Assembly (NCBI GenBank): GCA_029265715.1 | Contig: JAJUGZ010000037.1 | Location: 1-35,334 of the forward strand | Direction of reading: 5' to 3' | DNA from: Bacteroidota bacterium | GTDB taxonomy: Bacteria; Bacteroidota; Bacteroidia; Bacteroidales; Prolixibacteraceae | DNA: 35,334 nt | Shown: positions 1 through 35,334 of the stretch, one piece after another | Layout: each line of letters starts with the position of its first letter | How positions within the stretch are numbered: position 1 is the stretch's first letter | The notes under the pieces: model-generated | Told to the model about the DNA's origin: nothing | Database searches by the model: none | Seen by the model: the letters and a program-made list of their open reading frames with translations, nothing else | Position numbers and translations under genes: made by a program

Positions 1-165
1 AATCATAGCCCTTGAGAGTCATACTTGAAATGAATCTGGTAAATTCTCTTAAGATACTGATTCTCAGGGGTTTTACCAAACAAAAATCAAGTTATTTTGT
101 TGATTATCAATTATTTAACACAACTCTTAACGGAGTGTTGCCTGACGGAGCCCGACTCAATTGCA
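1..165. other. Foreign-looking junction at the left edge
   Basis: This AT-rich stretch holds no complete gene. On the minus strand it supplies the last roughly 17 codons of the adaptor gene next door, and those codons do not resemble the conserved C-terminus of that family. A mobile element or deletion junction near 165 would explain this. I could not identify an element end, and the window stops before it can be traced. Confidence 0.35.
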
Positions 166-1175
166 TTTGCCGTTGTCATTGATGGTTTCAGGTCCCGGTC
201 TTCTCCAAATATCTTGATCTTTACTTCAAAAACCTTGGCATCGCTGTTGGGCATCAACTGACCGATGTTGGCTACCGAAAACACTTGTCCGGAGAGACTT
301 TTATCCGGGAACGCATCAATCCCGATGCGCACTTTTTGTCCGACCCGAACTTTCGAGATATCGATTTCGTTGATGTAAGTTCTTGATATCAGGTTCGACA
401 TATCCGGAATTGTCGCGATAATCGGGTTCCAGGACGACACTTTCGAGCCGGTCTTGACAACGCCTCCGAACGGATATTTGTAGTAGGTCAGGATGCCTGC
501 TTTGGGAGATACAATTTCCAGCGAGTTGTACAGCTTTTCAAGTTCTACTGAGCGATCGTTCGCTTGTCTGTAATTGATGAACTTTCGCATAACCTTGTTT
601 TCTTCCTGCTGCCGTTTCAGCTCATAGGCTTTCAGCTCCTGATCGAGTTTGCGCCTGGCTTTGTCAAAATCCATCGCCGCTTTTTTCTGAACAGAAGGCG
701 ACTCATAAACGGACTCGTTCATGACCAACTTCTTTTCTTCCAAGTCGAGCCGGGCATTGACAATCACATCGCGCTGGTTACTCAGGTTCAGATTCGAATC
801 AATCTTGCTGTCTTCGTATTCACTCAGCAATTTGTCCATCTCATCCTGCGCTGATTTCAATTGTTCTTCAACAGCCTTGTGATCAAGAGTTGCTACGTAA
901 TCTCCGGAATCGACATGAGTCCCTTCGTCCACCAGATCGGTGATGGTGAGCTCATAAATCCGCAGGGTCCGATCCTTAAGTTTTTCGGGGATATAAATGT
1001 TTTCGGAGTTCTCTGATTCCAGCTGCCCCGACGAAAATATCAACGACTCGAAAGGGCCCCGTTGCACTCTGGCATAAATCTGGTTAAAATCAGTTTCCTT
1101 TTTTTGAAAAGAAAAAAACAAGATAATTAAGGCAATCGTTGCTATTGCCGCATAAAAGATCTGTTTTCGTTTCAT
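111..1175 (-). CDS. HlyD/MacA-type periplasmic adaptor protein, C-terminally truncated
   Basis: This is a membrane-fusion (adaptor) subunit of an efflux system, linking an inner-membrane transporter to an outer-membrane channel. Residues 8-25 form the N-terminal membrane anchor. A first lipoyl half lies at about 58-97, a long charged coiled-coil hairpin at about 100-215, a second lipoyl half at about 220-250 (motif SPKAGIL), and a beta-barrel at about 265-335 (RVGQKVRIGIDAFPDKSLSG). The family normally runs to about 400 residues, with a membrane-proximal domain after the KPSMTTAN segment. Here the protein ends about 17 residues past it in an unrelated tail (from residue ~338), so the gene is probably broken by an insertion or deletion near position 165. 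No transporter partner is visible, because the window starts here. The start codon is ATG at 1175. Confidence 0.8.
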   Translation of the reverse strand: MKRKQIFYAAIATIALIILFFSFQKKETDFNQIYARVQRGPFESLIFSSGQLESENSENIYIPEKLKDRTLRIYELTITDLVDEGTHVDSGDYVATLDHKAVEEQLKSAQDEMDKLLSEYEDSKIDSNLNLSNQRDVIVNARLDLEEKKLVMNESVYESPSVQKKAAMDFDKARRKLDQELKAYELKRQQEENKVMRKFINYRQANDRSVELEKLYNSLEIVSPKAGILTYYKYPFGGVVKTGSKVSSWNPIIATIPDMSNLISRTYINEIDISKVRVGQKVRIGIDAFPDKSLSGQVFSVANIGQLMPNSDAKVFEVKIKIFGEDRDLKPSMTTANAIESGSVRQHSVKSCVK

Positions 1176-1539
1176 TGTTTAGTTGTAAGGGTTATTGTCA
1201 GAAGACAGTTATTATTAGAGAACAATCTTTTTTGTCTGCAATCATTTGTTTTTAATGCGAATTCGATATAATAAGCAAACACAACACCGTCCACACGCCC
1301 TTTCCCCTAATCATTTACATCGAACTCACGTTATCTTTTAAGATAATGCCCACTTTATCAATATTTGTGCCAACATCCGAGAATAATTACATGTTCTGTT
1401 GCACTTTTTGCCTGAAAGGAAGACCTGTAAAAAATGATAATCTCACAAAAATGGTCGTCAGGATATAGCTTTCGCCTGAAAATAGCAAAGGCTGTAAAAC
1501 CATGTTCTACAGCCTTTGCAGTATCTTATGTTTATTTCT
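1176..1539. other. Gene-free interval between adaptor and galE
   Basis: This interval lies upstream of the adaptor gene and downstream of galE, both on the minus strand. It is AT-rich, and the short open frames here look like noise. It must contain the adaptor promoter and it holds the galE terminator hairpin at 1485-1519. I see nothing else with clear structure. Confidence 0.6.
1485..1519 (-). terminator. Terminator hairpin downstream of galE
   Basis: The arms gcaaaggctgta (1485-1496) and tacagcctttgc (1508-1519) are perfectly complementary over 12 bp with an 11-nt loop. On the minus strand the hairpin is followed by a short T-rich tract, so it would end galE transcription. The T-tract is weak. 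Confidence 0.65.
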
Positions 1540-2565
1540 TTATTCGATGCCTCGAACACGCTTTTCCCAGTTCCAGGCCGAAAGTAACGTTTCGTCAAGG
1601 CCTTTCTCTGCTTTCCAGCCAAGTTCCTCGTTGGCATAGGTCGTATCGGCCCATATTTTCTCGATGTCGCCGGCACGGCGGGCAACTATCTTGTAATTAA
1701 GCTTAACCCCGGTCGCTTTTTCAAACCCTTTCACGATTTCGAGAACCGAGTATCCGTTTCCGGTACCCAAATTAAATACCTCATATCCAGCTTTATTTTT
1801 GTTTTCAAGAAGCCGTTCAATGGCAATAACGTGGGCTTTAGCAAGGTCAACCACATTGATATAGTCACGGATAGCCGATCCGTCCGGCGTATCATAATCA
1901 TCGCCGAACACTTTCAGCTCGTCGCGCAAGCCCGCTGCTGTTTGTGTGATAAACGGGACCAGGTTCTGAGGAACGCCCAGCGGCAGTTCGCCAATTAATG
2001 CGCTGGGGTGGGCACCAATCGGGTTGAAATACCGTAAAGCGATTCCTTTTAATTGTGGGTAGGCTTTGATTGTGTCTTGCAAAATATCTTCATTGACCCG
2101 TTTGGTATTACCATACGGAGATTCGGCATCCTTGCGGGGGGTCTTTTCGGTGACCGGTAATTTGTCGGGCTGCCCGTACACAGTACACGACGAAGAGAAC
2201 ACAATATTCGAAACACCGTATTTCAATTGGCAATCCAGAATATTCATCAGCGAAACCAAATTGTTGCGATAATAGTGCAACGGGATTTGCACCGATTCAC
2301 CAACTGCTTTTGAGGCTGCAAAATGAATAATGGCTGAGATATCCTGGTGACGATTAAAAAAATCGTCGGTCTTTGCCGCATCGGCCAGATTAAATTTTTC
2401 AAAATCAGGCCTCTTCCCTGTAATCTTCTCAATGTTGTCAATAACATCGATGCTCGAATTTGACAGATCGTCGACAATGATAACATCGTATCCGGCATTT
2501 TGTAGTTCAACCACGGTATGTGATCCAATATAACCCGTTCCGCCGGTAACTAAGATTTGTTTCAT
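1540..2565 (-). CDS. galE: UDP-glucose 4-epimerase
   Basis: This enzyme interconverts UDP-glucose and UDP-galactose using bound NAD, supplying galactose for surface polysaccharides. It is an extended short-chain dehydrogenase of 341 residues, a normal length. The Rossmann motif GGTGYIGSH is at residues 8-16, the catalytic serine region SSSCTVYG at 124-131, and the catalytic pair Y151/K155 lies in SPYGNTKR. The sugar-binding region with LRYFNPIGAHPS follows. I chose ATG at 2565 because MKQILVTGGTGYIGSH is the standard start; an upstream in-frame alternative would add 17 unconserved residues. The gene is monocistronic and followed by a hairpin terminator at 1485-1519. Its upstream side faces the structured interval 2631-2827. 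Confidence 0.96.
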   Translation of the reverse strand: MKQILVTGGTGYIGSHTVVELQNAGYDVIIVDDLSNSSIDVIDNIEKITGKRPDFEKFNLADAAKTDDFFNRHQDISAIIHFAASKAVGESVQIPLHYYRNNLVSLMNILDCQLKYGVSNIVFSSSCTVYGQPDKLPVTEKTPRKDAESPYGNTKRVNEDILQDTIKAYPQLKGIALRYFNPIGAHPSALIGELPLGVPQNLVPFITQTAAGLRDELKVFGDDYDTPDGSAIRDYINVVDLAKAHVIAIERLLENKNKAGYEVFNLGTGNGYSVLEIVKGFEKATGVKLNYKIVARRAGDIEKIWADTTYANEELGWKAEKGLDETLLSAWNWEKRVRGIE

Positions 2566-2630
2566 TCTGTATAAATTTTCAAAGTTGTTTCTTGCAATTT
2601 TCGTATCAACTTCCACTTTCTAAACTAGTT

Positions 2631-2827
2631 TCTCAACGAGATGGAATAGCCATTTGTACATTTTCGGTTTGTATGAACGATGGCTCTTATGGCTATTTCA
2701 TGCGTTTATTTAGTTTTTTATGTCGCATGGAATTCATTCCATGGATTTCACTTCGTTCCATTCGCATGATTGGTGAACAAATTCCGTTTGGTGTTTTTTT
2801 TCAGATCATGCTCATTTCATGTTGAGA
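2631..2827. repeat. Palindrome-rich structured intergenic element
   Basis: Nested inverted repeats fill this tract. An outer pair tctcaac (2631-2637) and gttgaga (2821-2827) brackets it. The segments atggaatagccat (2641-2653) and atggctatttcat (2689-2701) are complementary at 12 of 13 positions. tcatgcg (2698-2704) pairs with cgcatga (2763-2769). A perfect hairpin catggaat-tc-attccatg lies at 2726-2743. This fits a repeat element or a structured RNA or regulatory region. The identity is unknown. Confidence 0.45.
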
Positions 2828-2942
2828 GATGCTTGGGTTGAGCTGCCAAAAATACAAATAAATTTCTGCCCGTGATAATTGGTTCTCAAGCAATCGCATC
2901 CAGCCGGGCCGAAAAAGTGTCACAACTGTTGAAAACTTTGCA

Positions 2943-2973
2943 TTGGGCACTGCTTAATTTTTCCTTAACTTCG
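2943..2973 (+). promoter_or_regulatory. Likely Bacteroidota-type promoter for the HU-SPOR gene
   Basis: TTG at 2943-2945 and TAACTTCG at 2966-2973 are 20 bp apart, close to the Bacteroidota -33 TTG and -7 TAnnTTTG pattern with one mismatch. They lie just upstream of the GTG start at 2995, implying a very short leader. Confidence 0.45.
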
Positions 2974-2994
2974 TGAAAATAATTTTTAAAAACT

Positions 2995-4017
2995 GTGGAA
3001 ATTAATCGTTACATCAAGGACCTTTTGTTATTGCATGATTGTGTGATCATCCCCCAATTTGGCGGATTTGTTGCCAACTATAAACCGGCAGTAGTCGAGA
3101 ACAACCGTTTTTCCCCACCATCAAAAGAAATTGCATTTAACAACAAGCTGGTGTCAAACGATGGGCTGCTCATAAACCACATCTCTGAAACAGAGGGGTT
3201 GGGTTACTTTGAAGCCAAGCAAAAGCTGGACAATTTTCTGGAAGAAAGTATGCTCCGTTTAGAGCAGGGCGGAAAAGTTATCTTCGAAGGCGTTGGTTCT
3301 TTGTCGTACGATCAACGTGAAAACCTGCAATTTGAACCTCAGATCAGGCAAAATCTCCTGGCCGATTCATATGGGCTCATGGGTTTTACTTTCGAAAAAC
3401 TCTATCAACGTCAAATACCCCAGCCGGCCATTCGGATTGAAGACCGTGAGGCTGTCCAGGTAATTTTCAAAAAAAGAAACCTGAAAAAAGCCTTGGTCGG
3501 GGTGCCATTGGTTTTGGCGCTGGCTCTTATCCCGCTAAAAAACAACAAAGAATTTCTGTCCCGATCAGATATGAATTTCCTCTCACAGTTCTCAAAAACA
3601 GTTGTTGCTGAAACAAGCCGGGCCCCGGAAGTAAAAGCGACAGCCCCAACAACGAATGAGGAAACCCCAACGGTGAACGAAGAAAAACCGAAAGCGGTCG
3701 CTCCCATAGCAGAAAAACCTGTCCGGAAGGAAATTGTCGGCAAAAGAAATTTGTCAGAAAAAGCAGTTAGCCCGGCAGCCAAAGAGGTTAATTACAAGTA
3801 TTACCTGATTGGAGGAAGTTTCAAAAGCGAGGAAAATGCCAATAAATTTATGGCTATCCTTCGGGAAAAAGGATTCTCGCCACGTAACCTGGGCATTTAC
3901 AACGGCCTTTACCGAATCGCACAGAAAGGGTATGATTCATTTGAACAAGCCCAGGCCGACTTAAATGCAATCAAGCTTGAGAATCCGGGATCGGGTGTCT
4001 GGATCCACATTAACTAA
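2995..4017 (+). CDS. HU (CCDC81-type)-SPOR domain protein
   Basis: The first ~140 residues match the tandem prokaryotic CCDC81-like HU domains found in Bacteroidota (start MEINRYIKDLLLLHDCVIIP, then FGGFVANYKPA). One hydrophobic segment at about 165-181 (KKALVGVPLVLALALIPLK) would cross the inner membrane. A Thr/Pro/Glu/Ala-rich linker follows to about 260. The last ~75 residues are a SPOR domain (YYLIGGSFKSEENANKF ... YRIAQKGYDSFEQAQ), which binds denuded peptidoglycan glycan at division sites. The arrangement puts the HU part in the cytoplasm and SPOR in the periplasm, so it may connect DNA or a cytoplasmic partner to the septal wall; this function is inferred. The start is GTG at 2995, where the conserved N-terminus begins. 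It is a single gene with its own terminator. Confidence 0.88.
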   Translation: MEINRYIKDLLLLHDCVIIPQFGGFVANYKPAVVENNRFSPPSKEIAFNNKLVSNDGLLINHISETEGLGYFEAKQKLDNFLEESMLRLEQGGKVIFEGVGSLSYDQRENLQFEPQIRQNLLADSYGLMGFTFEKLYQRQIPQPAIRIEDREAVQVIFKKRNLKKALVGVPLVLALALIPLKNNKEFLSRSDMNFLSQFSKTVVAETSRAPEVKATAPTTNEETPTVNEEKPKAVAPIAEKPVRKEIVGKRNLSEKAVSPAAKEVNYKYYLIGGSFKSEENANKFMAILREKGFSPRNLGIYNGLYRIAQKGYDSFEQAQADLNAIKLENPGSGVWIHIN

Positions 4018-4040
4018 CGATTTCTCTTCCGATATTTATA

Positions 4041-4076
4041 ACCCCTTCCGATGAAACCCGGAGGGGGTCTTTTTTT
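4041..4076 (+). terminator. Rho-independent terminator of the HU-SPOR gene
   Basis: accccttccg (4041-4050) pairs with cggagggggt (4059-4068) with one G-U pair and an 8-nt loop, followed by a run of T at 4070-4076. Confidence 0.85.
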
Positions 4077-4184
4077 CCCGTCATGCAACAAAAATCACCG
4101 TGTGTTAACTTCTAAATCCACACGCCATTCAGATAACATCGTTCTAATTTTAGCCATGTTATTAAAACATCAGGCAGTGATCTG

Positions 4185-4192
4185 TAACTTTG
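4185..4192 (+). promoter_or_regulatory. Likely -7 element for the ArsN2-like gene
   Basis: TAACTTTG matches the Bacteroidota TAnnTTTG -7 consensus exactly and lies 70 bp upstream of the ATG at 4262. No clear TTG -33 element is visible at the usual distance. Confidence 0.4.
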
Positions 4193-4261
4193 CAATTCGA
4201 CTATACAATTTTGTTCTAACGGGAACTTGTTGAGTATGCCACATAAAACACAATTGATCTC

Positions 4262-4690
4262 ATGACAATAAAAGAATTAAAAGCAGAAGAATTTGACCGG
4301 GCCATTGGGCTCTTGCAAGAAGCAAACTTACAGTACTCCGATTTGGATCAACCGCATATCAGGCTGTTCGGTTTTGAAGAAGAAGGACAATTGGTGGGAA
4401 TTGGAGGTCTCGAGATTTTTGGAGATCTGGCTTTGCTGCGCTCGGTGGCTGTAAAAAAAGATTGTAGAGGCCGCGGGTTAGGAGCCAAGATTGTAGGCCA
4501 GCTTGAACGTTTATCAAAAGAATCGGGAATAACCGCACTTTTCCTGCTAACAAACACGGCCAAAGACTTTTTCCTGACAAGAGGTTATCAGCAATTCGAC
4601 CGGGATGATTTTCCGGAGACATTGAAACAAACAGCGCAGTTTTCGGGATTGTGCCCGGTCAGCGCGGTATGTATGAAGAAGGCTCTGTAA
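4262..4690 (+). CDS. arsN2: GNAT N-acetyltransferase, ArsN2-like
   Basis: This is a 142-residue single-domain acetyltransferase of the GNAT fold, which moves acetyl from acetyl-CoA to an amine. The acetyl-CoA loop is RGRGLGAKI at about residues 66-74, after LLRSVAVKKDC. The C-terminal half (LFLLTNTAKDFF, RGYQQFDRDDFPETLKQTAQFSGLCPVSA) has the layout I know from ArsN2 proteins, which accompany arsenic resistance genes. Known ArsN relatives acetylate amine-containing toxins such as arsinothricin or phosphinothricin, but the true substrate of this copy is unknown. No other arsenic gene is present nearby, so an arsenic role is not supported by context. It is monocistronic, with an ATG start. Confidence 0.8.
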   Translation: MTIKELKAEEFDRAIGLLQEANLQYSDLDQPHIRLFGFEEEGQLVGIGGLEIFGDLALLRSVAVKKDCRGRGLGAKIVGQLERLSKESGITALFLLTNTAKDFFLTRGYQQFDRDDFPETLKQTAQFSGLCPVSAVCMKKAL

Positions 4691-4821
4691 AACTTCCAAT
4701 CGAATAACATTCTATTAACCAGTCATGTCACATAATTCTTAATAAACTATAAATTCAAAAAATTGAATTAGCATGAGTTCGGGGAATGTACTATCTTCGC
4801 AACCATTAAATTGCCCGATAT

Positions 4822-7800
4822 ATGAAAAATTTTAAACTGCTGAATATTGTGACTGGTTGGGTCGTTTTCGCGATTGCAGCTATTACGTATTTACTGACCA
4901 TTGAGCCAACCGCCAGTTTCTGGGACTGCGGCGAGTTTATCACAACTTCGTATAAACTGGAAGTTGGTCACCCTCCGGGCGCTCCGTTTTTCATGATCAT
5001 CGGACGAATGTTTACCTTGTTGGCCGGGAGCCCGGCCGGAGCCGCAAAAATGATCAACACCTGGTCGGCATTGGCCAGCGCCCTAACCATTTTGTTCCTT
5101 TTCTGGACAATTACGCATCTTGCCCAAAAACTGGTAAAAGCAGAAAACAGAGAATATTCTCTCGGCCAAACCATCGCTATCCTGGGAAGTGGTGCTGTTG
5201 GAGCTTTGGCATATACATTTTCAGATACATTTTGGTTCTCGGCAGTCGAAGCTGAAGTTTATGCTTCGTCATCCTTGTTTACGGCCCTTGTTTTCTGGGC
5301 AATCCTGAAATGGGAAAATGTTGCCGACGAGCCCCGGGCTAACCGCTGGATTATTTTGATTGCCTACCTGATGGGACTTTCGATTGGAGTACACCTGCTG
5401 AACCTGTTGGCTATTCCGGCGATTGTTTTTGTTTATTATTTTAAGAAATACACCGTAACCCGAAAAGGTGTTTTATATTGCCTGCTGATCTCGTTCCTCC
5501 TGCTTGGCATTATCATGTACGGAATTATTCCTGGCGTTGTAACTATTGCCAGCTGGTTCGATCTTCTTTTTGTAAATTCGTTCGGGCTTCCGTATAATTC
5601 CGGAGTTGTAATTTACGCTGTTTTACTGATGGCAGCCATTTTGCTGGGCATCCGCTATACCATCCGCAAACGAATGATTTTATGGAATACGGTATTGGTT
5701 GGGTTGACCGTGATCCTGATTGGTTATTCATCGTTTGCCATGATTGTTATCCGTTCTTCAGCCAATACGCCGATGGACCAGAACAGTCCGGATAACGTAT
5801 TCTCGTTACTTTCGTACCTGAACCGCGAACAGTATGGCGACCGCCCACTGATTTACGGGCAGAATTACAATACTCCGCTCGACCGCCAGCAGCCTTACGT
5901 TGATGAGAAACCTTACTACATAAAGAAAAATGGCAAATATGTAGTTGCCGATATGCGCCAGGTACCAAACTACGATTCGCAATATTGCTCGCTGTTCCCG
6001 CGCATGTACAGTCGCGAACAGGAACACATCAACGCCTATAAACAATGGGGCGATGTAACCGGACGCAAAGTAACTATTACCAATTCGGAGGGTCAACCCG
6101 AGCAGGTCGTGATGCCAACCTTTGGAGAAAACCTGTTGTTCTTTCTGCGGTATCAGGTTGGTCATATGTACTTCCGCTATTTCATGTGGAACTTCGCTGG
6201 CCGCCAGAACGATATTCAGGGACACGGCGAAATTTCAAACGGCAACTGGATCAGCGGGATCAACTTTATTGACTCCTTGAGATTGGGAGACCAGTCGAAA
6301 CTTCCGGATTCGATGAAAAACAACAAAGGCCGGAACGTTTATTATTTTCTGCCACTCATCCTTGGAATTATCGGCCTGGTATACATGTACAATAAAGGCG
6401 AAGAAGGCAAACGCGACTTGTGGGTTGTGTTCCTGCTGTTCTTTATGACCGGTTTGGCCATCGTGGTTTATCTGAACCAATACCCGTTCCAGCCGCGCGA
6501 ACGCGATTATGCCTATGCCGGATCATTTTATGCATTTGCCATCTGGATCGGGTTGGGAGTTCTGGCGTTGTTCGAATCACTGAAGAAACATGTATCAGAA
6601 ACTGTAACAGCTGCAGGTGTTACAGCTGTTACGCTGGTGTTGGTCCCCGGCATTATGGCTGCTGAAAACTGGGACGACCACGATCGTTCAGACCGATACA
6701 CTTGCCGCGATTTTGGCGCCAATTATCTGAATACCTGCGCACCCAATGCCGTTATTTTCACCAATGGCGATAACGACACCTTCCCGTTGTGGTACAACCA
6801 GGAAGTGGAAGGGGTCCGGACTGATGTCCGCGTTTGTAACCTGAGCTACCTGCAAACCGACTGGTACATCGACCAGATGAAACGGAAAGCCTACGATTCG
6901 GATCCGCTGCCGATCAGTTTCACGCCCGATCAATATGTGCAGGGATCGCGCGATGTGGTTTACCTGATGAACGACCCGCGCGTGAAAGGCGCCGTCGATC
7001 TGAGGAAAGCGCTCGATTTTGTGAAAGACAACAATCCGGCAACCAAATTGCAGCAAGCCGACAATGCCGCCTACATCCCAACCCGCAACCTGTTTTTGCC
7101 GGTCGATAAACAGGCGGTTATCCGGAACAAAGTGGTTGCCCCGGAAGATTACGATAAAATCGTTGATACCATTCAGATCAATCTGGGCAATAAAAACTAC
7201 CTGACAAAAGATGAGCTGATGGTTCTGGACATGATTGCCAGTTCGAACTGGGAACGCCCCATTTACTTTGCCATCACCATTGGCCGGGATAAATTCCTGA
7301 ACCTTCAGGATTATTTCCGTCTCGAAGGGTTTGCTTACCGCTTTGTGCCGGTTAAGAGCGAAAGCGATGGCTTAAATATTGGCGGAGTTGATACGAAAAA
7401 TATGTATACCAACCTGATGGACAAATTCAAGTGGGGCAATATGAATAAACCATCGGTTTACATTGACGAAAACAACAGCCGGATGATGATGAACATCCGG
7501 AATAACTTCAACCGCCTGGCCGAAAGCCTGATTGCTGAAGGAAAGAAAGACTCGGCTGTAAAAGTGCTCGACCGCTGTAATGAGTTAATTCCGGATAAAG
7601 TTGTACCGTTCAGTTACTTTGCAATTATGATGGGCGAGAGTTATATGAAAGCGGGTCATCCGGAAAAGGGCAAGGAAATGTACGATACCATCATGAAAAA
7701 TTATAAACAGGAAATCGAATATTACCTGAAACTCGATGCCCCAATGCGTCATTCGGTTGACGACGAAATTCAGCGGATCCTGTACTTTATGCGTGAAATG

Positions 7801-7896
7801 GCTTCGGCTTGCACCCGCAACAATCAGGAAGCATACGGGAAAGAAATTTCATCGGCTTTTGATAATTATCTGGAACAATACAGTTCATTGAAATAA
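4822..7896 (+). CDS. DUF2723 (TMEM260-like) multispanning membrane protein, putative O-mannosyltransferase relative
   Basis: The 1024-residue protein begins with the DUF2723 hallmark: TM1 at about 10-28, then the acidic loop EPTASFWDCGEF (28-39) and GHPPGAPFF (50-58). These loops resemble the catalytic loop of GT-C glycosyltransferases, where an acidic residue activates a lipid-linked sugar donor. About ten membrane helices lie in the first 310 residues and more at about 505-620. The motif YPFQPRERDYAYAGSFYAF follows at about 555. The C-terminal ~400 residues are soluble and end in helical TPR-like repeats (about 895-1010). Human TMEM260, in the same family, is an O-mannosyltransferase; a role in protein O-glycosylation here is an inference. 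The deacetylase gene starts 4 bp downstream, so the two are very likely co-transcribed. Confidence 0.88.
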   Translation: MKNFKLLNIVTGWVVFAIAAITYLLTIEPTASFWDCGEFITTSYKLEVGHPPGAPFFMIIGRMFTLLAGSPAGAAKMINTWSALASALTILFLFWTITHLAQKLVKAENREYSLGQTIAILGSGAVGALAYTFSDTFWFSAVEAEVYASSSLFTALVFWAILKWENVADEPRANRWIILIAYLMGLSIGVHLLNLLAIPAIVFVYYFKKYTVTRKGVLYCLLISFLLLGIIMYGIIPGVVTIASWFDLLFVNSFGLPYNSGVVIYAVLLMAAILLGIRYTIRKRMILWNTVLVGLTVILIGYSSFAMIVIRSSANTPMDQNSPDNVFSLLSYLNREQYGDRPLIYGQNYNTPLDRQQPYVDEKPYYIKKNGKYVVADMRQVPNYDSQYCSLFPRMYSREQEHINAYKQWGDVTGRKVTITNSEGQPEQVVMPTFGENLLFFLRYQVGHMYFRYFMWNFAGRQNDIQGHGEISNGNWISGINFIDSLRLGDQSKLPDSMKNNKGRNVYYFLPLILGIIGLVYMYNKGEEGKRDLWVVFLLFFMTGLAIVVYLNQYPFQPRERDYAYAGSFYAFAIWIGLGVLALFESLKKHVSETVTAAGVTAVTLVLVPGIMAAENWDDHDRSDRYTCRDFGANYLNTCAPNAVIFTNGDNDTFPLWYNQEVEGVRTDVRVCNLSYLQTDWYIDQMKRKAYDSDPLPISFTPDQYVQGSRDVVYLMNDPRVKGAVDLRKALDFVKDNNPATKLQQADNAAYIPTRNLFLPVDKQAVIRNKVVAPEDYDKIVDTIQINLGNKNYLTKDELMVLDMIASSNWERPIYFAITIGRDKFLNLQDYFRLEGFAYRFVPVKSESDGLNIGGVDTKNMYTNLMDKFKWGNMNKPSVYIDENNSRMMMNIRNNFNRLAESLIAEGKKDSAVKVLDRCNELIPDKVVPFSYFAIMMGESYMKAGHPEKGKEMYDTIMKNYKQEIEYYLKLDAPMRHSVDDEIQRILYFMREMASACTRNNQEAYGKEISSAFDNYLEQYSSLK

Positions 7897-7900
7897 GATC

Positions 7901-8557
7901 ATGCCCCACTTTGATCCCCGGGTCCAACTGCCCGGCATTGTTACCTGGTTATTCCCTTCGGCCATCTGGCGGTTTCCGGAAGCGGGCAAAAAAGTGTTTC
8001 TCTCGTTCGATGACGGCCCCATACCGGAAGTTACCCCCTGGGTGCTCGCCTTGTTAAAAAAGGAAAACATCCCGGCGACCTTTTTTTGTGTTGCCGACAA
8101 TGTCAGGAAGCATCCGGAGGTTTTTGCAATGATCAGGGACAACGGACAAACGGTAGGCAACCACACGTTTAACCATTTACAGGGGTTAAAAACACCGACA
8201 AACGAGTTTGTCCGCAATGTTGAAAAAGCTGATGCGCTGGTGCAGTCCGATCTTTTCAGGCCTCCTCACGGGTTTCTGAAACGAAAACAGTACCAGGTTT
8301 TGCGCAAGCAATATCAGCTGATCATGTGGGATGTTGTGAGCTGTGATTACGACATCCGATTATCGCCCGAACGGGTTTTTGATAATGTGAAACGGTTTGT
8401 GCGCAATGGGTCGATCATTGTATTTCACGACTCGTTGAAAGCCGAAAAAAACTTGCGGGTTGCCTTGCCTAAAACGATCGAATGGCTCAAACAACAAGGT
8501 TATAGCTTCGGGAGTATTCCCAACCAGCTAAATGTGAGAAAGAACCAGTTTCGATAA
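7901..8557 (+). CDS. Polysaccharide deacetylase (NodB homology, CE4)
   Basis: This 218-residue metal-dependent deacetylase removes N- or O-acetyl groups from a polysaccharide such as peptidoglycan or a surface glycan. The CE4 motifs are all present in order: SFDDGP near 38-43 (catalytic base and metal Asp), HTFNH near 88-92 (metal His pair), RPPHGF near 124-129, MWDV near 145, and VFHDS near 174-178 (catalytic His). There is no signal peptide, but the N-terminus IVTWLFPSAIWRF is hydrophobic. The start codon is 4 bp after the DUF2723 stop, indicating one transcription unit and suggesting a shared glycan substrate (inference). Confidence 0.93.
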   Translation: MPHFDPRVQLPGIVTWLFPSAIWRFPEAGKKVFLSFDDGPIPEVTPWVLALLKKENIPATFFCVADNVRKHPEVFAMIRDNGQTVGNHTFNHLQGLKTPTNEFVRNVEKADALVQSDLFRPPHGFLKRKQYQVLRKQYQLIMWDVVSCDYDIRLSPERVFDNVKRFVRNGSIIVFHDSLKAEKNLRVALPKTIEWLKQQGYSFGSIPNQLNVRKNQFR

Positions 8558-8883
8558 AGGCAGCTTGGGTTAAACAGGGCTAGGAGTAACACCGGTAATA
8601 TGGGATTATGGAATGTTTGAATAGTTTCCGTATTTATACACTGATCCATTTGCCCATCATTCCAATGAAAGAACCGTAAGAGCCAGAGCTCATACCAACC
8701 GAAAATGGACAAATGGCTATTGCATGTCGGTGCTAATCTGATTGAAAAGCAGACGCTGTTACGAAAATTTTACGAACCTGCTTTGAGAATTTGTACGAAT
8801 AAAATAGGAAGAAGCTGTTTTTAAAATAATTGATAAAATCAAGTCCGGAATTAACTTCCGGAGTTAAAATAATTCAGGAGAAA
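8558..8883. other. Gene-free interval upstream of purD
   Basis: No supportable gene lies here. An imperfect inverted repeat is visible: ccatttgccca (8646-8656) against tggacaaatgg (8706-8716), 10 of 11 paired. The stretch must hold the purD promoter; I see no exact -7 match. An AGGAG ribosome-binding site at 8876-8880 lies just before the purD ATG. Confidence 0.5.
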
Positions 8884-10155
8884 ATGAACATTTTAGTCGT
8901 AGGATCAGGAGGAAGAGAACACGCGATGGCTTGGAAAATCAAGCCATCGCCCAAGGTCAACAAGCTTTTTATTGCCCCGGGGAATGCCGGGACACGCGAA
9001 TTGGGAACCAACATCCCGGTTGGTGTGACCGATTTTGAAGGGTTGAAAAAAGCCATTCTCGACAACCAGATCGACCTGGTTGTGGTAGGCCCGGAAGTTC
9101 CGTTATGTGAGGGTCTGACCGATTTTATTCTGAATGATGATCAACTGAAAAACCTGAAGGTTGTCGGCCCACAGAAACAGGGCGCCATGCTCGAAGGAAG
9201 CAAGGATTTTGCCAAAGAATTCATGCAGCGCCACCAGATTCCCACAGCCAGATACCAAACTGTAACAGTCGACACGCTTTCGGAAGGCCTGGCTTTTCTG
9301 AGCTCGCTGAAAGCCCCGTATGTGCTGAAAGCTGACGGATTAGCCGCGGGAAAAGGCGTGTTGATTATCTCGTCGCTCGAAGAAGCTGAAAAGTCGTTGA
9401 AAGAAATGCTGGCCGGACAGTTCGGTTCGGCATCCAGCAAAGTGGTAATCGAAGAATTCCTGAGCGGTATCGAATGTTCGGTATTTGCCATTACCGATGG
9501 AATAAATTATAAAATTCTCCCGGAGGCCAAAGACTACAAGCGCATTGGCGAAGGCGACACCGGCCTGAATACAGGCGGAATGGGAGCTATCAGTCCGGTT
9601 CCGTTTTGCGACGCCCGATTCATGAAAAAAGTGGAAGATGCCATTGTCCGCCCGACAGTTGCCGGCTTGGCCAACGAAAACATTCCGTACAAAGGGTTTA
9701 TTTTCTTCGGTTTAATTAACTGCAACGGCGACCCGTATGTGATTGAATATAACGTCCGGATGGGAGATCCGGAGACCGAAGCCGTCATGTTACGAATCAA
9801 ATCGGATTTCGTCGATTTGCTGGAAGGCGCTGCCACCGGGACCCTGGCCGATAAAGCAATTGAATTCGACCCTCGTACTGCCGTGACCGTCATGATGGTT
9901 TCGGGTGGTTACCCGGGCGACTACGCCAAAGGAAAAGTAATGACCGGCTTCGAAAAAAACGAAGGCAGCATTTTATTCCACGCCGGGACGAAACTTTCAG
10001 GCAATGCTGTCGTGACCGACGGCGGCCGTGTCTTGGCTGTCAGTTCATATGGAAATTCGATAAACGAGGCGCTGGCCCTATCATACAGCAATGCCGCAAA
10101 AATTGATTTTGAAGGAAAATATTACCGGAAAGACCTTGGGTTCGACCTGGTATAA
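8884..10155 (+). CDS. purD: Phosphoribosylamine-glycine ligase
   Basis: This enzyme joins glycine to 5-phosphoribosylamine using ATP, the second step of de novo purine synthesis. The 423-residue length is normal. The N-terminal motif VVGSGGREHA (5-14) binds substrate, and the ATP-grasp domain follows, with PYVLKADGLAAGKGV, then GLNTGGMGAISP, then YNVRMGDPETE, the classic GARS signature, holding metal ligands. The start is ATG at 8884, right after an AGGAG site, and gives the family's MNILVVGSGGREHA beginning; an upstream in-frame start would add 18 unconserved residues. The gene is monocistronic and ends at a strong terminator. Confidence 0.97.
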   Translation: MNILVVGSGGREHAMAWKIKPSPKVNKLFIAPGNAGTRELGTNIPVGVTDFEGLKKAILDNQIDLVVVGPEVPLCEGLTDFILNDDQLKNLKVVGPQKQGAMLEGSKDFAKEFMQRHQIPTARYQTVTVDTLSEGLAFLSSLKAPYVLKADGLAAGKGVLIISSLEEAEKSLKEMLAGQFGSASSKVVIEEFLSGIECSVFAITDGINYKILPEAKDYKRIGEGDTGLNTGGMGAISPVPFCDARFMKKVEDAIVRPTVAGLANENIPYKGFIFFGLINCNGDPYVIEYNVRMGDPETEAVMLRIKSDFVDLLEGAATGTLADKAIEFDPRTAVTVMMVSGGYPGDYAKGKVMTGFEKNEGSILFHAGTKLSGNAVVTDGGRVLAVSSYGNSINEALALSYSNAAKIDFEGKYYRKDLGFDLV

Positions 10156-10162
10156 ATTATAT

Positions 10163-10206
10163 CCCGGACAACGGAAGGAAAAAGCAGGGTTGTCCCGGTT
10201 TTTTCC
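10163..10206 (+). terminator. Rho-independent terminator of purD
   Basis: cccggacaac (10163-10172) pairs with gttgtcccgg (10189-10198) at 9 of 10 positions, followed by a six-T run. Confidence 0.8.
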
Positions 10207-10257
10207 TTTTGTTTTTTATTGGCAGACAGTCAGAATTGGATCAAAAAATGACCCCTT

Positions 10258-11262
10258 ATGTTCCTGAAACTTTTTAAATCGGCCCATGCCTATCATTTTT
10301 TCCTGATACCTTTGCTGGCGGCAACATTATGGAGCCGTTCGTTTTTAGAACCTACTGCTTATCCGTTTTATCAGGGCGAAGATCAGATGCTTTTGTACCG
10401 CCCGGTTGCCTGGCTCCTGACGAAAGACTTGTTGGTCGGAAACGCCATTGCCCTGCTGATGCTCATCGGGTTGTCATTTTTAATCATCCGGTTAAACATA
10501 CAATATTCATTTATCAGGATCCGGACGTATTTACCGGCCAGCTTGTTTGTACTTATTACCAGCGGACTGTTGCTTATGCACACACTGCACCCGGTTTACT
10601 TTGCCGTGCTTTTTCTGCTGTTGGCCATCGACCGGCTGTTTGGCGCTTACGAAAACAAAAAACCACACAGTAATGCCTTCGATTCGGGCGCATTTATTGC
10701 TATTGGCTCACTGTTTTATCTCAACCTGATCTTTTTTTTCCCGATCACCTGGATCGGGTTCGCAATTATTCAAAAACAGGTAAACTGGCGCGAGGTTGTT
10801 CTTTCGTTAATCGGGTTCATAATCCCCTGGGGATTTGCCGTTAGTTATTATGCAGCAACCAATCAGCTCGAAAACCTGCTGAAAGTCCTGGAGATGAATT
10901 TCTATTCGCACAATATGTTTCTCCGGAACAACCTGCCGTTGCAAATTTACCTGGGACTTCTGATTGTATTTACCCTGCTGGGCAGTTTCTTTTTATTGGG
11001 ACAATATGACGAAAAGAAGATCAGCTCACGCAAATACTTCCTGATTTTCTTTTGGATTTTCCTGATAGCCCTGGCGGTTACGTTATTCGTCCCTTCTGTT
11101 TCGCAGGAAGGGATTATCTTGCTTGCTATTCCATTAACATATCTGATATCAAACTACTTAGTTTTTATGAAACGCCAAGTTTGGGGCGAACTGTTATTTA
11201 CTCTTTTATTGCTGATGGTTGCCTGGCTGCAATTTGGAAAGAACGAATGGATCCCTTTCTGA
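10258..11262 (+). CDS. DUF6427 family integral membrane protein
   Basis: This 334-residue protein is almost entirely hydrophobic, with about nine to ten membrane helices: about 13-30, 55-75, 85-110, 113-128, 145-170, 180-200, 225-250, 262-280, 285-305 and 312-330. The start MFLKLFKSAHAYHFFLIPLLA and the motif YQGEDQMLLYRP agree with the DUF6427 family of Bacteroidota as I know it. The family has no assigned function. It has no soluble domain and no visible catalytic motif. Its neighbours, an NlpC/P60 peptidase and envelope genes, hint at an envelope role but prove nothing. The start is ATG at 10258; another ATG at 10247 is out of frame. Confidence 0.75.
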   Translation: MFLKLFKSAHAYHFFLIPLLAATLWSRSFLEPTAYPFYQGEDQMLLYRPVAWLLTKDLLVGNAIALLMLIGLSFLIIRLNIQYSFIRIRTYLPASLFVLITSGLLLMHTLHPVYFAVLFLLLAIDRLFGAYENKKPHSNAFDSGAFIAIGSLFYLNLIFFFPITWIGFAIIQKQVNWREVVLSLIGFIIPWGFAVSYYAATNQLENLLKVLEMNFYSHNMFLRNNLPLQIYLGLLIVFTLLGSFFLLGQYDEKKISSRKYFLIFFWIFLIALAVTLFVPSVSQEGIILLAIPLTYLISNYLVFMKRQVWGELLFTLLLLMVAWLQFGKNEWIPF

Positions 11263-11346
11263 TTTTTTAATTGGCGCGGCCTTTCGATCTCGTAAATAAC
11301 CCTTCGCTGAACCCCTGCGTAAAGTAATCCGAACAAATAAATCAGC

Positions 11347-11354
11347 TATTTTTG
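11347..11354 (+). promoter_or_regulatory. Likely -7 element for the NlpC/P60 gene
   Basis: TATTTTTG matches TAnnTTTG and lies 22 bp before the ATG at 11376. This also argues against the upstream TTG at 11352 as the start, because that codon would overlap the promoter. Confidence 0.5.
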
Positions 11355-11375
11355 CAGTTGTTAACTATTTGGGGA

Positions 11376-12551
11376 ATGAGAACTTTTTATCAAAAAATCG
11401 GGTCGGTGTTGTTGCTGCTTTTGGCAGGGTACATAGCGGTAGGCCAGTCGTTTTCGTACAAAAGTGCATTGGCTGAACTGAGGGCGATACAAAAGCAATT
11501 CGTCCCCGATAAACGGGTAGCGGTACTTGAGGTTGAGTTGAAAGATACCCTTCAATCGCCCGTTGTACTTTGTGGCGAAACCGATTTACCCAAAGCCAGG
11601 GCACAAATCATTCAATTTTTCACGGATAAGAAGATTTCATTTGTCGATTCCATTCGGCTTTTGCCTGATCAAAAAGTAGGAGACCTGTGTTGGGCGCTGG
11701 GGACTCTCTCCGTGTCGAACCTGCGCATGCAACCCGGCGATGCAGCCGAAATGGCTTCGCAGATACTGATGGGAACCCCGTTGAAAGTCCTGGATGTCCG
11801 GGGAAACTGGTACCGCGTTCAAACTCCGGATCATTACATCGGATGGACGGATTCCGGATTTCAGTTAGTTACCCCGAAGGAGCTGGACCGCTGGAAAGAA
11901 TCGAACCGATTTGTTTACAACAAGATGTCGGGTTATGCGTACCTGTCGCCAGATCGTAATAGCGGGGTGGTAACCGATCTGGTTTTAGACGATTTGTTTG
12001 AGGTAGAAAGCGAAGTTAAAGGCTTTCTGAAAATTAAAATCCCCGACGGACGCACTGGTTTTGTGCCAAAAGATGAATGCCTTTCCTGGAACAAATGGAG
12101 CAACAAGCCGTTCAGTCTGGCGCCGGTCCTTGCTGTTGCCCGAAAAATGATGGGAACTCCGTATTTGTGGGGCGGAACTTCGACCAAGGCTGCCGATTGT
12201 TCGGGATTTGTTAAGTTATCGTTTTTCTCGCAGGGGGTAATTCTCGCACGTGACGCCTCGCAACAGGCCCGCTACGGCGAACCGGTTGATTTTACCAATC
12301 GGGGAAACCTGCAGGTTGGCGACCTGCTTTTCTTTGGCCGCTCGGCCGACCGTGTGACCCATGTGGGCATTTACACCGGAAACGGCGATTTCATTCACGC
12401 TTCCGGCTGGGTTCAAATGGGCAGTATCGTCCCGGGTGATCCCAAATACAACCCCAAACGAATTCTGGTTGGCGCACGAAGGGTTTTAAATTCGCTGGAT
12501 ACAGAAGGGATTGTTCAGGTAAAAAATCATCCATGGTATTCAAAACACTGA
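11376..12551 (+). CDS. SH3b-NlpC/P60 (C40) peptidase, YkfC-like
   Basis: This is a secreted cell-wall cysteine peptidase that likely cuts the D-Glu-diamino acid bond in muropeptides. A signal peptide occupies about residues 1-24 (IGSVLLLLLAGYIAVGQS). Two bacterial SH3 domains follow at about 110-175 (NLRMQPGDAAEM ... GWTDSGF) and 190-240 (YLSPDRNSG ... GFVPKDECLSW). The C40 domain holds the catalytic Cys275 in ADCSGFV, His329 in THVGIYTG, and third residue His341 in FIHASG. The length of 391 residues suits the Bacteroides YkfC-like group. The start is ATG at 11376, which begins the signal peptide directly after a TATTTTTG promoter element. It is probably involved in peptidoglycan recycling or in processing foreign wall fragments. 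Confidence 0.92.
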   Translation: MRTFYQKIGSVLLLLLAGYIAVGQSFSYKSALAELRAIQKQFVPDKRVAVLEVELKDTLQSPVVLCGETDLPKARAQIIQFFTDKKISFVDSIRLLPDQKVGDLCWALGTLSVSNLRMQPGDAAEMASQILMGTPLKVLDVRGNWYRVQTPDHYIGWTDSGFQLVTPKELDRWKESNRFVYNKMSGYAYLSPDRNSGVVTDLVLDDLFEVESEVKGFLKIKIPDGRTGFVPKDECLSWNKWSNKPFSLAPVLAVARKMMGTPYLWGGTSTKAADCSGFVKLSFFSQGVILARDASQQARYGEPVDFTNRGNLQVGDLLFFGRSADRVTHVGIYTGNGDFIHASGWVQMGSIVPGDPKYNPKRILVGARRVLNSLDTEGIVQVKNHPWYSKH

Positions 12552-12658
12552 TCTTTTTTAGTCCCATGCTTGTTTTTAAGCGAAGTTAAAGGACTGCTCC
12601 CCAGATAGAAATACAAAACAAATACGATATCTTTACAGCCCGAAAAATCGGCACTATC

Positions 12659-14542
12659 ATGATTAAAATATCACTGCGGTTTCTGGTCCTGGAAGTAGCT
12701 GTTTTCCTGACTTTGGGATGTTTGTTCTCTTGTGGCAGGACACAACCAGGCCAGAAAGGAATCGCTATTATCGAAAAGCTTGACTCAGTATTGACAAACC
12801 AAACTCCGGATGAATACAATCCGGTAAATGCAATGCTTATTCTGCCCCGGGACCCGGCTCCGGGCGAACGTTTCCGGGTGTTGGTCACGGGTGGTCGGAA
12901 TATACGGAAAGCCAGACTTGAAGTAACAGGGCCCTCGGGGAAGCTTGAATCAGTAAAAACGATAACCGGAGAAGAACTTCCCTGCTGGCGGATCGACGAT
13001 TTTACCGCAAGTGCAGCTGGAACCTGTCGGGCCTCGCTGATTGTTGACGGGAAAGAAGTTTGCCGGCAGGAATTCGAAATTTCCAGGCCTCCAGTTTCAA
13101 CGGCTCAGGGTGTTATCTGGAAAACAACCCGCAGCTGGGACAATGCTACCGAAACGATTTACTCAGCCTGGGTGAACGCCTTATTCCAGGGGTGCAACGA
13201 GCAAACCTCGTGGCCGGCCCTGCACGAAGTGACACAAAACAAAGAGCGGAACTTTCTGTACAACTACCTCTCATCGGGCGAAGACAATCCGGAAAGCAAA
13301 AATAAAGTGGTTATGGAACCCGACTGTGCCGATAATCCATTCTTCCTGAGGGCTTATTTCTCCTGGAAGCTGGGACTCCCGTTTGGATTCCACATTTGCG
13401 ACCGCGGTTACCTGGGCGGAAGCCCGAAAACCGGCCAGTGGGTTACCAACGAAACGGCAACCACAAAGAGCAATTCCGTACAAGCCTTCAATTCGTTTAT
13501 CCGGAGCATTATGAATGGCGTTCATTCCGGAACGGCCCGCACGGCCCTCACGAACGAACACGCCGATTATTATCCAGTGGCGCTCGACCGTCAGTCTCTG
13601 CGCCCAGGGACTGTTTTTGCCGACCCGTACGGGCATACGCTCATCCTGGTTAGCTGGAAGCCGCAAACCAAAGGTCATCCGGGACTGCTGCTTGCCGTTG
13701 ATGCCCAACCCGACAAAACAATTGCTATCAAACGGTTCTGGAAAGGAAATTTCCTTTTTAATACGTCGGAAGTGGTGGGTGAGCCCGGGTTCAAAGCATT
13801 CCGCCCGATCCGGTACCACAACGGAAGGCTTTTGCCAATGACCAACGAAGAGCTGAATGCTGCCGATCCGGGTTTTGCCCGGTTCTCGCTCCAGCAGCAG
13901 AAAATGGACCGCGAAGTCTTTTATCACACCATGGACCGTCTGATTAATCCCCACCCGCTCGACCCGGAAGAAGCCCTGCTGGATCTGATCAAGGCGCTTC
14001 ACGAGCAGCTCCAGGTGCGAGTCAAGTCGGTAGCAACCGGCGAAGCTTATATGAAAGCACACCCGGGAACGGTGATCCCTATGCCTTCGAGCGCCAATGG
14101 CATTTTTCTGGCCGGCGGGCAATGGGAAGATTTTTCGACCCCGAACCGCGACCTGCGCCTGTTGATCGCGATGGACGCCGTGCTGGAATTTCCGGACCGG
14201 GTTGCCAGTTCGCCCGAAGATTATGATATCTCGTCGTTAAGTTCACCGGAAAAAGAAAAGAAGAAACTTCAGGAACTATTAGACAAAAAGGTAAGCGAAC
14301 TGTCGATAACCTATACACGCACAGACGGTTCGGAGCAAAAACTGACGATTAAAGAAATTCTCGAACGACGGGATGCTTTCGAAATGGGTTACAATCCGAA
14401 TGACGGTGTCGAAATTCGCTGGGGAGCCCCCGAAGACAGTGCCGAGCGAAGTACCTGCCGCCGACAGGCACCTGCAAGCCAGCAAAAAACCATGCAGGCA
14501 GTGCGCAAATGGTTTCACAAACGACTGCATCCGCCAACCTAA
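12659..14542 (+). CDS. Large lipoprotein with possible transglutaminase-like triad, function unknown
   Basis: I do not recognise this 627-residue protein by name. It begins with a lipoprotein signal peptide ending in a lipobox near residues 22-25 (LFSC), so it is probably anchored to a membrane. A beta-rich region at about 60-145 follows. The middle contains PDCADNPFFLRAYFSWKLGLP with Cys223, then YGHTLILVSW with His326, then LLAVDAQPD with Asp348. Order and spacing resemble the Cys-His-Asp triad of transglutaminase-like or papain-fold proteins, where Cys sits on a helix followed by a Gly-Leu-Pro turn. This is an inference and not a confirmed family match. The C-terminus is helical and charged, with basic residues at its end. 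It stands alone between an NlpC/P60 peptidase and a decayed gene. Confidence 0.7.
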   Translation: MIKISLRFLVLEVAVFLTLGCLFSCGRTQPGQKGIAIIEKLDSVLTNQTPDEYNPVNAMLILPRDPAPGERFRVLVTGGRNIRKARLEVTGPSGKLESVKTITGEELPCWRIDDFTASAAGTCRASLIVDGKEVCRQEFEISRPPVSTAQGVIWKTTRSWDNATETIYSAWVNALFQGCNEQTSWPALHEVTQNKERNFLYNYLSSGEDNPESKNKVVMEPDCADNPFFLRAYFSWKLGLPFGFHICDRGYLGGSPKTGQWVTNETATTKSNSVQAFNSFIRSIMNGVHSGTARTALTNEHADYYPVALDRQSLRPGTVFADPYGHTLILVSWKPQTKGHPGLLLAVDAQPDKTIAIKRFWKGNFLFNTSEVVGEPGFKAFRPIRYHNGRLLPMTNEELNAADPGFARFSLQQQKMDREVFYHTMDRLINPHPLDPEEALLDLIKALHEQLQVRVKSVATGEAYMKAHPGTVIPMPSSANGIFLAGGQWEDFSTPNRDLRLLIAMDAVLEFPDRVASSPEDYDISSLSSPEKEKKKLQELLDKKVSELSITYTRTDGSEQKLTIKEILERRDAFEMGYNPNDGVEIRWGAPEDSAERSTCRRQAPASQQKTMQAVRKWFHKRLHPPT

Positions 14543-14635
14543 TAAGTTAATATTTTAACCACAGAAATCACTGAACAGGAATGTTCATAATAATCATTCC
14601 CGAAGAACGGACACCTGCATTCTTCGATTCAGTCG

Positions 14636-14788
14636 GCTGATGAGAAACTATTCCAGCAACTCTGGAAACAATATTTCAAGAGCATTGCCATCCGGGAGCG
14701 CAAAAACGACAAAGTCCACCGTCAGTTTTTGCCCCGCCGTTTCTGAAAATACCTTCCGGAGAAAACCAATTTCATACATTTTGTTTAG
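14636..14788 (+). pseudogene. Decayed C-terminal fragment of a DUF4130 (TIGR03915) protein
   Basis: Frame reading from 14636 gives DEKLFQQLWKQYFKSIAIR followed by ERKNDKVHRQFLPRRF, then a TGA at 14744, then KYLPEK. This matches the DUF4130/TIGR03915 C-terminus, where the pattern is LWK.YFK..AI.ERKNPKL....P.RYWKYL.EK. The TGA stands where the family has Trp (TGG to TGA). No start or N-terminal part is visible upstream, so only the last ~50 codons survive. In the intact family the protein works with a radical-SAM partner; neither is present here. Confidence 0.7.
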
Positions 14789-14831
14789 TTGTTGTGTTTT
14801 TGTAACTTGAGGTACCTTAACGAATCAACTT

Positions 14832-15335
14832 ATGACTACAGAAACAAAAAACAAAAAATCAGGATGCCTCATTCTGTTAATCATTGCAGCAATTCTTATC
14901 TGGTACTTTTGGCCACCAAACACTTCTCCGATTGTAGGCAAATGGCAGCAAGTTTATGTAGGGACCAGCTTAGTCCCAATTCCCGACAAGGATGTGCCCA
15001 AAGTTCTATACTTTCGCCCCAACGGAACTTTTACCGAAACCCGGGATGGATACTTAAGCAATCAAGGCGAATATGCCGTTGGTGGAGAGATTTCAACAAA
15101 CCCAGGCTATTTTCAGATTACAATGAAGAACTTTGAGAATAATATTTTCATGGGAAGTACTGTTCACAAACCCGAAATCAACGGAATGCTACATTTTCGG
15201 GAAGACGGATTGCTTGAAATGACATTTCATGAAAACGAATGGGGCAGTACCATCGACGACCGGGTCAGTTCCGGTTCGGGAATCCCAATGGAAATAGCAC
15301 ACTCGATGACCTTTAAAAAAATTCAGGAAGAGTAA
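14832..15335 (+). CDS. Small membrane-anchored protein of unknown function
   Basis: This 167-residue protein has a lysine-rich start, one membrane helix at about 12-27 (CLILLIIAAILIWYFW), and a soluble domain starting with SPIVGKWQQVYVG. The G-K-W start, followed by FRPNGTFTETRDGY and later LHFREDGLLEMTF, looks like a lipocalin-like beta-barrel of the kind found in many small Bacteroidota proteins, but I cannot place it in a named family. The start is ATG at 14832. It is single, and ends next to an inverted repeat that probably works as a terminator. Confidence 0.65.
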   Translation: MTTETKNKKSGCLILLIIAAILIWYFWPPNTSPIVGKWQQVYVGTSLVPIPDKDVPKVLYFRPNGTFTETRDGYLSNQGEYAVGGEISTNPGYFQITMKNFENNIFMGSTVHKPEINGMLHFREDGLLEMTFHENEWGSTIDDRVSSGSGIPMEIAHSMTFKKIQEE

Positions 15336-15342
15336 TGAACTA

Positions 15343-15459
15343 AAAAATAAATGAGGCTGTCCAAGAAAGTTCGTTGTATTCAGTTCGGTATCCGAACCAA
15401 ATTTCAGATACCGAACTCCCCAATAATACGTTAGGGACAGGACAGCCTCATTTATTTTT
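15343..15459. terminator. Nested inverted repeat, shared terminator or MITE-like element
   Basis: A perfect 20-bp inverted repeat has arms at 15343-15362 and 15440-15459 (core gaggctgtcc / ggacagcctc). Inside it gttcggtatc (15383-15392) pairs perfectly with gataccgaac (15407-15416). The right arm contains the stop codon of the aminotransferase on the other strand. Its position between convergent genes and its A/T-flanked arms fit a bidirectional terminator, but the 77-bp interior and long perfect ends also fit a small non-autonomous element. Confidence 0.6.
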
Positions 15460-16690
15460 AAACAACATTAGAAGGTTCTGCCATTGTTCGCCTGACTTTG
15501 CTGCCGGGATAAACTTTCAGCGCTTCTTCCAATATTTTGAGGCAAATGGCCAAATCTTCTTTTTTCAGCACATATGCAATACGCACTTCGTCTTTCCCAT
15601 AACCCGGGGTTGTATAAAACCCGGAAGCCGGCGCCATAAACAGCGTTTGGTTGTTGTATTCGAAGTCGCTCAGCAACCACTCGCAAAATTTGTCCGAATC
15701 GTCAACAGGCAGGCGTGCTACCGTGTAAAATGCGCCCATCGGGATTGGCGAATACACACCTTCGATGCGGTTCAGTCCGTCAATCAGGAATTTCCGGCGT
15801 TCGACATATTCGTTGTAGGTCATCAGCATATATTCGTCGCCGGCATCCAGCGAAGCCTCGGCTGCAATCTGCCCGATCAGAGGCGGACTCAAACGGGCCT
15901 GGCAAAACTTCATCACATTTTTCCGCAATGCCTTATTGGTTGTGATCAGCGCCCCAATTCTCAACCCGCATTCGCTATAACGCTTCGAAACCGAATCGAT
16001 GAGCACCACGTTTTGCTCAATTCCTTCCAGATGGAATGCCGAAATGTAAGGCGCCCCGGTGTAGCAAAATTCCCGGTAAACTTCGTCCGAAAACAGATAC
16101 AGGTCGTATTTCTTTACCAGGTCCCGGATTTTGTTCATTTCGGTGCGGGTATATAAATATCCGGTCGGGTTGTTCGGGTTACAGATCATAATCCCCTTTG
16201 TTTTTGGGGTAATCAGTTTCTCGAATTCCTCCATTGGCGGCAAGGCAAACCCTTCTTCGATTTTCGAAGGGATTGATTTAATGACCGCGCCGGCCAAAAT
16301 GGCAAAGGCTGTGTAATTGGCATAGGCAGGTTCGGGCACAATAATTTCATCGCCCGGATCAAGGCAGGCCAAAAACGCAAAAGTAACCGCTTCCGATCCT
16401 CCGGAAGTTATAATAATATCGTTCGCCGTTACATTGATATTGAAACGGTGGTAATACGTTGCTAATTTTTCGCGATACGATTTAATCCCATCGCTGGGTG
16501 AGTATTCCAAAATTTTACGGTCAATATTCCGGATTGCCTGCAACGCCACTTCCGGGGTTGGCAAATCCGGCTGCCCGATGTTCAGATGGTACACTTTCCG
16601 CCCCATTTCCTTTGCCTTATCAGCAAATGGAACCAACTTCCGGATGGGTGAATCCGGCATTAAATCACCTCGTTCTGACAGCCTTGGCAT
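15458..16690 (-). CDS. Pyridoxal-phosphate aminotransferase, class I/II (aspartate aminotransferase-like)
   Basis: This cytoplasmic fold-type I aminotransferase moves an amino group between an amino acid and a 2-oxo acid. The 410 residues include NIGQPDLPTP (38-47), SGGSEA (97-102) for the PLP phosphate, NPNNPTG (171-177), Asp202 in FSDEVYRE, the Schiff-base Lys236 in SVSKRYSECGLRIG, Arg244, and a C-terminal carboxylate-binding Arg in DEVRIAY. The family is close to aspartate aminotransferases; the exact substrate cannot be read from the sequence. It is divergent from ald, and a link to alanine metabolism is possible but inferred. The start is ATG at 16690. Confidence 0.92.
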   Translation of the reverse strand: MPRLSERGDLMPDSPIRKLVPFADKAKEMGRKVYHLNIGQPDLPTPEVALQAIRNIDRKILEYSPSDGIKSYREKLATYYHRFNINVTANDIIITSGGSEAVTFAFLACLDPGDEIIVPEPAYANYTAFAILAGAVIKSIPSKIEEGFALPPMEEFEKLITPKTKGIMICNPNNPTGYLYTRTEMNKIRDLVKKYDLYLFSDEVYREFCYTGAPYISAFHLEGIEQNVVLIDSVSKRYSECGLRIGALITTNKALRKNVMKFCQARLSPPLIGQIAAEASLDAGDEYMLMTYNEYVERRKFLIDGLNRIEGVYSPIPMGAFYTVARLPVDDSDKFCEWLLSDFEYNNQTLFMAPASGFYTTPGYGKDEVRIAYVLKKEDLAICLKILEEALKVYPGSKVRRTMAEPSNVV

Positions 16691-16910
16691 AATTTAATAA
16701 AAACTTAAAAGTAAGTCGGCAAATATACGATTATCAATCTTAAATTAAAATTTTCAGTTTTAGATAAATGTGAAATTAATACGGCTGTTTTAATTTCAAT
16801 TTGTCATACATGTTAAATTCCTGAGATAACAGCCCTTTTGTTATAAAAACAGAAAATTGGTATTTCCGCGAATCTGGTTATAAATCATGTTTTTCACACA
16901 GCAATTCTTC

Positions 16911-16918
16911 TACTTTTG
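16911..16918 (+). promoter_or_regulatory. Likely -7 element for ald
   Basis: TACTTTTG matches TAnnTTTG and lies 32 bp before the ald ATG. The 260-bp divergent interval 16691-16950 is AT-rich and should also hold the aminotransferase promoter. Confidence 0.5.
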
Positions 16919-16950
16919 ATCACATCAAAAACAAAATAAATTCAAGTGCG

Positions 16951-18063
16951 ATGATTATAGGTGTTCCAAAAGAAATTAAAAATAACGAAAACCGGGTTGC
17001 ATTGACCCCGGCCGGAGCTGCCGAGCTGGTAAAAAGAGGTCATGAGGTTTTTGTTCAGGCAACAGCCGGAGATGGGAGCGGATTTGCAGATGAAGCGTAT
17101 GTTCACGCCGGGGCAAAAATTCTTCCGACAATCGAAGAAGTTTATGCCATCGCCGAAATGATTATCAAGGTAAAAGAACCTATCCAATCGGAATACAATC
17201 TGATTAAAAAGGGACAGATCCTATATACCTATTTTCACTTTGCATCTTCAGAAGAACTAACCAATGCCATGATCAAAGCCGAGGCCGTCTGCCTGGCTTA
17301 CGAAACAGTTGAACTGGAAGACCGCTCATTACCGCTACTGGTCCCAATGTCGGAAGTAGCCGGCCGCATGTCGGTTCAGGAAGGGGCCAAATACCTGGAA
17401 AAAACATATGGAGGTTATGGCGTCCTGCTGGGTGGCGTTCCCGGAGTTCCACCGGCCAAGGTTCTTGTTTTGGGTGGAGGCATTGTTGGAACACAAGCTG
17501 CAAAAATCGCCGCCGGTATTGGCGCCGATGTAACCATCATGGATATCAGCCTGAAGCGCCTGCGTTACCTCGACGATATCATGCCGGCCAATGTAAAAAC
17601 CATGATGAGCAATGAATACAACATCCGCGAAATGGTTCAGACCCACGATGTAATTATTGGCGCAGTGCTGATCCCGGGTGCAAAAGCTCCGAAATTAGTT
17701 ACCCGCGACATGCTGAAGACCATGCGCCCGGGAACTGTTATGGTCGATGTGGCTGTTGACCAGGGCGGATGCTTCGAAACAACCAAAGCCACGACCCACG
17801 CCGAACCAACATTTGTAATTGATGATGTAATCCATTATTGCGTGGCTAACATGCCGGGCGCTGTTCCAAGAACATCGACCCTGGCATTAACCAATGCAAC
17901 ATTACCTTATGCCGTACAGTTAGCTGATAAGGGGTGGAAAAAAGCCTGTACGGACAGTGAACCGTTGAAAAAGGGGTTGAACGTAGTAAACGGGAAGGTC
18001 GTTTACAAAGGTGTCGCCGACGCCTTTGGACTTCCTTTCCATGACGTACAATCAGTACTTTAA
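16951..18063 (+). CDS. ald: Alanine dehydrogenase
   Basis: This enzyme reversibly oxidises L-alanine to pyruvate and ammonia with NAD. The 370-residue length is typical. It starts MIIGVPKEIKNNENRVALTP, the family hallmark. Substrate residues fall in the IKVKEP segment (about 72-77) and TYFHFA (about 93-98), and the NAD-binding Rossmann motif is VLGGGIVGTQAAKIAAG (about 172-188), followed by the acidic MDIS. The conserved DVAVDQGGCFETTKATTH segment closes the active site. The gene has its own promoter and terminator. It faces away from the aminotransferase, and together they could connect alanine and 2-oxo acid pools. Confidence 0.96.
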   Translation: MIIGVPKEIKNNENRVALTPAGAAELVKRGHEVFVQATAGDGSGFADEAYVHAGAKILPTIEEVYAIAEMIIKVKEPIQSEYNLIKKGQILYTYFHFASSEELTNAMIKAEAVCLAYETVELEDRSLPLLVPMSEVAGRMSVQEGAKYLEKTYGGYGVLLGGVPGVPPAKVLVLGGGIVGTQAAKIAAGIGADVTIMDISLKRLRYLDDIMPANVKTMMSNEYNIREMVQTHDVIIGAVLIPGAKAPKLVTRDMLKTMRPGTVMVDVAVDQGGCFETTKATTHAEPTFVIDDVIHYCVANMPGAVPRTSTLALTNATLPYAVQLADKGWKKACTDSEPLKKGLNVVNGKVVYKGVADAFGLPFHDVQSVL

Positions 18064-18167
18064 TCCTGAAATGCCCGTTCCTGTTTTGCTTTATTCAAAC
18101 CAGGGCGGGTTTGTTCCGCACATTCATATGTGAACTTCATACTACATCAAACATTTTTTATTTGGGG

Positions 18168-18197
18168 AAAAGCCGGGACTGAGGTTCCGGCTTTTTT
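18168..18197 (+). terminator. Rho-independent terminator downstream of ald
   Basis: aaaagccgg (18168-18176) pairs perfectly with ccggctttt (18187-18195) and runs into T to 18197. A less perfect hairpin at about 18071-18114 lies nearer the ald stop. Confidence 0.85.
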
Positions 18198-18257
18198 AAT
18201 TATTATGCCCCGTCTGTAAAGCTTATACTGAACATTCTGACAACAAAGGAATTTTTC

Positions 18258-18265
18258 TATTTTTG
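18258..18265 (+). promoter_or_regulatory. Likely -7 element for valS
   Basis: TATTTTTG matches TAnnTTTG and lies 48 bp before the ATG at 18314. A TTG start at 18263 would overlap this element and is therefore unlikely. Confidence 0.45.
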
Positions 18266-18313
18266 CAGCTTACTTTTTACGATCAATCTGAACGATACAA
18301 TAAAACAGCTAAC

Positions 18314-21300
18314 ATGAATATTCCCAGCAAGTACAACCCCGCTGAAGTAGAAGACAAATGGTATAAATACTGGATGGACAAAGGGTTTTTCCATTCAGTT
18401 CCCGACGAACGCGAGCCCTACACCGTTGTAATCCCGCCGCCCAATGTGACCGGCGTGCTTCACATGGGACATATGCTGAACAATACCATTCAGGATATCT
18501 TGACCCGCCGCGCCCGCATGCTGGGTAAAAACGCCTGCTGGGTACCGGGAACCGATCATGCTTCGATTGCCACCGAAGCCAAAGTAGTTGGAAAACTGAA
18601 AGACCAGGGAATCTCGAAATTCGACCTGACCCGCGACGAATTTCTGAAGCACGCTTGGGAATGGACGCACAAACATGGCGGCATCATCCTGGAACAATTG
18701 AAAAAACTCGGCGCTTCGTGCGACTGGGACCGTACTGCCTTCACCATGGACGAGCCCCGAAGCGAATCGGTAATCCGCGTGTTTGTCGATCTGTACAACA
18801 AAGGATTGATCTATCGCGGCGTTCGTATGGTAAACTGGGACCCGGCTGCCAAAACAGCCCTGTCTGACGAAGAAGTAATCTATAAGGAAGTACAGTCAAA
18901 ACTATATTACCTAAAATATAAAATTGAAGACGAGGCCCCCCTTAGTCCCCCCCAAGGGGGGAAACAGAGCCCCAAATACCAGACAGCGAGAAATTCTTCT
19001 TATCATTTATTAAAAGATTTGGCAGAAGAAAGAAAAAAACAATCAACTGATGCAGAAATTATTCTTTGGGAATATTTAAGTGGTAAAAAATTAGAAGAAT
19101 ATAAATTTAGAAGGCAACATGTCATCGACGAATTTATTGTTGATTTTGTTTGCCTGAAAGAAAATCTCATTGTAGAAATTGATAGAGAATATCATGGCAA
19201 GCCGGAAATTCAGGAAGCAGATAAACTAAGAACTGAAATATTAGAAAGTTTAGGTTACAGAGTAATCCGGTTCACCAACGAAGAAATTTTAGGCAATATC
19301 GACGGTGTACTTGAACGTATATTGATTGCACTTAAAACTCCCCCTTCGGGGGATGGGGGGCTTTTTGTGACCATCGCAACCACCCGACCGGAAACTATTC
19401 TGGGCGACACTGCCGTTTGTGTAAACCCGAACGACCCGCGTTTTGCTCATCTGAAAGGCAAACGCGTGCTGGTCCCGCTGATCAACCGTTCGATCCCGAT
19501 CATCGAGGATGAATATGTTGACATGGAATTCGGGACCGGCTGTTTGAAAATCACGCCGGCCCACGATGTGAACGACTACGAAATCGGGCTGCGCTACAAT
19601 CTTCCCAGTATCGACATTTTCAACGACGACGGCACACTGAGCGAGAAAGCCGGACTTTTTGTCGGAGAAGACCGCATGGTTGTCCGCGAAAAAATCATGG
19701 TCGAACTGGAAAAAGCAGGCAATGTAGCCAAAGTGGAGGATTATGTGAACAAGGTTGGTTTTTCTGAGCGCACCCATGTTCCAATCGAACCAAAACTTTC
19801 GGTCCAGTGGTTCCTGAAAATGGAAGAACTGGTGAAGCCAGCACTCGAAAATGTGATGAACGATACCATCATGTTCCATCCGCCGAAATTCAAGAACATT
19901 TACCGTCATTGGATGGAAAACATCAAAGACTGGTGTATCAGCCGCCAGTTGTGGTGGGGCCACCGTATTCCGGTGTGGTATATAGAGGCCCCCTCTAACT
20001 CCACCGAAGGGGGAGAACAGTTCCCCTCCCAAGGAGGGGTCAGGGAAGGCTCTTTTGTAGTTGCTGCAACTGAGGAAGAAGCCAGAAAGCTTGCCGTCGA
20101 AAAATTCCCCTCTTTGCGAGGGGTTAGGGGAGGCTTCTCCCTCAAACAGGACGAAGATGTTCTCGATACCTGGTTCTCGAGCTGGCTGTGGCCCATCTCC
20201 GTATTCGATGGTATTCGTTATCCGGATAATAAAGAAATCCAATACTATTACCCGACCAACGATCTGGTAACCGCCCCGGATATTATTTTCTTCTGGGTCG
20301 CCCGGATGATCATCACCGGATATGAATACCGCCAGCAATATCCATTTAAAAATGTCTATTTCACCGGGATGGTCCGCGATAAGTTGCGCCGGAAAATGTC
20401 GAAATCACTGGGTAATTCGCCCGATCCGCTCGACCTGATCGCCACTTACGGAGCCGATGGCGTCCGCGTCGGCATGCTGCTTTGCTCGCCGGCCGGTGGC
20501 GATTTGCTCTTCGACGAGAGCCTGCCTCAACAGGGGGCCGGTTTTGTAACCAAAATATGGAACTCATTCCGTCTGGTAAAAGGCTGGCAGGTTGATAACA
20601 GCATTCCTCAGCCGGAACATTCACGCATCGCGATCGAGTGGTTCCGTCAGAAATTCAGCCAGGTAATCGAACAAACCGACGATCATTTCGACAAGTTCCG
20701 CATTTCGGATGCACTGATGAGTGTTTACACAACCGTTCGCGACGAGTTCTCCGGATGGTTGCTCGAAATGGTGAAACCGGCTTACCAGCAGCCCATCGAC
20801 GGCAAAACATACAGCGAGCTCGTTGAGATATTCGACGAAGTGCTGCGCTTTTTGCACCCATTTATGCCGTTTGTCAGCGAAGAAATCTGGCAGTACCTGA
20901 AAGAACGCAAAGACGGCGAAAGCATCATGATCAGCACCTGGCCCAAATCAACGGGGTTCAACGAAACATTCATCCAGCAGTTCGAAGATGTAAAAGAAGC
21001 CATCGCCGGATTACGCACCATCCGTACAAAAAATAACATCCCGAACAAAGACCAGATTGAACTGGCCGTGATTCCGGGCGACAAAGGGTATGCCCCGGAA
21101 TTCAACCCGGTCCTGGTAAAGATGGGCAACCTTTCGGCCCTGAACGAGGTGTCGGAAGAAGTAAAGCTGGCCGCTTCGTTCCTGGTTAAATCAACCACCT
21201 TCTTCGTGCCGCTGGGCGGGAAAGTGGATATGGAAGAAGAGCTGAAAAAACTTCAGTCCGAACTGGATTACGCCAAAGGGTTTCTGGCCTCGGTTATGAA

Positions 21301-21427
21301 AAAACTGAGCAACGAACGCTTTGTAAACAGCGCTCCGCCCCAGGTGGTCGCTACTGAACGGGCCAAACAAGCCGACGCCGAAGCCAAAATCAAGGTGCTG
21401 GAGGAACAGATTGCCAATCTAAAATAA
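18314..21427 (+). CDS. valS: Valine-tRNA ligase carrying three in-frame repeat insertions, one with a DUF559 domain
   Basis: This class I synthetase attaches valine to tRNA-Val and clears mischarged threonine. ATG at 18314 gives the family start [24 protein letters not shown] (HIGH motif) is at 50-53, TTRPET of the CP1 editing site just after residue 352, KMSKS at 694-698, and a C-terminal coiled-coil near 970-1037. The protein has 1037 residues against about 870 in relatives. Nearly all the excess is three insertions: residues 208-351 (DUF559 domain plus repeat peptides), 559-579, and about 598-607. The frame is open throughout and all synthetase motifs are intact. Insertion 1 sits in a linker at the edge of the editing domain; 2 and 3 flank [17 protein letters not shown] before [13 protein letters not shown] infer the enzyme works, since no other valS is in the window, though a second copy elsewhere cannot be excluded. 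Confidence 0.95.
18935..19366 (+). mobile_element. In-frame DUF559 element inside valS, bounded by C/G-rich inverted repeats
   Basis: Left end: C6, TTAGT, C7, AA, G6 at 18936-18961. Right end: C5, TTC, G5, AT, G6 at 19340-19360; its reverse complement resembles the left end, so the two form inverted repeats, each able to fold as a C-run/G-run hairpin. Between them lies a DUF559 domain (valS residues ~226-338): [48 protein letters not shown]. Candidate PD-(D/E)XK residues Asp277, Glu288 and Asp290 are present, as is His294. DUF559 belongs to the Vsr-like restriction endonuclease fold. By direct count 34 of 120 bases (28%) are G or C in 19021-19140, against 30 of 60 in host valS at 18541-18600, so the cargo is foreign in composition. 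The length (432 bp, 144 codons) keeps the frame. Confidence 0.85.
19988..20050 (+). mobile_element. Minimal in-frame repeat element inside valS (no cargo)
   Basis: Two inverted arms lie back to back. The left arm runs ggccccctctaactcc to gggggagaac; the right arm, read in reverse complement, runs gccttccctgacccc to gggaggggaac. They match the ends of the DUF559 element in layout. In protein it adds 21 residues ([11 protein letters not shown] then [10 protein letters not shown], residues 559-579). The left junction follows a GAG codon, exactly as in the DUF559 insertion. Confidence 0.75.
20105..20136 (+). repeat. Single repeat arm inside valS
   Basis: This tract encodes [10 protein letters not shown] (residues 598-607). 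Read in reverse complement it matches the right arm of the minimal element at 23 of 30 positions in my hand alignment, including the shared blocks ACCCCTC and GGGGAA. It appears to be a half element: one arm with no opposing partner nearby. Confidence 0.65.
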
Positions 21428-21493
21428 AGACCCATTTTTGCGAAGACTGAATTTGTTTGCAAACACAAAAAACCAAACCATTATAAATACGAT

Positions 21494-21530
21494 GAAAGCA
21501 GTTCTGAACCACCAGGCTGCTTTCTTTTTT
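21494..21530 (+). terminator. Rho-independent terminator of valS
   Basis: gaaagcag (21494-21501) pairs with ctgctttc (21517-21524), followed by six T. Confidence 0.8.
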
Positions 21531-21659
21531 ACTTTGTCAGCCCGGATTCTGTTAAAAAAAGTTAAACCAGAAAAGTTCAGAATTTACGAATAAGGGTATT
21601 TCATAGCTGAACTGTTTTAAGAACAGGTTGCAGAATTTTTTTTCATAAATTTGTTTTGG

Positions 21660-21745
21660 TTTGGTTTTTAAACTTAGGAACATCTCCCAAGTATAAAAGC
21701 TTCAAAGAAAGTGGTCCCGGTGGTTCAGGACCACTTTTGTTTTTT
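21660..21745 (+). ncRNA. Candidate small RNA ending in a strong terminator
   Basis: TAAATTTG at 21646-21653 matches the TAnnTTTG element exactly, with TTG at 21628-21630 at a somewhat short distance. Transcription starting near 21660 would make an RNA of about 85 nt ending in the hairpin aaagtggtcc (21708-21717) / ggaccacttt (21728-21737) and a T-rich tail. No open frame of note lies within. The valS terminator is already complete 180 bp upstream, so this second terminator needs its own transcript. I cannot match it to a known RNA family. Confidence 0.3.
21708..21745 (+). terminator. Second rho-independent terminator between valS and glmM
   Basis: A perfect 10-bp stem (aaagtggtcc / ggaccacttt) with a 10-nt loop is followed by a T-rich tract. 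Confidence 0.8.
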
Positions 21746-21816
21746 ATGCCTTCCAAGTTTTTATTCCCGCCACCTTCTTGTATTTTTACCTGCTCAATTT
21801 TAACAAAAAGCACAAC

Positions 21817-23202
21817 ATGACTTTAATTAAATCAATATCCGGAATTCGCGGGACCATCGGCGGAAAACCGGGCGAAGGGCTTAGTCCGCTCGATGTGGTA
21901 AAATTCACTGCCGCATACGCCGAATGGGCAAAAAAACAGGCTCCCGGGAAACGCATTAAAATAGTTGTCGGTCGCGATGCCCGTCTTTCAGGCGAAATGG
22001 TGCAAGCACTGGTTGTATCAACACTCTCCGGAATGGGTTGTGACGTGGTAAACCTCGGGCTGGCAACCACCCCGACAACCGAACTGGCTGTAACCGGCGA
22101 GCAGGCCGACGGAGGGATCATCTTAACCGCCAGCCACAACCCGAAACAATGGAATGCCCTGAAATTACTAAACAATCAGGGCGAATTTCTGTCGGCAACC
22201 GACGGCGAGACAGTTCTTGCACTGGCCGACAACGAAGATTTCACCTTCTGCGAAGTTGACGAACTGGGGGCTGTCACCGAGAAAGATTATACCGAAAATC
22301 ACATACAACAGATCCTTGCCCTGAAGCTGGTTGACATAGAAGCCATCCGGAGAGCGAATTTCAAGGTAGCTGTCGATGCGGTCAATTCGGTTGGCGGAAT
22401 TGTGCTTCCACGCCTGCTGAAAGCGCTCGGCGTAAAAGAAGTTGTTGAAATTAACTGCGAAGCCACCGGCCACTTTGCGCATACCCCGGAACCTCTGCCG
22501 GAGAACCTGGTTGAAACTTCGGCCATCGTCCGCGACAAAAAAGTAGATGTCTGCTTCGTGGTCGACCCGGATGTTGACCGCCTGGCCATCATCAGCGAAG
22601 ACGGCAGCATGTTCAACGAAGAATACACCCTGGTTGCCGTGGCCGACTATGTACTGCAGCATACCCCGGGCAACACCGTATCAAACCTGTCGTCGTCGAG
22701 AGCCCTGCGCGATGTAACCCTCAGGCATAAAAAAACATACACGGCTTCGGCTGTTGGCGAAGTAAACGTGGTAGCCCGGATGAAGGCCACAAATGCCGTG
22801 ATCGGCGGCGAAGGAAACGGCGGGGTTATTTATCCGGAATCGCACTACGGGCGCGATGCGCTGGTCGGGATTGGCTTGTTTCTGAGCCTGCTGGCCAAAT
22901 CAGGAAAAACCTGCTCCGAACTCCGCAAAACTTATCCGGATTATTTTATCTCGAAAAACAAAATCGAGCTGACCCCGGGAATCAATGTCGACGGGATTTT
23001 ACTAAAGATGAAAGACAAATACGCCCACGAACAGGTTACCGATATCGATGGCGTTAAAATTGATTTTGAGGATCGCTGGACCCACTTACGGAAATCGAAC
23101 ACCGAACCAATCATCCGCATTTATGCCGAGGCCCCGTCGATGATTGAAGCCGATGCACTGGCACAGCTCATCATTCGGGATATCAAATCGCTTGTTCAAT
23201 AA
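21817..23202 (+). CDS. glmM: Phosphoglucosamine mutase-type phosphohexomutase
   Basis: Members of this family convert glucosamine-6-phosphate to glucosamine-1-phosphate for peptidoglycan and LPS. The protein has 461 residues in the four-domain alpha-D-phosphohexomutase plan: SGIRGTIGGKPGEGLSPLD at the start, the phosphoserine loop TASHNPKQWNALK with Ser106, the metal loop DPDVDRLAI, the sugar-specificity loop GGEGNGGVIYPE, and the phosphate-binding loop RKSNTEPIIRIYAEA. The EGNGG loop and the start agree with GlmM-like enzymes of Bacteroidota; a phosphomannomutase or phosphoglucomutase role cannot be excluded from sequence alone. The start is ATG at 21817; an upstream alternative would add 13 unconserved residues. 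Confidence 0.88.
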   Translation: MTLIKSISGIRGTIGGKPGEGLSPLDVVKFTAAYAEWAKKQAPGKRIKIVVGRDARLSGEMVQALVVSTLSGMGCDVVNLGLATTPTTELAVTGEQADGGIILTASHNPKQWNALKLLNNQGEFLSATDGETVLALADNEDFTFCEVDELGAVTEKDYTENHIQQILALKLVDIEAIRRANFKVAVDAVNSVGGIVLPRLLKALGVKEVVEINCEATGHFAHTPEPLPENLVETSAIVRDKKVDVCFVVDPDVDRLAIISEDGSMFNEEYTLVAVADYVLQHTPGNTVSNLSSSRALRDVTLRHKKTYTASAVGEVNVVARMKATNAVIGGEGNGGVIYPESHYGRDALVGIGLFLSLLAKSGKTCSELRKTYPDYFISKNKIELTPGINVDGILLKMKDKYAHEQVTDIDGVKIDFEDRWTHLRKSNTEPIIRIYAEAPSMIEADALAQLIIRDIKSLVQ

Positions 23203-23211
23203 AGAAATATG

Positions 23212-23248
23212 GCAGCCGGAAGCCCGAACAGGCAACCGGCTGCTTTCC
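23212..23248 (+). terminator. Probable terminator of glmM
   Basis: gcagccgg (23212-23219) pairs perfectly with ccggctgc (23236-23243). Only a short T run follows, so termination may be partial. Confidence 0.5.
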
Positions 23249-23319
23249 ATAACAAAAATACCTGCTGAAAGAATTTCCGGATGATGTTGTTGAAATCATG
23301 GCTATTTCAAAAATTTGAA

Positions 23320-23327
23320 TAAATTTG
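23320..23327 (+). promoter_or_regulatory. Likely -7 element for the small protein before secDF
   Basis: TAAATTTG matches TAnnTTTG and lies 20 bp before the ATG at 23348. Confidence 0.45.
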
Positions 23328-23347
23328 GCGCCTGATATTTTAACCAA

Positions 23348-23755
23348 ATGATTTTGAAAAAATACATATCGACTAAATTGCTGATCCGCCTGGGGTTATT
23401 ACTTGCCATGGTGAGTGCCGCAATTGTTTTTGATATGTATCACACCCAAAACGACCAAATCGCGAAAGATATCCAAAAGTCTTCCGAATCAGAAAATTCT
23501 AACGCAACACATGTTTTCTTTTGCAGTCCGTTCAACCCGGTCAACCTGAAAGTGGGTGCCCCGGATCAGGATTGCCGGTTACAAAGTTTACGCAGTCAGG
23601 TCAAATTTCTCGAACAATATTACAATCACCGGGCATTCCAGTTTATTAAAAGCGAATGTACAACCGTGCAGAACCAGACGGATGTATTTTTAGCAGTACT
23701 GATCTCGTCCCGAAATTCCTACTCAAGCCCCGACGATTACCCTCCGGTTTGTTAG
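23348..23755 (+). CDS. Small membrane-anchored protein of unknown function
   Basis: I do not recognise this 135-residue protein. Residues about 10-29 (LLIRLGLLLAMVSAAIVFDM) form a signal anchor or signal peptide. The rest is soluble and probably periplasmic, with four cysteines (in VFFCSPFN, QDCRLQ, SECTTV and the C-terminal PPVC). The reading frame stays open after the TAG at 23753-23755 for about 55 more codons, reaching past the secDF start, so the gene may once have been longer or the tail may be chance. It lies 142 bp upstream of secDF, and a shared transcript is possible. Confidence 0.6.
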   Translation: MILKKYISTKLLIRLGLLLAMVSAAIVFDMYHTQNDQIAKDIQKSSESENSNATHVFFCSPFNPVNLKVGAPDQDCRLQSLRSQVKFLEQYYNHRAFQFIKSECTTVQNQTDVFLAVLISSRNSYSSPDDYPPVC

Positions 23756-23897
23756 TACAATCCCATTCCTTTTCAAGATATTTCGGAGAATGGTTTTATC
23801 GCACTGGCGATAGGTCTGCTTATACCAGATCATCAACCGATTGAAGAATCAAAAAACAAACAATACAAATTAATTTCAACTTTAAATTTTTTGACAA

Positions 23898-26876
23898 ATG
23901 CAAAACAAAGGAGCAATTAGACTTTTTGCTATTCTTCTTGGCTTGGTTTGTCTTTATCAGCTGACGTTTACCTACAAAGCCCGTCAGGTTGAAAAAGCAG
24001 CCGTTCAGTACGCCAAAGGAGATAAGATGAAAGAGCTGGTTTACCTCGACTCTATTTCCGGAGAAGTGGTTTACAACCTGGGCTTCCGCAAGTACACGTA
24101 CAAAGAAGTGAAAGAGCTGGAAATGAACCTGGGTCTTGACTTAAAAGGGGGTATGAACGTTACCCTTGAAGTATCGGTCGTTGATTTGATCAAATCCCTC
24201 TCGAACTTCAGCAAAGACTCAACCTTCAACAAAGCCCTCCGTTTAGCCGTTGAGAAACAACGCAACAGCCAGGACGATTTCGTCACCCTGTTTGGGAAAG
24301 CATTCGAAGAAGTGGACCCGAACGCCAAACTGGCTTCGATTTTCAACACGCTCGACCTGAAAGACAAAATCAACTACAAATCGACCAACGCCGAAGTTCT
24401 AAGCGTACTGCGCAAAGAAACTGACGCAGCCATCCAAAACTCGTTCAACATCATCCGCACCCGTATCGACCGCTTTGGTGTTGCCCAACCCAACATCCAG
24501 CCACTGCAAACAGCCGGCCGCATCCTGGTTGAGCTTCCGGGTATCGATGACCCCAAACGTGTACGCAAGCTCCTCCAGGGAACTGCAAACCTTGAGTTCT
24601 GGGAAACATACGACAACAGCGAAGTTTATCCTTATTTGGCCCAGGTAAACCAAAAATTAACCGAGGTTCTTAGCCTGACCCCATCACAAGCCGCTTCCGA
24701 CACAACTACTGCAGCAAAGGCTGATACAACCCAAACGGCCTCGAACGATTTGTTGAAAGAAATGCAGGGAGCAAAAGCCGACTCGGGTGCCGTTGTTGAC
24801 CAAAACGTAAAAAAACAATTCCCTTTGTTCTCTATCCTGAACCCATCAATCACCCAGGATGGGCAATTGTATCCGGGTCCGGCAGTTGGTACAGCTCACT
24901 TTAAAGACACGGCAACCGTTAACCACTACCTGAAAATGCCGCAGATCAAAGCACTGCTGCCCCGGAACCTCGATTTCAAATGGACTGCAAAATCAATTGA
25001 TAAAGGTGAAAAATATTTCCGCCTGATTGCCATCAAAGTCACAACCCGCGATGGACGCGCCCCACTTTCTGGTGATGTAATTACCGATGCCCGTCAGGAT
25101 TACGAACAATACGGCAGCCGCCCGGAAGTTTCTATGTCGATGAACAGCGAAGGTGCCAAAACCTGGGCCCGCATGACCAAAGAAAACATCGGAAAATCAA
25201 TTGCCATTGTTCTTGACAACTACGTTCGTTCTTATCCAACTGTAAACAGCGAAATTACCGGAGGCCGCTCAAGCATCACCGGGCTGGAAACCGTTGAAGA
25301 AGCAAAAGACTTGGCAAACATTCTGAAATCGGGTAAAATGCCGGCCCCGGCCAAAATCATTGCCGAAGACATCGTAGGCCCGTCTTTAGGTAAAGAAGCC
25401 ATCAACAGTGGGTTGTGGTCGTTTGTTATTGCATTCGTACTCGTTTTGGCTTACATGTTATACTTCTATAGTAAAAATGCCGGCTTGGCAGCCAACGTGG
25501 CATTGGTCGTGAACATGTTCTTTATCTTCGGTATCCTGGCTTCGCTGGGCGCCGTATTAACCTTGCCGGGGATTGCCGGTATCGTATTGACCCTGGGTAT
25601 GGCTGTTGACGCCAACGTGTTGATTTACGAACGTGTCGAAGACGAAATCCTTTCAGGAAAAGGCTTGCGCCTGGCCGTTACCGATGGTTATAAAAATGCT
25701 TACTCGGCCATTATCGACGGACAGGTAACTACCCTGTTAACCGGTATCATCCTGTACTTCTTTGGGTCCGGCCCGATCAAAGGTTTTGCAACCACATTGA
25801 TCATCGGTATCCTGACCTCATTGTTCACCGCTATTTTCATCACCCGTCTGATTTTCGAACGCAGATTAGATAAAAACAAGAATGTTCTTTTCACCAGCAG
25901 CGCAACACGCAACTGGTTACGTCATACCCATATCGATTTCCTGGGCAAACGCAAAATTTTCTATGTCGTTTCAGGTTCAATCATCGCCTTGTCGATCATT
26001 TCGTTTGCGATTCGCGGACTGAACTACGGCATCGACTTCAAAGGAGGCCGTACTTATGTGGTTCGTTTCGATCAACCGGTTAAAGTTGCTGAAGTACAAA
26101 AAGCCCTGACTGCAGTTTACGGCACAGCCCCGGAAGTTAAATCGTTTGGCGAAAGCAACCAAGTACGGATTACAACTACTTACCGGATTGAAGACATGAG
26201 TGAAGATGTTGATAACGAAGTAGAAGCAAAGCTATACGAAGGATTGAAAAACGCTGGTTTTGTCGGAACGATGGATATGGAAACATTCATCTCCCAACAT
26301 CGCATGAGTTCGCAAAAAGTCGGACCGACCATTTCGGATGACATCAAGAAAGACGCTGCGATCTCAATTACACTGGCCTTGATTGCTATCTTCCTGTATA
26401 TCCTGCTCCGGTTCCGGAACTGGCAGTATGGGTTAGGCGGTGTGCTTTCGCTGGCTCACGATGCAACGATTACGCTGGGTATTTTCTCCATGTTCTACGG
26501 AATTCTGCCATTCTCGCTCGAAATTGACCAGGCGTTCATCGCAGCCATCCTGACAGTGATCGGTTACTCAATCAACGACACCGTAATCGTGTACGACCGT
26601 ATCCGAGAGTATCTGCACTTGTACCCGCGCCGCGATATCGCCGAAAACATGAACCATGCCATGAACTCAACCCTGCGCCGTACATTCAATACATCGTTCA
26701 GTACCCTGGTGGTTCTGGTAGCAATCTTCTTGTTTGGCGGTACCTCGATCCAAGGGTTTACATTCGCCTTGCTGGTTGGTATCTTAGTTGGTACTTACTC
26801 TTCAATTTTCGTTGCAACTCCGATTGTTTACGATACCATTTTGAAAACAAACAAGGCTAAAGAAAAGAAAAATTAA
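23898..26876 (+). CDS. secDF: Fused protein translocase subunit SecDF
   Basis: This inner-membrane protein uses the proton gradient to pull preproteins out of the SecYEG channel on the periplasmic side. At 992 residues it joins SecD and SecF in one chain, usual in Bacteroidota. SecD: TM1 at about 8-24, LGLDLKGGMNVTLEV (about 77-92), a periplasmic domain with RIDRFGVAQPNIQ and VELPGIDDPKR, a Thr/Ala/Lys-rich insert at about 265-300, then five helices from about 505 with GMAVDANVLIYERVEDE, holding the proton-pathway Asp/Arg. SecF: TM at about 690-710, YGIDFKGGRTYVVRF (about 711), and YSINDTVIVYDRIRE near 895. The start is ATG at 23898. A tatA and a lolD follow downstream, so three export-related genes lie together. 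Confidence 0.97.
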   Translation: MQNKGAIRLFAILLGLVCLYQLTFTYKARQVEKAAVQYAKGDKMKELVYLDSISGEVVYNLGFRKYTYKEVKELEMNLGLDLKGGMNVTLEVSVVDLIKSLSNFSKDSTFNKALRLAVEKQRNSQDDFVTLFGKAFEEVDPNAKLASIFNTLDLKDKINYKSTNAEVLSVLRKETDAAIQNSFNIIRTRIDRFGVAQPNIQPLQTAGRILVELPGIDDPKRVRKLLQGTANLEFWETYDNSEVYPYLAQVNQKLTEVLSLTPSQAASDTTTAAKADTTQTASNDLLKEMQGAKADSGAVVDQNVKKQFPLFSILNPSITQDGQLYPGPAVGTAHFKDTATVNHYLKMPQIKALLPRNLDFKWTAKSIDKGEKYFRLIAIKVTTRDGRAPLSGDVITDARQDYEQYGSRPEVSMSMNSEGAKTWARMTKENIGKSIAIVLDNYVRSYPTVNSEITGGRSSITGLETVEEAKDLANILKSGKMPAPAKIIAEDIVGPSLGKEAINSGLWSFVIAFVLVLAYMLYFYSKNAGLAANVALVVNMFFIFGILASLGAVLTLPGIAGIVLTLGMAVDANVLIYERVEDEILSGKGLRLAVTDGYKNAYSAIIDGQVTTLLTGIILYFFGSGPIKGFATTLIIGILTSLFTAIFITRLIFERRLDKNKNVLFTSSATRNWLRHTHIDFLGKRKIFYVVSGSIIALSIISFAIRGLNYGIDFKGGRTYVVRFDQPVKVAEVQKALTAVYGTAPEVKSFGESNQVRITTTYRIEDMSEDVDNEVEAKLYEGLKNAGFVGTMDMETFISQHRMSSQKVGPTISDDIKKDAAISITLALIAIFLYILLRFRNWQYGLGGVLSLAHDATITLGIFSMFYGILPFSLEIDQAFIAAILTVIGYSINDTVIVYDRIREYLHLYPRRDIAENMNHAMNSTLRRTFNTSFSTLVVLVAIFLFGGTSIQGFTFALLVGILVGTYSSIFVATPIVYDTILKTNKAKEKKN

Positions 26877-26897
26877 TTCGGTATTAATTTTATATGC

Positions 26898-26942
26898 TGA
26901 GAGGGGCTTCATCCGGTTTTCCGGAGAAGTCCCTTTCTTTTT
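26898..26942 (+). terminator. Rho-independent terminator of secDF
   Basis: An imperfect long stem around aggggcttcatccgg and ccggagaagtccct with a TTTT loop is followed by a T-rich tail at 26934-26942. Confidence 0.75.
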
Positions 26943-27006
26943 CGGGGCAACCGCCCGGATACAAACAAATCCGAATATCCAACGGGCAAAAAATTTTCAG
27001 GAAATA

Positions 27007-27037
27007 TTTTGCCGAGGTCTTATAATGAGTACTTTTA
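27007..27037 (+). promoter_or_regulatory. Possible promoter of tatA
   Basis: TTTTG at 27007-27011 and TACTTTTA at 27030-27037 lie 18 bp apart, close to the -33/-7 pattern with one mismatch, 43 bp before the chosen ATG. Confidence 0.4.
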
Positions 27038-27079
27038 CGAACCATCTAAACATGTTTTACTTTTTTGAATAGACTAAAA

Positions 27080-27379
27080 ATGGCTGAGTGTATTTTATTT
27101 ATAAGCGGGGGTGAGTTAATTATGGTCATGCTGTTGGCCTTGTTGTTTTTCGGTTCAAAAGCAATTCCGGACATTGCGAAGACGCTTGGAAAAGGAATGC
27201 GGGAATTCAAAAAAGCTGCCAACGAGATCCAGCGCGAACTGGAGGCTAATACGAGCGATGTCAGAAAAGACATCGAAGAGATTAAATCGAGTGTAACCAA
27301 AGATGTTGACAACCTCACATCAACAGTAAAGACCGAAAGCGACAATATCTCGAAAGAAATTAAAGCCGGAATGGATTAA
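27080..27379 (+). CDS. tatA: Sec-independent (twin-arginine) translocase subunit TatA
   Basis: TatA oligomers form the transient pathway for folded Tat substrates. The 99-residue protein has the short N-terminal helix (residues about 4-20, FISGGELIMVMLLALLFFG), the FGSKAIPDIAKTLGKGMREFKKA hinge and amphipathic helix, and a charged coiled-coil tail. The helix begins with Glu in GGEL, as usual. I chose ATG at 27080; a TTG at 27065 would add five residues and is less likely. lolD begins 33 bp downstream on the same strand. No tatC is present in the window. Confidence 0.9.
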   Translation: MAECILFISGGELIMVMLLALLFFGSKAIPDIAKTLGKGMREFKKAANEIQRELEANTSDVRKDIEEIKSSVTKDVDNLTSTVKTESDNISKEIKAGMD

Positions 27380-27412
27380 TCGTTGAACCTTCTATAAAAA
27401 ACAACCCGGGTT

Positions 27413-28075
27413 TTGATCAGCGTAAAAAATATTACCAAATCGTTTGGCAACCTTCAGGTGCTGAAAGGTATCGACCTTGAAATACCACAGGGGAAACTGT
27501 ATTCGATTGTTGGCCCCAGCGGCGCCGGAAAAACAACACTCTTACAGATTATTGGCACGCTTAGCCATCCTGAAAATGGCGATGTGGTTATCAATGGGAA
27601 CAAAATTTCGTCGATGAATGAAAAGCAGCTGGCAGCTTTCCGGAACAAGGAAATTGGCTTTGTGTTTCAGTTTCACTATCTGCTGCCCGAATTCACGGCC
27701 CTCGAAAATGTCTGTATTCCGGCATTCATCGCCAAAACGCCCAAGAAAAAAGCTGAACAGCGCGCCAAAGAACTGCTCAATTTTCTGGGACTTTCGGCAC
27801 GGTTGGCCCACAAACCCAACGAACTTTCGGGCGGGGAGCGACAGCGTGTAGCCATTGCCCGCGCCCTGGTCAATAATCCAAAGGTAATCCTGGCCGATGA
27901 ACCTTCGGGAAACCTCGACTCGAAAAACCGTGAAGACTTGCATCAACTTTTCTTCACGCTGCGCGACCAATTTGGGCAAACGCTGGTTATTGTAACCCAC
28001 GACGAAAGTTTTGCAAGCCAAAGCGATCGGATCATCCGGATGCGCGACGGCCTTATCGAATCCACCCATGAATGA
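27413..28075 (+). CDS. lolD: Lipoprotein-releasing ABC transporter ATP-binding protein, LolD-like
   Basis: This is the cytoplasmic ATPase that powers extraction of outer-membrane lipoproteins by the LolCE permease. The 220-residue protein has Walker [10 protein letters not shown] (34-42), a Q-loop at [17 protein letters not shown], signature [15 protein letters not shown], Walker [14 protein letters not shown] and switch His in IVTHDES. The [11 protein letters not shown] motif is typical of the MacB/LolD group. No LolC or LolE permease gene is adjacent. The start is TTG at 27413, which gives the family beginning [12 protein letters not shown]; no ATG fits. Its last 8 nt overlap the next gene (ATG at 28068), pointing to coupled translation. 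Confidence 0.88.
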
Positions 28076-28835
28076 CGACCTGCACGCCTTTCTCGAAGAG
28101 AAATACCAACAATACCACCAGCCTTTTTTTATCGAAACCGACCCGGTTCAGGTTCCGGCACTTTTTGCCGGAAAAGAAAATCAGGAAATTGCAGGTTTTT
28201 TAGCGTCGACCATTGCCTGGGGGCAACGCCCCACCATTATCCGGAATGCCAGCCGGTTAATGACCCTGATGGAGAACAATCCGTACGGCTTTTTGATGAA
28301 CACCTCCGAAAAAGACTGGACTGCTTTTCTGGATTTTAAGCACCGTACCTTCAACGGCGCCGATGCTATTTTTTTCCTTAAATCGTTGCAGCACATCTAC
28401 ATGCAGGAAGGCGGACTGGAACAGGTTTTTACCAATGGTTTTGAAAAAGGTAAAACAGTATTTTCGGCGCTGTCCCACTTTCGAACCTTATTTTTTAAGC
28501 CGGAACACCCGGCCCGAACCGAGAAACACATATCCGACGTTCAGAAAGGCGCCTCGGCCAAACGCCTCAACATGTTTTTGCGCTGGATGGTCCGCCCTGC
28601 TGAGCAAGGCATCGACTTTGGCCTGTGGAAAGGCATCCCGACATCGGCGCTCATGCTGCCACTCGACATACACACCGGTCGTGTAGCGCGACGACTTGGC
28701 TTGCTCACCCGCAAACAAAACGACTGGCAGGCTGTTGAAGAAGTAACGGCCCGCCTGAGAGATTTCGACCCTGTTGACCCCGTAAAATACGACTTTGCAC
28801 TTTTCGGGCTGGGTATCTTCGAAAAGTTTGCCTGA
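28068..28835 (+). CDS. TIGR02757 (DUF2400) family protein
   Basis: This 255-residue cytoplasmic protein has the pattern of the TIGR02757 family: [19 protein letters not shown] (about 43-61), [13 protein letters not shown] (about 165-177), [15 protein letters not shown] (about 200-214) and [16 protein letters not shown] (about 234-249). The fold resembles helix-hairpin-helix DNA glycosylases, but no enzyme activity is established that I know of. The start is ATG at 28068, overlapping the lolD stop by 8 nt (atgaatga), so translation is coupled. A longer frame from 28011 exists but lies inside lolD and is not conserved. Its stop lies 6 bp from the end of the convergent DUF5916 remnant. Confidence 0.9.
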
Positions 28836-28841
28836 CCCTGA

Positions 28842-29333
28842 TCAGTTAAACCAGTACGACAGTTTTACCACCAACGCCCGGTTACGCGAGTTCCAGCTTC
28901 CGGGAAAATAATTATCGGTATAAACAATAAACAAATCAGAAACTGGCTTGTAGCGCCACTGAAAGCGCATGTTCACATTCATATTATCGATCTGTTCGTT
29001 GTACTGAACGTAGGTCGAGAAAAATACGTTCTCGGTAAACGTAAAGTCGAACTTCGGGCCTACCAGCCAAAACCGGGTGCGTTCAAACGGACTTGGCAAA
29101 TTTATGTCATTGTACGAAAAGTTCACCGCCATGTTCAAATAGGGTTGATACCGATAACTAACTTTCCCTTCGACAAATTTGATATTCCCACTATAAAACT
29201 CACCGGAAGCCGCCAGCGAATACCAATTCAGCATCTTTCGGGTATCCGAATGATATTCCACAAACCCCAATTGGTAATTGTATTCGTTTCCGGCCGAAAG
29301 TACTGACTGGCTTGAGTGGGTCGGATCAATTTC
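28842..29333 (-). pseudogene. C-terminal remnant of a DUF5916-type outer-membrane protein
   Basis: The open frame (164 codons before an upstream in-frame stop) encodes alternating aromatic and polar beta strands ending FRWRYKP-like (QWRYKPVSDLFIVYTDNY) and LVVKLSYWFN. This C-terminal pattern is that of DUF5916 proteins, which have an N-terminal carbohydrate-binding domain and a C-terminal outer-membrane barrel of about 700-800 residues in total. All but the last ~160 residues are missing, and there is no signal peptide or convincing start (a TTG at 29270 is available but mid-domain). The break at about 29334 abuts unexplained sequence up to the exporter operon. Confidence 0.7.
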
Positions 29334-29488
29334 TCATAAGCTCTCAGGTTGATTTAGGTTACCTTTCAGACTGTTAAAGTAACAAAAACCCTTAAGCCTT
29401 TACCTAATGGTGCGATCAACTCGTGAAAAGCCTAGGCTCAAAATCTGCAGAACTGTAACCCGGCTAAGTGGTGCATCCAAAAGAGAAC
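29334..29488. other. Unexplained junction sequence between barrel remnant and exporter operon
   Basis: No gene is visible. It contains gtgcg at 29410-29414 followed by a purine-rich, structured-looking tract on the plus strand. This weakly recalls the 5' end of a group II intron, but a five-base match is not evidence alone. Confidence 0.3.
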
Positions 29489-30706
29489 CTACTCAACAGG
29501 TTCTTTCGCCATTTTCGTTGCATTGTGCCGGGCCGAAAAATACAAAGCCACGGTCGCTGTCAAAAAATAGAAAAACGTCTGGGCAATCATCAGAAGATAT
29601 TCGTGGCGCACAGACGTAAAATCAACCCCCATGACACGAAATCTCAGATAGGCCGGGACCATCAGCGTTGAGGGGAACAAATGCGCCATGACATAAAGAA
29701 CCCGGGGAATAGAACTCACCGGCCACGAGATCCCACTCAGAAACATGACAATGGGAGACAGAAAAACCATAAACATGATAGACGATTCGCGACGGCGAAA
29801 CAAAACCGACACCGTGATTCCCATGAAAATAACCGAAAGCAAAAAAGGAATAACCAGCATCAACACCGGGAAAAAGCCGCTACGATCGGGATATCCGAAC
29901 CCGTGGTGAATCCAGACCATAGTCAGAACACAGTTAAACAGATAAATTAACAGGTAAGCAAAAGCCTTTCCAAAGAGAATAGGAAACACACCTCCCCTTT
30001 TTAAGGCTACCGGTACCATGAAACTATCCCTTTTTTTCTCTTTGGCAGTTCCACCCAACATCCCAATCCCGACAAGAAGCGTCTGCTGCAGAATGATCAG
30101 GATTAAGCCGGGCATCACAAACGTGCCGTATCCGGAAAACGGATTGTACAGAAAATGGATGTCGGCTGAAACCGGATCGCGGGCTTCCAGCGCCTGATCG
30201 TACGTTTTCCCTTCCATCATCAGCTTTTTAATCTCAACGCCAGCGCCAAAAGTTCCAACCGACGACACCGCCCCGCTAATAACCTGTCGGTAAATCAAGA
30301 AATAACTACCATCGGCATAAATTGAAACATGGGTTTGCCTGCCATTTAAGATATCGCGCTCAAAATTTTCGGGGACTACCAAGATTCCACCAGCCTTCAG
30401 ATCGAAAAATTTCTTACGGGCTTCGTCCAGACTGTTTGCCGTATAGTCGATATGAATTTGTTGCGTGCCATTTACCATGCGCACCAGTTGCTTGCTGGTA
30501 CTGGTCTGATCGAGATCGACCACAATGGTGCTTAGTTCACGGATCACTTCATTTTTGTAAGCAATGGAATAGGCCAAGGGATAAATCAGCAAAGCCCCCA
30601 GCAAAATCAGGATAGCTCCGCTGTCTTTACGGATAGCTTCCAGTTCGTCGATAAAAAACTGGCCTGTCATTTCAATTCCTTTCTTTATTTTCCGGAACAT
30701 CTGCAT
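29489..30706 (-). CDS. ABC-2 type transporter permease (YhhJ/YbhR-like), second of a pair
   Basis: This inner-membrane permease belongs to the ABC2_membrane_3 type and is fourth in the exporter operon. The 405 residues have one N-terminal helix (about 30-52), a periplasmic domain of about 140 residues (IVVDLDQTSTSKQLVRMV, then GGILVVPENFERDIL), and five helices in the last ~200 residues, including LFPSTLMVPAYLRFRVMGVDF, the late signature. The sequence VVDLDQTSTS is a family mark, shared with its neighbour (VDLDNTSLS). It starts 54 bp after the first permease. There is no ATP-binding gene in the operon. Confidence 0.9.
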   Translation of the reverse strand: MQMFRKIKKGIEMTGQFFIDELEAIRKDSGAILILLGALLIYPLAYSIAYKNEVIRELSTIVVDLDQTSTSKQLVRMVNGTQQIHIDYTANSLDEARKKFFDLKAGGILVVPENFERDILNGRQTHVSIYADGSYFLIYRQVISGAVSSVGTFGAGVEIKKLMMEGKTYDQALEARDPVSADIHFLYNPFSGYGTFVMPGLILIILQQTLLVGIGMLGGTAKEKKRDSFMVPVALKRGGVFPILFGKAFAYLLIYLFNCVLTMVWIHHGFGYPDRSGFFPVLMLVIPFLLSVIFMGITVSVLFRRRESSIMFMVFLSPIVMFLSGISWPVSSIPRVLYVMAHLFPSTLMVPAYLRFRVMGVDFTSVRHEYLLMIAQTFFYFLTATVALYFSARHNATKMAKEPVE

Positions 30707-30760
30707 GGTATCTTTTGCTATTTATCTATTTTTCTTAAAACTAATTAGTACCGGCTACCC

Positions 30761-31960
30761 CTACACTTTTCCCCAGTACTTTTCCTGCTGAAGCACCCGC
30801 TTGAGCCGGGGAAAAAGCGCCACCGACAACAACACGAAAATCAGGAATATGGCCACGTAACCGATTGCATGTGCAGCTGCTTCGCCCCGTATGGCCTGCG
30901 AAATAAATATCCTGATCCAATAGGTAAATGGGAAAACGTATGAAAAACCACGGGCCACTGCCGGCATTCCGATCGCTGGAAAGGTGAGCCCGGAAAACGT
31001 AAGGGCCATCATCGAATAAGCACTGGCCAGCGACAAGGCTAACCGGAGATTTGCAAACGCAGCCATGAGCAGAACCGCCAAAAGCTGATAAGTGACAATC
31101 AATGCCAGTTCGCCCATTGCCAGCATCCAGAAGTCGCCCCGGAGCGGAGTCCCCATTTGCACAAAGATGACCACATTCATAACGATCGCGTCAATCAGGA
31201 AAAGCAGCGTATACGGCAACAATTTCCCGGTAACAGCCACCGTAACACTTCCACCCGAGTGCTCGAGCCAATCAGGACCGGTTCCTTCCCGAACCTCGGT
31301 TCCAATGGCAAAAACGTTCGACAAGAGAGTAAAAACAATCAGCATCAACGGCAAAAGCGCCGTCAGCAAAAAATAAGAGTAGTTTCCATAGGGATTAAAA
31401 AGCACATGCTGATGCAGTTTCACCGGCTGAACCTTCGCCATCGCAGTTTCCTGCGGAAGTCCTTTCTTCAAAGCCATTTGCAGTTTAACACCCGTTGAAA
31501 GCGTAGCCAAACTCTTATAAATGCCTTTCTGCAAAAAACCGCCAACCAACATATTGGTATTATTGATGTAAACCGGGATTTTTTGGCTGTTCCCTTTCAG
31601 GATATTTTTCTCGGTATTCTCCGGAATAAGTACGATCGCCTGAATTTTCCCTTCGCTCATTTGCTGCGATGCTTCAGCCAGGTTCGGGAAGTGCATCGTA
31701 ATTTCAGCTTCAGGAGTAGCCCCGACCCACATACTAATTTTGCGTGACAATGAGGTATTGTCGAGATCGACAATGCCAACAGGCAGGTTTCTTGGAATGG
31801 ATTCGGAGAAAATTGATAACAAGACAATAAACGACAACAACGGACCGATGAGCGTAGTAAACAGATAAACTGTAGAACTGCTCATTCGGTCGATTTCCCG
31901 GAAGAAAACCCGAAAGAACGGATTATGCTGAAAAAACGATGTTCGCTTTCCGGAACTCAT
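30761..31960 (-). CDS. ABC-2 type transporter permease, first of a pair
   Basis: This paralogue of the next permease has the same plan: N-terminal helix about 28-50, periplasmic loop with GIVDLDNTSLSRKI and AIVLIPENTEKNIL, and five C-terminal helices ending in a basic tail. The 399-residue length is normal. I chose ATG at 31960, one codon after a possible TTG start. The gene lies 6 bp downstream of the adaptor, so the two are translated together. The two permeases probably pair in the membrane as a heterodimer. Drugs or lipids are usual substrates of such pumps, but this one is unassigned. Confidence 0.9.
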   Translation of the reverse strand: MSSGKRTSFFQHNPFFRVFFREIDRMSSSTVYLFTTLIGPLLSFIVLLSIFSESIPRNLPVGIVDLDNTSLSRKISMWVGATPEAEITMHFPNLAEASQQMSEGKIQAIVLIPENTEKNILKGNSQKIPVYINNTNMLVGGFLQKGIYKSLATLSTGVKLQMALKKGLPQETAMAKVQPVKLHQHVLFNPYGNYSYFLLTALLPLMLIVFTLLSNVFAIGTEVREGTGPDWLEHSGGSVTVAVTGKLLPYTLLFLIDAIVMNVVIFVQMGTPLRGDFWMLAMGELALIVTYQLLAVLLMAAFANLRLALSLASAYSMMALTFSGLTFPAIGMPAVARGFSYVFPFTYWIRIFISQAIRGEAAAHAIGYVAIFLIFVLLSVALFPRLKRVLQQEKYWGKV

Positions 31961-31966
31961 CAACCC

Positions 31967-32959
31967 CTATTTTTTGAATTGTTTCCAGTTTACCAGCACG
32001 CTCATTCCCGGACGCAAGCCTTCGAGTTTTTCGACCGGCACTGCATGTATCTCGAACGATTTCATATCAAACCCGCCGGAAGTTTTGGTTGAAGTCCAGG
32101 TCGCAAAATCGGCCATCGGGCTGATATAATCCACTCTCAGGGTTACATCTTTATTTCCTAATGCCGGGACCGTGGCTTTGATGGTACTGCCCATTTTTAC
32201 GTCGGCCATCAGGTCCTCGCGAATATAAAGCGTTGCCCAGGTATCGGTCAGGTCAAGAATGGTAACAACCGGATAACCCGTCGGGACCAACTCGCCTTCT
32301 TCAGCTACCAGATTGGAAACTTCGCCGGCAGCAGGCGCTTTAATCTGGGTTTCAGCCAAGTAGGCTTCCACTTCGGCAATGGCACCCTCCGCCTGATTGA
32401 CCAGCGCTTCGGCTGCTCGTTTATCTTCATAACGGGCGCCTTTACGTGCTTTGTCCCAAATGGCTTTGGCGGCATTAGCCGTTTCGCGGGCAGCCTTGGC
32501 CTGCGTATCAGCCTCGTCTTTTTTCTGTTCCGAAACCACGCCGTCGGCAAACAGATTGGCAACACGCTGTGCTGTTTTTTCATACAGGCGGGCGGCTGCT
32601 TCGGCTTTTAAATAAGTATTATAGGCTGCTTGGATATCTTCTTCCTGTGCACCATTTCGGGCTTTTAAACTTTGTGCCGCTGCTGCATTCTTAGCAGCCG
32701 TTGCCTGCTGCAATTTGGCTTCAATCTCCGGACTGTTGATTGAAAACAGAAATTCTCCTTTTTGTACTTTCTGCCCTTTCTTCACGGCAATGCTATCTAC
32801 TCGCCCCGGAATTTTGGAGGCAACCCGGATTTGTGTGGCTTCAATTTCTCCCTGAATTTCCAGCGGCACCGGACGGGTAATCAACCAGGTGGTGTAAAGA
32901 AGGAAAATCAGCAGGGCTATAAAAAAGATACCGATGATGAAGTTTCTTGTCTTGTTCAT
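31967..32959 (-). CDS. HlyD family secretion adaptor (YbhG/EmrA-like)
   Basis: This periplasmic adaptor bridges the permease pair and the outer-membrane channel. Residues 8-28 anchor it in the inner membrane. The lipoyl halves are at about 40-75 (RVASKIPGRVDSIAVKKGQKVQKG) and 205-240 (IKAPAAGEVSNLVAEEGELVPTG), separated by an Ala-rich coiled-coil hairpin (about 78-195). A beta-barrel ends with LRPGMSVLVNWKQ. It starts 21 bp after the channel gene and stops 6 bp before the permease, so it is the second gene of a four-gene operon. The intact C-terminus contrasts with the truncated adaptor at the left edge. Confidence 0.93.
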   Translation of the reverse strand: MNKTRNFIIGIFFIALLIFLLYTTWLITRPVPLEIQGEIEATQIRVASKIPGRVDSIAVKKGQKVQKGEFLFSINSPEIEAKLQQATAAKNAAAAQSLKARNGAQEEDIQAAYNTYLKAEAAARLYEKTAQRVANLFADGVVSEQKKDEADTQAKAARETANAAKAIWDKARKGARYEDKRAAEALVNQAEGAIAEVEAYLAETQIKAPAAGEVSNLVAEEGELVPTGYPVVTILDLTDTWATLYIREDLMADVKMGSTIKATVPALGNKDVTLRVDYISPMADFATWTSTKTSGGFDMKSFEIHAVPVEKLEGLRPGMSVLVNWKQFKK

Positions 32960-32980
32960 ATAACGATCGTTTTATTTATT

Positions 32981-34504
32981 TTACAGTTTTTCGGTGATGA
33001 TATTTTCGGCAGCGAGGTACGTAGCAAACAGCTCAGGTTTTCCGCAAACCTGCAACAATGTTGCCAGCGTAACATCATATTGGTAGAAAACCTGCAACCG
33101 GTCGATCTTTACTTTGGCTACCAACAAATTGGCATCCACCAGCTCAGTTGACGTCGACAAGCCTTCGTGGAAAGCTTTGTCGCGACTTTCGAGGTATGTT
33201 TTTGCAAAATCGAGGGTTTTATCCAATTGGTCAAGTTGCTCGATTTGCATATTCAATTGTTCGTACAATTTTTTGATCCCCGTTTGGATATCTTCTTCGG
33301 CTTTCATCCCGGCCTGTTCCACCTGATCTTGTTTAAACCGGGCAGCCTGCACATTCCGGTAGCGGGCCATGCCATCGAATAAAGTCCATTTCAGTCCAAG
33401 TCCAACCATCCAATCTGGAACATACGGCGACAAATCCTTGTTTGCCAAATCGTACATCCCAGTCAGGGCAACCGAAGGCAGATAATTACTCTTCTCAGCC
33501 TTCAGACCAACAGCAGCCAGCGCTTTCTTCGAATCAACCTGCTTTAACAAGGGGTTATTTACCAAGGCCATTTGCGTGAAATAGCCCTCGTCTTCTATCG
33601 TTTTTATCATGAAAAGAGGACTGGCCGGTAATACTGAAATTGTATCGGGCATGGCTAACGTGTTTTGCAAGGCTCGCTCAAGGATATCAACTTCGCGGGC
33701 AGCTTTTTTCAGTTCACGTTCGGCATCAGCCTGAGCTACCTGCGCATGCAAGAATTCAACACGCGCAATCTGTCCTTGTTCACTGAGTTTCTGAGCATCG
33801 TATAAGTGTTTATTCATGGCATCAAACACCTGTTGCCGAACCTGTTTGGCTTGCCTGGCGAGTACCAGACCGTAATAACGGGTAACCAGTTCGCTCAGCA
33901 ATTCACCCTGCTTTTGGTCTCTTTGCAACTCGGCCTCTTCCTGATAAAGCTCCGAGGCTTTATTCGCCGCATTAATTTTTCCACCTGTAAACAGAGGCCA
34001 CATCACACTGGCGCTAAGGCTGGCAAATTGCTTCTCCTGAATCATCTGGTCCCATTCAGCTGCATTAACTTTTTCGAGCCCTTCAAGCAAACTGGCCCGA
34101 ACGGCCTGCGTACTGTAACTGTCGGGCAAAACCGGCATGGCTCCCGATGTCGCCGGATCCGGATTGGGAACTCCCGAAAAGTTTCCATAGTGTCCTAATG
34201 CACTGTAAAGCGGAGTGATTGCATCGCGCACAGGGGTCAAGTCCAGGTGTAGAGGATCTGACATCTGAACAGCTGTGCCGGTCAGGCCTATTTTAGGCGC
34301 ACGAAGACCCATTGTCGCTTTCTTGGTCGCTTCCTTTTCGTTGACCTGAAAGCTCGCCTGCTTCAACACATGACTATTCGTTTGCATGTATTGCATTGCC
34401 TGGTCGAAAGTCATCGGCGTTCCGGTTTGCTCCTGCCCGAAAATCACTCCGGAGAATGAGCAAGTCATAAAAAATATCCCAGCTCGAAAGAATATGTTTC
34501 TCAT
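32981..34504 (-). CDS. TolC family outer-membrane efflux protein
   Basis: This trimeric outer-membrane channel exports the substrate of the operon. ATG at 34504 gives MRNIFFRAGIFFMTCSFSGVIFGQ, a signal peptide of about 24 residues; a TTG at 34525 would add seven residues before it. The mature part has two OEP repeats of long amphipathic helices, with Q/A-rich stretches (about 160-270 and 360-470), and strands at LSASVMWPLFTGGKI and GLGLKWTLFDGMARY. The length of 507 residues is a little above average. It is first in the operon, so the promoter should lie in 34505-34699, shared as a divergent region with recX. Confidence 0.92.
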   Translation of the reverse strand: MRNIFFRAGIFFMTCSFSGVIFGQEQTGTPMTFDQAMQYMQTNSHVLKQASFQVNEKEATKKATMGLRAPKIGLTGTAVQMSDPLHLDLTPVRDAITPLYSALGHYGNFSGVPNPDPATSGAMPVLPDSYSTQAVRASLLEGLEKVNAAEWDQMIQEKQFASLSASVMWPLFTGGKINAANKASELYQEEAELQRDQKQGELLSELVTRYYGLVLARQAKQVRQQVFDAMNKHLYDAQKLSEQGQIARVEFLHAQVAQADAERELKKAAREVDILERALQNTLAMPDTISVLPASPLFMIKTIEDEGYFTQMALVNNPLLKQVDSKKALAAVGLKAEKSNYLPSVALTGMYDLANKDLSPYVPDWMVGLGLKWTLFDGMARYRNVQAARFKQDQVEQAGMKAEEDIQTGIKKLYEQLNMQIEQLDQLDKTLDFAKTYLESRDKAFHEGLSTSTELVDANLLVAKVKIDRLQVFYQYDVTLATLLQVCGKPELFATYLAAENIITEKL

Positions 34505-34699
34505 ATGACAAAATTTGCGTTGCAAATAAACTACATTTTTCGACCTATTTTGATTTTTATTCTAAATATGCCATTAAGCGCATGAAAAGTTAAAACATTT
34601 TTAAGATTTTTCCCTTCGAAATTCAGAGTGTCTGAAAAACGTCCAACTTCATTTCCTTCCCAAAATACATTATCTTTCGCAGAAATTCTAGATTGACCA

Positions 34700-35167
34700 A
34701 TGAGCCTGATCCCGCAGCAAAACAAAACCTACCAAAGAATGGCTGATTTATGCAGCAGGTCGGAGTACTGTATATCCGACATCCGGAAAAAAATTCTTAA
34801 AGACGGGCTGACCGGAGAAGATGCTGAGAAAATCATAACAGCTCTGTGTAAAGAAAAGTTTATTGACGAAAACCGCTATGCCCGCATGTATGTACGCGAC
34901 AAATTTACGTTCAACAAATGGGGCAAACAAAAAATTGCCTATATGCTCAAAATGAAGCAAGTTGATCAGGAATACATTCGAGAAGCCTTGGAAAACATTG
35001 AGGAGCCTGCCTATGAAGACTCAATCAGGAACGTCCTAACCGACAAAAGCAAACATATAAAGGGGAAAGATCTTTTCGACAAGCAGGCCAAACTCATCCG
35101 GTTCGGACTGGGGAAAGGCTTCGAACCCAATTTGGTTTACCGTATTGTAAAAGAAATCGAACTTTAA
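34700..35167 (+). CDS. recX: Regulatory protein RecX
   Basis: RecX binds RecA filaments and limits recombination. The 155-residue protein has the three helical repeats of the family: AEKIITALCKEKFIDENRYARMYVRDKFTFNKWGK-type segment at about 40-75 (key motif FIDENRYARMYVRDK), then KIAYMLKMKQVDQEYIREAL, then the C-terminal repeat ending GFEPNLVYRIVKEI. It is the typical small single-domain RecX. ATG at 34700 follows a TATCTTTC element at 34671-34678. recA is not next to it in this window. Its stop lies 30 bp from the transposase end on the other strand. Confidence 0.92.
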   Translation: MSLIPQQNKTYQRMADLCSRSEYCISDIRKKILKDGLTGEDAEKIITALCKEKFIDENRYARMYVRDKFTFNKWGKQKIAYMLKMKQVDQEYIREALENIEEPAYEDSIRNVLTDKSKHIKGKDLFDKQAKLIRFGLGKGFEPNLVYRIVKEIEL

Positions 35168-35197
35168 AAATCAGTTGCGTAATCAATTAAAAGTGGT

Positions 35198-35334
35198 TCA
35201 TCCTACTAATGCGTACCTGGCATTATGAAGGTCCAATATTTTTAGGTTGAAATATTCTATATCACGGTACCCGTACGCTTTTCTTTTCAGGACTTTTATT
35301 TTGTTATTCATGCCCTCCAGTGGTCCTGTCGATA
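35198..35334 (-). CDS. ISL3-family transposase, C-terminal part cut by the window edge
   Basis: The reverse strand reads STGPLEGMNNKIKVLKRKAY, then GYRDIEYFNLKILDLHN and ends ALVG with a stop at 35198-35200. The pattern S.GP.EG.N.KIK..KR.AYGYR...YF..KI is the C-terminal end of ISL3 (DDE_Tnp_ISL3) transposases, where the Glu is part of the catalytic triad. 44 codons are visible; the rest lies outside the window. The element end should fall between the stop and recX (about 35168-35197), but its terminal repeat cannot be recognised without the other end. Confidence 0.75.
   Translation of the reverse strand, partial: STGPLEGMNNKIKVLKRKAYGYRDIEYFNLKILDLHNARYALVG

Follow-up and report, generated by a model that had tools for sequence, protein, structure and literature searches.

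How does an essential aminoacyl-tRNA synthetase come to carry what looks like a complete endonuclease domain within one open reading frame, and is that domain a selfish passenger or a part of the host enzyme? The question is raised by the valyl-tRNA synthetase (ValS) gene of a Bacteroidota bacterium of the family Prolixibacteraceae (assembly GCA_029265715.1), encoded on a contig of which 35,334 nucleotides (JAJUGZ010000037.1, positions 1 to 35,334) were analysed, hereafter the window. An initial sequence-only reading of this DNA described the insert as apparently mobile, and its features, as now delimited, are collected in Table 1.

An in-frame insert in the ValS editing domain

The valS frame begins with a Met at 18314 and is open through to 21424, giving a protein of 1037 residues compared with approximately 873–880 in relatives with an empty site, in line with the ~870 quoted in the sequence-only reading. 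In its own genome, valS was the sole match among those listed, down to about 1e-21. The 144 codons at 18935–19366, said in that reading to leave the frame unbroken, contain no in-frame stop and no in-frame Met, with 11 and 12 stops in the two other frames, and they replace a loop of a few residues ahead of the TTRPET motif, where the insertion had been placed. These limits hold for the place of the insert, but not for its exact ends, which the repeats put at about 18933–19362. Similarly, a contrast in base composition had been claimed (~28% G+C against ~50% around) and is real, the rest of ValS being 51% G+C, but the value is not, as 18935–19366 has 37% and the nuclease core 32%, ~28% being true only of some 150-base windows. 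When filled and empty sites were compared by eye for a target duplication, the host loop was variable, with a few residues seemingly replaced. An assembly error at 18935–19366 is unlikely, and was discarded as an explanation, because eight other loci among the best 30, in other genomes, carry the nuclease at the same place. The full-length ValS structure model was poor (pTM 0.41) and was used solely for linker confidence and the position of the insert; its linkers are of low confidence, and it places the insert between a pair of predicted strands.

Inteins begin with Cys or Ser and end with Asn followed by Cys, Ser or Thr. By eye, these junction residues are absent from the insert, which opens with APLSPPQGG, and Pfam and NCBIfam searches with ValS, at E-values up to 0.001, gave no intein family, which together rule out an intein. 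A group I intron is likewise ruled out, an Rfam search of 18200–21600 having given no match at E-values up to 1 and the frame being continuous. The best reading is that the insert is unspliced and translated as part of the host protein.

Table 1. Features of valS and its inserts in the window (positions are those of the 35,334-base stretch).
Feature	Position	Strand	Remarks
valS, valyl-tRNA synthetase, 1037 aa	18314..21424	+	single frame with three in-frame inserts; PRK05729 match in two stretches
Whole element, AG(G)CCCCCC...GGGGGGCT	~18933..19362	+	limits by eye from terminal repeats
Left hairpin, TCCCCCC-CAA-GGGGGGA	18946..18962	+	preceded by outer box AGGCCCCCC; end translated as APLSPPQGG
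Nuclease core, DUF559 / PD-(D/E)XK (Vsr-like) domain	18968..19336	+	profile and fold matches
Candidate active-site codons	19142..19195	+	Asp277 19142-19144, Glu288 19175-19177, Asp290 19181-19183, His294 19193-19195
Right hairpin, TCCCCC-TTC-GGGGGA	19339..19353	+	followed by outer box GGGGGGCT (19355-19362); end translated as TPPSGDGGL
Short insert without nuclease, 66 bases, left-type and right-type ends, in frame in ValS	19986..20051	+	full hairpin 20023-20039
Lone right-type end, in frame in ValS	20105..20135	+	hairpin 20107-20123

The nuclease domain

Membership of the DUF559 family, asserted from established family knowledge in the sequence-only reading, is borne out by a match of residues 234–340 to Pfam PF04480 (E 3.1e-32; 111.1 bits against a cut-off of 20.6) that spans profile positions 4–108 of 109. 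The four candidate residues named there, Asp277, Glu288, Asp290 and His294, lie in columns conserved in 127, 127, 127 and 125 of 127 in-frame relatives, respectively, and we take the conserved Asp, Glu-x-Asp and His of DUF559 to be the catalytic nuclease centre. The window copy is atypical at Arg291 (19184–19186), where 124 of the 127 have Gly, and with this near-invariant residue beside the active site replaced, the copy may be weakened. Absence of a start codon, true of the window insert, was dropped as a general trait, 75 of the 127 in-frame copies having a Met somewhere from 12 residues upstream of the domain to the catalytic Asp.

An AlphaFold2 model of the core (pLDDT 86), submitted to Foldseek, matched the endonuclease-like protein 3hrl (E 2.7e-6) and the homing endonuclease I-Bth0305I (3r3p; E 4.5e-5, TM-score 0.61/0.76), and a profile search returned the same two entries (1.2e-27 and 1.1e-6, respectively) with no others at E-values up to 1. 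Weaker Foldseek matches include mitoribosomal proteins, which can hold Vsr-like, RNA-linked domains. Low omega values (0.07–0.16 for the three pairs of window-type inserts) suggest purifying selection on the insert. The DUF559 domain of ValS presumably cuts DNA.

Hairpin ends and short elements

Scanning the whole window for hairpins with a pyrimidine stem of at least 5 pairs, at least 4 of them G–C, returned four in total. Those at 18946–18962 and 19339–19353 stand one at each side of the nuclease, and correspond to the C/G-rich inverted repeats already recognised as bounding the insert; those at 20023–20039 and 20107–20123 lie in the two short ValS inserts, both of which are missing from the consensus of relatives. 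Across 124 in-frame inserts, both hairpins were found at 95 (108 for each side taken singly), compared with one hairpin in 9 of 627 single control windows, and 29 inserts lacked one or both under the rule used; three of the 127 in-frame inserts, and one of 21 short-frame copies, were dropped from this count as too close to a contig end. The ends form imperfect terminal inverted repeats, the two of one element resembling each other: a left hairpin matches the right hairpin of its own element, reverse-complemented, at 0.738 and shuffled partners at 0.613, with none of 1000 shuffles as good, and again none of 1000 when shuffling was confined within sites.

The suggested search for further copies of the ends revealed nuclease-less end pairs elsewhere in the same genome. 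By hand count, hairpins elsewhere were present in 17 of 30 genomes with a ValS/IleS-type insert and 9 of 110 without one (Fisher p 4.5e-8). Within genus the corresponding counts are 8 of 10 and 5 of 13 (p 0.09), and kinship therefore accounts for part of it.

Distribution among genomes and host genes

Among 61 genomes searched, some of which have an incomplete ValS, nine have the nuclease at the ValS site; it occupies IleS in 6 of 61, and for RecG the count is 2 of 79 genomes searched, one being the centre chosen for having the insert. Cultured carriers include Maribacter luteus, in RecG, and Marinilabilia salmonicolor, in IleS. The best 30 ValS loci comprise nine with the nuclease, four with short hairpin-coded inserts and 17 empty, the last providing the relatives with a plain loop that the sequence-only reading had proposed to look for. 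As the 30 ValS and 30 IleS loci compared were the best-scoring ones, insert-bearing genes come first, and the counts over 61 genomes are fairer; 11 loci duplicating others were dropped before counting.

The same domain with similar ends lies in frame in approximately 18 unrelated gene families of Bacteroidota, with hosts that include IleS, LeuS, RecG, MetH, UvrA, alpha-xylosidase and urocanate hydratase. A family search gave 33 places of at least 120 bits. In 32 of them the frame is at least 378 aa long; the remaining one, in genome G072, is a ValS insert whose frame is broken. All insert lengths measured were multiples of three (22/22 in ValS, 27/27 in IleS and 19/19 in RecG, two ValS loci and one RecG locus being omitted), which is not counted as evidence because the loci were chosen for long frames. 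Phage records gave two matches and plasmid records 37, with identity below 60% throughout. Stand-alone DUF559 copies are present in the same genomes as inserts, and in the nuclease tree they fall mostly outside the ValS, IleS and RecG clusters.

Insert history against host-gene history

Vertical descent of one insert shared by all relatives, which the sequence-only reading had set as the case against mobility, is not what was found: relatives have plain loops, and in the window's genus the carriers are scattered. An AU test rejects the nuclease-bearing ValS genes of the window's genus as one clade (p 5.6e-57) but does not reject a clade of the three ValS genes with window-type inserts (p 0.13). 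In a larger ValS tree, with 37 rows, nuclease-bearing genes are not clearly grouped: presence takes 10 changes against a shuffled mean of 12.3, with 61 of 500 shuffles as low; two partial loci (L076 and L108) were excluded from the host tree. The nuclease tree is sorted by site, with 38 label changes where shuffled labels average 104.7. When 72 of the 148 nucleases were put to AU tests, neither one clade for all ValS inserts (p 0.67) nor one for all IleS inserts (p 0.70) was rejected. Movement of the nuclease between ValS and IleS had seemed likely from identities and a quick tree but is unsupported, as these tests allow one clade per site. On an informal look, no genome was seen to have two sites occupied by near-identical copies.

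Nuclease and host distances are correlated at all five sites tested (Mantel r 0.47–0.76). At third bases, the insert is less diverged than its host in 4 of 225 same-site pairs and more diverged in 3 (p<0.001), and does not stand out at that level in the other 218; these are all the pairs that passed the limits, and are not mutually independent, an earlier test having used 20 hand-picked pairs. Together with the Mantel correlations, the 218 pairs mean that much of the history has been slow residence by vertical descent, with losses.

The divergences of insert and host conflict in the triangle of genomes G000, G021 and G001, and in two RecG pairs. Third-base divergence between the window and G021 is 0.20 for the insert and 0.42 for the host (p 2.3e-5), and between G021 and G001 it is 0.48 and 0.21, respectively (p 7.9e-6); the ValS of G021 resembles that of G001, and its insert that of the window. 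The insert has moved independently of ValS in the window's lineage. A dip in identity beside the insert between G021 and G001 resembles a co-conversion tract, but there are like dips elsewhere in the gene. The move may also have come about by homologous recombination alone, with no nuclease involved.

A probable homing-type element and its alternatives

The idea of a mobile element with a nuclease cargo that is translated as part of the host protein draws support from the ~18 host families, the patchy presence, and the discord between insert and host. The sequence-only reading had offered either a selfish endonuclease or a domain fusion; the unrelated host families, and a history that departs from that of the host, favour the selfish option, with the two separated in part only. 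We regard it as probable that this is a selfish homing-type nuclease element, residing by unspliced read-through in the loops of essential enzymes. Such an element would comprise a hairpin end, a Vsr-type (DUF559) endonuclease and a second hairpin end, set in frame within a loop of the editing domain of ValS, with splicing of neither RNA nor protein. The nuclease would be an extra domain tethered by Pro/Gly-rich linkers encoded in the hairpin ends, and, being translated in this way, would be supplied with expression by the host enzyme and protected from frameshifts by the host's essentiality. Spread would most likely be by homing, in which an allele lacking the element is cut by the nuclease at the corresponding site and repair copies the element in, with cutting presumably driving the spread; recurrence at the same site and independent movement of the insert are indirect indicators of this. 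Rare moves into new genes would found lineages at other sites, and loss would leave single hairpin ends or plain loops. The ValS fusion protein is presumed to be active and uncleaved. More tentatively, these inserts may represent a new, Bacteroidota-wide class of mobile element, a hairpin-ended homing-type nuclease that persists as a permanent, tolerated domain, with hairpin-only copies as non-autonomous derivatives.

The element may instead have transposed by its ends, the DUF559 protein acting like a transposase on its own hairpins and the short elements being non-autonomous, as in REPs and RAYTs. This would account for the paired hairpins and their matching within an element, the nuclease-less end pairs in the genome and in ValS itself, the many unrelated target genes, and the greater frequency of hairpins in insert-bearing genomes, but is rather unlikely: the hairpin association is weaker within genus and in part kinship, 29 inserts miss one or both hairpins, no target duplication is definable in the variable host loop, and same-site recurrence and clustering of nucleases by site suit homing better than random transposition. 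It is distinctly improbable that a different enzyme, for example a Y1 (RAYT) transposase, mobilises the hairpin repeats and the nuclease rides along, even though one study describes a Bacteroidetes-own Y1 subclass with genes flanked by atypical hairpins (PMC6006769), all 22 insert-bearing genomes tested have Y1_Tnp matches, and the hairpin pattern occurs even where a ValS/IleS-type insert is absent, in those 9 of 110 genomes of the family. Of 30 Y1 loci, 24 were measured (six were dropped) and none had a C/G-type hairpin on both sides, for which Y1 was rejected as the obvious mover; one-sided hairpins were found upstream at two and downstream at three, with 2 of 96 control windows positive. 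The retained active-site residues and low omega of the nuclease also argue against a rider.

Low omega and the correlation with host distance would equally be expected if the DUF559 domain had been domesticated and were useful to the synthetase, for instance by acting on tRNA or DNA, and the weak mitoribosomal matches point the same way. Nevertheless, the host proteins, from tRNA synthetases to RecG, MetH, UvrA, alpha-xylosidase and urocanate hydratase, have no obvious common substrate, close relatives dispense with the domain, and the insert of the window's lineage has been exchanged on its own, apart from the host gene, making domestication very doubtful. An unlikely history is that of a fossil, with one ancient insertion per site, vertical inheritance, many losses and no present mobility. 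The Mantel correlations, the AU tests that permit a single origin per site for ValS and IleS, and the similar divergence of insert and host in most same-site pairs all agree with it, whereas the conflicts in the G000–G021–G001 triangle and two RecG pairs, the scatter of nuclease-bearing ValS genes among empty ones, and the still intact active-site residues do not.

Relation to known systems

Inteins with homing endonucleases reside in frame in essential, conserved proteins, with a patchy distribution at recurrent sites. The ValS insert, likewise an in-frame nuclease in an essential protein, patchy and at a recurrent site, differs in having only 144 residues in all, no Asn/nucleophile junction and no sign of leaving the protein. 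With the EDxHD homing endonucleases (Vsr-like, such as I-Bth0305I), described with group I introns, it shares catalytic fold and profile, conserved host genes and patchy occurrence at recurrent sites, but it has no intron or visible splicing and is embedded in the host protein. For I-Bth0305I a long DNA-binding region is described (PMC3943268), whereas the ValS insert is a single small domain without one.

Rickettsia palindromic elements, as described in a review of MITEs that mentions no nuclease in them (PMC10969869), are ~150 bp long, encode a conserved peptide and lie in frame in protein genes. They resemble the present inserts as palindromic DNA in frame in unrelated protein genes; compared by that description, the Bacteroidota element is distinct in carrying a nuclease, with short nuclease-less forms as well. 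REP/RAYT (TnpA-REP) systems also have hairpins around the gene of a DNA-processing enzyme and short copies elsewhere, but the enzyme here is a PD-(D/E)XK-type nuclease domain rather than a Y1 HUH transposase, and a Pfam search found no HUH domain in the insert. Stand-alone DUF559/YcjD-like proteins (PF04480, PRK09767) belong to the same domain family. Titles and abstract openings in the literature under DUF559, a coverage with subscription papers mostly outside it, are silent on such inserts.

Implications

Homing endonucleases are thought, according to a review (PMC3943268), to reach conserved protein genes because introns or inteins remove them again. If confirmed, the element described here would be another route for a selfish gene into an essential gene, and, if the proposal is true, would stand to inteins as a non-splicing counterpart and to the in-frame palindromes of Rickettsia as one that carries a nuclease. 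Confirmation would also mean that new domains and linkers of proteins can arise in this way, and would provide a ready system for the study of how enzymes tolerate a guest of 140 residues. For the Bacteroidota, it would explain unusually long essential enzymes and offer a candidate driver for their short C/G palindromes.

The nuclease-bearing insert in ValS

The window's ValS was described from sequence alone as a 1037-residue protein whose frame is never broken, and it is indeed encoded by a single frame, within which the insert's own reading frame holds neither stops nor Met, against 11 and 12 stops in the other two frames. A family profile scan matched ValS residues 234–340 to DUF559 (E 3.1e-32), bearing out the family membership proposed for the insert, and the synthetase family matches are split in two stretches, one on each side of the nuclease. 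The insert is lower in G+C than its host, as had been claimed, though not as low as the suggested value of about 28%: the figures are 32% for the nuclease core and 37% for 18935–19366, compared with 51% for the remaining ValS. Four pyrimidine-stem hairpins were found in the 35-kb window, all within ValS, and two of them bound the nuclease, in agreement with the inverted repeats first noticed there. Two shorter inserts are also present, both lacking from the consensus of 35 aligned ValS sequences. In the full ValS model, which is poor (pTM 0.41), the nuclease-bearing insert sits between strands 188–204 and 351–356, with low-confidence linkers at 207–230 and 343–349.

Coordinates of valS and its in-frame inserts
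Feature	Position (nt)	Strand	Description
valS	18314-21424	+	one frame, 1037 residues
DUF559 insert	about 18933-19362	+	in frame, before TTRPET motif
short in-frame ValS insert	about 19986-20051	+	both end types, one hairpin, without nuclease
short in-frame ValS insert	20105-20135	+	single end, one hairpin

Conservation and fold of the nuclease domain

The candidate active residues picked out by the sequence-only reading are strongly conserved, with Asp277, Glu288 and Asp290 unchanged in 127/127 in-frame copies and His294 in 125/127. Position 291 is Gly in 124 of the 127 copies and Arg in the window copy, and because it replaces a near-constant residue, this nuclease copy may be weakened. Omega was 0.07–0.16 for three pairs of the window-type nuclease (the lineage resembling the window's insert); among the other 26 pairs, 21 gave 0.05–0.22, four had saturated dS and one near-identical pair gave 1.03. 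The core was predicted with a mean pLDDT of 86, and Foldseek matched this predicted structure to 3hrl and I-Bth0305I, with Vsr a weaker match (1vsr, E 0.13); a profile search at E up to 1 returned 3hrl and I-Bth0305I only.

Distribution across genomes and host genes

Relatives of the insert were found at E up to 0.001 in 94 of 140 genomes of the window's family, most being stand-alone genes, and at E up to 1e-15 in 156/395 genomes of an even sample of the phylum. Among named species genomes at least 473 loci were confirmed, and the best 80 of these all come from records named Bacteroidota or its subgroups, except for one Limnohabitans (Pseudomonadota) metagenome bin; the RecG insert on that contig groups among Flavobacteriaceae in the nuclease tree, and the contig is probably a contaminant. 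High-scoring copies lie in long frames. In the family search, 32/33 places at 120 bits or more are in frames of at least 378 aa (the exception being the ValS insert of one compared genome, G072). In the phylum search, 16/16 places at 150 bits or more are in frames of at least 425 aa, with stand-alone copies among the next scores below 150 bits. Frames carrying the domain in the fetched loci are 260 aa or longer in 138 of 159 cases, or 127 once 11 duplicates are removed.

Family scans of representatives placed internal inserts in ValS, IleS (two sites), LeuS (two sites) and a MetS-type synthetase. Internal inserts also occur in RecG, MetH, UvrA, a RecB-like helicase, urocanate hydratase, a methylmalonyl-CoA mutase, MazG, alpha-xylosidase, an ABC-F protein, a DegT-type aminotransferase and three kinds of restriction-modification methylase gene. 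In one gene for an M23 peptidase, DUF559 separates the peptidase domain from an unassigned part, and terminal fusions exist too, with partners such as HisD, PRAI, a GATase_5 protein and SpoU. The sample of host genes is biased to relatives of the window's insert, since the search began from it. The methylase genes (L078, L081, L083, L085, L222 and L225) are of ISP, HsdM and Eco57I-like types, L081 and L225 being assigned through clustering with the others, and similar hairpins were seen at several.

Filled, empty and scarred sites

Searched with the long ValS, 9/61 genomes carry the nuclease at the window's ValS site, several of the others yielding ValS fragments only. Empty sites, proposed as a check on insertion, are common in relatives: of the 30 best-scoring ValS loci fetched, 17 have a plain loop, nine the nuclease and four short hairpin-coded peptides, of which two keep a right-type end only and two have both ends without the nuclease. 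IleS of the window's genome is empty, with the nuclease at one fixed IleS place in 6/61 genomes, and 2/79 genomes around G266, picked as the centre of the RecG survey for having the insert, carry it in RecG. Nuclease-less sites in RecG (L231, L232) and IleS (L278, L283) have loops several residues longer than most other relatives compared, and these are possibly scars of lost elements. In the G072 ValS insert, shorter terminal C and G runs break the frame in that assembly, putting the nuclease out of frame with ValS while the two host halves share one frame.

Nuclease-bearing ValS genes are scattered on a 21-row ValS tree of the window's genus and one neighbour (G024), where a single clade was rejected by the AU test (p 5.6e-57). 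The five genes with the commoner nuclease type were likewise rejected as one clade (p 6.7e-62); the three with the window-type nuclease were not (p 0.13).

Hairpin ends

In most ends an outer box, AGCCCC or GGGGCT, accompanies a hairpin whose 5' arm is made of pyrimidines. At in-frame inserts, hairpins were found on the left in 108/124, on the right in 108/124 and on both sides in 95/124, against 9/627 control windows; both are present in 11/20 free-standing copies. Stem sequences differ widely from element to element, but left ends are more similar to the reverse-complemented right end of their own element (0.738) than to that of shuffled partners (0.613), or of partners shuffled within a site (mean 0.683), with 0/1000 shuffles as high in either case. 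This co-variation fits terminal inverted repeats evolving together. At L086 and L114, free-standing DUF559 genes lie, by eye, between direct repeats of ~40 bases in which, or next to which, hairpin-type ends occur, as if a copy of some short element had come to stand on each side of the gene.

Descent and movement

The nuclease tree (148 sequences, short and weakly resolved) groups by host gene, needing 38 label changes where shuffled labels need 104.7 on average; one clade per site was not rejected for ValS or IleS inserts, and distances between nucleases are correlated with those between their hosts at ValS, IleS, RecG, LeuS and MetH (r 0.47–0.76). Sites therefore tend to hold their own long-lived lineages, and much of the descent looks vertical.

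In addition, some inserts depart from the history of their hosts. Across 225 same-site pairs, third-base differences (divergence at third codon positions) were smaller in the insert than in the host part in four and larger in three (p<0.001 each), the rest being unremarkable. The strongest pairs are RecG of two same-genus genomes (insert 0.02, host 0.18, p 1.6e-7) and the window's lineage. The ValS genes of genomes G021 and G001 are close in their host parts (0.21) and unlike in their inserts (0.48), while G021 and the window have similar inserts (0.20) in host parts differing by 0.42; this is most simply explained by replacement or re-acquisition of the insert at that site in G021. Mobility, conjectured at the outset, is supported in that inserts of this kind at least sometimes move independently of the host gene. 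Next to the insert, identity between G021 and G001 drops, to be regained ~30 codons away on the upstream side and ~60 codons away on the downstream side, as would be expected of a co-conversion tract, yet comparable dips occur elsewhere in the gene. Among 20 close pairs picked by hand, the insert is less diverged in four (p<0.001), including a HisD pair (0.26 insert, 0.53 host, p 5.4e-6), and the reverse in none.

Relation to known elements and proposed mechanism

The insert's nuclease domain shares its fold with the EDxHD homing endonucleases, which are described with introns. One review states that homing endonucleases can invade conserved coding sequences through their association with self-splicing sequences, leaving the product undisrupted (PMC3943268). 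Rickettsia in-frame palindromes form fusions with a conserved peptide, and the passages describing them mention no nuclease (PMC10969869). REPs and RAYTs pair hairpins with a Y1 enzyme (PMC3733652, PMC6006769); a C/G-type hairpin on both sides was found at 0/24 measured Y1 loci from 22 insert-bearing genomes. The window's genome yielded a single Y1 transposase match (L115, contig 73), which lies near a different palindrome, GCCCTTTCAGGGC. A literature search of limited coverage found no description of DUF559 inserts of this kind. The element joins two known kinds, and to call it a new class is a bolder claim.

What is present is a conserved, hairpin-bounded, in-frame nuclease domain at recurrent sites in essential genes, patchily distributed and at least sometimes moving independently of its hosts. 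The main rival to a homing-type explanation, with which it is partly compatible, is transposition driven by the ends. Further copies of the ends, which the sequence-only reading had suggested seeking, exist in the window's genome as nuclease-less pairs, for example two on contig 135. The ACTCCCCCNNNGGGGGAG pattern occurs in 30/140 family genomes, and a reversed control pattern in none of the 140. In counts made by hand with the inserts' own ends excluded, the hairpin pattern was found elsewhere in 17/30 genomes with a ValS/IleS-type insert against 9/110 without (p 4.5e-8), but inside the window's genus in 8/10 against 5/13 (p 0.09).

We consider it fairly probable that the element is selfish and of homing type. 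The nuclease domain would cut the empty site, and the element would be copied into the cut by repair, as homing endonucleases are. The host gene would provide expression of the nuclease, and the guest would be tolerated in loops adjoining conserved motifs. Moves to new sites would be rare, and their substrate would probably be the hairpin ends.
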